From: Gloeobacter violaceus PCC 7421
GTDB taxonomy: Bacteria; Cyanobacteriota; Cyanobacteriia; Gloeobacterales; Gloeobacteraceae
Length of the DNA: 64,000 nucleotides
Direction: 5' to 3'
Assembly (NCBI RefSeq): GCF_000011385.1
Contig: NC_005125.1
Location: forward strand, 930,001 to 994,000
The notes under the pieces were generated by a model, which was given only the letters and a program-made list of their open reading frames with translations, was not told where the DNA came from and did not search any database. Shown here one piece after another: positions 1 to 64,000 of the stretch. How positions within the stretch are numbered: the first letter of the stretch is position 1; each line of letters opens with the position of its first letter. Position numbers and translations under genes: made by a program.

Positions 1-1235
1 CGGCCTTCGGCGACGCGCTCGAACAGATGCTCGGCGATGGGGTGGGGCGGGCGGCCGTAGCGCCCCAAGAGATAGTCGCGCGCCTCGGCCGGGATAATCT
101 TGTAGCGCTCGCCCATCAGCACGTTGAGCACCGCCTGGGTGCCCACGATCTGGCTGGTGGGGGTGACCAGGGGCGGATAGCCAAAATCGGCGCGCACCCG
201 CGGCAATTCGCGCAGCACTTCTTGCAGGCGATGCGAAGCGCGCTGCTGGTCGAGTTGGGCGAGCAAGTTGGTGATCATGCCGCCGGGCACCTGGTGCGAG
301 AGTACGCGCGTGTCGATGATCGTCTGGCGAATCGGGGCGTTGCCCGCGTCGCGGAAGATGCGCTCGATAGATTCGGCCACGTCGACTAAAGCGTCAATGT
401 CGAGGCCCGTGTCGAAGGGCGTATCGCGCAGTACCACTACCATCGTCTCGGTGGCCGGCTGGCTCGATCCCAGGGCCAGAGGCGAAATGGCCGTGTCGAC
501 GGCGTTGGCTCCCATCTGGATGGCTTCCCAGTACGCCATCGAGGCCATGCCCGAGAGCGAATGGGCGTGCATCTGGATAGGCAGCAGGGTACCCACCACC
601 GGGCGCAGAGCGCGCACGAGGCGGCCGGCGGCGTCGGGTTTCAGCAGACCCGCCATATCTTTGATGCACAACGAGTCGATACCCATAGCTACCAGGTCAC
701 GGGCAACCGCCATGTAATGATCAACGTCGTGCACGGGGCTCACGGTATAGACCAGCGTGCCCTGCACGTGGGCACCGCACTCCTTGCCCGTCTCGATCGT
801 TTTGCGCATGTTGCGCACGTCGTTGAGGGCGTCGAAGGTGCGGATGATATCGATGCCGTTGGCCACCGAGCGGCGAATGAATCGCTCGACGATGTCGTCA
901 GGATAATGGCGGTAACCGAGCAGGTTCTGTCCGCGCACCAGCATCTGCAGGCGGGTGTCGGGCATCTCGCGGCGCAAAACTTTCAGCCGCTCCCACGGAT
1001 CTTCGCCCAAAAACCGGATACAGGCGTCGAAGGTGGCGCCGCCCCAGACCTCCATCGAATGAAAACCGATGCGGTTCATCCGCGACGCGACCGGCAACAT
1101 CTGGGCCGTGGTCATGCGCGTGGCCAAAAGCGATTGGTGGGCGTCGCGAAAGGTGGTATCGGTGACGCCGACCCGGGAAGTGGACCCGGTCGATAGTTGC
1201 CACTCGCTGTGGGGATCAACCGCAATCGAGGTCAA
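1..1235 (-). CDS. Pyruvate carboxylase subunit B / oxaloacetate decarboxylase alpha-type carboxyltransferase (3' end outside window)
   Basis: This is the carboxyltransferase half of a biotin-dependent enzyme that moves CO2 between carboxybiotin and pyruvate or oxaloacetate. Reading the reverse strand gives an N-terminal DTTFRDAHQSLLATR signature, an HSMEVWGGATFD segment, the CIKDMAG lysine loop (the lysine carboxylated in this family) and a QMHAHSLSG metal-site segment. No usual ATG fits. I chose a TTG at 1235 with AGG six bases upstream; the reading frame is closed by a TAG a few codons earlier. It lies 12 bp downstream of trxA, so the two are probably co-transcribed. The C-terminus, and any biotinyl domain, is beyond base 1, so I cannot say whether it is a pyruvate carboxylase or a decarboxylase subunit. 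Confidence 0.85.
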   Translation of the reverse strand, partial: MTSIAVDPHSEWQLSTGSTSRVGVTDTTFRDAHQSLLATRMTTAQMLPVASRMNRIGFHSMEVWGGATFDACIRFLGEDPWERLKVLRREMPDTRLQMLVRGQNLLGYRHYPDDIVERFIRRSVANGIDIIRTFDALNDVRNMRKTIETGKECGAHVQGTLVYTVSPVHDVDHYMAVARDLVAMGIDSLCIKDMAGLLKPDAAGRLVRALRPVVGTLLPIQMHAHSLSGMASMAYWEAIQMGANAVDTAISPLALGSSQPATETMVVVLRDTPFDTGLDIDALVDVAESIERIFRDAGNAPIRQTIIDTRVLSHQVPGGMITNLLAQLDQQRASHRLQEVLRELPRVRADFGYPPLVTPTSQIVGTQAVLNVLMGERYKIIPAEARDYLLGRYGRPPHPIAEHLFERVAEG

Positions 1236-1247
1236 AGCACACCTGCA

Positions 1248-1580
1248 CTATTTGATATCGATATGCTTTTCGAGGGTGGTGGCCAGCGTCGTCTTCGGAA
1301 CGGCACCGACGACCATATCCACCTTGGAGCCGGACTTAAAAACCATCAGCGTCGGAATGCTGCGGATGCCGTACTGGCTTGCCACCTGGGGATTTTCGTC
1401 GGTGTTGACCTTGACCACCTTGAGCTTGCCACTGTACTGCTGGGCAATCTCGTCGACCACCGGCGCCACCATGCGGCACGGCCCGCACCAGGGAGCCCAG
1501 AAATCAACCAGCACTGGCAATTCGCTGTCGAGAACTTCGGTTTTGAAGTTCGAATCACCAACCGGCACTGCAGCTGACAT
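1248..1580 (-). CDS. trxA: Thioredoxin
   Basis: This is a 110-residue cytosolic thioredoxin, full length for the family. The redox-active WCGPCR site is at about residues 31-36, preceded by VDFWAPWCG, and the cis-proline loop IRSIPT is present. It would reduce disulfides in target enzymes using electrons from thioredoxin reductase. It sits just upstream of the carboxyltransferase gene on the same strand (12 bp gap) and downstream of two hairpins that end mnmG, so it probably has its own promoter in the 1581-1660 stretch. Confidence 0.97.
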
Positions 1581-1668
1581 ATCTAATGGTGCTCCTGATA
1601 CAAGGGTTTTTCCTCAGTGTACCATGGGCCTTCGGCCCGCGCCTACGGCGGGGATCAAGGCCCCGGCA

Positions 1669-1697
1669 CAAAGAAACCGCCCGGAGCGACCGGGCGG
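1669..1697 (-). terminator. Hairpin with T-rich tail, minus strand
   Basis: A perfect 8-bp GC stem (ccgcccgg / ccgggcgg, 1677-1684 and 1690-1697) has a 5-base loop. Read on the minus strand it is followed by TTTCTTTG. It lies between mnmG and trxA, both on the minus strand, and would be a second stop for mnmG transcription. Confidence 0.6.
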
Positions 1698-1780
1698 AAC
1701 ATGGTGTGAGGAGTGAACGGAAACATGCGTCTCCGCTTCCTTCATTCTATGCGATGCCCCACCCATTCAAAAAGCTTCCC

Positions 1781-1828
1781 AAATAAAGAAGGGCTGCAGG
1801 ACTGTCCGCGTTTCGTCCTGAGCCCTTC
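1781..1828 (-). terminator. Intrinsic terminator of mnmG
   Basis: A long stem pairs gaagggctgcaggac (1788-1802) with gtcctgagcccttc (1815-1828), with one bulged base. On the minus strand it is followed by TTTATTT (1787-1781). It sits about 80 bp after the mnmG stop codon. The 329-bp gap 1581-1909 holds this hairpin and the one at 1669-1697; I see no gene in it. Confidence 0.8.
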
Positions 1829-1909
1829 TTCCATTCACCCCTCACTAGTCCTGAAGTATACGACGAGCGGCATAGTCTGTAAACCCCACGGTAGTCTTTC
1901 TCCACATTT

Positions 1910-3787
1910 TCAGGGGGCAGCAGGGGTCAAACGCCCAGCCTGGGCTAGTTCTAGATACACCAAGAGCGCACTGACATCCGCCGGGTTCACCCCACCGATG
2001 CGGCCGGCCTGGCCGATGGTCCGGGGGCGTATGCGGTTTAATTTCTCGCGGGATTCTTTGGAGAGGGTGCTCAGCCGCTCGTAGTCGAGATCGGCGGGAA
2101 TCACCCGGGCGTGTTGGGCGCTTACCCGCTCAATTTGCTCGTTCTGGCGCTCGATGTAGCCGCTGTACTTCACTTCGATTTCGACGCCCTCGCGCACCTG
2201 CGCATCGAGGAGAACCCCCTGATTCAGACTCTCCAGATCGCCGTAGTGCAACCCCGGCCGACGCAGCAAGTCCGCCAGGGTGATCGACCCCGGTTTGGCG
2301 GCGAGGTGGACGGGCAGATCGCGGGCATTGAGGCGTGTGGTCTCGAGGCGTTGGCGCTCGCAGGTGATCGCGGCAATTTTTTTCTGGTACAACCCCCAGC
2401 GCTCGTCGTCCACCAGGCCGATCTCGCGGCCCAGCGGGGTAAGGCGGCGATCGGCGTTGTCGGAGCGCAGCACCAGGCGATACTCCGAGCGGCTGGTGAG
2501 CATCCGGTACGGCTCGCGGATCTCCTTGGTGACCAGATCGTCGATAAGCGTGCCGATGTAGGAGCCTTCGCGGGGCAAGATCACGAGCGCTTCGCCGCGC
2601 ACCAGGCGCGCGGCGTTGATCCCCGCCACGATCCCCTGGGCGGCGGCCTCCTCGTAACCGGTGGTGCCGTTGATCTGCCCGGCGCAGAACAGTCCTTCCA
2701 CCCGCTTGGTCATCAGGGTCGCATAGCACTGGGTGGCAGGCAGGTAGTCGTACTCGACCGCGTAGGCGGGCCGCAGTACGGCACACGCTTCCAGACCCGG
2801 CAGGGTGCGCAGCATCGCGATTTGGACAGTCTCCGGCAGCGAGGTCGAAAAGCCCTGGACGTAGAGTTCGGGGGTGTCGCGGCCCTCCGGCTCGATAAAA
2901 ATCTGGTGGCTCTCTTTATCGGCGAAGCGGACGATCTTATCCTCGATGCTGGGGCAGTAGCGCGGCCCGCGCGCCTCGATGTCGCCACTGTACATCGGCG
3001 AGAGGTGCAGATGGTCGCGGATCACTTGGTGGGTCGCGGCGGTGGTGCGCGTGAGATAGCAGTTGAGCTGCTCGCGCTCTACCCAGGCGCGCGGGTCGAA
3101 CGAGAACCAGCGCAACTCGGGATCGGGCGGCTGCACCTCCATGACGCCAAAATCGACCGTGCGCCGGTCGACGCGGGCGGGGGTGCCCGTCTTGAGCCGC
3201 CCGGTCTCAAAACCCAACCGCTCCAGGGTCGCAGTCAAACCCTCCGCGGCAAATTCGCCCGCCCGCCCGGCGCTCATCGACTTGCGGCCAATCCAGATGC
3301 GCCCGCCCAAAAATGTGCCGGTGGTCAAGATCACCGCCCGGCAGGCAAAGTGCACGTCAAAAAACGTGCCGACCCCGCAAATTTCGTCGTGAGGACCCAG
3401 GTGGATGTCGGTAATCTGTCCCTGGCGCAGGGTGAGGTTGGGGGTGGCTTCGAGCACCTGCTTCAGCTCGCGGGCATACTCGCGCTTGTCGGTCTGCGCC
3501 CGAAGCGCCCAGACCGCCGGGCCGCGGGAACTATTGAGGACGCGCTTTTGCAGATAGGTGCGGTCGGTGATTTTGGCCATCTCGCCGCCTAGGGCATCGA
3601 CCTCGTGGACCAGCTGCGACTTGGCCGGGCCGCCCACCGCCGGATTGCACGGTTGCCAAGCGATCGTGTCGAGGTTCATGGTGACCAGGAGTGTTCGACA
3701 GCCGAGGCGGGCGGCGGCGAGGGCCGCTTCGCAGCCGCTGTGGCCGGCGCCGACGACGACGACGTCAAATTCAGCAAGATAATGCAC
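1910..3787 (-). CDS. mnmG: tRNA uridine 5-carboxymethylaminomethyl modification enzyme MnmG (GidA)
   Basis: With MnmE this FAD enzyme makes the carboxymethylaminomethyl group on wobble U34 of tRNAs. The FAD-binding Rossmann motif [13 protein letters not shown] is at the N-terminus, and family blocks [52 protein letters not shown] and TSRSEYRL follow. The C-terminal [22 protein letters not shown] tail binds tRNA/MnmE. I start at GTG 3787 (625 residues), because this places the Rossmann strand at residue 8 as usual; the open frame runs 31 codons further up to 3880 but that stretch looks non-coding. Stand-alone gene followed by a terminator. Confidence 0.96.
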
Positions 3788-4035
3788 AGTCGCAGTTCGA
3801 AATCGTAATCTAATTGTAGGATGCGAAGCTGCGTCGCCGTCGCGGCAGCCGGCCGCAAGCCAATCCGGCAAGCAAGACATACGAATGCCTTATAGCCATC
3901 GAATTCACCTTCAGACTTTACACCCAAGTATATGGATCAAACTCATCGCTACATCGGCACTCCGGACCGGATTTAGCTTCATTTGGGCCAACGGCCCGTA
4001 CGCTAATATGTACCCCATGAAGCCCGAGGCACAGC

Positions 4036-4365
4036 ATGGCACAGACGTATTATTTTCTCGCGGCAAGCGATCGCTTCTTGCAGGGACATCAGGCTCAAGA
4101 GGTGCTCGAAGAGCGCACCCGCCACTACCTGGCTCACAGCAAGGCAATCGATTTCTGGCTGGTGCGTACTCCGGCCTTTCTGGCGGTGCCGGAGTTTGCC
4201 GATCTCCGGCACCGCTGCCCGGCCCCGGCGGCAGCCGTCGTCTCCACCGACGGCCAGTTTATCCTCTGGCTCAAGCACCGGCTGCAGTATGTGCTGCTAG
4301 GCCAATTCGAAGCCCCCAGCGCCGCGATCCCCGACCCGCTCGCCGTCCACACCGCCGCTCGATGA
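4036..4365 (+). CDS. ycf54: Ycf54-family Mg-protoporphyrin monomethyl ester cyclase factor
   Basis: The 109-residue protein matches the Ycf54 (DUF2488) family as I remember it: a TYYFLAASDRFL start, VLEERTRHY, DFWLV, the CPxPAAAVVSTD block, FILWLKHRLQYVL and the closing EAPSAAIPDPLA. Ycf54 is a soluble partner of the oxygen-dependent cyclase AcsF/ChlE that forms ring E of chlorophyll. Its stop overlaps the start of the next gene (ATGA at 4362-4365), implying translational coupling. A Ycf54 in an apparently thylakoid-less cyanobacterium fits chlorophyll synthesis at the cytoplasmic membrane. Confidence 0.93.
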   Translation: MAQTYYFLAASDRFLQGHQAQEVLEERTRHYLAHSKAIDFWLVRTPAFLAVPEFADLRHRCPAPAAAVVSTDGQFILWLKHRLQYVLLGQFEAPSAAIPDPLAVHTAAR

Positions 4366-4919
4366 GCACCAAAAGCGGATGGGTGACGGGTATCGGGCTT
4401 GTGCTTTTTGCAAGTGCTGTCTGCGCCCAGACGGTACAGCCCTATCGCGATTGGATCTTGGGCTTTCGGTTCGTGCCGCCGCCCGGCTGGCATGTTCTCG
4501 AAAGCAAAGACAAGCTCGGAGAGGTTTCTCTCGTCGAGCCCGCCAGCAAGACTTTGCTGCTCATCTCGGTGGTACCGGCCCCCGGCCAGAAAGACGACGG
4601 CCGGCCTGCTACACCGGCCCAGCTGGCACGCTTGGGGCAGGTGTACCGGAAGCGACTTGCCCAAAGCCGTCTGGGCAGCACCTACAAACAGTTCGGCTTG
4701 CTGGGCGCCCAACCCGGCCGCACCGGCGACTTCAACACCGCCACGCTGCTGTTTAAGGGCGTGCCGACCGCCGCCACGACCCCTGAAGGCCGGATCCTCG
4801 TCTCGGTGGGAGGCGATCGCGACCGGCTGGTCACGCTGCTGGTGGTGGGACCGGCGACTTTTTACCCGCGAGTGCAGCCGGTCGCGGAGGAGGTCGCCCG
4901 CTCCTTCCGACTGGATTGA
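4362..4919 (+). CDS. Secreted protein of unknown function, coupled to ycf54
   Basis: This is a 185-residue protein with a clear signal peptide (hydrophobic WVTGIGLVLFASAVCAQ, cleavage probably after the A of CAQ). The mature part has a beta-rich pattern: GFRFVPPPGWHVLESKDKLGEVSLVEPASK and later LVTLLVVGPATFY. It resembles small photosystem-associated lumen/periplasm proteins of the PsbP-like beta fold, but this is only a pattern impression. The ATG overlaps the ycf54 stop by 4 bp. Function not recognised. Confidence 0.8.
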   Translation: MSTKSGWVTGIGLVLFASAVCAQTVQPYRDWILGFRFVPPPGWHVLESKDKLGEVSLVEPASKTLLLISVVPAPGQKDDGRPATPAQLARLGQVYRKRLAQSRLGSTYKQFGLLGAQPGRTGDFNTATLLFKGVPTAATTPEGRILVSVGGDRDRLVTLLVVGPATFYPRVQPVAEEVARSFRLD

Positions 4920-4987
4920 TGCGGGGAAGCGGGCGGGTCCATCCGGCTTTCGCGCCCGGCGTTGTTTATGATAGGGAGGCTATTGGG

Positions 4988-5587
4988 ATGCGGGCCGCCG
5001 GTACAGCCATGATCCTGGTGATCGACAACTACGACAGCTTTACCTATAACCTCGTGCAGTATCTGGCGGAACTGGGTGCCCAGGTGGAGGTGCACCGCAA
5101 CGACCGCATCGATATCGACGGGGTGCGCGCCCTGGCACCCGGGGCGGTGGTGATTTCCCCCGGTCCGGGCAGGCCGGAGGATGCGGGAGTTTCGGAGGCG
5201 ATTATCGCCGAACTGGGCTCACAGTTGCCGGTACTGGGAGTCTGTCTGGGCCACCAGTGCATCGGCCGCGTCTTCGGTGGTCAAATTGTCCGGGCACCCG
5301 AGCTGATGCACGGCAAGACCTCGCTTATCCACCACCGGGGGGAGGGGGTATTTGCGGCTCTGCCCGAACCTTTCGTCGCCACCCGCTACCACTCGCTGGC
5401 GATTGCCGCCGAAGCCTTTCCGGCGGTCCTTGAGATTACCGCCTGGACCGAAGATGGTACGGTAATGGGCGTGCGTCACCGCACCTGGCGCCACATTCAG
5501 GGGGTCCAGTTCCATCCCGAGAGCATTCTGACCGCCGTAGGTAAAGATTTGCTGCGCAATTTTCTTGAGAGTTTACCGAGCGCATGA
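4988..5587 (+). CDS. trpG: Glutamine amidotransferase, anthranilate/aminodeoxychorismate synthase component II
   Basis: This class I amidotransferase supplies ammonia from glutamine to the chorismate-using partner (TrpE or PabB). Motifs are ILVIDNYDSFTYNLVQYL at the N-terminus, SPGPGRPEDAG, the nucleophile elbow GVCLGHQCIG and the HPES catalytic histidine/glutamate near the C-terminus. I start at ATG 4988 because AGGGAGG lies 8 bases upstream; the ATG at 5009, seven codons in, has no such site. It overlaps the next gene by 4 bp. Sequence alone does not separate TrpG from PabA; many cyanobacteria use one protein for both. Confidence 0.92.
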   Translation: MRAAGTAMILVIDNYDSFTYNLVQYLAELGAQVEVHRNDRIDIDGVRALAPGAVVISPGPGRPEDAGVSEAIIAELGSQLPVLGVCLGHQCIGRVFGGQIVRAPELMHGKTSLIHHRGEGVFAALPEPFVATRYHSLAIAAEAFPAVLEITAWTEDGTVMGVRHRTWRHIQGVQFHPESILTAVGKDLLRNFLESLPSA

Positions 5588-6417
5588 AAAGACGACCATT
5601 GCTGCAGACCGGCCTGGCCGGCTATCTGTGGGCGTGCACGCAGCCGCTGCAGGCTGCACCCGCCCGTTCGAAAGCTTTGCAGGTGCAGTGGCTTGGGCAC
5701 ACCTGCTTTTTGTTCATCTCCGATGAAGGGCGCCTGTTGGTCAATCCCTTCAGGCCGGCCGGCTGCACGGCGGGTTACCGCCGCCCGGAAGTGGCAGTCG
5801 ATTTGATCTTGCTCAGTTCCCGATTGCTCGATGAGGGCGCCCTTGACGTGGTCAAGGGCAACCCCCGCGTGCTCTACCAGCCGGGAGTGTTCACCGTCGA
5901 CAGCTTTGACAAACTCCAGGGCGTCAAGACGCTGCACGACCGCAAGGACGGACGCCGCTTCGGCGTCAACGTCGCCTGGCGCTGGCGGCAGGCGGGCCTC
6001 GACATCGTCCACCTGGGGGTGATTGCCGCCCCCCTGAGCGACGAAGAAAAAATTCTGCTCGGAAAACCCGACTTGCTGTTTGTCCCGGTGGGCGGCGGCG
6101 AGAAAGGCTTCGATCCGGAACTGGCCCACCAGGCCACCGAGGAGTTGCAGCCGCGCATGGTGGTGCCGATGTATTACCGGACCGAGGCGGCCGAGGATGG
6201 ATGCGAACTGGGCGGGGTCGATCCGTTTTTGCAGCTGTTCAAAAGCGACACGGTCAAGGTCTACACCAACCCGCTGGTGCAGATCAGCGCCGCCAACCTG
6301 CCCAAAAGCGGGGGAGCGCCCCTGGTGCGCGTCTTCGCCTACGACTTCAGCGGCAAAACCCCACCGGTCAGCGGCAGCGGCCGTCCGGCGGTCCCGAAGG
6401 CGCAGGAGCGCTCCTGA
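5584..6417 (+). CDS. Exported MBL-fold (UlaG-like) protein with a degenerate metal motif
   Basis: This is a 277-residue protein with an N-terminal twin-basic/hydrophobic leader (KRRPLLQTGLAGYLWACTQPLQA). The fold follows the UlaG-like Lactamase_B_3 pattern: LQVQWLGHTCFLF, LVNPF, DLILLSS, DIVHLG, LLFVPVGGG and MVVPMYYR. The expected HxHxDH metal-binding block after the DLIL strand reads SSRLLDEG, so the first histidines are missing. It overlaps trpG by 4 bp. Enzymatic activity is doubtful; a structural or altered-metal role is possible. Confidence 0.75.
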   Translation: MKRRPLLQTGLAGYLWACTQPLQAAPARSKALQVQWLGHTCFLFISDEGRLLVNPFRPAGCTAGYRRPEVAVDLILLSSRLLDEGALDVVKGNPRVLYQPGVFTVDSFDKLQGVKTLHDRKDGRRFGVNVAWRWRQAGLDIVHLGVIAAPLSDEEKILLGKPDLLFVPVGGGEKGFDPELAHQATEELQPRMVVPMYYRTEAAEDGCELGGVDPFLQLFKSDTVKVYTNPLVQISAANLPKSGGAPLVRVFAYDFSGKTPPVSGSGRPAVPKAQERS

Positions 6418-6510
6418 AGCAAGGTTCTGTAGGCCCATTGCAGCCACAAGCAGATAGGATGCTTGTGGCTTACCTGCGGGCTGTTCTACCGCATCAGGGG
6501 TTCGAAAAAA

Positions 6511-8238
6511 ATGAGGAAACAGGCTCGAATGCGCAATTTCCGGCGCCGACTCACTCAAGTGGGCGGCGGGCTGCTTGGGGCTGTGCTGTGCGCCGTGCCT
6601 GCGGATGCGGCGGAGCGGATTTTCTTCAATTACGGGTTACTCGGTCTTTCGCTGCCGGTGACCGAGCTCGAAACCTACACCCGCACCGGGGTGATGAGCG
6701 AGCGGATGGCCTTTCTAGCCTCGCTTGCCGGGGCAAAGGATGTGGTGGGACTGCGCGACGCGCTCAATACACCGCTGCCTTTTTCCCAGGCGCAAGTCGC
6801 CCAGCTGACCTACACTCCCCTGGGTGAGCGGACTTTGCAGCGCATCGGCAACCTGCTGCGCACCGATGCCGACAACAACAGCTTCCTGGCCCTGCGCGCC
6901 GCGAGCATCCTGGCTGCAGGCGATCCTCAGGGGCTGACGCTGCTCAATTTTCTGCGCTACTACCCACTTCAGACTTTGAGAATCGACGTCGCCTTCGGGG
7001 CGCAACTGGCCGTCGAAGTGGGCAATGCCTTCGACCTGGGCGAGACGACCTTCAGCGCCATCGAAAAGCAGGCCGACGCCGCTCCCCCTGCCCCACCACC
7101 TCCGGCCAACCTGGGGGATCCGCGCCCGGCCGGTCCCCTCGGCTTTCAGGTGCGCTCGCTGGTCTTTGCCAATCCCCGCTACGCCGGGGCGCAAGCGTGG
7201 CTGAGGCAGGCCTCCACCCCGATGATTGCCGCCGATGTCTATCTGCCCGAGGGGCTCGGCCGACCGGCGCCGGTGGTCGTCATCTCCCATGGACTCGCCT
7301 CCGACCGCACCACGTTTGCCTACCTGGCCCGCCATCTGGCCTCCTGGGGTTTTGCTGCGGCAGTGCTTGACCATCCAGGATCGGACAAGCAGCTGGCCGC
7401 CTCCATTTTTAGCGGATCCGCCACCAGCAGCGGTCCGGGAGAATTCATCGCCCGACCCCAGTACGTGAGCAGCCTGCTCGACGAACTGGAACGGCTGGTG
7501 CGCACCGACCCGACCTGGCGTGGCCGCTTGGATCCCAAGCAAGCAGGTATCGCCGGTCAGTCCCTCGGAGGCTACACGGCTCTTGCCTCGGGGGGAGCGG
7601 GCATCGACAAAGAGACCGTCCGCCTGGGCTGCGAGAAATCCGACCGGCTGGGCGACATCGTCAATCCATCGCTGTTGCTCGAGTGCGGCGCGCTGGCTTT
7701 GCCGACTTCCGCCCCCACTCAACTGGGTGACGCGCGCATCAAGGCCATCTTTGCCGTCAATCCGATCGGCGTTGCTCTGTTCGGCCGCAAGGAACTGGCC
7801 CGTATCGCGGTGCCGACCTTGATCGTCTCAGCCAATAAAGATGCCTTTGCCCGGCCGCTGCTGGAGCAGCTCTTGCCCTTCAGCGTGTTGACGACCTCCG
7901 AGAAATATCTCGTCCTGGCCCGCAACGCCACCCACTTCACCCCGGCCATCGATCCGACAGAAACCCAGTCGGTGCTGCCCATCCCGGCCCAGTTCGTCGG
8001 GCCGAGCCCTGAGCCTTACTTCTTTGCGGCCCTCAACGCCCTGAGCCTGGCCTTTTTCAAAACCCACCTCGCCGGTGAGACGGCTTATCGTGCTTTTCTG
8101 CAACCAGGCTACGTGCGTTCGCTAAGTCAGGAGCCGTTCGGATTCAGCCTGGTCAATGCCCTCGACAGCCCCGAAGTTCAGCGGCTGATCGAGCTTGAAA
8201 GACAAAAACAGTTCCGAGTCATCCAGGCCGACAATTGA
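6511..8238 (+). CDS. Secreted alpha/beta hydrolase with N-terminal DUF1400-like domain
   Basis: This is a 575-residue protein. A basic leader then LTQVGGGLLGAVLCAVPADAAE forms the signal peptide. The N-terminal ~150 residues (RIFFNYGLLGLSLPVTELE...) look like the DUF1400 domain common before cyanobacterial hydrolases. The catalytic half shows VVVISHGLASD (oxyanion strand), the nucleophile elbow GIAGQSLGGYTALA, LIVSANKDAF (acid) and LVLARNATHFT (histidine). Probable role is a lipase/esterase in the periplasm or outside the cell. ATG 6511 has AGGGG ten bases upstream; ATG 6529 is an alternative. The stop codon lies in a small 7-bp inverted repeat (8229-8247). Confidence 0.85.
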   Translation: MRKQARMRNFRRRLTQVGGGLLGAVLCAVPADAAERIFFNYGLLGLSLPVTELETYTRTGVMSERMAFLASLAGAKDVVGLRDALNTPLPFSQAQVAQLTYTPLGERTLQRIGNLLRTDADNNSFLALRAASILAAGDPQGLTLLNFLRYYPLQTLRIDVAFGAQLAVEVGNAFDLGETTFSAIEKQADAAPPAPPPPANLGDPRPAGPLGFQVRSLVFANPRYAGAQAWLRQASTPMIAADVYLPEGLGRPAPVVVISHGLASDRTTFAYLARHLASWGFAAAVLDHPGSDKQLAASIFSGSATSSGPGEFIARPQYVSSLLDELERLVRTDPTWRGRLDPKQAGIAGQSLGGYTALASGGAGIDKETVRLGCEKSDRLGDIVNPSLLLECGALALPTSAPTQLGDARIKAIFAVNPIGVALFGRKELARIAVPTLIVSANKDAFARPLLEQLLPFSVLTTSEKYLVLARNATHFTPAIDPTETQSVLPIPAQFVGPSPEPYFFAALNALSLAFFKTHLAGETAYRAFLQPGYVRSLSQEPFGFSLVNALDSPEVQRLIELERQKQFRVIQADN

Positions 8239-8256
8239 CGATTGTCGAGCCGCCCG

Positions 8257-8976
8257 CTAGCGCGGCGGGGCCGGTGGGATGGGAATTGTGTCGACCAAAA
8301 ACTGCAGTTCGCGGTCCGGGTAATCGGCGAGGCTGAGGCTGAGGGCCTGGGCCTTGTCGATGTCGCTTGCGGAGATCTGGATAGTGCCTTTGTACAGTTC
8401 GCGGTCGGCGGGAAGCTCGCCCGGCAGACCCTCGCTAAACGTTCTCACCGGCTTGCCTTGATCGTCGGTGATTACCAGCAAGTTGAAGGCGGGGCTGTAG
8501 ATAAAGCGGGCCGGATGAAAACTCTTGTTCTGCAAGCCCACCTGCAAAACCAGATTACTCCCCCGCCAGGCGACCGAATCGAGGGTGAAAGTGACGTTCT
8601 CGTCGCTGACGGCGGTGCCGAGTCTGATTTTCGCTTCGCTGGTATCCTCGGCGGCCAAATCCTCTTGCTGTTCGAGCAGCTGGTCTTCGGTCAGGGTATC
8701 GGAAGGGTCCGGCATCGTCGTGAGCGAGCCGAGAATCTGCGCCTCTTTGAGCAGGCCCTTGCTTTTGCCCAAGGGCTTGCGGGCGTCACCCAGGGCCGAT
8801 TTGGGAGCGGAGACATCCTCCAGGGCCGACTGGCCGAATTGAAAGCCGAAAACACTCGCTCCGACACCGGTAAGCAGCACCAGGGCGGCGAGGGTGAGAT
8901 TGCGCCGGCGGTACGAGGCGGGAGCCGGAGGGGGCCGGCGGCGCACCCGAAGGCGAGGCGTGGCAGGCTTGGTCAC
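8257..8976 (-). CDS. Membrane-anchored protein with DUF4352-like Ig domain
   Basis: This is a 239-residue protein: a short, very basic, proline-rich cytoplasmic tail (RLRVRRRPPPAPASYRRR), one membrane segment (LTLAALVLLTGVGASVFGF), a linker, then a beta-rich outer domain. The outer domain has the alternation typical of DUF4352 telokin-like domains (VTFTLDSVAWRGSNLVLQVGLQN, FNLLVITDDQG, LYKGTIQISASD). The start is uncertain: I chose GTG 8976, since the open frame further up runs into arsS. Convergent with the hydrolase gene (18 bp apart). Function unknown. Confidence 0.65.
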   Translation of the reverse strand: MTKPATPRLRVRRRPPPAPASYRRRNLTLAALVLLTGVGASVFGFQFGQSALEDVSAPKSALGDARKPLGKSKGLLKEAQILGSLTTMPDPSDTLTEDQLLEQQEDLAAEDTSEAKIRLGTAVSDENVTFTLDSVAWRGSNLVLQVGLQNKSFHPARFIYSPAFNLLVITDDQGKPVRTFSEGLPGELPADRELYKGTIQISASDIDKAQALSLSLADYPDRELQFLVDTIPIPPAPPR

Positions 8977-9049
8977 GGGGGTGGGTGGGTTGCGTCCCCC
9001 ACAATATACCTTGAGGGTGTCCCATTTTTGGAGGATATTAACAGCTTGT

Positions 9050-10000
9050 TCAGGTTGCGAGGGCACCGCCGCAACTGGAACCCGAACCTGCAGTGCAACC
9101 GAAGCAATGCTCGCCGGTGGCAATGGGCCGACCGATCAAATCGGCGGCAGAATACTCCCAGAGAAAACGTCCGGTCGTTCCCAGGGCCGTCAGGTCCAGC
9201 ATCTGATTGAAATCGCAGTCGTAGAGCCGCCCCTGCCAGTCGACGCTCACCAAACTGCGGCACATCAAGCCGACGAGGGTGCTCGGGTTGAAGTTGTCGC
9301 TCAGAAGGCGGTTGTAGGTATCGAGCTGGCCCATCCTCTGCAAATAGTGCCGGAAGCGGCGGATCGGCATGTTGGTGATGGTGAACAGGCGGTTGAAGAC
9401 GATGCCGTAGTGCTCCGACAGCTCCTGCCGGTAGCGCGCTTCGAGGGAAGTCTGGGCGGGCGGCAGGTGGGCGCCTACAGGGTTGTAGACCAGATTGAGC
9501 AGCAGGCCGCCCGCAGGTTGGCCGTAACCCAATTGGTTGAGCTGCCTGAGGGCTGCGATACTCTGCTCGAAGACGCGGTTGCCCCGCTGTTTATCGACAT
9601 TGTCGGGCGAGTAGCAGGGCAGGGAGGCTATCACTTCGACGCGGTAGCCGGCGAGAAATTCGGCCAGATCCGCCTGGCCGGGCTCGAAGAGCACCGTCAG
9701 GTTGCAGCGATCCATGACGTGCAGGCCCAAGGCGCGGCCGGTTTCCACCAGAAAGCGAAATTGCGCGTTCAGTTCCGGCGCACCGCCGGTCAGATCCAGA
9801 TTTCGCACGCGGTTGGCCCCCAGCCAGGCGGCGATGCGCCGGGCGGTGGGGGAGTCCATCATCTCGGTGCGGTTGGGACCCGCTTCAACGTGGCAGTGGG
9901 TGCAAGCCAGGTTGCAGTATTTGCCGAGGTTGAGTTGCAGCGTTTCGAGCGTGTCTCGCTGCAAGGTACCGGCGCGTTCGGCGAAGGCGGAGGCAGACAT
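9050..10000 (-). CDS. arsS: ArsS-type radical SAM protein (arsenosugar biosynthesis family)
   Basis: This 316-residue radical SAM enzyme has the iron-sulfur motif CNLACTHC (about residues 29-36) followed by HVEAGPNRTE, the glycine-rich DLTGGAPELN strand, and a C-terminal cysteine block (MCRSLVSVDWQGRLYDCDF and HCFGCTAGSGSSCGG). That layout is the ArsS family with a DUF3641 tail, which is linked to arsenosugar production after ArsM methylation. No ArsM or other arsenic gene is in the window. It lies 52 bp downstream of nadC on the same strand. Confidence 0.88.
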   Translation of the reverse strand: MSASAFAERAGTLQRDTLETLQLNLGKYCNLACTHCHVEAGPNRTEMMDSPTARRIAAWLGANRVRNLDLTGGAPELNAQFRFLVETGRALGLHVMDRCNLTVLFEPGQADLAEFLAGYRVEVIASLPCYSPDNVDKQRGNRVFEQSIAALRQLNQLGYGQPAGGLLLNLVYNPVGAHLPPAQTSLEARYRQELSEHYGIVFNRLFTITNMPIRRFRHYLQRMGQLDTYNRLLSDNFNPSTLVGLMCRSLVSVDWQGRLYDCDFNQMLDLTALGTTGRFLWEYSAADLIGRPIATGEHCFGCTAGSGSSCGGALAT

Positions 10001-10052
10001 AGGTAAAGATCTACAGACTCGTCCAAGCTAACGGAAGTTCGGTCGCGGCGGC

Positions 10053-10943
10053 TCAATCGAGCGGCAGGGTATCCGTTGTCGGGACGCGCCGCAAATCGAG
10101 GCTGATGTCGAGCCAGGGGGCGCGGGTGATCGTGGCGCTGGTGGAGATGTAATCAACGCCGGTCGCGGCGACATCGCCCAATGTATCGAGGGTGATGTTG
10201 CCCGAAGCCTCGGTAAGAACGCGGCCGGCGATCAGTTGCACCGCCTCGCGCATGCGCTCGACAGGCATGTTGTCGAGCATGATCACCTGCACGCCGCACC
10301 CGAGCGCTTCTTGGACCTGTTCGAGCGATTCGGTCTCCACTTCGATGGGCATCAAAAACGGGATGCGTCCACGCAGGCGCTCGACTGCCGGCCGGATGCC
10401 CCCGGCTGCCTCGATATGGTTGTCTTTGATCATGGCGGCGTCGTCGAGGCCGAAGCGGTGGTTGAGCGCACCCCCCACCCGCACGGCGTACTTTTCGATG
10501 AGCCGCAGCCCCGGTGTGGTCTTGCGCGTGTCGACCAACCGGGCATGGTGGCCCGCAAGCCGCTCGACATAGCGGCGGGTGATTGTGGCGATGCCGCTGA
10601 GGCGCTGCAGCAGATTGAGGGCCACCCGTTCTCCCATGAGCAGCGAGCGCACCGGCCCTTCGACAACGGCAATCACCGTGCGCGCTTCGGCGGCGGTCCC
10701 TTCTTCGCACATCGGCGCAAAGCGCACCGCCGGATCGACGATGGCAAAGAGTCGTTCCACCAGTGGCAGCCCCGCCACTACCCCGGCTTCTTTGAGCAAA
10801 ATTTTGCCGTGGCCGTCGGGGCTTTCTTCGGCAAACAGCGCCTCACTGGTGCGGTCTCCGCGGCCCCAATCCTCGGCAAGCCAACTGGAAAGCAGCGGAT
10901 CGAGCAGCAGTGGATGCGGCAGAGCGTAGCGATTGGTGAGCAT
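10053..10943 (-). CDS. nadC: Nicotinate-nucleotide pyrophosphorylase (carboxylating)
   Basis: It converts quinolinate and PRPP to nicotinate mononucleotide in de novo NAD synthesis. The 296-residue protein has EDWGRGDRTSEA, LMGERVALNLLQRLSGIAT, DTRKTTPGLR, EKYAVRVGGALNHRFGLDDAAMIKDNH, IEVET and a C-terminal GVDYISTSATI, all standard. The start is ATG 10943, which puts the first helix LLDPLLSSWL near the N-terminus. It is divergent from trmD (28 bp apart), so both promoters must share or overlap this short gap. Confidence 0.96.
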   Translation of the reverse strand: MLTNRYALPHPLLLDPLLSSWLAEDWGRGDRTSEALFAEESPDGHGKILLKEAGVVAGLPLVERLFAIVDPAVRFAPMCEEGTAAEARTVIAVVEGPVRSLLMGERVALNLLQRLSGIATITRRYVERLAGHHARLVDTRKTTPGLRLIEKYAVRVGGALNHRFGLDDAAMIKDNHIEAAGGIRPAVERLRGRIPFLMPIEVETESLEQVQEALGCGVQVIMLDNMPVERMREAVQLIAGRVLTEASGNITLDTLGDVAATGVDYISTSATITRAPWLDISLDLRRVPTTDTLPLD

Positions 10944-10971
10944 AATCTGATCGTAGGCCCCGTCAGGTGCA

Positions 10972-11655
10972 ATGCGGATCGACATCGTCACGTTGTTTCC
11001 GGAGTTCTTTGTTTCCCCCCTGCAGTGCAGTTTGCTCGCAAGGGCGATAGCAGGCGGAGTGTGCAACATCGCGATCACCAACCCGCGCGATTTTGCCGCC
11101 GACCGCTATCGGACGGTCGACGACACTCCCTACGGCGGCGGGGCGGGCATGGTGCTCAAACCCGAACCGCTCTTCGCGGCGGTCGAGTCGTTGCCGATCA
11201 TCGCACCGCGGGCGGTGATTCTGCTGACTCCCCAGGGCCGTCCTCTCAAGCAGGTGTTCCTGCGCTCGCTCGCGGCCGATTACGCCCAACTGGTGCTTTT
11301 GTGCGGCCACTACGAAGGGGTGGATGAGCGGGTGCGCGCCCATCTGGCCACCCACGAAATTTCACTGGGGGATTTTGTGCTCACCGGCGGCGAGATCCCG
11401 GCTTTGGCGCTCATCGACGGGATTGTGCGCCTGTTGCCCGGTACTGTCGGCAACCGCGCCTCCCTCGAATCGGAAAGTTTCGAGGACAACCTGCTTGAAT
11501 ATCCCCAGTACACCCGCCCGGCCGACTTTCGAGGCTGGCAGGTGCCGGAGGTGTTACTCAGCGGTCATCACGCCCAGATCGCCCACTGGCGGCGCGAGCA
11601 GCAACTGACGCGCACTCGGGAGCGGCGGCCGGACTTGCTGCCGCCGGAAGCGTGA
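10972..11655 (+). CDS. trmD: tRNA (guanine-37-N1)-methyltransferase
   Basis: This SPOUT methyltransferase makes m1G37, which prevents frameshifting. At 227 residues it is full length. Motifs: MRIDIVTLFPEFF, DDTPYGGGAGMVLKPEPLF, the knot residues LLCGHYEGVDERV, EISLGDFVLTGGEIPALALID, and TRPADFRGWQVPEVLLSGHHA. AGGTG lies just before the ATG. It is followed after 3 bp by the osmoprotectant transporter, so it may drive that gene too. Confidence 0.97.
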   Translation: MRIDIVTLFPEFFVSPLQCSLLARAIAGGVCNIAITNPRDFAADRYRTVDDTPYGGGAGMVLKPEPLFAAVESLPIIAPRAVILLTPQGRPLKQVFLRSLAADYAQLVLLCGHYEGVDERVRAHLATHEISLGDFVLTGGEIPALALIDGIVRLLPGTVGNRASLESESFEDNLLEYPQYTRPADFRGWQVPEVLLSGHHAQIAHWRREQQLTRTRERRPDLLPPEA

Positions 11656-11658
11656 CCC

Positions 11659-13149
11659 ATGCAATATCTGTGGTTGGTGGTCTTTGTGCTGTGTACAGCC
11701 TGGGCGGCTGGGGCTGAGGAACGGCTGGTAGTAGGCTCCAAGCGGTTTACCGAGTCCTACATTTTGGGAGAACTGGTGCGCCAGACGGCCGAGCGGGCGG
11801 GCGAAGCGCAGGTCACCCATCGCCAGGGGCTGGGCAACACGGGCATCTTGTTCGCGGCCCTGACCAGCGGTGAAATCGATCTTTACCCGGAGTACACCGG
11901 CACCATCGACAAAGAAGTGCTCAAAAACCGCACCCCGGCGGATCTGATGACCTTGCAAAAGCAACTGGCTCCTTTAGGGCTGGGAGTGGGGGTGCCCCTC
12001 GGCTTCAACGACACCTACGCGCTCGCCATGGGCGCAGATCAGGCCGAAAAACTGGGTATCCGCACCCTCTCGGATTTGAAGCGGCACCCCGAACTGCGCT
12101 ACGGGCTGTCGCAGGAATTTCTCAACCGCGCCGACGGCTGGCCCGGGGTGCGGCGCGTCTACGGGCTTGCCGCCCAACCGCGCGCCCTGGAGCACGGGCT
12201 TGCCTACGAAGCGATTGCGGCCGGACAAATTGACCTGATTGACATCTACTCGACCGACGCCAAGATCGACCGCTACCGGTTGCGGGTGCTCACCGACGAT
12301 AAGCGGTTTTTCCCGGCCTACGACGCGGTGCTGCTCTACCGGCTGGACTTGCCGAAACGATTGCCCAAGACCTGGGCGGCGATTGGTCAATTGGAAGGCA
12401 AGCTCGATGAGAAGCAGATGGTGCAACTGAACGCCGATGCGGAGTTGCGCGGGCTTACTTTTGCCGAGATTGCCGGGCGGTTTTTGCGCGGCGAGACCGA
12501 CCAGGCCACCACCCGAAGCGGATTTATCGATCAGTTATTTGGCGCAGACTTCGGGCGGCTCACCTTCGAACACTTGCTACTCGTTTTCGCTTCGCTGCTT
12601 GTCGGTGTAGCCGTCGGGGTGCCCCTGGGAATTTGGGCGGCAGCGAAACCGGCGCTTTCCCAGGTGATTCTCTCGGGCGTAGGCATCATCCAGACGATTC
12701 CCTCGCTGGCGCTTCTGGCCTTTCTCATCCCCGTCCTGCAGCAGATCGGCACCGTCCCGGCTTTGGTGGCGTTGTTTCTCTATTCGCTGTTGCCCATCGT
12801 GCGCAACACGTATACCGGTTTGATGGATATCCCCCCCGGCCTGCGCGAATCGGGGCTTGCCCTTGGTCTGCCGGCAGGAGCCAGGTTGCGGCTGATCGAA
12901 TTGCCCCTCGCTTCGCGCACGATCCTGGCCGGGATCAAAACCGCCGCCGTCATCAACGTCGGCACTGCCACGATCGCCGCCTTTATCGGCGCGGGCGGCT
13001 TCGGCGAGCGCATCGCCACAGGGCTTGCCCTCAACGACAACGCCACCCTGCTCGCAGGCGCCATCCCGGCGGCGGGACTGGCACTACTCGTACAGTTCGC
13101 CTTCGATCTGCTCGAACGCTGGGTCGTACCCAGCGGCTTGCGTTCTTGA
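11659..13149 (+). CDS. Osmoprotectant ABC transporter, substrate-binding protein fused to permease
   Basis: This is a single 496-residue chain. It starts with a signal sequence (YLWLVVFVLCTAWAAGAEE), then an OpuAC/ProX-type binding protein (LVVGSKRFTESYILGELV, QGLGNTGILFAALTSGEIDLYPEYTGT, DIYSTDAKIDRY). From about residue 295 follows a permease (LLLVFASLLVGVAVGVPLGIWA, GIIQTIPSLALLAFL, the EAA-like GLRESGLALGLPAGARLRLIELPLA, FIGAGGFGERIATGLALNDN). Glycine betaine, choline or a similar solute is expected. The ATPase subunit is not in the window. The binding-protein-first order is the reverse of the Lactococcus OpuABC fusion. Confidence 0.9.
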   Translation: MQYLWLVVFVLCTAWAAGAEERLVVGSKRFTESYILGELVRQTAERAGEAQVTHRQGLGNTGILFAALTSGEIDLYPEYTGTIDKEVLKNRTPADLMTLQKQLAPLGLGVGVPLGFNDTYALAMGADQAEKLGIRTLSDLKRHPELRYGLSQEFLNRADGWPGVRRVYGLAAQPRALEHGLAYEAIAAGQIDLIDIYSTDAKIDRYRLRVLTDDKRFFPAYDAVLLYRLDLPKRLPKTWAAIGQLEGKLDEKQMVQLNADAELRGLTFAEIAGRFLRGETDQATTRSGFIDQLFGADFGRLTFEHLLLVFASLLVGVAVGVPLGIWAAAKPALSQVILSGVGIIQTIPSLALLAFLIPVLQQIGTVPALVALFLYSLLPIVRNTYTGLMDIPPGLRESGLALGLPAGARLRLIELPLASRTILAGIKTAAVINVGTATIAAFIGAGGFGERIATGLALNDNATLLAGAIPAAGLALLVQFAFDLLERWVVPSGLRS

Positions 13150-13205
13150 AACTCAGTCTTCACATAGTCGGGCTGCGATGGGTATGCTAACTTAAAATTG
13201 AGAAT

Positions 13206-13313
13206 TCACTGCTTATTACTTGCCAAAGGTGCTCCAGGATAAGGATTTTTGGACTCTTCGGCAACCAGGTACTTGATAAGCACGCTTGTATTCAGACATA
13301 GAGCTTTAGTCAC
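13206..13313 (-). pseudogene. VapC-type PIN toxin, N-terminal stub
   Basis: Starting at a GTG that overlaps the antitoxin stop by 8 bp, the frame reads a PIN-domain opening (TKALCLNTSVLIKYLVAEE) and then ends after 35 codons. PIN domains begin with LDTSVLIKYL; here the first catalytic aspartate is asparagine, and the remaining ~100 residues are absent. The downstream tail (SKNPYPGAPLASNKQ) looks like read-through into unrelated sequence. The toxin is therefore dead by two independent changes. Confidence 0.75.
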
Positions 13314-13560
13314 GCCGTCCTTCGTCCTCCCTCAAGCTGCGGATGAGGGCTGTGGAATCGACTTCGATCGCTTTCGCGGCACGCATTTGTTCGCGCCTGG
13401 CAACGATACGCCGATGAGCCGCCCACCCTCGGCGTCGGCGCACTTCCCGGTCGACAGCTTCCACGACCAGTTCATTGAAGGATTCTCCCGCGCCCTTGAG
13501 CGCCTTTGCCTTGCGGAGCAATTCGGCAGGAAAATGGATAGTGACCGACTTGCGCTCCAT
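13306..13560 (-). CDS. VapB-type antitoxin, orphaned
   Basis: This 84-residue protein has an N-terminal ribbon-helix-helix pattern (KSVTIHFPAELLRKAKALKGAGESFNELVVEAVDREVRRR) and a basic, helical tail that would bind the toxin. The stop overlaps the start of the PIN stub by 8 bp, the typical coupling of an antitoxin-toxin pair. Since the toxin is truncated, this gene may persist as an orphan DNA-binding repressor or be decaying. I see no antitoxin-specific operator with certainty. Confidence 0.75.
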   Translation of the reverse strand: MERKSVTIHFPAELLRKAKALKGAGESFNELVVEAVDREVRRRRGWAAHRRIVARREQMRAAKAIEVDSTALIRSLREDEGRRD

Positions 13561-13756
13561 CAGATACTAAAGCCATTTGTTGATACCGTTGAGTTTAACT
13601 GTTCAGGCTGTACGATAAACCCCAGCTCGTGAGTGTGCCAGCAGAGGCAAGGCTGCCCTGGCTTGTAAAGAAATACGGGTAGTGCCGTAGAGCACCAGCG
13701 ACCAAAGATTAGCCGTCATACAATTGCGCACTGATCTTTTCTGTGGAGTTATGTGT

Positions 13757-15214
13757 ATGGAAACCACATTGCAGCGGTTGTTTTTTGCTGGAAGTGCTGT
13801 GGGTAGTTGTGCGACCCGAACGGGGCTCATCGGTCTGGGTCTGGCAGTATCGCTTAGCCTTGGAACGCTACCTGTCCGGGCACAGGTGGACTTTGCACCT
13901 GCTCAAAATTTTTATGCGGGCGGCAACCCCAACTCTGTAGCTGTTGGTGACTTCGATGGAGATGGTGATCTTGACCTGGCCCTGGCCAACGGCAGCTACG
14001 GCGACTCCGGGCCGGTATCGGTGCTGTTGAACGATGGCCAAGGTGTATTTTCGGCTCCATCCACCTTTGGAGCCGGCGATCTGCCGGTGTCGGTGGTGGC
14101 AGGAGATCTCGATGGCGACACTGATCTGGATCTGGCTGTAGCAAACGGCGGGTTTGACAGCGAAGCGGTATCGGTACTCAAGAATAACGGCGACGGCACG
14201 TTCGGACCCCCGCAAGCTTTCCAAATCAGCGGCTTGGGTTTTCCCTATGCGGTAACCACCGGCGATCTTGACGGGGACGGCGATCTCGATCTTGTCGCTG
14301 TCAGTACTTATGATCTGGGCGCTGTCTCGGTGCTTTTGAACCGTGGCAATGGAAGTTTTGTCGAGACAGGTTTTGATTATGGCGGCTATGGACTGAATGC
14401 TGTCACCGTCGGCGATCTGGACGGCGACGGCGATCTCGATGTCGCGATTACTTCAAGCGGATTTGGCGACAATGGCTATGTTGTTGTCTTTCTCAACAAC
14501 GGCAAAGGCGAGCTTTCGTTCATTTCGTCCATCAATGTCGGTGGTAATCCTCTCTCTATCCAGGCTGCCGACTTCAATGGCGATGGCGACACCGATCTTG
14601 TCAGCGCTGATGCCTCTTTTAGTGCCCTATCCGTGCTGTTGGGTAATGGCAACGGCACTTTTGCCTCACCCCAGAGCATTTCGATCAAAATCAGACCTTA
14701 CTCTGTCACGGTGGGAGATTTTGACGGCGATGGCGATCTGGATCTGGCTACAGCCAACTATGGTTCAGACAATATTTCGGTGTTGCTGAATGGTGGTGGC
14801 GGCGACTTTGCCCCGGCACTCGACTTTGCCGCCGACAAAGGTACCCGGAGTATCAACGTTGGGGATTTCGATGGCGACGGCAATCTGGATCTGGTCGCAG
14901 CCAACTTCCAGGCTGCAAATGTGTCAGTGCTGCTGAACACGACCGGTTTGGACGCAGCGCTGAGTATCGACACTTTTACCCCGCGCCGTGGTCCGGCGGG
15001 CACAGAGGTGACTATCTCTGGAAGCGGTTTTGCAGAGGCCACGGCCGTTTTGTTCAAGGGCAACACCACCCGCGCCGTGCCCGCAGACTTTACTGTCGTC
15101 TCCGACACCGAGATCATGGCGATCGTGCCGACCGGCGCTGTGTCAGGACGTATCCTCGTCAAAAACCCGACCGGTACAGCGACCAGTCGGGGCAGGTTTG
15201 AGGTCACGCCCTGA
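13757..15214 (+). CDS. Secreted FG-GAP/VCBS repeat protein with C-terminal IPT/TIG domain (copy 1)
   Basis: This is a 485-residue protein. Signal peptide: TGLIGLGLAVSLSLGTLPVRAQ. Then come seven repeats with a calcium-loop core of the form GDFDGDGDLDLA and an ending VSVLLNNGDGTF, which should form a seven-bladed beta-propeller. An Ig-like IPT/TIG domain closes the chain (GPAGTEVTISGSGFAEATAV ... SGRILVKNPTGTATS). I chose ATG 13757 (GGAG eight bases upstream) over ATG 13751. The second copy is at 19155-20570. Role probably extracellular adhesion or ligand binding; no catalytic residues visible. Confidence 0.9.
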   Translation: METTLQRLFFAGSAVGSCATRTGLIGLGLAVSLSLGTLPVRAQVDFAPAQNFYAGGNPNSVAVGDFDGDGDLDLALANGSYGDSGPVSVLLNDGQGVFSAPSTFGAGDLPVSVVAGDLDGDTDLDLAVANGGFDSEAVSVLKNNGDGTFGPPQAFQISGLGFPYAVTTGDLDGDGDLDLVAVSTYDLGAVSVLLNRGNGSFVETGFDYGGYGLNAVTVGDLDGDGDLDVAITSSGFGDNGYVVVFLNNGKGELSFISSINVGGNPLSIQAADFNGDGDTDLVSADASFSALSVLLGNGNGTFASPQSISIKIRPYSVTVGDFDGDGDLDLATANYGSDNISVLLNGGGGDFAPALDFAADKGTRSINVGDFDGDGNLDLVAANFQAANVSVLLNTTGLDAALSIDTFTPRRGPAGTEVTISGSGFAEATAVLFKGNTTRAVPADFTVVSDTEIMAIVPTGAVSGRILVKNPTGTATSRGRFEVTP

Positions 15215-15220
15215 GCCGAA

Positions 15221-17359
15221 TCAGGGCAGTTTGCCGATGTTGAGCAATCGGGTTTCCCCGGCGCCGTCGTTGTCGTTGACCACCCAGAGATTGCCGCGCT
15301 TGAGGGCAGTGCCTTCGATCTTCTCCAGGTCGAAGCCGAACTGGGTCAGTAAATCGACGCGCAACTGCTTGCTTACCGTCGCGCCGGGGGCGAGGCCCTT
15401 GAGGCTGAACGAGTAGATGCGCTTGACGGTGGCGTTGCCCGCCGCCTGGTTGTCGCGCTCGATGACGGCGAAACTTTCGTCCCCCAGGGCGGTGATTTCG
15501 CTGAGGCCCACCCAGCCGTCCTCCGGCGGAGTGTCGAGCGGGTAGTTGTAGAACGCCCAACTGGCCGTATCGCGGTCGTAGGCACCCACCAGCACAAAGC
15601 CGACATCGCCTGCCAGCTCGCGCTGGATGACCGTGTAGACCTTGCGGCCGGAGGGACTGACGGCAACGCCCTCGAAGCCGTTGTCGCCCACCCGCGCGGC
15701 AATCTCGCCAGGCAGCGTGATTTCTTCTTTCACCGCACCGCTCGCGTCGGTGCGGATGAGCAGGTTGGGCGGGTCGTTGGCTTCCTCACCCTCGCTTGCA
15801 AGCCAGAAGCCACCTTCGGGGGCGACGGCGATGCCTTCGAGATCGTAGTTTGCCGGGGCGCCGTCTTTGGTGAGCGGGAGGGCTGCTTCCACCACCGCGC
15901 GCGATCCTTGCAGGCGGACTGTGAAGATGCGCGAGGGCTGGAAGGCTTTATCCGGCACGGCGTACAGCACGTTGTCGGGGCCATTGTCCAGGCCGCTCAG
16001 CGCACTCCAGGGCAGCGACAGCTCGCCGCTTCTGACCGTGGGCTGGCTCACAGGCGGCACGTAGCGGCCGGGAATGGCCTCGAAGATGTCGACGGTACCG
16101 TCCTCTTCGTTGGCGGTGAGCACCAGTCCGCGGCTCGGGATGGCAAGCACCCCCTCCGGAGAGATGCCCGTGGGCAACAGTTGCACGAAGCGGGGAGCTC
16201 GGGGGTTGGTGAGGTCGTAGACCGCGAGGAAGCTGCCCCGCTCAGAAGCAAGAAACGCGAAGGGCGTGCCGCCGAAGGTGGCGAGTGTTCCGCCTTCGAC
16301 TTCAAGACCCCGGTTCTCAGAGCGCGAGTCGGGGTAGTGGCCGAACAGCACAGCCCGCGACTCTAGGCTCGAACCGCTGTCGTAGAGCACGCTGCCTTCG
16401 AGGTCGATGACGCTGAAACCTCGCCCGCCCGAATCGCTGCCCTCGGTGTCCCCTTCGTTGGCGATCACCAGCGCCCTGCCGTCCGGGGTGAAGGCGACCG
16501 CATCCGGTTCGCGCCGTCCCGCAAATGGCTGCACGAACTTGATGTCGTTATCGTCGATCAGATCCGCCGCCCGGTGGGTCGAAGTACCCAGCGAGAAACT
16601 ACGTACGACCGTGGCGCTCTCGATATCGATGAGCGATAGGACGTTGTTCTCCTGCACGCTCACTGCCGCCGTCTTGCCGTTCGCAGAGATGGCCACGAAT
16701 TCCGGCTGCGGATCGCTTACGAAATTGGCCCCCGGGACCGACGCGAGGTCGATGGGTACGTTGGTGATCACGGAGTTGGCGGGGGAGTCGTAGTCGAGCT
16801 TGACGACATTGACCGAGCCGGGGCGGCTACCGGGCAAGTTGTCGGTGTCCTCCTCGTCCTCGATGGCGATCACAGCCTTGGCGCCGTCGGGGGTGAGCGC
16901 GATGCTGTCCGGGCCGATGCCCAGCAAATTGACCTGCCCTACGACCGTGAAGCTCACCAGATCGATAAACAGCAGCACCCCCGGCTTTTGGGCGGCGATG
17001 TCTTCTTCGTCATCTTTGATCACCGCCAGGGCGTACCGGCCGTTCGGGGTGATTGTTACCGAAGTCGGCTCGCCGAAGCTTGACACGTCGACATTGCCCG
17101 CCTCCACCGGTAGCGCCGGATTCTGGAGGTCGATGAAGCCCACCAGTTGCTCCCCGGCGTCGGTGTAAGCCAACAACTTGCCGTCCGGGCTGGCGGAGAT
17201 AATCTCGGCGATCGAACCGCTGACGTTGTAGCGCGCCAAGGGTTTAAAGCCTCCCACCGTCGGCGACGCGGCCACAGGCAGCACACCGCTGGCCGCAGCC
17301 AGGGCGATTCCACCCCCGAGGAGCATCCCCAGGGCCAATCCAAGAGTCCATTTGCGCAT
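15221..17359 (-). CDS. Secreted phytase-like / esterase-like beta-propeller protein
   Basis: This is a 712-residue protein. Signal peptide: WTLGLALGMLLGGGIALAAASG. The N-terminal half is a propeller of surface-protein type (IISASPDGKLLAYTD, VTITPNGRYALAVI, IALTPDGAKAVIAIEDEED, VAFTPDGRALVIANEGDTEG). The C-terminal half matches the 'esterase-like activity of phytase' pattern (DLEGIAVAPEGGFWLASEGEEANDPPN, GFEGVAVSPSGRKVYTVIQRE, SEITALGDESFAVIERDN, KIEGTALKRGNLWVVNDNDG). Likely acts outside the inner membrane, perhaps on phosphate esters. Convergent with FG-GAP copy 1, 6 bp apart. Confidence 0.82.
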   Translation of the reverse strand: MRKWTLGLALGMLLGGGIALAAASGVLPVAASPTVGGFKPLARYNVSGSIAEIISASPDGKLLAYTDAGEQLVGFIDLQNPALPVEAGNVDVSSFGEPTSVTITPNGRYALAVIKDDEEDIAAQKPGVLLFIDLVSFTVVGQVNLLGIGPDSIALTPDGAKAVIAIEDEEDTDNLPGSRPGSVNVVKLDYDSPANSVITNVPIDLASVPGANFVSDPQPEFVAISANGKTAAVSVQENNVLSLIDIESATVVRSFSLGTSTHRAADLIDDNDIKFVQPFAGRREPDAVAFTPDGRALVIANEGDTEGSDSGGRGFSVIDLEGSVLYDSGSSLESRAVLFGHYPDSRSENRGLEVEGGTLATFGGTPFAFLASERGSFLAVYDLTNPRAPRFVQLLPTGISPEGVLAIPSRGLVLTANEEDGTVDIFEAIPGRYVPPVSQPTVRSGELSLPWSALSGLDNGPDNVLYAVPDKAFQPSRIFTVRLQGSRAVVEAALPLTKDGAPANYDLEGIAVAPEGGFWLASEGEEANDPPNLLIRTDASGAVKEEITLPGEIAARVGDNGFEGVAVSPSGRKVYTVIQRELAGDVGFVLVGAYDRDTASWAFYNYPLDTPPEDGWVGLSEITALGDESFAVIERDNQAAGNATVKRIYSFSLKGLAPGATVSKQLRVDLLTQFGFDLEKIEGTALKRGNLWVVNDNDGAGETRLLNIGKLP

Positions 17360-17697
17360 TTTCCACCCTCAAAAAATAGATTCAAGCCGCACAGCGGGCA
17401 GGCTTGTCCCGTGGACCGCAAGGTTGATCAACCGCACGACCCTGGCGCGGTTGTCATTGGGCCCTCAAAAATTTACCGATGACACGTAAAGCCAAGATTA
17501 TGAAACCACTAAGTCAAAGTTAAAGAACAAGAAGCCCTGACGATGGAGTACACACATCAATGCATCCGTCTTACGGAAGTGATCAAAATCTCCAATTGGT
17601 ACTGGTGTGCTTGCGGGGAAAGGTACGAGAATGAATCCAAGTGCTTGGACAGGCAGCTAAGCTATGTCTCTACCGCTTACCAGGACGAGCAGAGCAG
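17360..17697. other. Intergenic region upstream of the phytase-like gene and IS remnant
   Basis: Between the start of the phytase-like gene and the IS3 remnant lie 338 bases. They become AT-richer toward 17480-17600 than the surrounding genes. No gene, tRNA or clear terminator is visible. The left end of the decayed IS is probably within 17560-17690, but I could not find a matching terminal inverted repeat at the right end. Confidence 0.5.
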
Positions 17698-18790
17698 GTG
17701 AAACAGCCCTACAAAAGATCTAGTCGAGACTGGAAGGCCAAGATCGCCCTCGAAGCCCTGCGAGGAGAACAGACGATCGCTAAATTAGCTGTACGAGGCC
17801 AACTGCGGCCCGTTCAGATCTCCCAATAGAAAAAGCAGCTTTCCGAGGAAGCCTGCGATCTTTTTGCCACGGCCAAAACCAAGCAAGAAAAACACGGCAA
17901 CGCCAAAATCGACGCGTTGTACCGCTAAATCCGGCAATTGACGGTCGAACACAATTTTAAGGGCGCAAGTGCAGCAAGTTAGTGGCACAGGTTGTCTGAG
18001 AATACTCGAACGCTACGACGGTACGCTCTCGCCAAATCGACAATACAGATTGTTGGAACTGGCGCGTTCTTCGCTATACTACCGACCGGCACCGGTATCT
18101 GGGAAGACCTGCATAGGATGCGACTCATCGCTGAGCAGTGTCTGGACGCGCCATTCTACGCTTCGCAGCATTTGGCTGCCTGGCTTGCGCGAAGGATATC
18201 AGGCCAATCGCAAGCACATGCAAAGTCTGGTATGGCAGACGAGCATCGAGGCGGTGTACCCGAAGGCTGACACCAGCCGCAAAGCCCACGAACACAAAAT
18301 TTGGCCGTCTCCGTCGCGAGGAGTGCTGGTGGTGAGAACCAATCAAATTTGGGCGGCAGATATTATCTGTGTTCTGATCAGCAATAGTTATCTGTATCTG
18401 GCAATTACCGTCAATTTTCACCGTCGATACGAATTGTCTAAGTTTGTCGAATATGCTAGAAGCACGCTTTTGCGCGGAGGCTTTTCAGCGCGCTCTGCAG
18501 TATAGAATGCCGAAGACATTCAAATGGAAGAGGGTAGTCACTTTACCAAGTGAAGCGTTTGCAAAGGTATTATTTAGTAAGGGGATTAAAAGTAGCATAG
18601 ACGGCAAAAGTAGATGCCTGGACAATTTGTTTGTGGAAAAGCTGAGGCGATCATTGAAGTGTCAAGAAGTGTACTTGAAAGCTTATGAAGATAGAGGAGA
18701 ATCCCAGGAGAAATCGGTGTGTACCTGCGATTTTTCAACGGACAGCGTTTGCATCAGAGCCTGAAGTATCGAACACCACAGAAGGTATAG
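17698..18790 (+). pseudogene. Decayed IS3-family insertion sequence (OrfA and OrfB remnants)
   Basis: OrfA is recognised from KRSSRDWKAKIALEALRGEQTIAKLA and then, after in-frame stops, KKQLSEEACDLFATAKTKQ. OrfB pieces follow in at least three frames: PNRQYRLLELARSSLYYRP; GYQANRKHMQSL, IEAVYPKADTS, HEHKIWPSPSRG, VRTNQIWAADI (first catalytic aspartate); FCAEAFQRALQY; SEAFAKVLFSKGIKSSIDGKSRCLDNLFVEKLRRSLK (catalytic glutamate) and LHQSLKYRTPQKV. The region of the second aspartate is corrupted. Lower GC than the flanks. No active transposase can be made. Confidence 0.88.
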
Positions 18791-19154
18791 CAGGCGGCTA
18801 ACTTGAAGGAATGTTTACAAAATGAGAGAGGTGGTTGACAGGCGGAGAAGGAGGACTTATTTTGAGAACTGTACCACGGTTGCAGCAATGGTCAACTAGG
18901 CAGCTCCAGGCTTAGGCATGACTTCAATGTGCCTAGAGACTGTGCAAAGGGTGTGGTTCCCGCTCGGTGCCACCGGCCTGAGACCATAAGTGCGTTATTG
19001 CAGAATCGGCGCAGCGGGGTTAGTCGATGCGCCTATCTGGAGCAATGGCGATTGCTTTGACTCTGTGAAAAGTCATCTTCGTCTATGCCGGACAGTCGGC
19101 TGCTCTGACTGTTGGCTGTATCATATGACACATTCTGCCTTCCAGGAGATCTTC
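18791..19154. other. Spacer between IS remnant and FG-GAP copy 2
   Basis: 364 bases with no recognisable gene. The first part is AT-rich and probably still IS-derived. The last 12 bases carry AGGAGA (19144-19149), a ribosome-binding site five bases before the ATG of FG-GAP copy 2; this decides its start. Confidence 0.6.
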
Positions 19155-20570
19155 ATGAATTTTGCTGCGTGCCTATTGAGCGGGTTCCGCAAACCCGCGG
19201 CCGTCGAGATGGGTCTACTACCGCCTTGGCTGATCGGGCTCGGTTTGGCGGCGAGTGTGGCGTTGCCGGCACTGCCGGTGCAAGCCCAAGTTGCCTTTTC
19301 CGACGCTCAGAGCTTCTCGGTGGGCATCAGTCCCTACGCAGTGGCTTGCGGCGACCTCGACGGCGACAGCGATCTTGATTTGTTTACCGCTAATCGCGAT
19401 TCCAACAACGTCTCGGTGTTGTTGAACAATGGCGACGGCACCTTTGCCGAACGCCGCGACTTCGCCGTCGGTTACACGCCGCTTTCGGTAGCCTCAGGCG
19501 ATTTTGACGGCGACGGTGATCTGGATCTAGTCAGCGCCAATGTCGCGACGAACGAAGTCTCGATGCTGTTAGGCGATGGTAGCGGCAATTTCGCCACCGC
19601 CGTCAAATTCAGGACCGACAGCGGTCCCAGTTCTGTTGAGGTGGGCGATCTTGACGGGGATGGCGACTTGGATCTGGCCACGGCCAACGTTTACTCCAAC
19701 AACATCTCGGTGCTGCTCAACAACGGCAATGCCACCTTCGCAGCCTTCCGCAGCTTCGCGGCGGCTCAGAGAACCAAAGCCGTCGCCGCAGCCGATCTCG
19801 ATGGGGACGGCGATCTCGATTTGGCGGCGGCCAATCAGGATGCCAATACGGTCTCGGTACTGCTGGGCAACGGCGACGGCACCTTCGCGGGGGCGAGCGA
19901 TTTTGCGGTCGGCTCCGCACCGGTATCCTTGATCGAGGGCGATTTTGACGACGACGGCGATCTCGACCTGGTCGCCGCCAACGATCTGTCCGATGACGTC
20001 TCGGTACTCATCAACAGAGGCGATGGCAGCTTCGATGCTCCGAGCAACGCGTTCATCCGCAACGGCTCCTACGCCGTCACCGTGGGCGACATCGACAGAG
20101 ACGGCGATCTGGATCTGGCTGCGGCTAACAACGTCTACGTCTCGACGCTGCTGAACAATGGCGACGGCACCTTCGCCTCTGCCCTCAACTTCCCGGCCGG
20201 CGAGACGGCGCCCTTCGGCGTCAGCGTCGGCGATCTCGACGGCGACGGCGACCTCGATTTGGCCGCGGCGGTATTCAATGCCAGCACTGTCTCGGTGCTG
20301 CTCAATACCACCGCCACCGGTATACCCGTCGCCATCGAGGTTTTCTCCCCCAGGTTCGGTCCGGTCGGTACGCAGGTGACCCTCACCGGCTCGGGGCTGG
20401 CCGCGGCGACGGCGGTCACCTTCAAAGACGGGGTTGCCACCAGCTTCACGGTCGTTTCCGATAACGAAGTGCGAGTGACTGTGCCGGTGGGGGCGCTCAG
20501 CGGCCGGGTGAAGGTGACCACCACAGCCGGGAGTGCCGCCAGCCACAACCGCTTTTTGGTCACGCCATGA
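19155..20570 (+). CDS. Secreted FG-GAP/VCBS repeat protein with C-terminal IPT/TIG domain (copy 2)
   Basis: This 471-residue paralogue of 13757-15214 has the same architecture: signal peptide (LIGLGLAASVALPALPVQAQ), seven repeats of the GDLDGDGDLDLA / VSVLLNNGDGTF type, and an IPT/TIG domain (FGPVGTQVTLTGSGLAAATAV ... GRVKVTTTAGSAASHNRF). The start is set by AGGAGA before ATG 19155; the open frame extends 55 codons further but with no site. The stop lies 7 bp from the stop of the convergent TonB receptor gene. Expected to be periplasmic or cell-surface and calcium-binding. Confidence 0.9.
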   Translation: MNFAACLLSGFRKPAAVEMGLLPPWLIGLGLAASVALPALPVQAQVAFSDAQSFSVGISPYAVACGDLDGDSDLDLFTANRDSNNVSVLLNNGDGTFAERRDFAVGYTPLSVASGDFDGDGDLDLVSANVATNEVSMLLGDGSGNFATAVKFRTDSGPSSVEVGDLDGDGDLDLATANVYSNNISVLLNNGNATFAAFRSFAAAQRTKAVAAADLDGDGDLDLAAANQDANTVSVLLGNGDGTFAGASDFAVGSAPVSLIEGDFDDDGDLDLVAANDLSDDVSVLINRGDGSFDAPSNAFIRNGSYAVTVGDIDRDGDLDLAAANNVYVSTLLNNGDGTFASALNFPAGETAPFGVSVGDLDGDGDLDLAAAVFNASTVSVLLNTTATGIPVAIEVFSPRFGPVGTQVTLTGSGLAAATAVTFKDGVATSFTVVSDNEVRVTVPVGALSGRVKVTTTAGSAASHNRFLVTP

Positions 20571-20577
20571 CGGGCGC

Positions 20578-22872
20578 TTAAAACGTGCTCGAAAGCCCCA
20601 CCCGAAAGTTAATCCCCGGCCCGGGGTTGCCGTAGGAGCGCTCGTAGTAGCTGTTGAACAGGTTGAACACGTATCCGTTCAGGGCCACGGACGGGGTGAG
20701 GGGAACCCGTACGGACATATCGACGGTGGTGTAGCCGGGCAGCAGCGAACCGGGGGTGAGGCGGGCCGGGTGCAGCGTGTCGAAGGGGCCGACGTGGTTG
20801 ACATCCACCGATCGGCCCCCCGAAATGTTGGCAAAGAGGCTGGCCCGCAACCCGCCGGGCGGCTCGTAGGTGACCCCCAATCGGGAGGTCAAAAAAGGCA
20901 CCAGCGGGTACTGGGTCTGCACCAGGGCGTTGCGCTCGGCCACATCGACACGAAAGGTGCCGTCCTCGGAGTTGTTGATGCTGCCGAGCTGCACCAGCTG
21001 GTTGTTGACGGTGGCCGGATCGGGGGCGGCCACCAGACGCGAATCGACCAGGGTTGTGGTGGCAAAAGTACTCCACTCGGAGGCGATCTTCCAGTTGAAG
21101 GCGGCCTCCAGGCCGGAGGAATTGACGCGCGGGTAATTGACCCGAAAGCGCTCGGCATTGCTGCGCGGGTCGTCGTTGCAGTCGGGGGCATTGCCGTTCA
21201 GATCGCAGGCGTTGCGCACCAGCAGGTAGTCGGTGAGGTTATTGACATCGGCGGTGAAGTAAGTGAGCCGCAGTAAGCTGGTGCCCCCGGTCTGCCAGTC
21301 AAGGCCGATGTCGAAGGCGTTGCCCGATTCGGGCTCCAAAAACGGGTTGCCGATGTGGGTGGTGCGGCCAAAGAGATCGTTAAAGTTGGGGGCGCGGTAG
21401 ATGCGCTGGTAGTTGCCGCGCAGAGCTAGTCCCGGCAACAGCTGGTAGCGAAAACCCACCGACGGGTCGACGGAACTGGGAATATCGCGCACCAGGCCGC
21501 GCGCCACGATATTGCCCACAAAAGTGGCGCGCACACCGGCGGTGATCACCAGCGGTTCGAGCGGTTTCCAGGTGTACAGGGCAAAGAGGGCCGGCAGATC
21601 CTGGCCGGTATCGAAGCTGGTGATCTCACCGCTGTTTTCGCCCGAGCGGCCAAATTGGCGCTGGTACTCGAAGCCGTAGGTGATGTTGTTGGTCGGATTG
21701 AACTGCCAGTTGTGGCGGACCTGAAAGTTCAAGACGGAGATGTCGGTGTAGGTACCCGGATCGCCCAGGTCGACGCCCGAAAATTCTTCCACCAGATTGC
21801 GATCGACGGCTGCGAGTACCTGCAGCTTCGAGTCGCGCGCCTGGCCCAGGTCGCTGTCGTAGGTGAGGGCGAGGCCGTTCGCCTGGGTGACCAGGCGGGT
21901 AATCTCGAACTGCGGCTCGCCCGTGGCCGAATCGAGAAAGGGCCTGGCCGGATCGAAAATCGAAAAAGGAGCTATTCCCCGCGTGCTGCCCCGCAAGTAG
22001 CCGTCGAGGCGCAGGCGGTTGCGATCGTCAAAGTCGTAGCTCAAATTGAGGTCGTAAAATTTGGCGTGCTGGTAGGCGTTGGGGCGGTTGCCGGTAAAAA
22101 GCCCCGTTGTCGGCCGCTGGACCTGGTAGTAATAATCGTCGTTGGTGTCGAATTGGCGGTAGCCAGCGCGAAAACCGAATTTGTCGACTTTGCCGCCGTA
22201 GCTTGCGCTGTAGTTGCTGTAGCCGTAGCCGCCGAACTCGACTTTGAGGTCCGCTTCGAGCGGGCCGGTCGGCTTGCGGGTGATGACGTTGATCACCCCG
22301 CCCGCCGCGTTGGTGCCGTAGAGCGTCGTGCCGCTGCCGGTGAGCACCTCGATGCGCTCGGTGTTGTAGACCGGCAGATCGCTCAGATCAAAGTGTTCCT
22401 GGTTGAGGTTGGTAATCAGCCGCCCGTCCACCAGGATGCCGATACCGAGATTCGGCAGGCCGCGGATAAAAAAGTTGTTGTGTACATCGGCACCCGCTCC
22501 GAAGACGTTCGACTGCACGCCGGGCACGCCGCGGATCGCTTCGCCGACGCTGTTGGCGCCTTTGTCCTCGATTTCTTTGCGATCGACGGTGTAGACCGTG
22601 GTGGAAGTCTCGTTGGTGCGCGCCGGCCGGAGGGTGCCGGTGACGGTGACCTCGTCGAGGCTATAGCTGCCCGCCGGCCCGATCGATTCGATCGCCGTTT
22701 CGTCCGGGGGAGCCTGGGAGACGCTGACTGCCGGTGGCTCCAGGGCTTGGGCCAGTGTTCGGATGCCTGCTTCCTGCCGCTGCAACTCGTTTTTGGTGGG
22801 AACGTGCTCGGCGTGGACAGGCGGGTTGCCTAGAACAAGACCCAAACCTAACACCCAGACCTGAAAGCGCAT
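20578..22872 (-). CDS. TonB-dependent outer-membrane receptor
   Basis: This is a 764-residue protein. Signal peptide: VWVLGLGLVLGNPPVHAE. A short coil-like segment follows, then the TonB-box-like DEVTVTG and a plug domain (TVYTVDRKEIEDKGANSVGEAIRGVPGV, FFIRGLPNLGIGILVDGRLI, RIEVLTGSGTTLYGTNAAGGVINVITRKP). The beta-barrel then runs to the C-terminal NFRVGLSSTF, which ends in phenylalanine as barrel proteins do. No STN or AMIN domain is present. The ligand cannot be read from sequence; iron-siderophore or vitamin B12 uptake are the usual guesses. No ABC transporter or ExbBD lies nearby. Confidence 0.93.
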   Translation of the reverse strand: MRFQVWVLGLGLVLGNPPVHAEHVPTKNELQRQEAGIRTLAQALEPPAVSVSQAPPDETAIESIGPAGSYSLDEVTVTGTLRPARTNETSTTVYTVDRKEIEDKGANSVGEAIRGVPGVQSNVFGAGADVHNNFFIRGLPNLGIGILVDGRLITNLNQEHFDLSDLPVYNTERIEVLTGSGTTLYGTNAAGGVINVITRKPTGPLEADLKVEFGGYGYSNYSASYGGKVDKFGFRAGYRQFDTNDDYYYQVQRPTTGLFTGNRPNAYQHAKFYDLNLSYDFDDRNRLRLDGYLRGSTRGIAPFSIFDPARPFLDSATGEPQFEITRLVTQANGLALTYDSDLGQARDSKLQVLAAVDRNLVEEFSGVDLGDPGTYTDISVLNFQVRHNWQFNPTNNITYGFEYQRQFGRSGENSGEITSFDTGQDLPALFALYTWKPLEPLVITAGVRATFVGNIVARGLVRDIPSSVDPSVGFRYQLLPGLALRGNYQRIYRAPNFNDLFGRTTHIGNPFLEPESGNAFDIGLDWQTGGTSLLRLTYFTADVNNLTDYLLVRNACDLNGNAPDCNDDPRSNAERFRVNYPRVNSSGLEAAFNWKIASEWSTFATTTLVDSRLVAAPDPATVNNQLVQLGSINNSEDGTFRVDVAERNALVQTQYPLVPFLTSRLGVTYEPPGGLRASLFANISGGRSVDVNHVGPFDTLHPARLTPGSLLPGYTTVDMSVRVPLTPSVALNGYVFNLFNSYYERSYGNPGPGINFRVGLSSTF

Positions 22873-23050
22873 GACAAACTCCTCGGCAAGTACTGTCGAT
22901 TGAACAATCCGCTAGACCGTTAGCGATATCCCTCCGGGGGGCATCGCACAATCCCAGCGGTGCTACAAATTGATACCTTGCTGGCTGCATAAGCGCTTGA
23001 GAGCAGCTTAGTCGGGCTTGCTGTTCATCCTCCAGTCCAAAAACAGTCCA

Positions 23051-23073
23051 ACTTTTACTCACTATTATCAATA
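23051..23073 (-). promoter_or_regulatory. Possible Fur-like operator upstream of the TonB receptor
   Basis: On the minus strand the sequence reads tattgataatagtgagtaaa, which shares GATAAT-type hexamers with Fur boxes. It lies about 180 bp upstream of the receptor start. The match is partial, and the distance is long, so this is only a suggestion that the receptor is iron-regulated. Confidence 0.25.
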
Positions 23074-23118
23074 CCGGTGCTGTGAGTACCGGTCAACGGT
23101 TTGCGACGATTTTTTCGA

Positions 23119-24645
23119 TCAGCGGCCGGTCGGGGCGGGGGCGAGCTGCTGGTTGGCCACCCACCCCAGCAACAAACTCACTTCGCTCTGGTGTTGGCGC
23201 TGGATCTCCTCCAGACCAAAACTCGTACAAAAGCGCTCCAGGCAGGCCCCGGCGGCTTCGAGCAGTACCTCGTCCGGCACCAGGGCCGCCACCGTCGCGT
23301 AATCGCCCGATTCCGGACCGATGCCTTCGATGCTCTCAAACGCGACACTCAAAGGTACCTGCTCCCAGAAGCCATTCCAGGCAGTCCGAACGACAGCGAC
23401 CACCGGCACGGGCAGCTGGTGAAAGCGCGCCAGAAATGCCCGGTAGATCAGGGGACTGACGGTTTCCTCTTCCACGCGGCGGCTGGCGCCGGGACCGTAG
23501 TCTTTGCGGGTGACATAAAAGTGCACCCGCGAAGCCGCCTCGGCCCGCCGCAGGCGCAGGTACTGGTGCGGCCCCAGCACCTCCAGATAGTGGTCGGTCT
23601 GCTGGGCGGCGGGTTCAGCACGAAAGCCGCTATCGCCCAGTTGCGCCTCCAGATGGGTGCGCCGGCCGACCGCGAGGCGGTAGCGCCGCTCCAATTCCAG
23701 CGCTCCTACGGGCAACTGGTTGCCCTCGAACAGCTCGCGATCGTCGGCGGTGCCCGGCCAGCTCACCCACACCGCCAGGCTGTTGCGCATGTCCTCAGAC
23801 AGCAGTCGCGTCTTCAGCCGCCGGAAGCGGCGTACAGCGTTGCGCCGTTCGTTTCTCACCAGCGCCGTCAAACGGGAAAAAGGCTGCTGCCAGGGGGTGG
23901 CAGGACCCAGTGGCTCAGTGTGCAGTTGGCCCAGAAGCACGTCGCAGTCGTGGATGATCCCCAGTTCCTCCTGAATGCGCTTCAGTTCGCCGTGCAGCGA
24001 GCGCACCGCCTTGCCGTAGCAGCCCAGGAAAAATTCGAGGTTGTAGCGTACCCGTTTGACGGCGATACGCAGGTCGTGCATGGTCTCGACATCCGGCTCC
24101 TCCCAGCCCGGGTGCGCCCAGAGAGTACTCAGTGCCTCGCGCAAAAAAGCAGGCAGCAGGTGGTACAAGCTCTCGTCAGCTCCCCGCCTGAATTTGGGAG
24201 ATTCCAAAAATTCGGTGTAGGCCGATTTGAATTGTTCGTAATCCAGCCCGTCGAGGTAGCGCAGCATGGCGCTTCGCGCCTGGGTGCGCAGGCTTTCCAG
24301 GTGCGCCAGCAACCGCTCCAGGGCCTGCTGCTCCCCCTCCGGCAGCGCCCCCAGATAGCGCTCGCGCAGCATCTCCATCTGCACATCGAGGTCACGCACG
24401 CTGCCCAGCACCGCCGCCAGCGGCGAAAGCGAACGGCGCCGGGCGGGCTTGGGGAGCTTCAAGGCCGGTTCGAAAAGACGCAATGCCGATCGCAACCGCC
24501 GGATGCCGACGCGCATCTGGTGCAGTTGCTCCGGGTCTTCCCCCGCGCGCGTGCCCGCCTCGTGTTTGAGAATCCGGCGCGTCTCGTCCGCGAGGATCTG
24601 CAGGGCGGCTTCGCTCCAGCGGGCGCTTGCGTGAATTTTGGCCAT
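23119..24645 (-). CDS. CHAD domain protein with C-terminal CYTH-like domain
   Basis: This is a 508-residue cytosolic protein. The first ~290 residues are a CHAD domain: two helical halves each with a conserved histidine-arginine segment (LHQMRVGIRRLRSALRLFEP and MHDLRIAVKRVRYNLEFF), which bind inorganic polyphosphate. From about residue 320 comes a CYTH-like triphosphate tunnel domain (ELERRYRL, YLRLRR, FYVTRKDYG, RVEEET). The usual fusion order is CYTH first. Start at ATG 24645, where the CHAD helix begins; no strong ribosome site. Divergent from pspA. Likely role: polyphosphate binding or metabolism. Confidence 0.85.
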   Translation of the reverse strand: MAKIHASARWSEAALQILADETRRILKHEAGTRAGEDPEQLHQMRVGIRRLRSALRLFEPALKLPKPARRRSLSPLAAVLGSVRDLDVQMEMLRERYLGALPEGEQQALERLLAHLESLRTQARSAMLRYLDGLDYEQFKSAYTEFLESPKFRRGADESLYHLLPAFLREALSTLWAHPGWEEPDVETMHDLRIAVKRVRYNLEFFLGCYGKAVRSLHGELKRIQEELGIIHDCDVLLGQLHTEPLGPATPWQQPFSRLTALVRNERRNAVRRFRRLKTRLLSEDMRNSLAVWVSWPGTADDRELFEGNQLPVGALELERRYRLAVGRRTHLEAQLGDSGFRAEPAAQQTDHYLEVLGPHQYLRLRRAEAASRVHFYVTRKDYGPGASRRVEEETVSPLIYRAFLARFHQLPVPVVAVVRTAWNGFWEQVPLSVAFESIEGIGPESGDYATVAALVPDEVLLEAAGACLERFCTSFGLEEIQRQHQSEVSLLLGWVANQQLAPAPTGR

Positions 24646-24758
24646 GAGTTCGATTGAGTCCTTGGGTGTCCAATAAATAATTAAGCCGACGCTGGCAAAC
24701 GGCGCCTGCAACTGGCTACAATACGACACATTGAGAGGCAAACACTGGAGAGAGCGCT

Positions 24759-25472
24759 ATGGGATTATTCGATCGCATCGCCGCGGTCTTGAAGTCCAAC
24801 CTGAACTCTGTGGTCACCAAGGCCGAAGATCCCGAGAAGATGCTGAACCAGACGGTCAACGACATGCAGGAGGACCTCGTCCAGCTGCGTCAGGCCGTGG
24901 CCCAGGCGATTGCCAGTGAAAAACGTATAGAACAACAGTACCTCCAGGCCGATGCCCAGGCCAACGAATGGCAGCGCCGCGCCGCCCTCGCCGTCTCCAA
25001 GGACAACGACGAGTTGGCCCGCGAAGCGCTGACCCGCAGAAAGTCTTTTTCTGAAAGCGCCACGGGCCTCAAGACCCAGCTTGAGCAGCAGCGCAAGACC
25101 GTCGCCACCCTCAAGACCAACCTGACCGGCCTCGAAGGCAAAATCTCCGAGGCAAAGGCCAAAAAAGATCTGCTGGTGGCCCGCGCCCGCTCCGCCAAGG
25201 CGACCGAGCAAATCAACCAGACTCTGGGCAAAGTCAACACCGGCGGCTCCTTTTCGACCTTCGAGCGCATGGAAGAAAAGGTCAACGAACTGGAAGCCCG
25301 CTCCCAGGCGGTGGCAGAACTGGCGACCGACAACCTCGAAGACCAATTTAAAGTCCTCGAATCGGGCGGTGGCGTCGAGGACGAACTGCTTGCCCTCAAG
25401 TCCCAACTCGGCTCACAAAAGTCGCTGCCGGCTGCCGAGGCTCCCAAGCCCGACGCCGACAAGGCCCCCTAG
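24759..25472 (+). CDS. pspA: PspA/IM30 family membrane-remodelling protein
   Basis: This is a 237-residue ESCRT-III-like protein: amphipathic N-terminal helix (MGLFDRIAAVLKSNLNSVV), the conserved EDPEKMLNQTVNDMQEDLVQLRQAVA, and a long coiled coil to about residue 215 (FERMEEKVNELEARSQAVAEL). It protects or shapes membranes. The chain ends in a short P/A/D/K-rich tail, so the long Vipp1-type C-terminal helix is not evident. The start has GAGAG about seven bases upstream. It ends at a long palindrome. Confidence 0.93.
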   Translation: MGLFDRIAAVLKSNLNSVVTKAEDPEKMLNQTVNDMQEDLVQLRQAVAQAIASEKRIEQQYLQADAQANEWQRRAALAVSKDNDELAREALTRRKSFSESATGLKTQLEQQRKTVATLKTNLTGLEGKISEAKAKKDLLVARARSAKATEQINQTLGKVNTGGSFSTFERMEEKVNELEARSQAVAELATDNLEDQFKVLESGGGVEDELLALKSQLGSQKSLPAAEAPKPDADKAP

Positions 25473-25509
25473 CGACGGAGCCGACCTTCCACTGCCCAGA
25501 GCCCGTGCC

Positions 25510-25542
25510 GCAGCCCCTTTTCTGAGTCAGAAAAGGGGCTGC
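25510..25542. terminator. Perfect 33-nt palindrome between convergent pspA and protease genes
   Basis: A perfect 16-bp stem (gcagccccttttctga / tcagaaaaggggctgc) with a single-base centre (25526). It is bidirectional in position, lying 37 bp after pspA and 19 bp before the end of the protease gene. No T-run follows on either side, so it may act as a bidirectional terminator aided by its stability, or as an mRNA 3'-end stabiliser. Confidence 0.7.
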
Positions 25543-25561
25543 AGCGTCGATGCGCACCAGG

Positions 25562-26467
25562 CTAAGGCAGGAAGGGTCGATAGATGTCGCGGGCAGCCTG
25601 CATGCGGCTTACCTGGCCGGCGGTAAATTGAAACATGCAACCGTCGTCGGAGTAATCCATAAAGTTTTCGATCGGATCGAGACCGGATGCGCTGCAGGTG
25701 TCGCGACCGACGGGGCATCCGGAAGCGGGAGAACTCTCGCTGGGAGTGTCGCCGACATAATCGCCGTAGTAAGAGCAGCCGCCCTGGAAGGTGTGATAGA
25801 GACCCAGCCAATGCCCGACTTCGTGGGTACCCGTGTCGCCTTCGTTAAATGGAAAGGCACTGCCGCCGGGCAAAGAGGAGTACAACACCACGACACCGTC
25901 ATTGGTCGGGTCGCTCGAGAGCGACCAGGGAAAAGTCGCCCAGCCCAGTAAACCGCCGCTGGGATTGGCCGTATAAAAATTGAGCGTCGAGGTGGGCGAG
26001 ACCGCAAGGGCCGATTTGGCTTCGCGCTCGGCGCTTGAACCGGGCGTCATTGCAAACCAGGTGGCATTGTCGGTGCGGTCGATCGACTGCACATAAAAAG
26101 AAAAGCCGGTACCGCCGTAGGCCGAGTTCAAAACGGCGATCTGATTGTAGACATCAGTGTCGGAAAGGTTGCCTGTGGAGCCGCTGGAGATGACGTGAAA
26201 AGCCACCGGGACGCTGGCACCGCGCTGGGGGGCAGCAATGTTGGACTTGTTGCGCCGCTCGATGAGCCATTTGTCGATTCTCTGCTGCACTTCCTTAATC
26301 ACCGCCGGGTTCGGCGAAGCGGCGGCGCAACGGGCACCACTGCCGATGAACGCTTCTTTGGATTCAAAAAGAAAACCGCCGACCGCAAAACCTGGCTCTC
26401 CAGCTGCTTGAGAGGGCACGGCGCCACAAACAAGCACAGCAAACAACAATGCCATTGTCCGTTTCAT
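25562..26467 (-). CDS. Secreted zinc metalloprotease, M43 (pappalysin) family
   Basis: This is a 301-residue protein. Signal peptide: TMALLFAVLVCGAVPSQAAG. The zinc site is the extended HEVGHWLGLYHTF (HExxHxxGxxH), with the Met-turn probably in ENFMDYSDDGCMFQFT. Cysteine pairs in the GCSYYGDYV ... GCPVGRDTC region would make disulfides outside the cytoplasm. This is the metzincin M43B pattern. It may degrade external proteins. The first ATG is 26467; ATG 26455 is possible. Convergent with pspA. Confidence 0.93.
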   Translation of the reverse strand: MKRTMALLFAVLVCGAVPSQAAGEPGFAVGGFLFESKEAFIGSGARCAAASPNPAVIKEVQQRIDKWLIERRNKSNIAAPQRGASVPVAFHVISSGSTGNLSDTDVYNQIAVLNSAYGGTGFSFYVQSIDRTDNATWFAMTPGSSAEREAKSALAVSPTSTLNFYTANPSGGLLGWATFPWSLSSDPTNDGVVVLYSSLPGGSAFPFNEGDTGTHEVGHWLGLYHTFQGGCSYYGDYVGDTPSESSPASGCPVGRDTCSASGLDPIENFMDYSDDGCMFQFTAGQVSRMQAARDIYRPFLP

Positions 26468-26597
26468 TGGGTAACCACTACTTAACTCTACGGGTGGTTA
26501 CCGTAGCATCCACCACAGCCCAAAACGGTTTGCATATATACGAACAATTACTTAAATTGCAAATAAATATATAGCCAACAATCGGAATTCCCGGCGA

Positions 26598-27311
26598 TTA
26601 AGAGCCGGACATGCCAAGACCGGCTGCCACAGCGGCACCGATGGCGGTGTTGATCACGTTCGTCATCTCGTTGGTGAGCCAGCCGCGTTGCTGGAGGGTG
26701 GCTCCAATCAGGCTTTCGCAGGTGGTGGCCACGAAGGCAGCGACCACGCACCAGAGCAATCCCCAGCCCGAAACATATCCCACCAGCCAGCCGCAGGCCG
26801 CGAGCACCAGCGATCCGGCCACCCCGGCCAGGGTGCCTTCGAGGCTCACTGCCCCCTCGGTCCCGGCGGGAACGGGCCTCAGCGTCGTCGCGAGATAAGT
26901 TGTTTTGCCGTAGGCCTTGCCCACTTCGGAGGCGGCGGTGTCCGAGAGTTTGGTGGCGAGGCTCGCGGTGTAGGCCAATAGCCACAGCGGATTGGGAACA
27001 GCAATGTACCCCAAGGCGCACAGGGCCGCGACGGCGGCCGAACCCCAGACGTTTTCCGGCCCGCGCCGCCCCCCACGCCCCTCGGCGATTCCCTTGGCCG
27101 CCTTGCGCGCAAACCCGATGCGCGTCGCCAGCGTGCCCAGCGCGAAGTACACAAGGATGATTGCGTAACCCCGCCAACCTAGAGCGCCCCAAACGAGCAC
27201 CCCCAGCGCCCAGGCGTTGAGCAGGCCCCAGTTGGTGAGCAACTTGGCCGGGAAAGCCAGGGCGCCCAGAAGGGTGTTGACGGCAAGCGCGATCGACCAG
27301 TTGGTAAGCAA
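26598..27311 (-). CDS. DUF92/TIGR00297 membrane protein, phytyl-phosphate kinase VTE6 type
   Basis: This is a 237-residue protein with about six membrane segments (AIILVYFALGTLATRIGF, AAVAALCALGYIAV, LAGVAGSLVLAACGWLVGYV, LLWCVVAAFVATTCESLIGAT). The conserved cytosolic motifs KLSDTAASEVGKAYGK and PVPAGTEGAVSLEGTLAG define the family. In plants and Synechocystis the homologue phosphorylates phytyl phosphate to phytyl diphosphate for tocopherol and phylloquinone synthesis. It starts 3 bp after prs ends, so the pair is probably an operon. Confidence 0.85.
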   Translation of the reverse strand: MLTNWSIALAVNTLLGALAFPAKLLTNWGLLNAWALGVLVWGALGWRGYAIILVYFALGTLATRIGFARKAAKGIAEGRGGRRGPENVWGSAAVAALCALGYIAVPNPLWLLAYTASLATKLSDTAASEVGKAYGKTTYLATTLRPVPAGTEGAVSLEGTLAGVAGSLVLAACGWLVGYVSGWGLLWCVVAAFVATTCESLIGATLQQRGWLTNEMTNVINTAIGAAVAAGLGMSGS

Positions 27312-27314
27312 GGC

Positions 27315-28313
27315 TCAGCGAAACATGCTGCTGACGGAGGAATCTTCGTGGATGCGCCAGATCGCCTCGCCGATCAGATCCGCCACCGAGAGCACCCGCA
27401 GTTGCGGGAAGCGACGATCGGGCGGCACCGGGATGGTATTGGTGACCAGCACCTCGGTGAAAGTGCCGTCGGAGAGGCGGTCGATGGCCCGGGAGGAGAA
27501 GACCGCATGGGTGGCGCAGGCGTAGACTTCTTTGGCCCCCTGGCGCAACAGCACCTTGGCCGCCTCCGAGATGGTGCCGGCGGTGTCGATCATGTCGTCG
27601 ACCAGGATGGCGGTTTTGCCCTTGACGTCGCCAATCACGTTCATGACTTCGACTTCGTTGGGAGCCTGGCGGCGCTTGTCGACGATGGCAAGCGGGGCGT
27701 CATCGAGTTTTTTGGCAAAGGCGCGCGCCCGGCTGACACCGCCCACGTCGGGGGAAACGATCACCATATCGCCCAGCTGCTTTTCTTTGATGTACTGCAG
27801 CAGGACCGGCGAGCCGTAGACGTGGTCGAGGGGAATGTCGAAATAGGCCTGGATCTGAGCGGAGTGCAGGTCCATGGCAAGCACCCGGTCGACACCTGCC
27901 GCTGTGATCAAGTTGGCCACCAATTTGGCGGTGATCGATTCGCGACCGGCGGTCTTGCGGTCGGCGCGGGCGTAGCCGTAGTAAGGAAGCACGGCGGTAA
28001 TCTGGCGGGCGGAAGCGCGGCGGCAGGCATCGATGAGAATCAGCAACTCCATCAAGCTGTCGTTGACGGGGCTACAGGTGGGCTGGACCAGATAGACGTC
28101 GCAGCCGCGGATAGACTCTTGAATCTGAACGTACAATTCGCCGTCGGCAAAGGACTTGCGCACCAGCGGTCCGGGGGCCAGGCCCAGGTAGCGGGCCACC
28201 AGTTGGGCCAGTTCCGGATTGGCCGAACCGGAGAACAATCTCAGCCGCTCGTCACCCATCAGGCGCACCGGTTGTACCGTGGATCTGCGCGGCAGCAAGT
28301 CAGGAAAAACCAC
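27315..28313 (-). CDS. prs: Ribose-phosphate pyrophosphokinase
   Basis: It makes PRPP from ribose 5-phosphate and ATP. The 332-residue protein has LRLFSGSANPELAQLVARYLG, the regulatory DGELYVQIQESIRGCDVYLVQPT, YYGYARADRK, DLHSAQIQAYFD, VSPDVGGVSRARAFAK and the PRPP-binding AILVDDMIDTAGTISEAA. The GTG at 28313 gives the N-terminal extension seen in cyanobacterial Prs; ATG 28259 is a shorter option. No clear ribosome site at either. PRPP is used by nadC and trpG-linked pathways also in this window. Confidence 0.96.
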   Translation of the reverse strand: MVFPDLLPRRSTVQPVRLMGDERLRLFSGSANPELAQLVARYLGLAPGPLVRKSFADGELYVQIQESIRGCDVYLVQPTCSPVNDSLMELLILIDACRRASARQITAVLPYYGYARADRKTAGRESITAKLVANLITAAGVDRVLAMDLHSAQIQAYFDIPLDHVYGSPVLLQYIKEKQLGDMVIVSPDVGGVSRARAFAKKLDDAPLAIVDKRRQAPNEVEVMNVIGDVKGKTAILVDDMIDTAGTISEAAKVLLRQGAKEVYACATHAVFSSRAIDRLSDGTFTEVLVTNTIPVPPDRRFPQLRVLSVADLIGEAIWRIHEDSSVSSMFR

Positions 28314-28617
28314 CTTATGTACCCATTTATAGAGACAGCGAACCGCTCGGGCGCTACGGGCAGTCCAAGACAGTCTAGGCCCTGGCTGCGGTCAGTTTAA
28401 CATAGACCCGGAACGCCTATCTGCCTCTCACGCCCGCCTGCACGAGGATCAATCGCCGCCGCGGACTCGGCAGACGATGGAGCCGTCGTTGATCTCCACG
28501 CGTTCCGTAGCCAAACTTAATCGAAAATGCCTTGATTGTGAGCGCATGTTAAGTAGGGGAATGGTACGGTTACAGAACCCAGTTTCGGTAGCCAGGCATA
28601 CGTGGAGGTGCTGTCCC
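28314..28617. other. Divergent intergenic region
   Basis: About 304 bases between prs (minus) and the small gene at 28618 (plus). It must hold both promoters. The stretch before the small gene is AT-richer. GGAGG at 28604-28608 is its ribosome-binding site. No RNA gene is recognised. Confidence 0.5.
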
Positions 28618-28872
28618 ATGGAGAACATCATCCGATCGCAGATGAGCGAATTCGATGAGAATCGTGTGCACGGTCTCAAGGCCCGTTGCAAAGTGATACC
28701 TGACACGCGCAACCATCAGGGCTTTTTTATCTCCGAGGACACCTACACGCTCATCGAAGAGACGGAGACGGGCTGGGCCTACATTTGCACCGACGACTCC
28801 GAAGACGGTTTCCCGAGTCGCTGCCACTTCGTCAACCCGGACGATCTGCGCTTTTTGAAGAAGTTCCAATAG
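28618..28872 (+). CDS. Small conserved-looking protein of unknown function (84 aa)
   Basis: The start ATG 28618 has GGAGG nine bases upstream, which is why I reject the longer frame beginning at 28477. The protein has a compact, mixed sequence: MENIIRSQMSEFDENRVHGL, then a strand-rich middle (FFISEDTYTLIEETETGWAYICT) and NPDDLRFLKKFQ at the end. Acidic and probably soluble. It lies just before the rplB promoter. I do not recognise the family. Confidence 0.7.
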   Translation: MENIIRSQMSEFDENRVHGLKARCKVIPDTRNHQGFFISEDTYTLIEETETGWAYICTDDSEDGFPSRCHFVNPDDLRFLKKFQ

Positions 28873-28875
28873 CAC

Positions 28876-28904
28876 TAGACGCCCGGCTCAAAATTCTGTA
28901 CACT
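28876..28904 (+). promoter_or_regulatory. Possible rplB promoter
   Basis: A -35-like TAGACG (28876-28881) and -10-like TACACT (28899-28904) are separated by 17 bp. The position, about 100 bp before rplB and right after the previous stop codon, fits a promoter for the rplB-rpsS pair. The -35 match is modest. Confidence 0.4.
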
Positions 28905-28950
28905 TGTGCATTGTCGCTATTGTGGCGGACTCCGGCACCGGCTGGTGTTT

Positions 28951-28983
28951 CCGCCCGCTGAGACCGCTCGCGAGGGCGGTTTC
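28951..28983 (+). promoter_or_regulatory. rplB leader with two competing hairpins
   Basis: The leader holds gagaccgctc (28960-28969) paired with gggcggtttc (28974-28983) around a gcga loop, 10 pairs including two G-U. The same gggcgg can instead pair with ccgccc at 28951-28956. Two mutually exclusive structures just upstream of the L2 start suggest a ribosomal-protein autoregulatory site, but this is inference only. Confidence 0.35.
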
Positions 28984-29006
28984 GATCTGCCAGGAGCACA
29001 TGCACT

Positions 29007-29849
29007 ATGGGCATTCGCAAATATCGACCGATGACCCCGGGCACCCGCCAGCGCTCCGGCGCTGACTTTGCCGAGGTCACCAAGTCCAAGCCCGAGAAGA
29101 AACTCACCAAGTACGTCCACCGCAAGCAGGGGCGCAACAACCAGGGTGTGATCACCAGCCGATTTCGCGGCGGCGGTCACAAGCGCCTGTACCGCTTCAT
29201 CGACTTCAAACGCGACAAGCGCGGCATCCCGGCCGAAGTCCTGGCCATCGAATATGACCCCAACCGCAACGCGCGCATCGCCCTGGTGCAGTATACCGAT
29301 GGCGAGAAGCGCTACATCCTGCATCCGGTCGGGCTCAAAGTCGGCGCGCGCATCAGTGCCGGCGAAGACGCGCCTATCGAACTTGGCTGCGCACTGCCGC
29401 TGGAGAAGCTGCCGCTCGGCTCCAACGTCCACAACATTGAGCTGTTGCCGGGGCGGGGCGGCCAGATGGCCCGCGCCGCCGGGGCGGTTGCCCAATTGAT
29501 GGCCAAAGAAGGCGACTACGCCACGCTGCGCCTGCCCTCGGGCGAAGTGCGCGTCGTGCGCAAGGAGTGTTACGCCACTTTGGGGCAGGTGGGCAATCTC
29601 GACGCCAAAAACATCTCCATCGGCAAAGCCGGTCGCCAGCGCTGGTTGGGCAAACGCCCCCACAACCGCGGCGTGGTCATGAACGCGGTGGATCACCCCC
29701 ACGGCGGCGGCGAGGGCAAAAGTCCGATTGGCGGCAAACCCCAGACCCCTTGGGGCAAGAGTGCCCTGGGCACCAAGACCCGCAAGCGCCGCAAGCCCAG
29801 CAGCAAGTTCATCATCCGCCGTCGCAAGACGGCTTCCGGGCGAGGTTAG
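29007..29849 (+). CDS. rplB: 50S ribosomal protein L2
   Basis: 280 residues, full length. Starts [18 protein letters not shown] and has [63 protein letters not shown] and the peptidyl-transferase-proximal [20 protein letters not shown] (with the essential histidine). Primary 23S rRNA binder needed for peptidyl transfer. In most bacteria it sits in the S10 operon after rplW; here there is no rplW, rplD or rplC upstream. Confidence 0.98.
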
Positions 29850-29857
29850 CAAGCATC

Positions 29858-30136
29858 ATGGGACGTTCGCTGAAAAAAGGAGTCTTCGTCGCCGATCACC
29901 TCCTGCGCAAGATCGAGACGATGAACAGCAAAAACGAGAAGCGCGTCATCAAGACCTGGTCGCGCGCTTCGACGATCGTGCCGCAGATGATTGGCCACAC
30001 GATCGCGGTGCACAACGGCAAGGAGCACCTGCCGGTCTACGTCACCGAGCAGATGGTGGGCCAAAAACTCGGCGAGTTCGTGCCGACGCGCGTCTTCAAG
30101 GGCCACGCTGGCAAAGACAAAAAAGGCAAGCGCTAG
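29858..30136 (+). CDS. rpsS: 30S ribosomal protein S19
   Basis: 92 residues, full length: [64 protein letters not shown] and a basic tail. It binds the 16S rRNA head. It follows rplB by 8 bp, as in the S10 operon, but instead of rplV-rpsC the next element is a strong terminator. Confidence 0.98.
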
Positions 30137-30150
30137 GGGCGCTAGCGACA

Positions 30151-30189
30151 AACCCCGGTGGAGCCTCCCCTCCATCGGGGTTTTATTTT
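30151..30189 (+). terminator. Intrinsic terminator after rpsS
   Basis: aaccccggtggag (30151-30163) pairs with ctccatcggggtt (30170-30182), 13 pairs with one mismatch, followed by TTTTATTTT. It lies 14 bp after the rpsS stop and cleanly ends the two-gene ribosomal operon. Confidence 0.9.
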
Positions 30190-30334
30190 AAGATGCGCTC
30201 ACCAGACACTGATCTCATCCGCAGGGCCACCGGCGGCGTAAGTTTGTGGGGGGATTACGACCAAAAAAGCCGACTGGTTGCACCGCCATCGGCCCTTCCG
30301 GCGTCGAATCTCACCCTCAATCGGCACAACGCGT

Positions 30335-31195
30335 ATGGCCCCACAACTTGCGATTCCCTCGAAGACGTTCACGCTGCTGAGCATCGGCCAGCGGGGTGTG
30401 GGCAAAACGGTATTTCTGGCGGGCAGTTGCGCCCACCTGCTGGAGCGCCGGGATCCCAGCCGGCCGCTCTGGTTTGAGAGCAGAGACGGCGACTCGCGCA
30501 AACAAATTGACAAGATCTTGGAGTACATGGCCCGCACGGGCGAGTATCCGCCGGCCACCGCCGCAGTGAGCACCTTTCAGTTCAGTCTTAAATGCCGCTC
30601 GGCGCTCGGGACGCGCACGCTCTGCCACTTTCGCTGGCAGGATATTCCGGGCGAAATTTGTCACGTGCTCGACCCGGCTTTTCGGCAGATGATCCTCACC
30701 TCCCACGGCTGCTGCGCCTTTCTTGACGCCGAGGCGCTTCTGGAGCGCGAAGGTTATCTAGAAGAAGCGGCGGGGGTAATCGAACAGGTGATGCTGATTG
30801 CCAATCTCGTTGCCCTCAATGGGCTCAAGTACGCCTTTACCTTGGTGCTCACCAAGTGCGACCGCCTGCGCTCGCAGCCGCAATTGGCGGTGCGGCTGGA
30901 GGAACGTCTGCAGCCGGTGCTAGAGCAACTGCAGGCCCTAGGCTGCCACTACCGGGTTTTTCAATCCGGGATGATCCTGCGGGCCGGGGCGCCGGTCCCT
31001 GTCGAGGCGACCGCTGGGGTAGACGCGCTGGTGTGGCTGGTCTCGGAGGTCAACAAGGCTCACCGCGACCGCTGGACGCAGACGGTGGGCAGATGGCTTG
31101 CGGGCTTGCTCGGAGGCGGCCCGGTAAACCAGACTGAGCGAGGGGCGCTCGGGGCGCTGCTTGCCTCGCAACCCTCCGCATCCAAGCCCCACTAG
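30335..31195 (+). CDS. P-loop GTPase of a GTPase/WD40 two-gene module
   Basis: This is a 286-residue protein. G1 is GQRGVGKT (about residues 18-25), G3 is WQDIPGE (DxxG form), and G4 is TKCD in LVLTKCDRL. This is the TRAFAC GTPase motif set, with a hydrophobic TLLSI strand before the P-loop. No membrane segment or effector domain is visible. ATG 30335 is the best start although no ribosome site is clear. It is followed after 33 bp by a membrane WD40 protein with a distinctive N-domain, and the two should work together. Exact family not known to me. Confidence 0.75.
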   Translation: MAPQLAIPSKTFTLLSIGQRGVGKTVFLAGSCAHLLERRDPSRPLWFESRDGDSRKQIDKILEYMARTGEYPPATAAVSTFQFSLKCRSALGTRTLCHFRWQDIPGEICHVLDPAFRQMILTSHGCCAFLDAEALLEREGYLEEAAGVIEQVMLIANLVALNGLKYAFTLVLTKCDRLRSQPQLAVRLEERLQPVLEQLQALGCHYRVFQSGMILRAGAPVPVEATAGVDALVWLVSEVNKAHRDRWTQTVGRWLAGLLGGGPVNQTERGALGALLASQPSASKPH

Positions 31196-31228
31196 CGGTT
31201 GCTTTCTGTCGGGCCATCACAAAACGCC

Positions 31229-32884
31229 ATGTCTTTGCTGCTTGAACCATTGATCTATACCAGTCTGCCGGGCAGGGGGTTTGCGACCCTGACGAGCGAT
31301 GCCGTCGATGAAGCCACGCGCCAAGTGTTCTTCGATGAGATCGTCTCTCGCCACTGGAACGCCTACGACCCACCCCCGGCCAACTTTCGGGCGGCTTTTC
31401 TGCATTGGGATCCAGCCTGCGGCCGCACGCTGTTCGGCTGGCTGTACAACGACGGGCGCGACGAGATCGGCCGCGCGAACGTGCCGTATTTTTTGTGCTA
31501 CCGGTTGCGCGATCCCCTCGATACTGTGCGGCTGGAGCGGGTTTTTGCAGCTCTGGAGCGCGGACCGCTTGCCTTTGTCGAACGGGCGAGTCTGCCCACG
31601 GCACTGGTGAGTGTGGCCTGGGGCGAGGAGACGACCGCCGATGCGGCGCGGCCGGGGGTGGCTCTGCCTGCACCCATCAAGGCGTTCGCCCGTGAGGGTT
31701 GGCGCCGGGGTGAACCGGTGCGGCTGTTTGTAGCCGGGGAGGAGCCGGCCGCTACGACGGACGCAACGGCGCGGGCTATCGAAGCGCTGACCGCCCGGCT
31801 GCCGGTAGCTGTGCGGGAGCGCCGGCAATCGCTGGAGCGGCGCAAGGCCCGCCGCACGCCCAGATTGGCGATTGCCGGGGCACTGGTATTGGTCGCTTCG
31901 CTGGCGGGTGCCGCCGTGGCCCTGTGGCAGCCCGGTCCCCCCGCACCCGCCCGGATCGCTTCTTCCCCGGCGGCGCGCTGTCAGGGCAACAATTGCCCAT
32001 CCTGGCAGCAGGCGCGCGCCAGGACAGTGGGCGCTCACCCCGGCCCGGTCTGGGCAAGCGCGGTGCGGCCCGACGGCCGCATGTACGCCAGTGGCGACGA
32101 CGATGGGGCCATCCGGCTATGGTCCCCCGCCGGGACCCTGTTGCAGACGCTGGAAGGCCACACAGGCACCGTGCGCGCCGTGGTCTTTACCCCCGACGGT
32201 CGAGCCCTCGCCTCCGCCGGCAGCGACCGGCGCGTTCGCCTGTGGGATGTGGGCACGGGCAAATTGCGGCACACCCTCAAAGGACACAGCCAGCCGGTCT
32301 GGACTCTGGCGATGGCCCCCGACGGCCGCATCCTCGCCTCCGGCAGCGGCGATCGCAGCGTGCGACTGTGGGACATCGCCTCCGGGCGGCAACTGTACCG
32401 GCTGCGCGGCCATGGTGATTGGGTCTTCGCCGTCGCCTTCAGCCCGGACGGCCGCACCCTCGCCTCCGCCGGCAAAGACGAGACGATCCGCCTGTGGAAC
32501 AGCGCCGACGGCAAGCTGTTGGCTACCCTGCGCGGCCACAGCGCTCCGGTGCGCGCCCTCGACTGGAGCAAGGACGGCCGTACCCTCGCCTCGGCAAGCT
32601 GGGATAAAACCGTGGCGCTGTGGGATGTACCTGGCCGGACGGTACGCACCCGCTTGAGCGGACACACCGGCCGGGTGACGGCGGTGAGCCTCGCCCCGGA
32701 TGGTCAGTTGGTCGCAAGCGGCAGCATCGACGGCACCGTGCGGCTGTGGCGACCCGATACCCGCCGGCAGATCCATCGGTTCGATCTTCCAGACTGGGTG
32801 CTCTCGCTGGGATTCAGCCCGGATGGGCGAATGTTGATAGCAGGCGGCAAAGACAGCACATTGCGCCTCTGGCAACACCTCTAG
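31229..32884 (+). CDS. Membrane protein: GAP1-N-like domain, TM helix, seven WD40 repeats
   Basis: This is a 551-residue protein. Residues 1-150 have a pattern (EPLIYTSLPGRGFATL, AFLHWDPACGRTLFGWLYNDGRDEIGRANVPYFLCYRL) resembling the GTPase-associated N-domain found beside small GTPases in bacterial conflict/signalling operons; I infer this from memory. A basic linker leads to one membrane helix (LAIAGALVLVASLAGAAVALW, about 212-233). Seven WD40 repeats then form one propeller (GHTGTVRAVVFTPDG, GHSQPVWTLAMAPDG and so on), probably outside the membrane. The DNA repeats visible at 32040-32880 are these blades. Start ATG 31229. Confidence 0.82.
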   Translation: MSLLLEPLIYTSLPGRGFATLTSDAVDEATRQVFFDEIVSRHWNAYDPPPANFRAAFLHWDPACGRTLFGWLYNDGRDEIGRANVPYFLCYRLRDPLDTVRLERVFAALERGPLAFVERASLPTALVSVAWGEETTADAARPGVALPAPIKAFAREGWRRGEPVRLFVAGEEPAATTDATARAIEALTARLPVAVRERRQSLERRKARRTPRLAIAGALVLVASLAGAAVALWQPGPPAPARIASSPAARCQGNNCPSWQQARARTVGAHPGPVWASAVRPDGRMYASGDDDGAIRLWSPAGTLLQTLEGHTGTVRAVVFTPDGRALASAGSDRRVRLWDVGTGKLRHTLKGHSQPVWTLAMAPDGRILASGSGDRSVRLWDIASGRQLYRLRGHGDWVFAVAFSPDGRTLASAGKDETIRLWNSADGKLLATLRGHSAPVRALDWSKDGRTLASASWDKTVALWDVPGRTVRTRLSGHTGRVTAVSLAPDGQLVASGSIDGTVRLWRPDTRRQIHRFDLPDWVLSLGFSPDGRMLIAGGKDSTLRLWQHL

Positions 32885-33031
32885 AGCGGTTTATAGCTGA
32901 CACCTGGAGGCCTTGGTGAACAAAGGTTTCAAGCCTGATCCCACTGATCTGCCAAACACGGGTGAAACGTTGATTTTTCGTGGGCTGAAACCCCGTGCTT
33001 TCGTTGAAAAGTCCCAATGTGACAAATCAGG

Positions 33032-33106
33032 GATCATGAGCAAATCACCGAGGCTTTTGCCGCCGACCGTCATTTCAAGCAGGCCGGATTCATCGAGCTG
33101 CTGTAG
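33032..33106 (+). pseudogene. C-terminal fragment of a PIN-domain toxin
   Basis: Twenty-four codons read DHEQITEAFAADRHFKQAGF then IELL and a stop. The DRHFxQAGF ending is characteristic of the C-terminus of cyanobacterial VapC/PIN toxins. Nothing PIN-like precedes it in frame: upstream (32885-33031) there is only non-coding sequence. A remnant of a lost toxin-antitoxin module. Confidence 0.6.
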
Positions 33107-33131
33107 CTATAAGGTGCCAAAGTATTTTCAG

Positions 33132-33659
33132 CTAACCACTGGGGATGGATAGTTCCGCGATCGCCCTGGAAATCGCCACGCGCTGCTCGCTTCCGTAACC
33201 CCAGCGCTGCAAGAAGGCGGCGTAATCACCCTCTCCAGTGGCTAAAGCCTGGCGCAGCAGCTCCAGATGGCGTGCGAGCGGCTCTATTTTTAGTTGGGCG
33301 ATCAAAGCCGCGCTGCGGCGGGCCACCCGATCAGAGCCCAAAGCGGCCTGCTCGTCGCCGCCCTCGCGGTGCGCCCAGATCATCGCCGTGGACATGGCGA
33401 GGTTTTTAATCATCAGCTCGGCCACCAACTCCGGCGCCGTGCGCAGTGCCGCGAGCACCTCCTCGGGCACTTGATCGGCGGCGGCCCACCGGCCGGGCAG
33501 AAACGTCACAAAAAAGCCCCGTGCGCCGTTGGCCGCGGAGATCAGTTGCGCCACCTCCTGGTAGAGCCCCTCGCCGCCGAGCTGTCCCGCCGCCTGGGCA
33601 TCGAGCAGTTGGGTCGCTTGCTCGATGGCTTGTTCGAAACTGAGCGTCCGGACCGACAT
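33132..33659 (-). CDS. Protein of unknown function (175 aa)
   Basis: A mostly helical, alanine- and leucine-rich soluble protein with no signal or membrane segment. Sequence features: TLSFEQAIEQATQLLDAQAAG, a conserved-looking GARGFFVTFLPGRW, then NLAMSTAMIWAHREGGDEQA and a helical end. The start ATG 33659 is set where the sequence becomes protein-like; the frame is open further upstream inside the DJ-1 gene. Family not recognised. Confidence 0.65.
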   Translation of the reverse strand: MSVRTLSFEQAIEQATQLLDAQAAGQLGGEGLYQEVAQLISAANGARGFFVTFLPGRWAAADQVPEEVLAALRTAPELVAELMIKNLAMSTAMIWAHREGGDEQAALGSDRVARRSAALIAQLKIEPLARHLELLRQALATGEGDYAAFLQRWGYGSEQRVAISRAIAELSIPSG

Positions 33660-33757
33660 CGCACCCAAAAAAACACCGCATCCAAAGTCTATCCGGGGAA
33701 GGCCAAAAGTTGAGCGCCGCCAAACCCCGGCGCGCGCTGCCGGGCGGGCTATCACCT

Positions 33758-34366
33758 TTATGAGGCGGTCTGTGCGGGCCAGTGATCGTATTCCATGCGC
33801 CGGGCGGTCCAGCGGGCCACCTGCGGGCCGTGCAGACGGCTCACCAGATAGAGGCTCATGTCGATCCCGGCGGAGATACCCGCTGAGGTGAGAATTTTGC
33901 CTTCGTCGACGAAGCGGGTGTTTTCGAGCACCTCCACCTGGGTGTAACGACTGCGCATCCAGTCGGTCACCGACCAGTGGGTGGTGACCCGCCGTCCATC
34001 GAGCAAGCCGGCCTCGGCGAGCAATAGCGCCCCGGTGCAGACGCTCGCGGTGATTTCGGTGGTCCGGTGTTGCCCTGCGATCCACTGTAGGAGTTTCTGG
34101 TTGCCGAGCAGTTTGCGCGTGCCGATGCCGCCCGGCACGAGCAAAACATCGAGGGGCGGGTGGTCGGCGAGTACCGCCTGGGGCTGGACCTGCAGCCCGC
34201 CCACGCACCGCACGACGGCGTGGCGCTCGGCGATGGTGAGCACTTCAAAAAGCGGCTGCTCGTCGCCGTCGTCGCCGTCCGCGCGGGCCACCGAGAAGAC
34301 CTCGAAAGGGCCGCACAGGTCGAGCACCTCGACATTATCAAAGATTACGATTCCCACAGTCCGCAT
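33758..34366 (-). CDS. DJ-1/PfpI superfamily protein
   Basis: This 202-residue protein has the class I amidotransferase-like fold. Motifs: VGIVIFDNVEVLDLCGPFEVF at the N-terminus, LLVPGGIGTRKLL, the nucleophile elbow SVCTGALLLAEAGLLDG, and TTHWSVTDWM, ILTSAGISAGIDMSLYLV. This is the subgroup that includes isonitrile hydratase and the N-domain of GlxA-type regulators. There is no AraC DNA-binding half. Substrate unknown. Confidence 0.92.
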   Translation of the reverse strand: MRTVGIVIFDNVEVLDLCGPFEVFSVARADGDDGDEQPLFEVLTIAERHAVVRCVGGLQVQPQAVLADHPPLDVLLVPGGIGTRKLLGNQKLLQWIAGQHRTTEITASVCTGALLLAEAGLLDGRRVTTHWSVTDWMRSRYTQVEVLENTRFVDEGKILTSAGISAGIDMSLYLVSRLHGPQVARWTARRMEYDHWPAQTAS

Positions 34367-34402
34367 GCGCCGTCTCCATGATCCACAGCTTGGTAGCCGC
34401 CG

Positions 34403-34945
34403 TCAGTCGAAGACCGGCGGCCACAGTTCACTAACCGGCACTTCCCAACCGGACAACACATCCGCAAATCGAAGGCTGTCTGTACCGCTCAGCACCTCCA
34501 GCAGCCGCCCGGGACGATACACACTCACCGTCCGTTTGTCCGGATCGAGAAGCAGCCCGACCTCCGCTCCAATCGCCAGATAGGCCAACAACTTTTCTTC
34601 GAGCACTTTGAGGCGGTCGGTGCTGGATTTGATCTCCGCCACCAGATTCGGCACCACCTGGGCATAGGTGCGCGGGGCGCGGCCGAGCCGCTCGCGCGAG
34701 ACGAACGACACATCTGGGGCGGTGAGATCGGTGTTGGGGGGACAGAAACCGGTGCCGGCGTCGAAGACGTATCCCAGAGCCCGCTGTTCGACCCACAGGT
34801 TCAAGCGCGTCGAAAGGCGCACCCCCACGATCCCCGAGACCGCGTCCGATGGACTCATGATCGTGATCACCCCATCGCGCAGTTCGATCCGGTAGTCCGG
34901 AAAAAGCCGCTGAACTTTCTCGACATCCGCGATCGTCATCGCCAT
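34403..34945 (-). CDS. Uma2-family putative restriction endonuclease-like protein (copy 1)
   Basis: 180 residues with the PD-(D/E)xK core as in the cyanobacterial Uma2 (DUF820) family: DYRIELRDGVITIM, TDLTAPDVSFVSRERL, PNLVAEIKSSTDRLKVLEEKLLAYLAIGAEVGLLLDP, VSVYRPG. The catalytic aspartate (DVSF), glutamate and lysine (EIKS) are present. Uma2 proteins are abundant in cyanobacteria but of uncertain role. ATG 34945 has no longer reasonable upstream extension, although the frame is open to 35572 through the neighbouring pseudogene. Confidence 0.85.
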   Translation of the reverse strand: MAMTIADVEKVQRLFPDYRIELRDGVITIMSPSDAVSGIVGVRLSTRLNLWVEQRALGYVFDAGTGFCPPNTDLTAPDVSFVSRERLGRAPRTYAQVVPNLVAEIKSSTDRLKVLEEKLLAYLAIGAEVGLLLDPDKRTVSVYRPGRLLEVLSGTDSLRFADVLSGWEVPVSELWPPVFD

Positions 34946-34994
34946 CGGCCTGCTCTCCACGCCGCTTCCACAGTTTAACTTTGCCGGCGCACCG

Positions 34995-36311
34995 CTAATA
35001 GCGACCGGGATCGTCGTCGAGCGACAGCAAAAAATCGACCAGGTCCCTCTATTGAGCGTAGGTGAAGCCCGCAGCCGGATCGACAACAGCGAAGCTGCCG
35101 TCGGCAAAAAACTGCAGCGCGCCCGCGCGCACCGCCGCACCACCGTCGTGGAGGTAGGGCGCGGACAAATATAACCCGCGCAAAGCCGGGGACTTGTAGC
35201 CGCCGTCGGGGACGATGCCGGTGGGCAATGACGTGGGTGTCGGGGCGATCCCCGCGGTGGGCACAGCCAGGATCTCGGCGCCGGGTGGGACGGGTACCGG
35301 GGTGTCGAAGGTAAACAACAGCGGCGGCACCAGCAGCGGCTCCAAACCGAGGCGCGAGCGGGCGCGGGCCGGATCGGTGCCGATGGTGCCCGCCGGGTGG
35401 ATGCGGTTGTCGGTAAAAAACGGAGCCGGGTGGCAAGCGGTGCAACTGGCTTGCTCGAAGACCCGGGCGCCGCGGCGCACTGCACCGGTGGCGAGCGCCT
35501 GACGATTGGATTGGGTGCGATTGGCGGGCGGCAGCAGGCTGTTTTGAAAGGCTGCCATCGCGTTGGCGGCAAACAGGAACGGGCCGCTGGCGCTGTCGTT
35601 GCGCCTGTCGGTGTTGGGGCTGAATACCAAGCCGTTGAACGTAAACAATGACGGAGAAAGATTGGGGTAGCTGCCGGTGCCGGGAGCAGGAACTTGATCT
35701 TCCAGTTCGGCCGCCTCCGGGTCGGGCGCCACCTCGCGCAGCCACTCGGAAGGTTTGACCGGCTTGCCCTGTGGCAGGCGCACCTTCGGATCGTTGGCGT
35801 TTTGCAGTACCGTTCCCAGGTACACTTCGCGGTCGATACCGAGGGTCGCTTCGCTAATCTGGGAGGCGGCCAGCAAGTTGACTTCTGAGGAGTGCACGCC
35901 GTTGTTTACAGAACTCAACCCGCCGAAAGGACCGGCGGCGAAGGAACCGTCTGCGGTGTAAGGGCCGCTTCTAAAGGTGAACAGATTCGGGATCTGCGTG
36001 GTGTCGTTGATGCCGTCCGGCGAACTTTCGAAATGGCCGAAGGGCACATCGAGCACCGCATTGTCGAAGGCTTGTTCGATTTTTTGCGGGTCGGGCAACT
36101 CGACGCGCCTGCCCTGGCTGTCGATGATCGTCTTGCCGCTGCCCCGATAGGCCGGATCGAGCGGATCGATGTTGAGGCGCGCGAATCCGGCGGCGGTATT
36201 TGGCGAGAGGGCGATGAGCAAGGGAATGTTGAGATCGCCGTTGGGCACCCCCTGCAAGGGGTTGCCGCTTTGTTTATGGCAGTCGTGACCTCCTCGGCGG
36301 ATTAATACCAA
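34995..36311 (-). pseudogene. Di-heme cytochrome c peroxidase-like gene, disrupted
   Basis: The reading frame shows a heme motif QASCTACH followed by PAPFFTDN, and YKSPALRGLYLSAPYLHDGGA, all typical of MauG/CcpA-like peroxidases. The N-terminal heme motif reads GHDCHKQSG, where CxxCH is expected: a TGT to GGT change would explain it. A TAA closes the frame a few codons upstream, so the leader and first domain are missing. Near the end an in-frame TAG (35049-35051) precedes RDLVDFLLSLDDDPGRY, the conserved tail. Probably a recent pseudogene. Confidence 0.75.
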
Positions 36312-36394
36312 CCGAGATCCGCTTGCGCAAAATTATGCGCCTCGCAACCCCAACGAGCCTGTCGCCTGCGCAAAACGTTGCATGCGCCGCACGG

Positions 36395-37126
36395 TCAAGG
36401 CAGCCCCCAACCGGAGCGCAGGACTTTGTAAACAGCTTCGGGAAGCTGGACGATGACCGGCTCGGCCTCGGGTCTCAACCAGGACAGCAGCGTCTCGATC
36501 CGCTCGCGCGCCATCGCCGTGCAGCCGGCGGTGGGCGAGGCCGCACCGGCCCAGACGTGCAGAAAAATGCACGATCCGCCCGCGGGCCGGGGCGGATCGC
36601 TATTGTGAGCCACCACGATCACCCAGCGGTACAGTTCGTCGTCGCGGCGCATCACCTCGGCGGAAGACCAGGTCTCGGGCCGGTCGGGGCCGATGGAGAC
36701 GATCCGGTTGTACTCGCGGGCTTGCGGGTCGTCCACGCAGCGGTCGGCAGCGGTAAGCGCTCGGTAAGTCACGGCTGTTCCGGGAGGTGGGGCGCTGCTG
36801 TAGCCATAAGTCTCATTCAACCGGTACACCCCCGCCGGGGAGCGGCCGTCGCCCTCGCGCTTGGTGGGTCCACCCGCCGCCGGGGCCGCCAGCCCCTGCC
36901 CCCACCCGAGGCCGCCGCTGCCGAGGACGATGGGCCAGGGATCGCCCACAGGTTTCCAGGTAACGCCCGAGCGCTCGTAGCGCTGCAAACGGCCGGTGGT
37001 CGCCCGCCAGTCGGCACTGGTGACCAGGATCAACTGGGCGGTATCCTCAGGAATCGGCACAGCGTGGACCACAACGGGCCAGATCAACCACAACAGCGCA
37101 ACCCACCAGCTTCGCGACACGCGCAC
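36395..37126 (-). CDS. L,D-transpeptidase (YkuD-like), secreted
   Basis: This is a 243-residue protein. Signal peptide: WWVALLWLIWPVVVHAV. The catalytic domain has GDGRSPAGVYRLN, SCIFLHVWAGAASPTAGCTAM (histidine ... GC, the YkuD catalytic pair) and ends in RSGWGLP. The first region TAQLILVTSADWRATTGRLQRYER resembles the YafK/ErfK-like group. It would cross-link or modify peptidoglycan in the periplasm. Divergent from the MFS gene, 98 bp apart. Confidence 0.9.
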   Translation of the reverse strand: MRVSRSWWVALLWLIWPVVVHAVPIPEDTAQLILVTSADWRATTGRLQRYERSGVTWKPVGDPWPIVLGSGGLGWGQGLAAPAAGGPTKREGDGRSPAGVYRLNETYGYSSAPPPGTAVTYRALTAADRCVDDPQAREYNRIVSIGPDRPETWSSAEVMRRDDELYRWVIVVAHNSDPPRPAGGSCIFLHVWAGAASPTAGCTAMARERIETLLSWLRPEAEPVIVQLPEAVYKVLRSGWGLP

Positions 37127-37224
37127 TCTCCACAGCCTGCGCCGAACAATCTAGCAGTTGCGGGTGTACCGTTGGCAGGGCAAACGATGTACCTTATACT
37201 GCACCCGACATCGCTCTTGCCGCC

Positions 37225-38535
37225 ATGCTCTCGCTCAACCGCTATCAGTGGACGGTCCTCTTCGCCGCCTGGCTCGGCTGGGGATTCGACATTTTCGACA
37301 GTCTGCTTTTTAACTTTGTCGCCCCCAACTGCGTGCCGACCCTGCTGGGGCTGACCATCGGTTCGCCGGAAGCCAAAGAAGCGACATTGCAGTGGACGGG
37401 AATTCTCACTTCGCTGCTGTTGCTGGGGTGGGCGGCAGGCGGCATCCTGTTCGGCAAGATTGCCGATCAGATCGGTCGCACCAAGACGCTGCTGTTTACC
37501 ATCATCCTGTACGCCGTGGGCACCGCCAGTTGCGCCTTCGCCCCCAATATCTGGGTACTGGCGCTGTGCCGGTTGGTGGCAAGCCTGGGCATCGGCGGCG
37601 AGTGGGCGGCGGGGGCGACGATGGTGGCGGAGGTGGTGCCCGAGAACAAGCGCGTCGAGGCGGGGGCGATTCTTTATACGGCGGCCCCGGCCGGTCTGCT
37701 GCTTGCGACCTTTTTGAATCTGCAGGTGGCGGGGGTTTTCTTGAAATCGAGCCCCGAGACCAGCTGGCGCTACGTATTTTTGTTCGGGCTCATCCCGGCG
37801 GCGGCGGCGCTGTTTGTGCGTCTTTTTCTCAAAGAGCCCGAGCGTTGGCAGCAGGTGGCAGGCAAGCAGAAGCCCCCCGCCATCGCCGAATTGTTCGAAC
37901 GGCAGAACCTGCCTTTGACCCTGAGCGGCTTTTTGATGGCCGTCACGGCGCTACTCACCTGGTGGAGCAGCTCGGCGTTTATTCCGGTGGTGGCGACGGG
38001 ATTGGCTGCCAGCGAGGCGGCCCTGCGCGGCCTCGCCAAGCCCGAGACCCAGGGTCTGATCGAAAACTGGAAAGCGATCGCCTCCAACAGCTTCAACCTA
38101 GGCGGCCTGATCGGCACCCTGCTCACCGTGCCCGCCGCCAAGTACCTGGGGCGGCGGACGATGTTCGCGCTGTATTTTTTGTTGTCGGGGGCGGCGCTGC
38201 TGGTCACCTTCGGTCTCGAACTACCCCCGGAGGTGCGGCTTTATTTGTATTTCCCGATCGGCCTCACGGTCTTCGGCGTCTTCGGCAGCTTTACCTATTA
38301 CCTGCCGGAATTATTTCCGACGCGCCTGCGGGCCACCGGGGCGGGCTTTTGTTATAACGTCGGGCGGATCGTGGCGGCGGGGGGACCGTTCCTGGTGGGC
38401 TACATCGCAAGCCAGGGGGCCAACAGCCTGCAAAGCGCCCTGAGCACCCTCTTTTGGGTCGGCTTCGTGCCGCTGGTGGGGCTGCTGTTTATTCCCCTGG
38501 TGATCGAGACGCGCGGCCAGGTACTGGCGGACTGA
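37225..38535 (+). CDS. MFS transporter, sugar/aromatic-acid type
   Basis: This 436-residue protein has 12 expected membrane segments, starting YQWTVLFAAWLGWGFDIFDSLLFNF. The MFS signatures are GILFGKIADQIGRTKTLLFTI after helix 2 and LGIGGEWAAGATMVAEVVPENKR after helix 4 (metabolite:H+ symporter style). Helix 12 is LFWVGFVPLVGLLFIPLVIETRG. Substrate unknown; sialic-acid/aromatic-acid MHS relatives are the nearest by motif. Start at ATG 37225; no strong ribosome site. Confidence 0.9.
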   Translation: MLSLNRYQWTVLFAAWLGWGFDIFDSLLFNFVAPNCVPTLLGLTIGSPEAKEATLQWTGILTSLLLLGWAAGGILFGKIADQIGRTKTLLFTIILYAVGTASCAFAPNIWVLALCRLVASLGIGGEWAAGATMVAEVVPENKRVEAGAILYTAAPAGLLLATFLNLQVAGVFLKSSPETSWRYVFLFGLIPAAAALFVRLFLKEPERWQQVAGKQKPPAIAELFERQNLPLTLSGFLMAVTALLTWWSSSAFIPVVATGLAASEAALRGLAKPETQGLIENWKAIASNSFNLGGLIGTLLTVPAAKYLGRRTMFALYFLLSGAALLVTFGLELPPEVRLYLYFPIGLTVFGVFGSFTYYLPELFPTRLRATGAGFCYNVGRIVAAGGPFLVGYIASQGANSLQSALSTLFWVGFVPLVGLLFIPLVIETRGQVLAD

Positions 38536-38555
38536 ATCAAGGCAACTCTGGTCAT

Positions 38556-39185
38556 CTACGTGAGCGCCAGAACCATGCGCGCAATCCCCGGACAGCCGAG
38601 CGCCTCTTCGAAACCGGGATCGGTGCACTTTTCGACCAGCCGGAAGCCGGCTTTTTCGTAGATCCGCTGCGCGGCGCTGTTGCCGATGTAGAGATTGAGC
38701 TGGGCAGCTGAGAAACCCAGGCCGCGGCCCTTTTCGACCATGTGAATAAGCAGCGCGCTTGCCAGGCCGCGATCGCGATAGGCGGGCAGGGTGGCGACAT
38801 GGTCGATGCTCCAGGCGTGTTCCCCTTCGCTCGGAGTACAACCTTCAAACGGCTCCACCCGCTCGTTCAACTCGGCAATTTGCCGTTCGCCCCAACCGAT
38901 TTCGTAGAGCGCTTCACCCAGGCAGTGCAGACCCACAGCCCGGCTGTCGTAACCTGCGAGCACCGCCGCCACCCGCCGCTGTTCCTCGGCCACCACGAAA
39001 TGCGACCAGTGAAACCAGGTCACCGTTCGGGCGCGCACCAGTTGCTCGAGCACCCCCAGCCGCTGCTCAAAAGAGCCGGGAAAAAACAGATCGTAGGGAG
39101 CCACCGCCAGGTGGGAGCGGTTCGCCAGGTAGGCCAGGTAGGCGATCTCGGGGCTGTCGGTGGGACGGGCGGGACGGATGGACAT
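38556..39185 (-). CDS. GNAT family N-acetyltransferase
   Basis: This is a 209-residue GNAT protein. The acetyl-CoA-binding region is WSIDHVATLPAYRDRGLASALLIHMVEKGRGLG (R-x-x-G-x-A type), followed by LNLYIGNSAAQRIYEKAGFRLVE. N-terminal MSIRPARPTDSPEIAYLAYL is the usual first strand/helix. The start is ATG 39185. The target is not evident. Convergent with the MFS gene, 20 bp apart. Confidence 0.9.
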   Translation of the reverse strand: MSIRPARPTDSPEIAYLAYLANRSHLAVAPYDLFFPGSFEQRLGVLEQLVRARTVTWFHWSHFVVAEEQRRVAAVLAGYDSRAVGLHCLGEALYEIGWGERQIAELNERVEPFEGCTPSEGEHAWSIDHVATLPAYRDRGLASALLIHMVEKGRGLGFSAAQLNLYIGNSAAQRIYEKAGFRLVEKCTDPGFEEALGCPGIARMVLALT

Positions 39186-39252
39186 GGTGAATAGACCGGC
39201 TGATTCATCGTAGCCAGCCGCGTCCACGAGTCATCGATCGCCGGACAAGAAA

Positions 39253-39276
39253 GGTGAGACCCACCGGGGCCTCACC
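39253..39276 (-). terminator. Hairpin downstream of the small secreted protein gene
   Basis: ggtgagaccc pairs with gggcctcacc (one mismatch) around accg. Read on the minus strand it is followed by TTTCTTG. It lies 125 bp past the stop of the 39401-39739 gene and before the GNAT gene, both on the minus strand. Confidence 0.5.
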
Positions 39277-39400
39277 CATTACCTTTCAGCGCTGGACCCG
39301 CCGCGTCCGGCAGGAAAACTCTATCGCCCGGCCGCGCTGCTCAGCCGACGGGTCAACCGACACCCGCTTGCGATGTTGGTTGACCCGGGCCGCTTGACTC

Positions 39401-39739
39401 TTAGCGGCAGTTGGCGCTCGCCAGGGCGGTCGCGGTGCCCGCGTAGGGCGTCGAATCGGTGTACGGCTCCGAAGCGCGCGGACCGCTCTCGTCGTTGTCC
39501 GGGTTGAAACGCGGGTTGTCGATGCACTGCTCGGCGCCGGGGCTGAAGACCACCCCACCGAGGCGGCCGCCCTCGGCGCTCAGGGTAGGAGCGACGGTCT
39601 TGCCGGCCTGGATGTCTTTGATTTGCTGGACGCTCAGGCCGGGGTACTGCGAGCGCAGACCTTTGTCGACGGCCAAAGCGGGAACGCAGAAGGCGACGAG
39701 GGCAAAAGCGGCGAGGACGGGGGCAAAGCGACGGTGCAT
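39401..39739 (-). CDS. Small secreted protein of unknown function (112 aa)
   Basis: Signal peptide: FAPVLAAFALVAFCVPALAV. The mature part of about 88 residues has KGLRSQYPGLSVQQIKDIQAG and two cysteines (EQCIDNPRFNPDN and the C-terminal NCR) that could pair. The ribosome site AGGAGA lies eight bases upstream of the ATG. It is divergent from the kinase gene. No family recognised. Confidence 0.75.
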   Translation of the reverse strand: MHRRFAPVLAAFALVAFCVPALAVDKGLRSQYPGLSVQQIKDIQAGKTVAPTLSAEGGRLGGVVFSPGAEQCIDNPRFNPDNDESGPRASEPYTDSTPYAGTATALASANCR

Positions 39740-39962
39740 GGCGGTGTCTCCTGGGCTGAAAGTGTGTTTTTGAGCGCTCTGGGCTCATGACTTCATACTC
39801 AGGGACGGCAATGAGCGCTTTGTGAAGTTTTGATGAGAAGCCCCTTAGGCAAACTCTCCCTGCCCTGCGGGTCGTTGGGCGGAGTCGAGATCCCGCTGGG
39901 GTGCCGGGCGGCGTACTAAGTACGGGGGACACCGGTACAGGGTACAGAGCATCGAGGGGACC

Positions 39963-41414
39963 ATGGCAGTCGAACCACCACCGCAGCACGATGAATATCG
40001 GTGCGCAGCCGCTCAACCGATGGGCGAGGAACCGCTCAGCGCCGGTCAACGCCTGGGAGCGTACAGGATTATCCGACCCGTCGGCCAGGGCGGCATGGGG
40101 GCGGTCTACCTGGCGGAGCGCGACGACGGCCAGTTCGACAAGCGCGCCGCCGTCAAAATTCTCCAACCGCAACTGCACGGGCCGGGCTTGCGCGAACGGT
40201 TCATCGGCGAGCGGCAGATCCTCGCAAGCCTCGATCATCCGTACATCACCCGTCTGCTCGACGGCGGCACCACCGAGCAGGGGCTGCCTTATCTGGTGAT
40301 GGACTACGTCGAAGGGCAGCCCATCAATCTCTACTGCAACGAACGGAAACTGGATGTAGACGAACGGCTGCGGCTGTTTCTCAAAGTCTGCGAGGCAGTG
40401 CACTATGCCCACGCCCACCGGGTGATCCACCGTGATCTCAAGCCTGCCAATATTTTGATCGACCCGGAGGGCAATCCCAGGCTGCTCGATTTTGGAATCG
40501 CCAAATTGTTGCCCGCCGACCCCGAGGCCACCGCCGTGTTCAGCCAGTCGATGACCCGGCTTTTGACGCCCGGGTACGCCTCGCCGGAGCAAATCAAAGG
40601 CGAAGCGATCACCCCGGCTAGCGACGAGTATTCCCTGGCGGTGGTGCTGTGCGAGTTGCTGAGCGGCCGGCGGCCAGGGGAGGCAACCCCACAGCAGCTC
40701 ACCGGAAAACTGGCCGGTCCGCTCGCCAGTCTTGTGCTCAAGGCGCTCTGCGAAGATCCCCTCGATCGCTTCGGATCGGTGGCGGCATTTTCCCTGGCCA
40801 TCGAGCGCCACCTGACGGGCCAGGCTCTCCCGTGGCCGCGGACGGGCACGCTGCTGTGGCCAATCCGTGCCCACCGGCGGCTGGTGACGGCAATGGCGGC
40901 AGCCTGTCTGGCGGTGGGTCTCGGCTGGTGGTCGTTGCAGGCCGCCGTTCCCCCCGCCCGCCGAGCCATTGCCGTACTGCCCTTCGAGAACTTGAGCGGC
41001 GACGGCCGGAGCGCCTACTTCAGCAAAGGCGTCGCAGTCGATCTCGCCGATCAGCTGGGCAAAACCGGGCGCTTTACGATCATCGCCGGGCGGGCGGCCA
41101 CGGGCGGGAGCCATCACCACCTGCGCCGACCCTTCGGCACCGAGGCAGTGCTCAGCGGCAGTGTGCGCCGCACCGGCGGGCACATCCGCGTAGTCAGCCA
41201 GCTTATCGATGCCCGTAGCGGTGTGCAACTGTGGTCCGAAAGCTTCGATCGGCCGCTGCAATCCGGCTTTGCCGATCAAACGGAGGTTGCCCGGCAAATT
41301 GTCGGTGCTCTGGAATCCCAATACTCCCCAGTCCGCAAGACGATCGCTCCAAAGTCGCGCTCTGCGAAGGCAAACTGTTTACAAAACTTTTGCCCTTCCG
41401 GGGGTCCAAATTGA
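39963..41414 (+). CDS. Ser/Thr protein kinase with TM helix and periplasmic TolB/FlgO-like domain
   Basis: This is a 483-residue PknB-like kinase. P-loop GQGGMGAVYLAE (about 41-52), lysine in AAVKIL (65), VIHRDLKPANILI (HRD 156-158), DFGIAKL (176-178), GYASPEQIKG (APE-like). A single membrane helix lies at 307-325. Outside, PPARRAIAVLPFENLSGDGRS begins the TolB/FlgO-like module also seen in CadC-type sensors, ending VSQLIDARSGVQLWSESFDRPL. The last ~30 residues look non-native, and the TPR repeats that usually follow are missing. AGGGGA precedes ATG. Possibly truncated. Confidence 0.9.
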   Translation: MAVEPPPQHDEYRCAAAQPMGEEPLSAGQRLGAYRIIRPVGQGGMGAVYLAERDDGQFDKRAAVKILQPQLHGPGLRERFIGERQILASLDHPYITRLLDGGTTEQGLPYLVMDYVEGQPINLYCNERKLDVDERLRLFLKVCEAVHYAHAHRVIHRDLKPANILIDPEGNPRLLDFGIAKLLPADPEATAVFSQSMTRLLTPGYASPEQIKGEAITPASDEYSLAVVLCELLSGRRPGEATPQQLTGKLAGPLASLVLKALCEDPLDRFGSVAAFSLAIERHLTGQALPWPRTGTLLWPIRAHRRLVTAMAAACLAVGLGWWSLQAAVPPARRAIAVLPFENLSGDGRSAYFSKGVAVDLADQLGKTGRFTIIAGRAATGGSHHHLRRPFGTEAVLSGSVRRTGGHIRVVSQLIDARSGVQLWSESFDRPLQSGFADQTEVARQIVGALESQYSPVRKTIAPKSRSAKANCLQNFCPSGGPN

Positions 41415-41524
41415 GCTACTGCGGTGCATTATCGCGCGTATTTATTTATAGATGACAGTTAGAGACACACGCAAGATCCGCCCCTGCATCCACTGCTTTT
41501 CCCTCTTCATTCCAGGAGATTGTG

Positions 41525-41755
41525 ATGAAAAACTCCGATGATTTTGGTGTCGCCAACACCCGCGTGATCGTCCAGGCAACGGCCATCGACGTGGCCTTTA
41601 CCAACGAGTACAAAAGCTTTCCACGCACCGCCCTGGGGTTGATGCTGGCGGTGGGTTGCGCGTTGAGTAAGCCCCTGCCGGTGACTTACTGGGCTGTGGA
41701 TCACCAACTGAGCGATATCGACGCGCTCGTGGCCCGGGTGCCGATGCATCCCTGA
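41525..41755 (+). CDS. Small protein of unknown function (76 aa)
   Basis: ATG 41525 has AGGAG six bases upstream. The sequence is mixed: MKNSDDFGVANTRVIVQATAIDVAF, a short hydrophobic patch LGLMLAVGCALSKPLP, and a polar end. It is not a clear membrane or exported protein. A strong terminator follows at once, which supports that it is a real, separately transcribed gene. No family recognised. Confidence 0.65.
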   Translation: MKNSDDFGVANTRVIVQATAIDVAFTNEYKSFPRTALGLMLAVGCALSKPLPVTYWAVDHQLSDIDALVARVPMHP

Positions 41756-41775
41756 TTTTGCTTCCGCTCCAGCCG

Positions 41776-41810
41776 GGTGCCGGGGGAAATCCCCCGGCAC
41801 CTATTTTTTT
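41776..41810 (+). terminator. Strong intrinsic terminator after the 76-aa gene
   Basis: ggtgccggggga (41776-41787) and tcccccggcacc (41790-41801) form a perfect 12-bp stem with a two-base centre, followed by TATTTTTTT. The right arm reaches the last base of the convergent DUF1537 gene. Confidence 0.92.
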
Positions 41811-43126
41811 GCAGACCGGGACAGCCGGCGATAGACCACCGCCAGGGCTTCCTTGGCCCCGACGTTGCCCGGAAAGAGCACCACCGGCAGATCCGGAAAA
41901 TCGGGATGATCGGCGGGGGTGCGCACCACCGAACATCCGGGTAGGATCTGGCCCAAAAGCCGGGCGGTGCGCAGGGTGAGTCCCCGGCTGAGGGTGTCGT
42001 TGGAGGTGATGCCCCCTTTGCTCACCAGATAGCCAATCGTTTCAGGCAGGTGGCGCTCCACGGCCATGAGCAACCCCGAGACCGTCTCGCCGAAGGCCAG
42101 GCGCGTCTGCACATCCGGAAAAGTCAGCTCCCGACGGCTGGTGTAAACGACGGGCGTCTCGCCTCGGGCGTGGGCCGCCGCCACGGCGGCATTCACTTCG
42201 GTGAGCAACTCGGCGCGCGCCGCTTCCCCCCCCGCCAGGAGCCGTTCCACCTCCACGGCGATCCCGGCGGTGCCGGGCTCCTGGAGCAACCGTTCGAGCT
42301 GCTCGGTGGTCTTGCGCACGTGCGAGCCCACGATCACCGCCCCCGGCCGGCCGCCGCGCACGAAGGACGCCATTGCCTCGGCGGGAACCGGCTGCGGAGG
42401 CAGATCGGCGAGGGCCGTCAGCACACTGGCGGCGCTGCGCAACAAAAACCGTTTGCCCCGCTCCACCGAGCGCAGCAGCACCCGGGCAAAGCGGTCGAGA
42501 TCGTCTTGAACCTCCGCGTCCACGACGACGCTGCGGTTGTCCTGCAGCGCCATCAGCCGCTCCTGCAGACACTCCCCGCGGATATCGCCCAGTACCAGGC
42601 GCTCGACGGCTTCAGCCGGGATGCGACCGCCGGTCTTCTCCTCGACGTAGGCGGGCAGATAGCTGTGGCGGTAGGCGAAGACCGAGTCGCGCGCAAATTC
42701 GGTCTCGTGCACCGGCACGCCGTTCAGGTAATGGACGCTGTCGCGGGTGAGCCGGCCCCCTTCGAGAAAGGCGGGCACCAGAAAGTGGGCGTCGATCGGC
42801 CCCATCTCCTGGGCGATCACATCGGTCTCGAGCGGATAGTGGCCCCGCAGGGTCGAATCGGAGCGGCTCACCAGCAGATAATCGGCCACGCCCATCGCAG
42901 CCAGGGCTGTTTTGAGGTTGCGGCAGACGGCGCGTGTCGTCTCGGCGGCGCGCTCGGGGTCGAGGGCGCGGGTGTTGGCCAAAATGAACATCAGGGGCGA
43001 ATCGTCGGCGATGCCCAATTTGAGCGTCTCGACATCCCACTGCATCAGCAGCAGGCAGCCGTGGACCGTCTGGGAGCCGGTCGGGTCGTCGTCGATGACG
43101 ACGAGCTTAACGGCGGGGGATATCAT
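41801..43126 (-). CDS. Four-carbon acid sugar kinase family protein (DUF1537)
   Basis: This 441-residue protein matches the OtnK/DtnK family: LVVIDDDPTGSQTVHGC near the N-terminus, SRSDSTLRGHYPLE, GAVIVGSHVRKTTEQL, LVSKGGITSND and LPVVLFPGNVGAKEAL at the end. These kinases phosphorylate acid sugars such as threonate or erythronate. The start ATG 43126 overlaps the previous gene by 20 bp, so it is in the same mRNA as the secretion/pilus genes. No partner aldolase or isomerase is visible. Confidence 0.88.
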   Translation of the reverse strand: MISPAVKLVVIDDDPTGSQTVHGCLLLMQWDVETLKLGIADDSPLMFILANTRALDPERAAETTRAVCRNLKTALAAMGVADYLLVSRSDSTLRGHYPLETDVIAQEMGPIDAHFLVPAFLEGGRLTRDSVHYLNGVPVHETEFARDSVFAYRHSYLPAYVEEKTGGRIPAEAVERLVLGDIRGECLQERLMALQDNRSVVVDAEVQDDLDRFARVLLRSVERGKRFLLRSAASVLTALADLPPQPVPAEAMASFVRGGRPGAVIVGSHVRKTTEQLERLLQEPGTAGIAVEVERLLAGGEAARAELLTEVNAAVAAAHARGETPVVYTSRRELTFPDVQTRLAFGETVSGLLMAVERHLPETIGYLVSKGGITSNDTLSRGLTLRTARLLGQILPGCSVVRTPADHPDFPDLPVVLFPGNVGAKEALAVVYRRLSRSAKK

Positions 43127-43631
43127 TGCGGCAGATGGGGGTTTGGGCGAGTGTCGGTTTGGGTCCGGCAGAAAGGGCGGGGATCGCCTCGGCGCTGGGC
43201 TTGTCGCCCGCCGGCCAGCGCTCGCCGTCGGCAAAGACGACCGATTTGAGCTGAGCGGCGACGATCGCCCCCGGCCAGGCCAGGTACAGTTCGCGCAGGC
43301 GCAAGCGGTCGCCCGCTTCGGGCTGCAGATTGGCTGCGAACGGACAGGTGAGGCGGGCCATGATCGTGCCCTGGACATCGGCCATCGAGATTTCGACTTC
43401 CAAGCGGTCGATCGGCTTGGGGGAGATGTTGCGGTAAGTAACGGTCGTATCCCAGATGAGGTTGATACCCTGATACTCCTTGTCTTGAAGACTGCTGGAG
43501 ATCCCGTCGATGCGCACCGGCGGGTTGTCGGCGACAGGCGGCAGGACGATCCCCTGCAAGATGCGGTAGGCGTCGGCGGTGCCGGTAGTCAGCAACAGAG
43601 CGACGGCAGTCCATAGAACAACTTTCTTCAA
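43107..43631 (-). CDS. Secreted protein of unknown function in the pilus/secretion operon
   Basis: 174 residues with a signal peptide (VVLWTAVALLLTTGTADA). The mature protein is beta-rich: LIWDTTVTYRNISPKPIDRLEVEISMADVQGTIMARLTC. The NISPKPI segment resembles Ig-like domains that sit by secretins. It overlaps the prepilin gene by 4 bp and the DUF1537 gene by 20 bp. Could be an accessory of the secretin complex. Function inferred from place only. Confidence 0.7.
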   Translation of the reverse strand: MKKVVLWTAVALLLTTGTADAYRILQGIVLPPVADNPPVRIDGISSSLQDKEYQGINLIWDTTVTYRNISPKPIDRLEVEISMADVQGTIMARLTCPFAANLQPEAGDRLRLRELYLAWPGAIVAAQLKSVVFADGERWPAGDKPSAEAIPALSAGPKPTLAQTPICRNDIPRR

Positions 43632-45913
43632 AGCATACCCGTTGAGCTGGTGGTCTCAGTAGTCTCAGTGGTCTCGGCCGGTGTGGAGGCGGGGGGGGTG
43701 CGCCACTGGTCGAAGTTGAAGCGCTGCCAGAGGGCGCCGTCGACGCGGGCCACCGGCACCGGTACGAACGGTTCGGGGCGCTGCCGGGGCCGGAAGGTCA
43801 TCAGCTGGGCGCCGACGGTCGGGGGGGTGCGACGGTAGATGGCGTCGAACTGGACCCGCAGGCCGTAACTATTATCCCCGTAGAGCAGATTTTGGGTATT
43901 GGGGGCGTAGCGGGGCGGACCGATGGCAATGGCCGGGGCAATCAGCGATCCCACCAGCCGCGCGCTCCCTTCGCTCAAGAACGGACCATTGCTGAAGATC
44001 TGGGCCTGCAACCGCATCAGGGGCACCACCTGCGCTTCGCCGCGCACACTCTCGCGCTGGAGCGAGCCTTGCTGGCCGCGGCTGTTGACGCCGATGGAGA
44101 CGAGCACCTCAGGCGCGTCCCGCTCCGAAAGGCGGGCCAGGATGTAGTTGCGCCGGTCGAGGGTGACCGCCCTGGCGCCGCTCGGGATGCTGATGCCGTC
44201 CACGGTGACGCTGCTAATCAGCCGCCTGAGGGTGGTGGGCAGGTTGGGCGGGGCACCGATGTCGCGTTCGAGATCCTTGCGCTCGACGGTCAGGGGAATA
44301 CCGCGGGCGTTGGCCAGTACCGTCACCGGGATGCCGCTGGAGAAGGACATCTTGATGGCGGGCGGCTTGGGGGGCGGTCCCGCCGGGGGGGCGTTCGGCT
44401 GGCCGGGACGACCGGTGGTAGAGCCGCCGAGGCCGGAGGCGCCGCCCGGGGGCACCGGGGCACCGGGCAGGGTGGATCCGGCTGGAGTGGAGGGGGTTGT
44501 CGAACCGCCGGGGGTGGAAGCGCCTGTTCCTGCCGCCCCGGCAGCCGCCTGGGCCTTCGGATCCGGCGGCTTGAGGGCACAGACGATCGTCAGGCTGTCG
44601 CTTGCTCCCAGCGGCACCAGGCCGGCATTTTCCAGCGACAAACAACTGCTGCTGCTGGTGATTACCAGGGTGCCCCGGCCCTTGTAGGTAAAGACTTTGA
44701 ACGGCTGGCCGCGCAACAACAGCGTGCGGTCGGGCAGATAAAATATCCCGCGCCGGGCTTTATTAAAGTCAAACTCCGCTTTTTTGGCGTCGTAGATCGT
44801 CTCGCCGCGCGGGTTGAGGATGTTGTTGGCGTCGTTGAAATCCTTGCGGAAGGTGGTGCCCGCTTGACCAATCAATTCTGCCAGCGGCACGGTGAGCTGC
44901 AGCGTGCCGGGGCTTTCGGACTCCTCGAAGCTCTCGAAGTCGGCTTCTAGATCGATTTTGCCCGGCCGGGCGAAACGGCGGTCGCCCCCCTGGCTGAGGA
45001 TCGTCTTTTCTTTGTCGTTGGCAAACTTGAACAAGTCCGGGTTGAGGGGCCGGGCGGGGGTACCGTCGGTACTCTCGCCGTAGGAGGAGCCGGTGTCGGG
45101 GTTGCGCGGTGCGGTGACGGTGAATTTGGCCTGACCCTCCAATCGCGCCCAGTCCCCCTCGACTTTGGGCGTATCGACGAGCACCGGCCCTTCGATGCGG
45201 ATGCGGCTCGGTTGCTCCTGGGCGACTTTCAGGCTAAAAGGCGGCAGCGGTTCCGGATTGACCTTGGCGACCGAGACCACTCCCAGGGCGACTTCCGGGC
45301 GGCGGGTGACCGCTTGGGCGTTCAAATCCACCGCCAGGCGCAACGTCTGGGCCACCGCCTGGCGCCCGTCGCTGCCGTCGCCGCCGCTCTCGCCCACGAC
45401 CTCCACCTGGCGGGCCGCCACCGGCAACAGGCCGCCGCCCTCGACCGCCTCGGCCACCGACAGCGGGATCCAGCGCACCGCCCCCAGCTGATGCACCCAC
45501 CAGCGCTGATTCGGGGTGCCTTCTTTGAGGGCCGTGGCTTCGAAGGTATCGGGCAAGGGCTCGGCGCTCATCAGATCGTGCATGCCGAGCACAGTGCCGT
45601 CGAAGGAAAGCTTGGCGTAGCCCAGATAAAATTTGCCGTCGCGGCGGTAAAGACCAAACGGGCCGGTATCCTCGGCAAAGACCGCCTCGCCCCGGTCGTT
45701 CATCGAGAGCAACTGGCGGCCCATGCGGCTGCGGACATGGGTGAGGGCCGATTCTGCCGACAGGTACGCTTCGGTGCGCGCTCGTTCGCCGGTGGTGGCG
45801 CGGGAGTTGTTGACCGAGACCGAGAAGACGGTCGTCCCCACCACCAGCAAAATCGCCCCCAAAAGCAGCACCAGCACCAGGGTGAAGCCCCGGCGGTTGC
45901 GGATGCGTCTCAC
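43628..45913 (-). CDS. Giant prepilin-like protein (761 aa)
   Basis: A basic leader then RGFTLVLVLLLGAILLVVGTTVF is a type IV/type II prepilin signal (cleavage after G, N-methylated F), and LSAESALTHVRSRM follows, as in PilX/GspK minor pilins. The very large remainder contains no recognisable domain to about residue 450, a Pro/Gly/Thr-rich linker (about 455-525, ending PPAGPPPKPPAIK) and a beta-rich C-terminus with EVLVSIGVNSRGQQGS and LVGSLIAPAIAIG. It may be a tip or adhesin pilin. The ATG overlaps the secretin stop by 4 bp. Confidence 0.8.
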   Translation of the reverse strand: MRRIRNRRGFTLVLVLLLGAILLVVGTTVFSVSVNNSRATTGERARTEAYLSAESALTHVRSRMGRQLLSMNDRGEAVFAEDTGPFGLYRRDGKFYLGYAKLSFDGTVLGMHDLMSAEPLPDTFEATALKEGTPNQRWWVHQLGAVRWIPLSVAEAVEGGGLLPVAARQVEVVGESGGDGSDGRQAVAQTLRLAVDLNAQAVTRRPEVALGVVSVAKVNPEPLPPFSLKVAQEQPSRIRIEGPVLVDTPKVEGDWARLEGQAKFTVTAPRNPDTGSSYGESTDGTPARPLNPDLFKFANDKEKTILSQGGDRRFARPGKIDLEADFESFEESESPGTLQLTVPLAELIGQAGTTFRKDFNDANNILNPRGETIYDAKKAEFDFNKARRGIFYLPDRTLLLRGQPFKVFTYKGRGTLVITSSSSCLSLENAGLVPLGASDSLTIVCALKPPDPKAQAAAGAAGTGASTPGGSTTPSTPAGSTLPGAPVPPGGASGLGGSTTGRPGQPNAPPAGPPPKPPAIKMSFSSGIPVTVLANARGIPLTVERKDLERDIGAPPNLPTTLRRLISSVTVDGISIPSGARAVTLDRRNYILARLSERDAPEVLVSIGVNSRGQQGSLQRESVRGEAQVVPLMRLQAQIFSNGPFLSEGSARLVGSLIAPAIAIGPPRYAPNTQNLLYGDNSYGLRVQFDAIYRRTPPTVGAQLMTFRPRQRPEPFVPVPVARVDGALWQRFNFDQWRTPPASTPAETTETTETTSSTGML

Positions 45914-47808
45914 CGCGGCGGCTCCAGGGGCAGTTTGGTGTCGGGTAACGGCTGCACATCGCGCACGCGCGGGGTGATGAAGACCACCAGTTCGCTCTGC
46001 TCCAGGCTCACATTGGTGTTGCTGAACAGCTGGCCGATAAGCGGGATGTAGCCAAAAAACGGCACGCGGGTGATGACCTCGCGGTTGGTGGTCTGGATGA
46101 GCCCGCCGATTTCGAGGGTCTGGCCGTCTTTGACCAGGATGATATTTTTGACCTTGCGCCGGGCAATGTTCGGAGGGACGGTCGTGCCGGACGAGGTCAA
46201 CGTGGTGGTGCCCTGGGGCACGGAGGATTCGACGCTCAATTCGGCCAGCACATTGCCGTCGGCCTGGACGGTGGGGGTCAGTTCGACCACGGTGCCGGCG
46301 CGGAGGGTGCTGAGGGTGGTGTTGTTGACGGTGGCGCCGCTGACGTTGGTTAGCTGGTTGAGAATCAAGTTGATGTCGGTTTGCACGTCGATCGACGCTT
46401 TTTGGCCAGTGATCGTGTTGAGCTTGGTGTCGGTGACCACCCGCGCTTTGTTCTCGGTGATCAGCCCGTTGATCACAACGATGGCGCGGGCGATGTCGTT
46501 GAAGGTGGCAAACGAGGTGGGCGGCGAGAACAAACCACCCAAGCTCAAAGGAGCGGTGTTGCCGGGGGAGACGGCGCTGCCGGACTGAATGGTGCGCAGG
46601 GCGTTCAGTTCGCGCGAACCGGCGTCGCTCAGTTCGACGATCTTCACCTCGAAGACCACCTGGCGCAGGGGCTTGTCGATCTGCTGCAACAAGTCGCGCA
46701 CCCGGGTGCGCAACACGTCGGTGCCGCTCACCACCACGGCGTTGCGCGGCTCGTCGATTTTGACAAATTGGGTGAGGCTCGCCGGGATGAGCTTGGGTAC
46801 GTTTTTCGCCTGGGTGAACGAGAGGGCGATAGCTTCGGTGCGCTCGATGGCCCGGCTGGTGGGGGTGCCGGGGGTGGCATCGCCGATGAGGTAGGTGCGG
46901 CCCTCGCGGACGAATCCGTAGCGGGTGCCGTTGAGCAGTTGGCCGAGGGCCTCCTCGAAGGGGATCCCCGAGACCCGGCCGGTCACCCGGTCGGAGAGTT
47001 GGCCTTTGATGATGAGCTGCGCCCCCGCCTGGTTGGAAATATTTTCGACCACGGTGCCCAGCTCGGCGCTTTTGACGCTGAAGCTGACCGGCCGCTTGCT
47101 CGGGTCGGCGCCGCCGGGGGTCGTCGGTACCGGCAGTTGGGGCAGGCCGCTTTTGAGTTGGCTCACGACATAGACATTGCCTTCGGATTTGTTGATCGTG
47201 AGGCCCGCCACCTGGGCGACGGCGGTGAGGGCGTCGTTGAAGGTGACCTGTTCGAGGTTGAGCGAGACCCGGCCGCTGACCGAGCTTTCGGTGACGACGT
47301 TGGCCCTGGCCACCCGCCCGAGCAGCGCAAGGGTGTCTTTGACATCGCCGTCGCGCACCTTCAGGCTCACCCGCTCTTCGGGTGACACCTGCGGCGGCGT
47401 CTGGGCTATGGGCGGAGGGGGCGGCACCGTGGCCAGTCCCCCCGAGCCGCGAATTTCGATAGTCTGGCTATCCGCCACCGCTTGGCCGGCCACGACCTGA
47501 TAGGTGCTGCCCAGGGCGCGGGGGCGGTAGGTGAGGCGCATTCCCCCGGCCACCACCTGCACGCTCACCGTCCCGGCGGCCGTCTCCTGGCTCGCGGCCA
47601 CGCTGCCCGGTTCGGTGCCGGGCAAAAACAGCACCACCTCGTTGGGGGTGTTGCGCTCGATTTGAAAGGCGACCGTCCCGGCGGTGCGGATGCGCAGGGT
47701 ATTGCCTTCCACATCGATGCCCGCCAGGGGGGCGGCCCAGGCCGCCGTACTCAGACAGCCGGCAAGCAGGAATCCGGCGGGCAAGCTCAGCCAGCGTTTC
47801 ACGTGCAT
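45910..47808 (-). CDS. Secretin of the PilQ/GspD family
   Basis: This is a 632-residue protein. Signal peptide: LSLPAGFLLAGCLSTAAWAAP. An AMIN-like N-domain (IDVEGNTLRIRTAGTVAFQ) is followed by STN/N0-N1-type repeats (VSLKVRDGDVKDTLALLGRVARANVVTESSVSG), a Pro-rich gap, and the secretin core (FEVKIVELSD, VELTPTVQADGNVLAELSVESS, VKNIILVKDGQTLEIGGLIQTTNRE, VPFFGYIPLIGQLFSNT, ELVVFITPRV). It forms the outer-membrane channel for a pilus or secreted protein. Overlaps the prepilin gene by 4 bp. Confidence 0.93.
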   Translation of the reverse strand: MHVKRWLSLPAGFLLAGCLSTAAWAAPLAGIDVEGNTLRIRTAGTVAFQIERNTPNEVVLFLPGTEPGSVAASQETAAGTVSVQVVAGGMRLTYRPRALGSTYQVVAGQAVADSQTIEIRGSGGLATVPPPPPIAQTPPQVSPEERVSLKVRDGDVKDTLALLGRVARANVVTESSVSGRVSLNLEQVTFNDALTAVAQVAGLTINKSEGNVYVVSQLKSGLPQLPVPTTPGGADPSKRPVSFSVKSAELGTVVENISNQAGAQLIIKGQLSDRVTGRVSGIPFEEALGQLLNGTRYGFVREGRTYLIGDATPGTPTSRAIERTEAIALSFTQAKNVPKLIPASLTQFVKIDEPRNAVVVSGTDVLRTRVRDLLQQIDKPLRQVVFEVKIVELSDAGSRELNALRTIQSGSAVSPGNTAPLSLGGLFSPPTSFATFNDIARAIVVINGLITENKARVVTDTKLNTITGQKASIDVQTDINLILNQLTNVSGATVNNTTLSTLRAGTVVELTPTVQADGNVLAELSVESSVPQGTTTLTSSGTTVPPNIARRKVKNIILVKDGQTLEIGGLIQTTNREVITRVPFFGYIPLIGQLFSNTNVSLEQSELVVFITPRVRDVQPLPDTKLPLEPPR

Positions 47809-47829
47809 TTTTCTCCGATGGACGCCCGT

Positions 47830-49407
47830 CTAGACTGACACAACCCGCAGAAGTTCCTCAATGGTGGTGCTGCCCTCCATGACCTTGGCGATGCCGGCCT
47901 CGGGCAGCGAGCGGATGTTGCGCGCGCGCAGGTAGGTGGTGATTTCGGCGTTGGAGGCGCGGGCGTGGATGAGCCCCTGCAGGTGGTTGTCGACTTCCAT
48001 CACCTCGAAGATGCCCTCGCGGCCGAAGTAGCCCGACCCGAAGCAGTGCTGGCAACCGTGGGCGCGCTTCCATTCGAGCGGAACATTGGCGTACTCGGGG
48101 TGGGCGTCCAGTTTGAGCCGCTGCAGATCGACGCTGTCGGGGCAGTACGGTTCGCCGCAGTGGCGGCACACTCGGCGCACGAGGCGCTGGGCAACCACCC
48201 CCACCAGCGCCCCGGCGATGAGATAAGGCTCCACCTGCATGTCCAGGAGGCGGCTCACGGCACTGGGCGCGTCGTTGGTGTGCAGTGTGCACAGCACCAG
48301 GTGACCGGTCATCGCCGCCTGGAACACCGTCTGGGCGGTCTCCAGGTCGCGGATTTCACCCACCATGATGATGTCGGGGTCTTGCCGGAGAATCGAGCGC
48401 AGGCCGCTTGCGAAGGTGAGACCCGCCTTCGGGTGCACCTGCACCTGGTTGATCCCGGCAAGCTGGTATTCGATCGGATCTTCGATCGTGACGATGTTGC
48501 ACTCGGGCTTGAGGATCCCGCGCAGGCTGGTATAGAGTGTGCTGGTCTTGCCGGAGCCGGTGGGGCCGGTGATGAGGATTAACCCCTGGGCGCGGCCGAG
48601 CCAGTGGCGATAGGTGGCCAGGTCCGCCGCGTCAAATCCTAGTTCCTCCAGCAGCGTGAAGGTGTTGTTCTTGGGCAGCAGCCGCAGGACTGCTTTTTCG
48701 CCGTGCAGGCAGGGCAGGGTGCTCACGCGCAAATCGACTAGTTGGCCGTTGATTTCTTGGGTGACGCGGCCGTCCTGGGGGCTTCTGTGGTTGGCGATGT
48801 CGAGTTCGGCGAGCACTTTGACCCGTGAGATGAGCGCTTTGCTCTCGGCAACCGGAAAAGTGCCCATCTCGCGCAGCAGGCCGTCGATGCGAAAGCGCAC
48901 CCTGAGACCGTCTTCCTGCGATTCGAGGTGGATGTCGCTTGCGCGGCTTTTGAGCGCTTCGTTGAGGAGTCTTTGCAACTGGGCGCTGATGCGCTTGCCT
49001 TCGGGAGTGCCGTCGGTGCCGATGGTGATGGCAACCGAGGGTTCGGCCGCCGCGAGGGGCTCAAGACCGCCCCCTCCGGCAGCCTGAAAATATTCCGGCA
49101 GCCGCTCGCGCCCGATTTGCCACCAGCGGCGCACCTCTGAGGAAGCCAGGGTCAGGGCGCGAAGCTCGCAGGGCAGTTTCTCGCGCAATCGGCGCAGATC
49201 GGTCTCGCCGAGGGCGCTGAAGCTACCCAGATAAAGCTGTTTGTTAAAAAAGGCGAGCGGGACGATAGAGCGCAGTTCTTCGCCGAGCTTGCCGCTCAGC
49301 GAGCGGATCAAGTTCCAATCGAGCGACTCGGGAAGCAGCACGACGCCGATACCGGGGCTTTCGGCGATGGGCAGTTTCAATTCCGGGGGCAGCGTATAAC
49401 CTTGCAT
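47830..49407 (-). CDS. Type II/IV secretion ATPase (GspE/PilB family)
   Basis: A 525-residue hexameric ATPase. N-terminal T2SSE_N-like domain, then IHLESQEDGLRVRFRIDG, Walker A GPTGSGKTSTLY, Asp-box NIVTIEDPIEYQLAGINQVQV, Walker B DPDIIMVGEIRDLETAQT, and His-box HLVLCTLHTNDAPSAVSRL. The zinc tetracysteine is CRHCGEPYC ... CQHCFGSGYFGREGIFEV. It powers pilus extension or secretion and is the first gene of the operon. No PilC/GspF platform gene is next to it. Divergent from the AAA/polyferredoxin gene (172 bp apart). Confidence 0.95.
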   Translation of the reverse strand: MQGYTLPPELKLPIAESPGIGVVLLPESLDWNLIRSLSGKLGEELRSIVPLAFFNKQLYLGSFSALGETDLRRLREKLPCELRALTLASSEVRRWWQIGRERLPEYFQAAGGGGLEPLAAAEPSVAITIGTDGTPEGKRISAQLQRLLNEALKSRASDIHLESQEDGLRVRFRIDGLLREMGTFPVAESKALISRVKVLAELDIANHRSPQDGRVTQEINGQLVDLRVSTLPCLHGEKAVLRLLPKNNTFTLLEELGFDAADLATYRHWLGRAQGLILITGPTGSGKTSTLYTSLRGILKPECNIVTIEDPIEYQLAGINQVQVHPKAGLTFASGLRSILRQDPDIIMVGEIRDLETAQTVFQAAMTGHLVLCTLHTNDAPSAVSRLLDMQVEPYLIAGALVGVVAQRLVRRVCRHCGEPYCPDSVDLQRLKLDAHPEYANVPLEWKRAHGCQHCFGSGYFGREGIFEVMEVDNHLQGLIHARASNAEITTYLRARNIRSLPEAGIAKVMEGSTTIEELLRVVSV

Positions 49408-49579
49408 AGGTACCCACTTTTTAATCTAGGCAGTTGGACGATCCAGAGGTACTTCAGGGTTCCTGAAAAGTGATCATTGCAACCATCCGCACATTATCAC
49501 CGCTTGGGCGACGATAAGGGTGTGATGGCGCCGACAGATCCGGTGCACCATAATAAGTACGCGCGAACGCCTCTACAGT

Positions 49580-52117
49580 ATGCAGCCGACCGCCGCCGAG
49601 GCCATCCCCTGGCTTCGTGAAAATACCCTCTTCGCAGCGCTAGGTGAAGCGGCCCTCGCCGATTTGGCGGGCGAACTGACTGAGCAAACGGTCCAGGGCA
49701 ATCGGCGGCTGGTACTCGAAGACAGCCCTGCCGAAGAACTGATCATTCTCAAAGAAGGCCGCCTCGAAAGTTACCGCACCAGTCCGAGCGGCCCGGCCGC
49801 CGCGCTCAGTTTGCTCCCAGGTTCGGTGGTGCATCTAGTCGAACTGCTGATGGAGCGCCCCGTGCAACGGACGCTTATCACCCTTGCCGACTGCCGGCTT
49901 TGGATCGTTCCGGCGGTGCGCTTTCGCGAGCTTGCTGCCCGCTATCGCGAGATCGCCCGCGCTCTGCCGGAGGCGCTGGCGGCAGAAGTGGCGCAACTGG
50001 CGGCCCAGCTCAATTACGAACAGGAGCGCGCCGCCGCGCTCAGGCCGTATCTAATTACCCGCGCCCGCCGCGGCATCGTCGGCAAGAGCCGCTACGCCGC
50101 CACCCTGCGCCGCCAGATCCGGTCGGCCACGGCCGATCGCAAGCCCGTGCTCCTCTTCGGCGAACCGGGCCTCGAAAAGGACAACGCGGCGGCCCTCATC
50201 CACTTCGGCTCCCCCGCCCGCCGCGAACCGATTATCCAGGTGAATTGCGCCACGCTGCAGCCGGGGGGTGCCGATCTGTTCGGCCGGGCGGGCGGGCGGC
50301 CCGGCCTCATCGAGTGGGTGGGGGAGGGCACGTTGGTGCTCAACAACATCCAGGATTTGCCCGCCGGATTGCTCGCCACCGTCGAGCAGATGCTCGCTAC
50401 CGGCACCTACCGGCCTGTCGCCCGCCCGGAGGAGATCCCCCCCGCCCCGCGGCCCTTGCGCGCCCGCGTCGTGCTGGTTTCTGAAAAAGCGTTCTCGGGC
50501 CTGGAGCGGCTGATGGGCCAGGTCATCAAGGTACCGCCACTGCGGGTGCGCAAGGGCGATATCGCCGTGCAGGTCGATTACTACCTCAATTTGCTGGTCA
50601 GATCCGAGGGGTTACCCTTCAAGCCGCGCGTCAGCCCCGAGGCCCTCAGGCGATTGCAGAGCTACGATTTTCCGGGCAACCTGGCGGAACTGGCCACGCT
50701 GGTGAGTCGTGCGGTTTCCCAGGCGGCCGGGGCGCGCGAACTGAGCGAAGAAGTCTTCTGGCCCGCCCAGGGGCGCAAAAAACGCTTTCGCGCCAATTTG
50801 CTCAACGGCTTTCCGTGGCTGAGGCGCTTTTTGCGCAGCGCCTGGTGGCCCGACCGGATCAACTTCGGATTTACCGCCGGTTTTTTCGTTTTTATCGTCG
50901 CCGTGCTCTTTGTCGGGCCGCAACAGCGCGAGGAGAACTTTGCCCTCAATATGTTCTGGGCCTGGTGGTGGCCGCTGGTATTGGTCGGTTTCCCTTTCGT
51001 GGGCCGCCTCTGGTGTGCGGTTTGCCCCTTCATGATCTGGGGAGAAATCGTCCAGAAAATCTCGTTGCTTATCTTTCCGCGCACCCTCAGGCGCTGGCCC
51101 CGCGAGCAGGCCGAGCGCTGGGGCGGTTGGTTTCTCTTTGCCCTATTCGTCCTGATTTTTCTGTGGGAAGAACTGTGGGATCTGCAGAACACCGCCTACC
51201 TTTCTGCCTGGCTGCTGTTACTGATTACCGGCGGGGCGGTGGTCTGTTCGCTGATCTTCGAGCGGCGCTTCTGGTGCCGATATCTGTGTCCGATTGGCGG
51301 CATGAACGGTCTATTCGCCAAGCTCTCCGTCACCGAACTGCGCGCCCAACAGGGCATCTGCTCAGCCACCTGCACCACCTACCAGTGCTACAAAGGCGGT
51401 CCCGCCAAGGACGAAGGCCAGGCCACCGGTGGCTGTCCGCTCTACTCCCACCCCGCCCAGCTCGAGGACAACCGCGACTGCGTGCTGTGCATGACCTGCC
51501 TCAAAGCCTGCCCGCACCGCTCGGTCGAATTGAACCTGCGCCCGCCCGGCATCGAACTGTGGACGACCCACGTCCCACGCGGCTACGAGGTGGCGCTGTT
51601 GCTGTTGCTATTGGGCGGCGTTTTTCTGCATCGCTTACCCGAGGTGCAGAGCCGCCTCGGCTGGCCGTGGGGGATTGAGGCGTTTGGAGCACATCTGGCG
51701 CTGGCGCTGATCGCCCTGGCAGTCCCGGCCTTGGTACCGCTCGCAGCCCACGGCCTGTTTCGCCTGGTGGCAGGCGGGCAGAGCGCCCGGCCGTTCGTCG
51801 AACTGGCCTATGGCTATTTGCCCCTGGTGTTGGGAGGCACCCTCGCCCATTACTTAAATCTCGGCCTCGGGGAAGCGGGAAGGATTGTTCCGGTTACCTT
51901 AGCCACCTTTGGCCTTGCCGGAGCGAACCTGCCGGTGCTGGTTGCCCACCCGGCAGTGATCACTTTTTTGCAGGGTGCCTTGCTGATCGCATCGGTGCCG
52001 CTCAGCATCTGGTTGACCCAAAAAATCGCGCGCATTCCCGTGCGCTCACTGTTACCGCAGCATCTGGGGGTGTTGACTCTAGCTGGCGGGCTATGGGTGC
52101 TGATTGTCGGGTATTAG
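49580..52117 (+). CDS. Fusion: cNMP-like sensor, degenerate sigma54-type AAA+, membrane polyferredoxin
   Basis: An 845-residue chain. Residues 10-130 resemble a CRP-type cNMP domain. Residues 165-395 follow the sigma54-activator AAA+ template, but Walker A GESGTGKE reads GEPGLEKD, Walker B FLDEI reads VLNNI, and the GAFTGA loop is absent; the SYDFPGNLAEL landmark is kept. From 430 come membrane helices with NapH/NosR-like CAVCPF and CRYLCPIGG, then cysteine clusters CSATCTTYQC (594-603) and CVLCMTCLKACP (634-645), and a multi-helix C-terminus. Likely a membrane redox/ligand sensor or electron-transfer protein rather than an ATPase or transcription factor. Confidence 0.85.
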   Translation: MQPTAAEAIPWLRENTLFAALGEAALADLAGELTEQTVQGNRRLVLEDSPAEELIILKEGRLESYRTSPSGPAAALSLLPGSVVHLVELLMERPVQRTLITLADCRLWIVPAVRFRELAARYREIARALPEALAAEVAQLAAQLNYEQERAAALRPYLITRARRGIVGKSRYAATLRRQIRSATADRKPVLLFGEPGLEKDNAAALIHFGSPARREPIIQVNCATLQPGGADLFGRAGGRPGLIEWVGEGTLVLNNIQDLPAGLLATVEQMLATGTYRPVARPEEIPPAPRPLRARVVLVSEKAFSGLERLMGQVIKVPPLRVRKGDIAVQVDYYLNLLVRSEGLPFKPRVSPEALRRLQSYDFPGNLAELATLVSRAVSQAAGARELSEEVFWPAQGRKKRFRANLLNGFPWLRRFLRSAWWPDRINFGFTAGFFVFIVAVLFVGPQQREENFALNMFWAWWWPLVLVGFPFVGRLWCAVCPFMIWGEIVQKISLLIFPRTLRRWPREQAERWGGWFLFALFVLIFLWEELWDLQNTAYLSAWLLLLITGGAVVCSLIFERRFWCRYLCPIGGMNGLFAKLSVTELRAQQGICSATCTTYQCYKGGPAKDEGQATGGCPLYSHPAQLEDNRDCVLCMTCLKACPHRSVELNLRPPGIELWTTHVPRGYEVALLLLLLGGVFLHRLPEVQSRLGWPWGIEAFGAHLALALIALAVPALVPLAAHGLFRLVAGGQSARPFVELAYGYLPLVLGGTLAHYLNLGLGEAGRIVPVTLATFGLAGANLPVLVAHPAVITFLQGALLIASVPLSIWLTQKIARIPVRSLLPQHLGVLTLAGGLWVLIVGY

Positions 52118-52374
52118 ATCCCTTAAGTCCAAGGTGAAACAACGGCGGGCAAAGGTACTGTACTTCATCGAACCATTTTTTCGAACAGTCAAACCCGTTG
52201 CTTGGCACTGGGTTGCTGCAGGGATATGCGTTGCGCACCCGGTTCATCGATGGCGCTGCGGTGATCATCGAGAAGCCGACGGAATTTGATGACCGTCTCA
52301 GACCGTGCTGAGCATGGCACCGGCAAGCTTGGTCGAACGCCTATGCTGGCGGTGACACCTTTCAAGAGAATCCG
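52118..52374. other. Intergenic region of uncertain content
   Basis: 257 bases with a small open frame on each strand that look random. A protein-like remnant is possible, but I recognise no family, RNA or terminator. Confidence 0.4.
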
Positions 52375-53094
52375 ATGATCGACCCGGCGCTGTGCATGCG
52401 CGCCCCCGAGGGCTGGACGGTGTTTACCGTCTGGCTGCTCGAATGGCTCGCCAATCCCTGGCTGGTAGTGGCGCCCCTGGCGCTGTTGCTGGCGGCCCCC
52501 TGGTGGATCCGGCCGCTGCCCTGGAAGATCCCGATCAGTGTACTCGCCATCGCGCTGTTGCTGGTCTACTTTGCCGCGGTGTCGCCCCCGGCCCTGGCCC
52601 TCGCAGACGCCCAACTGGGGGACTATCCGGAAGCGCCCTCCAATCTGAAGGCGGACGCCATCGTTGTGCTCGGGCGCGGCGAGCGGCTCAGGCACACCCG
52701 CGTCGAACTGGCCGCCCGGCTGTGGCGGGCCGGTCGTGCTCCGCGCATCTTTATCAGCGGTCGCAACGACGCCGATACGATGGTGGCCGATTTGCGCCGG
52801 ATGGGCCTACCGGCAAAGGCCGTGGCCGGAGAGGAATGCTCGCGCACCACCCAGGAGAACGCCGAATTTACCGCCCGCATCCTCAGGCCCGCGGGGGTAC
52901 GCACGCTGCTGCTGGTGACCGACGCCCCCCACATGCTGCGCTCGCTGCGCACCTTCAAAGAAGCCGGATTCAACAGTGCCGCCGTCACCTCCCCATTTCC
53001 GGAGAAACTCTCCGAACTGCGCGAGCGGCTCATCGTCGTGCGCGAGTACCTCGGGCTTTTGACCTATCGCTGGTTGGGGCGGATCGAGGTTTGA
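52375..53094 (+). CDS. YdcF/ElyC-type DUF218 membrane protein
   Basis: This is a 239-residue protein. Two membrane segments come first (LVVAPLALLLAAPWWI and ISVLAIALLLVYFAAV). The DUF218 domain follows: DAIVVLGRGERLRHTRVELAARLWRAG, RIFISGRNDAD, EECSRTTQENAEFTARIL, LLVTDAPHMLRSLRTFKEAGF. ElyC and SanA relatives act in envelope/peptidoglycan maintenance. Start ATG 52375 with GAGAA before it. Stand-alone gene. Confidence 0.9.
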   Translation: MIDPALCMRAPEGWTVFTVWLLEWLANPWLVVAPLALLLAAPWWIRPLPWKIPISVLAIALLLVYFAAVSPPALALADAQLGDYPEAPSNLKADAIVVLGRGERLRHTRVELAARLWRAGRAPRIFISGRNDADTMVADLRRMGLPAKAVAGEECSRTTQENAEFTARILRPAGVRTLLLVTDAPHMLRSLRTFKEAGFNSAAVTSPFPEKLSELRERLIVVREYLGLLTYRWLGRIEV

Positions 53095-53257
53095 AACGGG
53101 TTTCAGGGAAAACCGGAGCCTGTGCAGGTTTGCGGACATACTCCTCGGCGCGCAACTTACTCAGAATTGTGCCGCAGTCGACACGCGTCGTGCAGGCCCT
53201 AAAAGAATAAGCCCACCCCCCAAGTCTCGTTCCTGGCCGTGCCGCTAAGTCCGGGGG

Positions 53258-53286
53258 GTGTCGGGGGGGTGGCACCCCCTCGACAC
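53258..53286. other. GC-rich near-perfect hairpin
   Basis: gtgtcgggggggtg (53258-53271) pairs with caccccctcgacac (53273-53286): 14 pairs with one mismatch and a single-base centre. It lies 164 bp after ydcF in a gap of 280 bases that holds no gene. No T-run follows on either side; it may be a terminator or part of a repeat element. Confidence 0.45.
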
Positions 53287-53374
53287 GGGGAGGTTGGAGA
53301 GCGCGAGAGGGGAAGCGCGAAGGGGGTTCCGCCTCTCGCCCCACAGACCCTCGTGCAAAGCCAACTGCCAAGTA

Positions 53375-53590
53375 TCACGATTCGCCGAACGCCTCGCCCT
53401 CGATGCCCTTCCACCACTGACCGAGCGCCATCAACTGCCGGTGCAGCTCAGCAAATTCGCGCGCATATTCCTCGGGCGAGGTCGTATCGCGCCGCTCGCG
53501 CAGCATCGCGATGCGCAACTGCACCAAAAGCCAGGGCTTGGAGAGGCTGTCGGTGGCCTCGATGTAGCGGGCGATATCTTCGCTGTTCAT
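53375..53590 (-). CDS. Small protein of unknown function (71 aa)
   Basis: A helical, charged, soluble protein: MNSEDIARYIEATDSLSKPWL, then LRIAMLRERRDTTSPEEYAREFAELHRQLMALGQWW. It is on the same strand as the Nudix gene and starts 25 bp after that gene ends, so an operon is likely. I do not recognise the family. Confidence 0.65.
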   Translation of the reverse strand: MNSEDIARYIEATDSLSKPWLLVQLRIAMLRERRDTTSPEEYAREFAELHRQLMALGQWWKGIEGEAFGES

Positions 53591-53615
53591 GCAACAATTC
53601 TACACAATAGAACGC

Positions 53616-54173
53616 TCAAAGCCCCTCCCCTTCAAGCCGGTCGCTGGCCCCCGGCGGGTTGGAGCGGGGCGCAAATTCGCTCAGGTGGCGGGTTTGCTGA
53701 AAATGATCGAGCGCCCAGCGCACCGAAGGAAAGGCCAATTCGCCCCAGGGGATCGCTTCCCAGCTAAACAGGCGCACCTCCAGGCTCTCCGGGCCGGGAC
53801 CGATGTCGAGGGAGAGCAGCCGGGCGCGGTAAATCAGCTGTACCTGGCTGATGCGCGGCACGTTGTAGACGCCCAGAAGCGCCTCGATGGCGATGCGGGC
53901 GCGCGCCTCCTCCCAGGCTTCGCGCACCGCCCCGGCCTCGGTGGTCTCCCCCAGTTCGAGATACCCCGCAGGCAGCGTCCAGTAGTTGCGCCGCGGCTCG
54001 ATATCCCGCCTACACAGCAAGACCTGGTCTTCCCACAGGCAGACCGCACCGGTGACGATGCGCGGGTTGTCGTAGTAAATAAAGCCGCAGTCAGGACAGA
54101 CCAGCCGCTCCCGATTGTCACCCTCGGGAATCTTGAAGACGGATGGACCCCGCGGTTCGGCATCGGCTGGCAT
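53616..54173 (-). CDS. Nudix hydrolase with N-terminal zinc ribbon
   Basis: 185 residues. A half zinc-ribbon ([19 protein letters not shown]) precedes the Nudix box [23 protein letters not shown] (GX5EX7REUXEEX...). This resembles the NudC/ADP-ribose type used for nucleoside diphosphate sugars or NADH. The substrate is not clear. It lies 30 bp downstream of the PCD gene on the same strand. Confidence 0.93.
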
Positions 54174-54203
54174 GGCAGTATTCTAGCCGAGCACCCAACC
54201 GGG

Positions 54204-54554
54204 CTACACGGCGCCCACCTGTGCGGCAATGGCATCGGTTTTGGCCGCCATCACAAAGTCGTTGCGGTGCAACCCGGCGATGGCGTGCGTCCACCAACTC
54301 ACCTTGACGGAGCCCCATTCGGTGAGCAAAGCCGGGTGGTGGCCCTCCGCCTCGGCCTCCTCGCCCACGCGGACGGTAAAGGCGATGGCCTCGCGAAAGT
54401 CGCGCAGCCGAAACTGGCGCTCGAGGCGTGGGGTACCCTCAATTTCAACGATTCGCCACGCCGGGATCTGGGGGTGCAATTCGGCGATTTCGGCCGCACC
54501 CACCCGGGGGGCGTCGGGGCGGCAGGCGGTGCAGCGCTGTTCGGTCAGGTTCAT
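54204..54554 (-). CDS. Pterin-4a-carbinolamine dehydratase (PCD/DCoH family)
   Basis: 116 residues. The catalytic cluster is seen in [40 protein letters not shown] (HH, W and D positions of the PCD signature). PCDs recycle tetrahydrobiopterin; some cyanobacterial PCD-like proteins act in Rubisco assembly instead. The N-terminal [13 protein letters not shown] is a typical lead-in. Start ATG 54554, since the frame upstream is not protein-like. Followed by the Nudix gene. Confidence 0.9.
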
Positions 54555-54638
54555 TTTAGAGAGAGGGTATGATTCGTCACTTTCGCGTATACGATAAGAC
54601 GAATCCGTTGTCATCCATCCGCAGGTAGAACCCGATCC

Positions 54639-54884
54639 ATGGAAGTGAAGTTGCTGCGCATCGACCGCACCGTCGTTTTTTACCGCTATCTGGGGCGCGG
54701 GCGGGTATTCAAGAGCCTCTGCCACATCTGGGAGGTCTGGTGCGAGCAGGAAGACGGACAACTCGCCACGCTGTCGAGCTGTTTTCCGGTGCGCTACGGC
54801 TTTTATCGCTCCGAGCGCGAGGTGCGGCGCGATGCGACTGCCTTTGCCCGCAGCCGGGTGCTGCCGCCGGAGACTCAGGCGTAA
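54639..54884 (+). CDS. Small protein of unknown function (81 aa)
   Basis: An 81-residue, arginine-rich protein: [23 protein letters not shown], then [23 protein letters not shown] and a basic end. Its end overlaps the psb28 end by 10 bp on the opposite strand. No family, signal or membrane segment recognised. Start ATG 54639; the start is 84 bp from the PCD start on the other strand. Confidence 0.55.
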
Positions 54885-55174
54885 CCCATGCGCTCCATGA
54901 AACGGTAGAAGCGATTCCAGGCGGCGTCGGAACCCATTTCGTGGCTAATCTCAAGGCCGATGAATTTGCCGTTGAGGTGCTTGGAGCGGATGTCGCGCAC
55001 GGTGATTTCGCCTTCTTCGTCGCGCATGCGGAAGCTCATCACCTGGTTGAGGTCGGCCTTCGGCGCGGCAATGTAGATGAGCGCAGTCTTTCGGGAAGTA
55101 TCGTACTTAGACGCCATCACCCGGATATCTGTAATCTCTTCGTTGATTCCCTCAAGAAACTGCGCTACCGCCAT
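54875..55174 (-). CDS. psb28: Photosystem II assembly protein Psb28
   Basis: 99 residues in the Psb28 pattern: [19 protein letters not shown] at the start, then [29 protein letters not shown], and [14 protein letters not shown] at the end (compare the usual WDRFIRFMERYA). I start at ATG 55174, where the N-terminus lines up with remembered homologues and GGAGAG is about 9 bases upstream; ATG 55207 is possible. Psb28 binds the CP47 assembly module of photosystem II on the cytosolic side. Confidence 0.9.
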
Positions 55175-55239
55175 CGCTTCACTCTCCGAAGTTAAAACTT
55201 TGACCATTTTACAAGCGCCCAAGAAGTGTGAAGCATCCG

Positions 55240-55584
55240 TTACCCGGGTGGCCAGGCGAGCATCCGGCCGCCCAGCAGGTGGACGTGGAGGTGGTAGACT
55301 GTCTGACCGCCCTGGACGCCGTTGTTGACGACCAGGCGGTAGCCGCTGTCGAGTCCTTCCTGGCGGGCCACCTGCACAGCGACATAGAGCAGATGGCCCA
55401 GGAGCGCTTCGTCCTCGGGGGCGACCTGCTCGAGCTGGGCGATGGCACGCTTGGGGATCACCAGGATGTGGACCGGCGCCTGGGGGTTGATGTCACGAAA
55501 CGCCAGAGCGCGCTCGTCCTCGAAGACAATCGCGGCCGGGATTTCCCGCCGGAGGATCTTGCCAAATACCGTATCGGTGTTCAT
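55240..55584 (-). CDS. HIT family protein (histidine triad)
   Basis: A 114-residue protein. The histidine triad is HLHVHLLGG near the C-terminus (HxHxH). The N-terminal [42 protein letters not shown] is typical of Hint-like HIT nucleotide hydrolases that cleave AMP-conjugates. It starts 73 bp from the divergent DUF362 gene. Confidence 0.95.
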
Positions 55585-55657
55585 GGTTGCAGTGGTTGGA
55601 GTCAGACTTATATCCTGAAGGAGACTCTACCGTGTACACACCAGGAAAGGCCACTGC

Positions 55658-56641
55658 ATGAGCGTCGTCAGTCTGCGTACAGCTTCCTCTTACGCTCCCG
55701 GGGTACTGGGACCGCGGCTTGCGCAGCTCTTGGAGCCGCTCGGCGGGATGGCCGCCTACGTCCGCCCCGGCGACCGGGTGCTGCTGAAGCCCAATTTGCT
55801 CACCGGCGCCAGGCCCGCCAAAGCCTGCACCACCGACCCCGAGATCGTCCGCCAGGTGGCGCTGTTGGTGCGCGGGTGCGGCGGCAAGCCCTTCTTGGGC
55901 GACAGTCCCGCCTTTGGCACCGGCCGCGGCGTGGCGGTGGCCAACGGTCTGCTGCCTATCTGCGAAGAGCTGGCCCTTCCGATTGTCGAATTTTCGTCGA
56001 GCCGATACCGCTCGGCGGGCGAAACTTTTGAGCACCTGCGCCTGGGCAAGGAGGCGATGGAGGCGGACGTGCTCATCAACCTGCCCAAGGTCAAATCCCA
56101 CATGCAGCTGACCGTCACCCTCGGGGTCAAAAACCTCTTCGGCTGCGTGCCCGGCAAGATGAAGGCCTGGTGGCACATGGAGGCGGGCAAAGACAGCCTG
56201 CGCTTCGGCAAGATGCTCGTGGAGACGGCCCTCACCCTCCAGCCGGATCTGACGATTATCGACGGCATCGTCGGCCACGAAGGCAACGGCCCCTCGGGGG
56301 GCGAACCGCGCGCATTGGGTCTGCTCGGCGCCTCGGCCGACGTCTTTGCCATCGACCGGATGTTTTGCGCATTGTTGGGGGTGGACCCCGAGCAGGTGCC
56401 GGTGCTGTGTGCGGCGCGCGCACTGGGAGTGATCCCGGAGGGTCTGACGGGGATTATGCTGGACGGCCCGCCTTTGGAGCAACTGCGCTGCCCCGACTGG
56501 CGGCTGCCTGAGACGATGATGCCCATCGACTTCGGCTTGCCCAGGGTGATCCGCTCGACGATGAAACATCTTTGGATCCGGTTTTTGAAAGAACCCCTGG
56601 CCGGCGGCTTTACCCGGGCCGAGCGGAGAGCACCCCTTTGA
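55658..56641 (+). CDS. DUF362 family protein
   Basis: 327 residues: RVLLKPNLLTGARPAKACTTDPEIVRQVALLVRGCG at the N-terminus, GDSPAFGTGRG, DVLINLPKVKSHMQLTVTLGVKNLFG, and DGIVGHEGNGPSGGEPRALG. This is the DUF362 signature (unknown function, sometimes fused to ferredoxin); no FeS cluster is present here. Its stop overlaps the TTG start of the permease gene. Confidence 0.88.
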   Translation: MSVVSLRTASSYAPGVLGPRLAQLLEPLGGMAAYVRPGDRVLLKPNLLTGARPAKACTTDPEIVRQVALLVRGCGGKPFLGDSPAFGTGRGVAVANGLLPICEELALPIVEFSSSRYRSAGETFEHLRLGKEAMEADVLINLPKVKSHMQLTVTLGVKNLFGCVPGKMKAWWHMEAGKDSLRFGKMLVETALTLQPDLTIIDGIVGHEGNGPSGGEPRALGLLGASADVFAIDRMFCALLGVDPEQVPVLCAARALGVIPEGLTGIMLDGPPLEQLRCPDWRLPETMMPIDFGLPRVIRSTMKHLWIRFLKEPLAGGFTRAERRAPL

Positions 56642-57801
56642 AGACATTTGCCGAGGCAAGGTCGCGCTTTTCGCTGCCGGGGCTGACGATTATGGACCGC
56701 TACCTGGCAAGCGAACTGGTTTTGCCGTTTTTGTTCGGTGTGGCGGCCTTCGCCTCGATCGGCATGGCGATCGGATCGCTCTTTGAACTGGTCCGGCTCA
56801 TTTCCGAAAACGGCCTGCCGCTCACCACCGCGCTGCAGGTCTTCTTGCTGCGCATGCCGCAGATCATCACCTACACCTTCCCGATGTCGGTGCTCTTTGC
56901 GACGCTCCTGGCCTACGGGCGTCTGTCGGGGGATCTGGAGATCACGGCGCTGCAGGCGAGCGGCGTGAGTATCCTGCGCGTCGTCGTTCCCACGCTGCTG
57001 CTCAGCGTCATAGTCAGCGTCATTACCTTTTTCTTCAACGAAGTGGTGGTCCCCACCGCCAACCAGGAGGCGAGCACCACCCTGGCGCGGGCGATTGGCG
57101 GGGGCGACCGGCCGCGATTTACTAAGGACAACATTCTCTATCCCGAGTACAACTGGGTGCCGGGCAAGGCCGGCGAGCGCGAATACGCCCTCATTCGGCT
57201 GTTTTATGCCCGCCGCTACAGCGACGGGATCATGTACGGGCTGACGATTCTCGACTACAGCCAGGAAAACCTCAACCAGGTGATCACCGCCGATTCAGCC
57301 TACTTCGATCCGAAGACCGACGCCTGGCGTTTTCGCAACGGCACCAGCTATCTGATCGGCAACGACGGCACTTACCGCAATATTCTTCAGTTTCAAGAGC
57401 AACAGGTCAAAATCAGCGAAGATCCGCTCAAGTTCGCCCAGGAAGTGCGCCGGCCGGAGGAGATGACCACCGTCGAACTGCGCCGCTATATCGAACTGGC
57501 CCAGAACGCCCGCCAGGAAATTCGGGGGCTGCTCGTCAGTCTCTACCAGAAGTACGCCATTCCGAGCGTCTGTTTTGCCTTTGCGCTGGTGGGTGCCCCG
57601 TTGGGCCTGCGCCGCCAGCGCACCAGCAACGCCCTGGGATTGGGCCTCAGCATCCTGATCATCTTCAGTTACTACATTTTTCTATTCATCGCCCAGGCCC
57701 TGGGCCAGACGGGCGTGCTGCCGCCCTGGCTCGGAGCCTGGCTGCCGGCGCTGATTACGATGGCCGTGGGTGCCTACCTGCTCTGGCGGGCCAACCAGTA
57801 A
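56638..57801 (+). CDS. LptF/LptG-type lipopolysaccharide-export permease
   Basis: 387 residues with six expected membrane helices in the YjgP/YjgQ arrangement: DRYLASELVLPFLFGVAAFASIG, FPMSVLFATLLAYGRLSGDLEITALQASG, then a periplasmic beta-jellyroll and VCFAFALVGAPLGLRRQR near the end. It moves LPS toward the outer membrane with an LptB ATPase found elsewhere. The start is TTG 56638: GGAGAG is seven bases upstream and the codon overlaps the DUF362 stop. ATG 56692 is the alternative. Confidence 0.9.
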   Translation: MKTFAEARSRFSLPGLTIMDRYLASELVLPFLFGVAAFASIGMAIGSLFELVRLISENGLPLTTALQVFLLRMPQIITYTFPMSVLFATLLAYGRLSGDLEITALQASGVSILRVVVPTLLLSVIVSVITFFFNEVVVPTANQEASTTLARAIGGGDRPRFTKDNILYPEYNWVPGKAGEREYALIRLFYARRYSDGIMYGLTILDYSQENLNQVITADSAYFDPKTDAWRFRNGTSYLIGNDGTYRNILQFQEQQVKISEDPLKFAQEVRRPEEMTTVELRRYIELAQNARQEIRGLLVSLYQKYAIPSVCFAFALVGAPLGLRRQRTSNALGLGLSILIIFSYYIFLFIAQALGQTGVLPPWLGAWLPALITMAVGAYLLWRANQ

Positions 57802-57872
57802 CCGGTGGTGCCGAAGACTGGCGCTTGGGCCGCGAGGCGGGATAATCGTAAAGAAGCATCACAAGGACGAGC

Positions 57873-59249
57873 GTGAAGGTATTGTTTGCGGCGGCGGAGT
57901 GTGCCCCCTTAGCCAAGGTGGGCGGCATGGCGGACGTGGTGGGCTCGTTGCCCCTGGCCCTGGCCGAGATGGGGCTCGATGTACGGATCATCCTGCCCTA
58001 CTACGGCTTTTTGGGGGAGCTGCCCAAGTCCGAGCAGCCGGTCTGGACCGGCGGCGCCATGTTCCAGCAGGTCGAAATTTACGAAGCGCGCCTGCCCGGC
58101 AGCGACATCCCCCTCTATCTGGTCGGTCACCCGGCCTTTGCCAACGAGCGCATCTACGGTTTTGAGGACGAAGCCTGGCGCTTCACGCTCTTCTCGCGCA
58201 CGGTGGCCGAATTTCTCTGGCGGGGCGGTTGGGATCCGCAGGTGCTCCACTGCCACGACTGGCACACGGGACTGTTGCCCCTCTGGATGCGGTCGATGCC
58301 GGTGATGACGGTCTTCACCATCCACAACCTCGCCTACCAGGGACCGCCCCTGCCGTACTTTCGCGCCTTCGTGGACGTCCCCTACGACACGGGCGCCTGG
58401 AACCCGATGGTGGCGGGGATCATCCACAGCGACGCGATCACGGCGGTCTCGCCCACCTATGCGCGCGAAATTTGCACCCCCGAGTACGGCGAGCGCCTGG
58501 ACGGCCTGCTCAGGGGCCAGGGAAACCGCCTGACCGGTATCCTCAACGGCATCAACACCAAGGCCCTCGACCCGGCCACCGACAAGCACCTGACGGTCAA
58601 CTACGACACGACCAGTCTCGATCGGCGCGTCGAGAACAAACTGGCCCTCCAGCGCGAGTTCGGCTTCGAGGTCAGTGCCGATCGCTTGCTGGTGGGTATC
58701 GTCTCGCGGCTGGTGGACCAGAAGGGCTTCGATTTGCTCGCGCCGCTCTGGGACAACTGGATGCACACCAGCGGCGCCCAACTGGTCGTGCTCGGCAGCG
58801 GCGACCCGTTTTACGAATTTCTGTTTCGCTCGGCGGCGGAGCGCTACCCGGACCGCATCAAGGCGGTGCTGAGCTACAACGTGCCCATCGCCCAGCGCAT
58901 CTACGGCGGCGCGGATCTGTTTTTGATGCCCTCGCGCTTCGAGCCCTGCGGCATCGGCCAGATGATTGCGCTGCGCTACGGGGCGGTGCCTTTGGTGCGC
59001 AAGACCGGTGGCCTCGCCGACACGGTTTTCTTCCACAATCCGCTCGATGAAAAAGGCAACGGCTTTTTGTTCGACCGCTACGACCCGGCCAACCTGCTTG
59101 CCATGCTCTACCGCGCCGAGGAAGCGTTTCGCTACAAAGACTACTGGCGACGACTGCAATTGCGCGGCATGGAAGCGGACCTCAGTTGGCGCGCCTCCGC
59201 CCATCAGTACGCGGATCTCTACAAGTCGCTGATTGCTCGCCTGGGCTAA
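57873..59249 (+). CDS. glgA: Glycogen synthase (ADP-glucose dependent)
   Basis: 458 residues of the GT5 family. The ADP-glucose-binding KVGGMADVVGSLP is at about residue 15, and the active-site blocks HDWHTGLLPL, GILNGINTKALDP, RLVDQKGFDLL and SRFEPCGIGQM are present. It elongates alpha-1,4 glucan chains. GTG start, AAGGA before it. It abuts the convergent K+ channel gene. Confidence 0.96.
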   Translation: MKVLFAAAECAPLAKVGGMADVVGSLPLALAEMGLDVRIILPYYGFLGELPKSEQPVWTGGAMFQQVEIYEARLPGSDIPLYLVGHPAFANERIYGFEDEAWRFTLFSRTVAEFLWRGGWDPQVLHCHDWHTGLLPLWMRSMPVMTVFTIHNLAYQGPPLPYFRAFVDVPYDTGAWNPMVAGIIHSDAITAVSPTYAREICTPEYGERLDGLLRGQGNRLTGILNGINTKALDPATDKHLTVNYDTTSLDRRVENKLALQREFGFEVSADRLLVGIVSRLVDQKGFDLLAPLWDNWMHTSGAQLVVLGSGDPFYEFLFRSAAERYPDRIKAVLSYNVPIAQRIYGGADLFLMPSRFEPCGIGQMIALRYGAVPLVRKTGGLADTVFFHNPLDEKGNGFLFDRYDPANLLAMLYRAEEAFRYKDYWRRLQLRGMEADLSWRASAHQYADLYKSLIARLG

Positions 59250-60290
59250 CTACCCAGTCTTCACCGGCAACAGCGCCTCGGAGAGAGTGCGCAGCTGCGC
59301 GTCGGTGCCCAGGCAAAAAAGAATATCCCCCTGGGCGAGGATGGTCTCGCCGGTGGGACTGCCCACCAGTGTGCCGTCGGCGCGGCGGATGGCCACTACC
59401 AGGCCGCCGCTGCGGTTGCGCAGGTTGATCTGCTGCAGCGACATGCCGACAAAAGGACAACTGCGCTCGTCGAGTTTGACCTCCTCGACGATGAGCGAAC
59501 CGCCGCCAGTGCCGCTGAAGGCCGTCTCGATAAAATCGACCACCCCGGGCCTCAGGGCAATCGCCGCCATTCGCCGCGCCCCGGCGGTGTAGGGGGAGAC
59601 CACCTCGTCCGCCCCGCCCCGGCGCAATTTGACGGCCGCTTCTTCACTGCTGGCCCGGGTGATCGTGCGCACCTTCGGGTTGAGGTTGCGCGCCGAGAGC
59701 ACGATAAATAGATTATCGGCGTCGGACGTGAGCGCGCAGATGACGCTGCAGGCCCGCTCGATACCGGCTTCGACCAGGGTCTGATCGGCGCTCGCGTCAC
59801 CCTCGATGATCCGGTAACCCTTGGAGCGGGCGATGGTTGCCGCCCGCGGGTCCGCCTCGACGACGACGAACTGGGCATGGCTTATCGTCAGTTCTTCGCA
59901 GATGCGGCTGCCCATCCGGCCGTAGCCGCAGATGATGAAATGGTCCTTCAGCTGGCTGAGCATACGCTTCTGTCGGGTATATTTGAGTCCTTCTTGAAGA
60001 TAGCCTTCTCCGAGGGCCTGGACAATCCGGCCGACCAGAATGCCGAGAGTCGCCACACCGAGCACAATGAGCACGATCGTAAAGATGCGTCCATCGGTGT
60101 TGAGGGGCCGCGTCTCCCCGTAGCCCACCCCCGCCAGGGTGATCACAGTCATATAGAGCGCGTCGAAGAAATCCCAGCCTTCGATGACCATGTAGCCGAT
60201 CACGCCGACCACGTAGAGTCCGACGATCGCCATCACGATGTTGAAGACGCGCCAGCGAAACTCGCGCAGGCGTTCGGCGGGGGGGCTCAT
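59250..60290 (-). CDS. Potassium channel with RCK (TrkA-N/C) domains
   Basis: 346 residues. Two membrane helices flank the pore (VFNIVMAIVGLYVVGVIGYMVI and FTIVLIVLGVATLGILVGRIV) with the filter TLAGVGYGE (TVGYGD-like; V to G and D to E changes at the ends). An RCK-N Rossmann domain follows (HFIICGYGRMGSRICEEL, VVVEADP) and an RCK-C domain (FVGMSLQQINLRNRSGGLVVAIRR). MthK-type ligand-gated channel. Start ATG 60290 overlaps nagA by 4 bp. Confidence 0.92.
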   Translation of the reverse strand: MSPPAERLREFRWRVFNIVMAIVGLYVVGVIGYMVIEGWDFFDALYMTVITLAGVGYGETRPLNTDGRIFTIVLIVLGVATLGILVGRIVQALGEGYLQEGLKYTRQKRMLSQLKDHFIICGYGRMGSRICEELTISHAQFVVVEADPRAATIARSKGYRIIEGDASADQTLVEAGIERACSVICALTSDADNLFIVLSARNLNPKVRTITRASSEEAAVKLRRGGADEVVSPYTAGARRMAAIALRPGVVDFIETAFSGTGGGSLIVEEVKLDERSCPFVGMSLQQINLRNRSGGLVVAIRRADGTLVGSPTGETILAQGDILFCLGTDAQLRTLSEALLPVKTG

Positions 60291-61408
60291 CGTACCTCCA
60301 AGCGCTCGGGCCGGTCTTTGCCCGGGGGCCACACCAGCAAATCGGCATCCGGCGGCCAATCGACCGGTTCGCCCAGGACCCGCCGCGGCTGGAGCGCCCC
60401 CAGGCGCAGGGCCACGCCCGGATCGACCCCGCACTGGCCCACCAGCCGCGCCAGTACATCGGTGAGGCTGAGGGCGCTACCGGCGAGCCGACCGTCTTCG
60501 AGGGTCACCTGCCCGGCGCGCACGGTAATGGCGAGGCCATGCCAGTCGTAGCGACCGTCGGCGATTCCCAAGGGTGCCACCGCATCGCTCACCGGGATGA
60601 GGCCCGCTTCGCCCTTGGCGCGCAGCAGCAATTGGGTGGCAGCCGGGTGCAGGTGGATGCCGTCGGGAATGCACAGGCATTGCACCCGCTCATCCAGCAA
60701 AGCCGCCCCCACCACGCCGGGCTCGCGGTGGTGGAAGGGGCGCTGGGCATTAAAAATATGGGTCACCAGCCGCGCCCCCGCGTCGAAGGCCCGCTGCGCC
60801 TGCTCGAAGGTGGCGGCGGTGTGGCCGAGGCTCACGTGGATGCCCTGGGCGACCAGCCAGGGGATCGTCTGGCCGTCCGGGTCGAGTTCGGGGGCGAGGG
60901 TGACGAGCTTCACCAGGGAGGCGTAATCCCCCAGGACGCACTTGGCGTCTTCGACGGTGAGCGGCAGCAGGTACCGGCGCATGTGGGCGCCTTCGTACTC
61001 GGGGTTGAGAAACGGTCCTTCGAGGTGCACCCCCAGGATGCGCGCGCCGCTTTTGGGGGGCCGAAAGCGGCCAATCACCGCGAGGGCTCCCTGCAGCTTT
61101 TCGACCGGGACGCTGATCAAGGTGGGCAACCAGGCCGAGAGGCCAATCGACCAGAGATAGGTCGAGATGCGCCCCAGTTGCTCCAGGCCCTCGTCGCCTT
61201 CCAGTTCCGAAAATTCGACCCCCAGAGCGCCGTTGAGCTGCAGATCCACCAGCCCCGGGCTCACCCAGGCTCCCGCCAGATCGATCGAGTCGGCGCTCCC
61301 TTCCCAGCAGTCGCCCGATGGGTCCACCGCCTGCAGTTGTCCCTCGGCCACCAGTAGACTGTAGAGATTCCCGTCTCCCGCCCAGCGGGCGTTGCGTATC
61401 TGCCGCAT
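60287..61408 (-). CDS. nagA: N-acetylglucosamine-6-phosphate deacetylase
   Basis: 373 residues of an amidohydrolase. Motifs: WVSPGLVDLQLNGALGVEF, ILGVHLEGPFLNPEYEGAH, VSLGHTAAT, THIFNAQRPFHHREPGVVGAAL, and VSDAVAPLGIADG. It removes the acetyl group from GlcNAc-6-P in amino-sugar recycling. ATG 61408 has GAGGGG nine bases upstream; the frame extends to 61498 but would cross the divergent gene. Its stop overlaps the channel start by 4 bp. Confidence 0.92.
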   Translation of the reverse strand: MRQIRNARWAGDGNLYSLLVAEGQLQAVDPSGDCWEGSADSIDLAGAWVSPGLVDLQLNGALGVEFSELEGDEGLEQLGRISTYLWSIGLSAWLPTLISVPVEKLQGALAVIGRFRPPKSGARILGVHLEGPFLNPEYEGAHMRRYLLPLTVEDAKCVLGDYASLVKLVTLAPELDPDGQTIPWLVAQGIHVSLGHTAATFEQAQRAFDAGARLVTHIFNAQRPFHHREPGVVGAALLDERVQCLCIPDGIHLHPAATQLLLRAKGEAGLIPVSDAVAPLGIADGRYDWHGLAITVRAGQVTLEDGRLAGSALSLTDVLARLVGQCGVDPGVALRLGALQPRRVLGEPVDWPPDADLLVWPPGKDRPERLEVR

Positions 61409-61442
61409 CCTGTCGAGCCCCTCGCTGAGTAGAGTGTAACCA

Positions 61443-61847
61443 ATGCGCAAGCGCGTCATTCTCACTTTTCCGCCCGCCATCGTGCATATGCCGGTCACCT
61501 ACCGGCTGGCCAAGGATTTCAACATCGCGAGCAACATCCTGCGCGCCCAGGTGGCCCCCGACGAAGTGGGCAAACTGGTGCTCGAACTGTCGGGGGATAT
61601 CGATCAGATCGAAGCGGCGATCACCTGGATGCGCGATCAGGGCATCGACGTCTCGCTGCTGGGACACGAAATCGTGATTGACGAAAACCTCTGCGTTCAC
61701 TGCGGCCTGTGCACGGGGGTTTGCCCGACCGGCGCCCTGGCCCTGCACGCGGAGACGTTTTTGCTGCAGTTTCGCCGCTCCCGCTGCATCGTGTGTGAAC
61801 AGTGCGTCCCGGTCTGCCCGGTGGCGGCGATTTCGACCAATTTGTAA
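61443..61847 (+). CDS. NIL domain-ferredoxin protein
   Basis: 134 residues. An N-terminal NIL domain (RVILTFPPAIVHMPVTYRLAKDFNIASNILRAQV, then LVLELSGDIDQIEAAITWM) is followed by a 2[4Fe-4S] ferredoxin module: NLCVHCGLCTGVCPTGAL and RCIVCEQCVPVCPVAAIS. Known in cyanobacteria as an electron carrier possibly linked to sulfur metabolism. It is divergent from nagA, 34 bp apart. Confidence 0.95.
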   Translation: MRKRVILTFPPAIVHMPVTYRLAKDFNIASNILRAQVAPDEVGKLVLELSGDIDQIEAAITWMRDQGIDVSLLGHEIVIDENLCVHCGLCTGVCPTGALALHAETFLLQFRRSRCIVCEQCVPVCPVAAISTNL

Positions 61848-61875
61848 GAGGGAATAGGCTCGGGAGAAAACGGCG

Positions 61876-62526
61876 ATGACGGTCACACTTCAGCTTGAAC
61901 AACTGAGCATCATGCCAGGACAGCGGATTGTGCTGCGCGACGTGAGCTGGCAACAGTTTGAAGCCATCCTCACCGAACTGGGAGATCACCGGGCCAGCCG
62001 ACTGGCATACGACAACGGAATGCTGGAGATTCGCATGCCCCTGCCGGAGCACGAAAGGAGCAAAGTTCTCCTCAGTGACTTTGTAAAAAACTTGCTTGAA
62101 GCCTTAGATATCGATTTTGAGCCCTTTGGCTCATCCACGTTTAAACGCATAGACATGGCCAAAGGCATCGAACCGGACGAGTGCTTCTACATCCAAAACC
62201 ATGCGGCGATGATCGGCAAACGGCGCCTCGATCTGACCATCGATCCGCCGCCCGACCTCGCAATCGAGGTTGACCTCACTTCCAAGACGCAGCTTGAAGT
62301 ATATCGGGTCCTGGGTGTGCCGGAGTTGTGGAGGTACGAATCCGGACGGCTACGCATCGATGTTCTGCAGTCGGGCCGGTACGTCGAATCGCCAATCAGC
62401 CCAACCTTTCCGGACTTGCTGCTGGTGGAGAGGTTTCCCGGCTTCGTCGAAATGGCCGCCACAGCGGGGACGCGCCCCGCGCTGAAAGCTTTCAGGCAAT
62501 GGGTAAAGGAACAACTTCAACTCTAA
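61876..62526 (+). CDS. Uma2-family PD-(D/E)xK protein (copy 2)
   Basis: 216 residues. Family blocks: RLAYDNGMLEIRMPLPEHE, LLSDFVKNLLEAL, ECFYIQNHAAMIG, DLTIDPPPDLAIEVDLTSKTQLEVYRVLGVPELWRY. The catalytic D, E and K-like residues are present, though the final position reads EVDLTSK. It starts 28 bp after the NIL-ferredoxin gene; GGGAG is about 10 bases upstream. Confidence 0.88.
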   Translation: MTVTLQLEQLSIMPGQRIVLRDVSWQQFEAILTELGDHRASRLAYDNGMLEIRMPLPEHERSKVLLSDFVKNLLEALDIDFEPFGSSTFKRIDMAKGIEPDECFYIQNHAAMIGKRRLDLTIDPPPDLAIEVDLTSKTQLEVYRVLGVPELWRYESGRLRIDVLQSGRYVESPISPTFPDLLLVERFPGFVEMAATAGTRPALKAFRQWVKEQLQL

Positions 62527-62560
62527 GCGCGAGCGGCAAAGTTTGTTGTGCAAAAGGTTT

Positions 62561-62590
62561 ATCCCCCTGAGCAGAAGGGGCCAGGGGGAT
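62561..62590. terminator. Hairpin between convergent Uma2 and MscS genes
   Basis: atccccct (62561-62568) pairs with agggggat (62583-62590), eight bp, with a 14-base loop. On the minus strand the stem is followed by AAACCTTTT, and it is the only element between the two stops. Weak bidirectional terminator. Confidence 0.5.
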
Positions 62591-62599
62591 GAGGGCTTC

Positions 62600-63409
62600 C
62601 TACGCTACGTTGCGCATCGTCACGTACTGCTGCGGCACCGGGTAGCCCGCTTCGCCGAAGGTTTCGCGAATCAGGCGGTTGGTGTCGAAGTAGACCTGCC
62701 AGTAATGGGCGTTGTTGCAGAAGGGCCGCACGGCGAGCACCGGACCGGCGGCGCTGAATTCGAGAATCTCGACGTCCGGGGCCGGGTCGATCAGCACATT
62801 CGGGATCGAAGCGAGCTTTTGTTTGAGGCGGGCGATGGCGTCGGCGTGATCGACGCCAGCGTTGAGCTGAGCGGTCAACTCGACGCGGCGGTAGGGATTG
62901 GTCGAGTAGTTCTGGATATTGTCGCCGAAGACCTTGGTGTTGCCTACGAAGGTGTGGACGTTGTCCGGGGTGTCGATCGCCGTCACGAACAAACCGATCT
63001 CCTTGACGGTGCCTGTGACGCCTCCGACGGTGATGAAGTCGCCGACTTTGAAGGGCCGCAAAATGATCAGAAAAACCCCGGCGGCGAAGTTCGAGAGCAG
63101 CCCGCCCCAGGCGGCACCGATGGCTACGCCGGCCGCTGCCACCAGGGCGGCGAAGGTGGTGGTCTCGACGCCGAAGTAACCAAGAATGGAGACTACCAGC
63201 GCGATGTTGGCGAGCACGCCGACAATCGAACCCACGTAGCGGACGACCGTCGGATCAATTTTTTGTTTATAAAGGGCGTTTTGCACCAATCCGATGACCA
63301 CGCCGATCAGCCAGCGACCGAAGATATAAAGAAGAATCGCGCCGACAATCTTCAAGCCAACGTCGGTGACAGTAACAAGAATCGTTTGACCGATTGCATT
63401 GAGGTCCAT
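62600..63409 (-). CDS. Small-conductance mechanosensitive channel (MscS family)
   Basis: 269 residues with three membrane helices: IVGAILLYIFGRWLIGVVIGL, VGSIVGVLANIALVVSILGYFG, and the pore helix FAALVAAAGVAIGAAWGGLLSNFAAGVFLIILRPF. The MscS beta domain follows (FKVGDFITVGGVTGTVKEIGLF, NTKVFGDNIQNYS). It opens on hypo-osmotic shock. ATG start 63409; a short gap separates it from the U32 gene. Confidence 0.95.
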   Translation of the reverse strand: MDLNAIGQTILVTVTDVGLKIVGAILLYIFGRWLIGVVIGLVQNALYKQKIDPTVVRYVGSIVGVLANIALVVSILGYFGVETTTFAALVAAAGVAIGAAWGGLLSNFAAGVFLIILRPFKVGDFITVGGVTGTVKEIGLFVTAIDTPDNVHTFVGNTKVFGDNIQNYSTNPYRRVELTAQLNAGVDHADAIARLKQKLASIPNVLIDPAPDVEILEFSAAGPVLAVRPFCNNAHYWQVYFDTNRLIRETFGEAGYPVPQQYVTMRNVA

Positions 63410-63552
63410 GTTTTACCCTTCTCTAGTGAGCGAAATGTGCAGCACAGTGTGCATCAGATACTGAGTTAGACCGGCCCGGAGTTTGAGAGAACCGGAGGCG
63501 GCTATCACCGATGAGAATATACGGTCTCAAACTTTGGCCGTGTATTTTAGCT

Positions 63553-63575
63553 CACCGCTATATTGAAAAGCGGTG
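63553..63575. terminator. Hairpin past the end of the U32 peptidase gene
   Basis: caccgct (63553-63559) pairs with agcggtg (63569-63575), nine-base loop. It lies just beyond the stop of the minus-strand U32 gene. No T-run follows, so a terminator role is uncertain. The gap 63410-63586 otherwise holds no gene. Confidence 0.4.
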
Positions 63576-63586
63576 GCAAAGAATAC

Positions 63587-64000
63587 TCAATAAGGCAACT
63601 GGCCGCGGGTGACACCCAACTGGTTGAAAAGTTTTAATTCCCGCCACAACTCGCTGCCGCTCATCTGGCCCGCCAAAAGCTTGCGGTAGCTGTCGAGGAC
63701 GGTGCCCACCCGCTCGGGGGGGTCGTTAAGAAATTCCACCCGCAAATAACGCGCCCCCAATCCGACCAGATGCTGCACGTACTCCGCTGCGCTCTGGGCT
63801 CTAGCGTTAAAGAGCGTGTTGCGGCAACCGGCGTCCGCTTTCAGGGGGTGCGCCGAGCCGACGCGATCGCGCAGTTGCACTTCGACCCGCTCGCAGGGAC
63901 GGCCGCAGTTGGTGTGATCGGTGCCTTCGGATAAAAAAGCGCAAAAGACACAGTGCTCCATGTGGAACAACGGCATGTGCTGGTGGATGGTGATCTCAAA
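63587..64000 (-). CDS. Peptidase U32 family protein, C-terminal end (start outside window)
   Basis: The frame is open to the right edge of the window. The readable C-terminus has a cysteine-rich block HMEHCVFCAFLSEGTDHTNCGRPCERV, then DRVGSAHPLKADAGCRNTLFNARAQSAAEYVQHL and ARYLRVEFLNDPPERV. Spacing of the cysteines fits the iron-sulfur/zinc site of U32 proteins (RlhA/TrhP/UbiU-like). Whether this one acts in rRNA/tRNA hydroxylation or proteolysis cannot be told from a fragment. Confidence 0.85.
   Translation of the reverse strand, partial: FEITIHQHMPLFHMEHCVFCAFLSEGTDHTNCGRPCERVEVQLRDRVGSAHPLKADAGCRNTLFNARAQSAAEYVQHLVGLGARYLRVEFLNDPPERVGTVLDSYRKLLAGQMSGSELWRELKLFNQLGVTRGQLPY

Follow-up and report, generated by a model that had tools for sequence, protein, structure and literature searches.

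The gene at positions 49580..52117 (+ strand) of the window, the 64,000-nucleotide stretch of Gloeobacter violaceus PCC 7421 DNA analysed here, encodes an 845-residue protein that joins a CRP-type effector domain (CNB), a AAA+ domain of the sigma54-activator type and a nine-helix membrane polyferredoxin. This is a genuine protein, conserved in many cyanobacteria, and its family is apparently undescribed, being an unusual fusion of known domain kinds; no description of the CNB/AAA/membrane Fe-S architecture was found in the literature searched. Judged from sequence, electron transfer is probably its core job, and the AAA/CNB part would be a non-hydrolysing regulatory or scaffolding cap.

A fusion conserved across cyanobacteria

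The genome is a single contig of 4,659,019 bases, of which the window covers positions 930001-994000. The open reading frame is continuous, and four Pfam domains match above their curated cut-offs, namely cNMP_binding (residues 38-122), Sigma54_activat (166-286), AAA_lid_14 (322-384) and Fer4_5 (543-584). Homologues (E <= 1e-20) occur in 104 of the 386 genomes of the cyanobacterial phylum, all within the same class, and in five of the nine genomes of the order. A frameshift that joined two genes was considered and is ruled out by collinear homologues in more than 100 genomes; these, together with a dN/dS of 0.12 against the Aphanocapsa lilacina copy, exclude chance and artefact.

The alignment separates three groups. 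Clade I, which includes the window protein, comprises members with 54-66% identity to it (91% for A. lilacina). Clade II members are about 40% identical to the window protein and come from 10 of the 386 genomes, a count from which an eleventh match, a clade I protein at the threshold, is left out. Clade III members (42-45% identity) are confined to one family of small genomes and lack the CNB domain. In the tree, clade II and clade III each form a monophyletic group with 100% support; both sit on long branches, the outgroup branches are very long, and whether the two fall within clade I or outside it is uncertain. The AAA part is fused throughout the family, with the exception of one split gene and one deletion remnant. 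The split gene (L070, G342:C8:7149-9157) consists of two overlapping reading frames, one for the AAA part and one for the membrane part, and is either a real fission or a sequencing frameshift. The remnant (L074:5027-5785, - strand, on the complete Nostoc-like chromosome G284) has a large in-frame deletion that leaves 252 residues, the first ~50 joined to residue ~650 onward.

Taken domain by domain, the comparison with A. lilacina gives dN/dS values of 0.147 (AAA core), 0.058 (lid) and 0.085 (NapH-like part); in a Nostoc pair, with synonymous sites near saturation, they are 0.099, 0.085 and 0.032, respectively. The AAA domain, taken for dead in the first-pass annotation, is thus maintained by purifying selection.

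The AAA+ and CRP-type domains

The AAA+ core (residues 166-301; 50075..50482, + strand) falls in the sigma54-activator family by profile (PF00158, 45.4 bits against a cut-off of 20.2). Its best PDB relatives in a profile search are NifA, VpsR and FlrC, with which Foldseek agrees, and the nearest NCBIfam models are those of NorR, NtrX, PspF and other sigma54 activators, always far under the curated cut-offs. With activators such as NifA, NtrC and PspF the protein shares the AAA+ fold, the Walker A lysine, the LFG and DFPGNxxEL signatures and the AAA_lid_14 lid (residues 322-384; 50543..50731, + strand), in which the DFPGNxxEL motif lies. Unlike them, it has no GAFTGA loop and no Walker B acids, it is fused to a membrane Fe-S module, and no HTH or other DNA-binding domain is matched by Pfam anywhere in its 845 residues. 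The view that a sigma54-activator scaffold has been repurposed away from sigma54 is borne out by these features and by the genome, which lacks rpoN (see below).

The details of the nucleotide pocket differ in part from what had been noted at first. The Walker A motif, GEPGLEKD (50159..50182, + strand), was said to have lost its lysine context, which is incorrect: K200 is retained in 149 of 150 informative family members, and an acidic residue behind this lysine is normal in sigma54 activators (PMC7175178). The actual change is TG to LE immediately before K200; the G is still there in 19 clade I members, and nearly all clade II members have an ordinary G(T/S)GKT. The loss of the Walker B acidic residues is confirmed for clade I, where the motif, GTLVLNNI in the window protein (50327..50350, + strand), carries N255 (126 of 128 members) and N256 (127 of 128) in place of D and E. 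In clade II the motif is mostly (L/I)DN, with N at the second position, and most clade III members have D followed by a variable residue. Clade I keeps K200, D201, N255 and N256 almost without exception, so the altered pocket itself is under constraint. The loop that contacts sigma54 is indeed deleted in all clades: the window protein reads FGRAGGRPGLIE at the site of the missing L1/GAFTGA loop (50279..50314, + strand), and the family alignment has no GAFTGA insert at DLFGRAGGKPGLLEWLGEG in any clade.

VpsR, which is GAFTGA-less and sigma54-independent, shares the Asp-to-Asn change in Walker B (TLLLND). Activators of this kind, VpsR and Rhodobacter capsulatus NtrC, work with sigma70; for the latter ATP binding is reported to be required and hydrolysis not, and VpsR reportedly works without ATP (PMC10274813).

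No RpoN was found in the complete Gloeobacter genome with the PF04552 profile, which did match in four known control genomes. Phylum-wide, in 386 genomes, the profile scores above its cut-off just twice, once for a 202-residue reading frame with the DNA-binding domain only, on a Nostoc-like chromosome, and once, marginally, outside the class. The first (L178:2914-3522, - strand; G125:C1:411956-412339) has a sigma54 DNA-binding-domain match of 62 bits and an RpoN-box-like end, and a full RpoN is absent from it. Neither finding that would have overturned the first-pass annotation is seen, whether an intact Walker A/B and GAFTGA in close homologues alongside rpoN or a frameshift joining two genes. 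The family shows one possible fate for the AAA+ domain of an activator where sigma54 is almost absent from the phylum: it is kept under selection in ~100 genomes with its catalytic residues gone and joined to an electron carrier.

The effector domain (residues 38-122; 49691..49945, + strand) matches the cNMP_binding fold (PF00027, 42.8 bits against a cut-off of 27.5). As in CRP/FNR-type proteins it is followed by a long helix, predicted for residues 123-157 (49946..50050, + strand), which appears to occupy the position of the dimer helix of CRP proteins; unlike in those, the HTH is absent and the ligand residues are not conserved. Leu86 and Arg97 stand at positions that we take to be those of Glu72 and Arg82 of CRP, the cAMP-contacting residues there. 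Leu86 is found in 123 of 125 clade I members and Arg97 in only 32 of 125, and clade II has Tyr and mostly Thr at the two positions. With its phosphate-binding cassette and pocket degenerate, the protein is probably no cNMP sensor, and the cNMP-like sensing first proposed for it is not upheld, the fold itself excepted. The domain is missing from clade III and, in other families, from some members of clade I as well, whereas the AAA part remains fused apart from the split gene and the deletion remnant described above.

The membrane iron-sulfur module

A NapH-like module spans residues 422-665 (50843..51574, + strand) with four predicted transmembrane helices, two Cys-Cys-Pro pairs and a presumably cytoplasmic loop. 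The first pair is of the CX2CP type (WC479xxC482P) and the second of the CX3CP type (WC566xxxC570P), both invariant. The loop (51359..51514, + strand) holds two predicted 4Fe-4S motifs, both conserved, one oddly spaced (C594, C598, C603, C619) and one canonical (C634-x2-C-x2-C-x3-C644-P). All 12 cysteines of the module are retained wherever a member's sequence extends over them; the ATPase motifs, by contrast, vary. A C-terminal membrane domain (residues 668-845; 51581..52114, + strand) adds five predicted helices. H684 and H757 lie in predicted transmembrane helices and are conserved in clades I and II; one may speculate that these histidines hold heme or quinone.

The NapH/NosR-like nature of this part, also part of the first-pass annotation, is supported by NapH as its best NCBIfam match, though far under the cut-off of 213 bits (TIGR02163, 42.2 bits; 41.2 bits when the C-terminal part is searched alone). 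NapH, NosR and PceC (RdhC) share with it the membrane helices with Cys-Cys-Pro pairs and, for NapH and NosR, the 4Fe-4S region; they are thought to carry electrons between quinol and periplasmic enzymes (PMC5928378). The family protein differs from them in its first motif, which is CX2CP instead of CX3CP, in the odd spacing of one Fe-S site, and in the added five C-terminal helices and AAA/CNB cap. Genes of the nap, nos or rdh kind were not noticed near the family loci.

From hydropathy and positive-inside counts, nine transmembrane helices are predicted, and the cytoplasmic side would hold the N-terminal domains, the ferredoxin loop and both Cys-Cys-Pro pairs. The AlphaFold models are of moderate confidence and compatible with this topology, both for the whole protein (pLDDT 66.5, pTM 0.36) and for the membrane part (pLDDT 67.7, pTM 0.70), in which the ferredoxin loop has a pLDDT of about 30. 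Sequence searches of solved structures with the membrane module returned weak ferredoxin-like matches only (best E 0.0043), Foldseek on its model gave nothing at E <= 0.001, and VIA-align gave Z scores of at most 7 to unrelated helical proteins, which is uninformative.

An AAA-less relative of the module stands alone on plasmid pDFI1 of Deinococcus ficus (WP_027463891.1; 31.9% identity, 6e-42). It shares the membrane module over about 430 residues, Cys motifs included, and lacks AAA and CNB domains. At this locus (L159:5042-7323) the gene overlaps another whose product is secreted and His-rich, bears a transmembrane helix at its C-terminus and has no Pfam match.

Gene neighbourhoods and candidate function

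The gene is divergent from a secretion/pilus operon with genes for a GspE/PilB-type ATPase (47830..49407, - strand) and a secretin (45910..47808, - strand). This arrangement was correctly noted at first; a functional link is not supported. GspE, secretin and PilX-like genes adjoin the gene in four loci of the Gloeobacter lineage (the window, L077, L183 and L185, from Gloeobacter and A. lilacina) and were not found beside it in the other loci examined, including that of a genome of the same family (G392). The operon is no part of the system, and the idea that the protein is a working part of it, for which only the divergent layout common to these four loci speaks, is highly improbable.

In clade I no neighbours are conserved across families or beyond closely related genera, and the recurring neighbours in Nostoc look lineage-specific. 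In clade II, 7 of 12 loci have a cysteine synthase gene (cysK) on the same strand, immediately downstream or nearly so; these loci come from diverse families, and two are plasmid-borne. In clade I cysK is adjacent in 0 of 76 loci, four of which have it elsewhere in the stretch (Fisher p 1e-7 for adjacency; the loci are in part interdependent). DsrE, rhodanese, glutaredoxin-like, Hdr-like, MBL-fold with rhodanese and TauE, cytochrome bd or psbA genes (the last by Pfam and record annotation) occur at other clade II loci, a persulfide-dioxygenase-like gene is near some, and L176 and L177 lack all of them. The sulfur-gene queries apart from cysK came out of the clade II loci, which leaves the cysK count as the one fair test. 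The cysteine synthase genes point to a sulfur or redox role, and the neighbours as a whole suggest sulfide or low-oxygen redox biology for clade II. As clade I is without conserved neighbours, the sulfur link is supported for clade II only, and we extend it to the window protein by inference. As a separate observation, an Hdr-like trio (FAD protein, Fer4 and CCG domain) lies within a few genes of the clade II member at L040/L175 and L172 (G157, G262).

The reading that we prefer, at roughly even confidence, is that the protein transfers electrons at the membrane and carries its own cytosolic cap, a non-hydrolysing AAA/CNB part for control or assembly. The 12 invariant cysteines and the purifying selection on the AAA region argue for it, as do the constraint, strongest on the Fe-S module, and the likeness of the cap to GAFTGA-less activators. 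The predicted cytoplasmic placement of the cap and all Cys motifs, the stand-alone Deinococcus relative and the clade II neighbours also speak for it. Electrons would enter the nine-helix domain by way of the two 4Fe-4S clusters of the cytoplasmic loop and, at the cytoplasmic face of the membrane, the two Cys-Cys-Pro pairs; they would go to or come from quinone or another partner, the direction and partners being presumptive. In the cap, composed of the CRP-type domain and the AAA+ domain derived from a sigma54 activator, the loop that contacts sigma54 is gone, as are the two catalytic Walker B acids, which suggests that the cap would bind nucleotide or a partner without hydrolysis, and that it may oligomerise or gate the electron path and do no promoter work. 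The clade II protein would serve reduced-sulfur or low-oxygen metabolism beside cysteine synthase, and the clade I protein of the window a related redox job.

The same 12 cysteines would suit a sensor or a metal reductase equally well. The redox or ligand-responsive switch first proposed is plausible in general terms; in a specific form, redox state, the quinone pool, sulfide or NO would be sensed by the Fe-S membrane part, and the signal relayed through the AAA/CNB part to a partner protein or, in the manner of GAFTGA-less activators that work with sigma70, to RNA polymerase. The sensor-like CNB domain and the AAA domain of activator origin fit such a protein, and VpsR, one of the two sigma70-dependent examples, is a top relative; the missing DNA-binding domain, the nine helices behind the AAA domain and the absence of the CNB domain from clade III and several other lineages do not, and we consider it possible at rather low confidence. 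The conservation pattern, with all 12 cysteines invariant, CNB lost in several lineages and AAA kept, favours a regulated electron-transfer protein at least as much as a sensor. CcoG is described as a cupric reductase (PMC8456105), and an AAA/CNB-controlled membrane reductase of that kind, acting on Cu2+ or Fe3+, might supply reduced metal for cofactor assembly. The Deinococcus gene overlapping that of a metal-binding-looking protein would agree with this, but the His-rich partner matches no Pfam family and no recurring metal genes were noticed beside the cyanobacterial copies, and such a reductase appears unlikely. Still less probable is a sigma54 activator in decay whose fusion to a ferredoxin gene was accidental and whose AAA part has no present role: the catalytic and sigma54-contact motifs are gone and rpoN is absent, but core and lid are under purifying selection, the altered motifs are near-invariant, and the AAA part is still fused in about 100 genomes.

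If the AAA part of the preferred electron-transfer protein gates its Fe-S centres, this would be an uncommon use of a AAA+ domain. We tentatively suggest, as a possibility of low probability, a class of regulated electron carriers in which a non-hydrolysing AAA+ domain gates a polyferredoxin in oxygenic phototrophs of a lineage without sigma54, and of which one branch couples membrane redox to sulfide assimilation via the adjoining cysteine synthase. The cysK link of clade II offers a testable way into the cyanobacterial handling of reduced sulfur and low oxygen, of relevance to anoxygenic and early phototrophy. Synechocystis slr0593 ('cAMP binding membrane protein'), which might be a family member and on which no conclusion here depends, is listed in one iron-deprivation data set.
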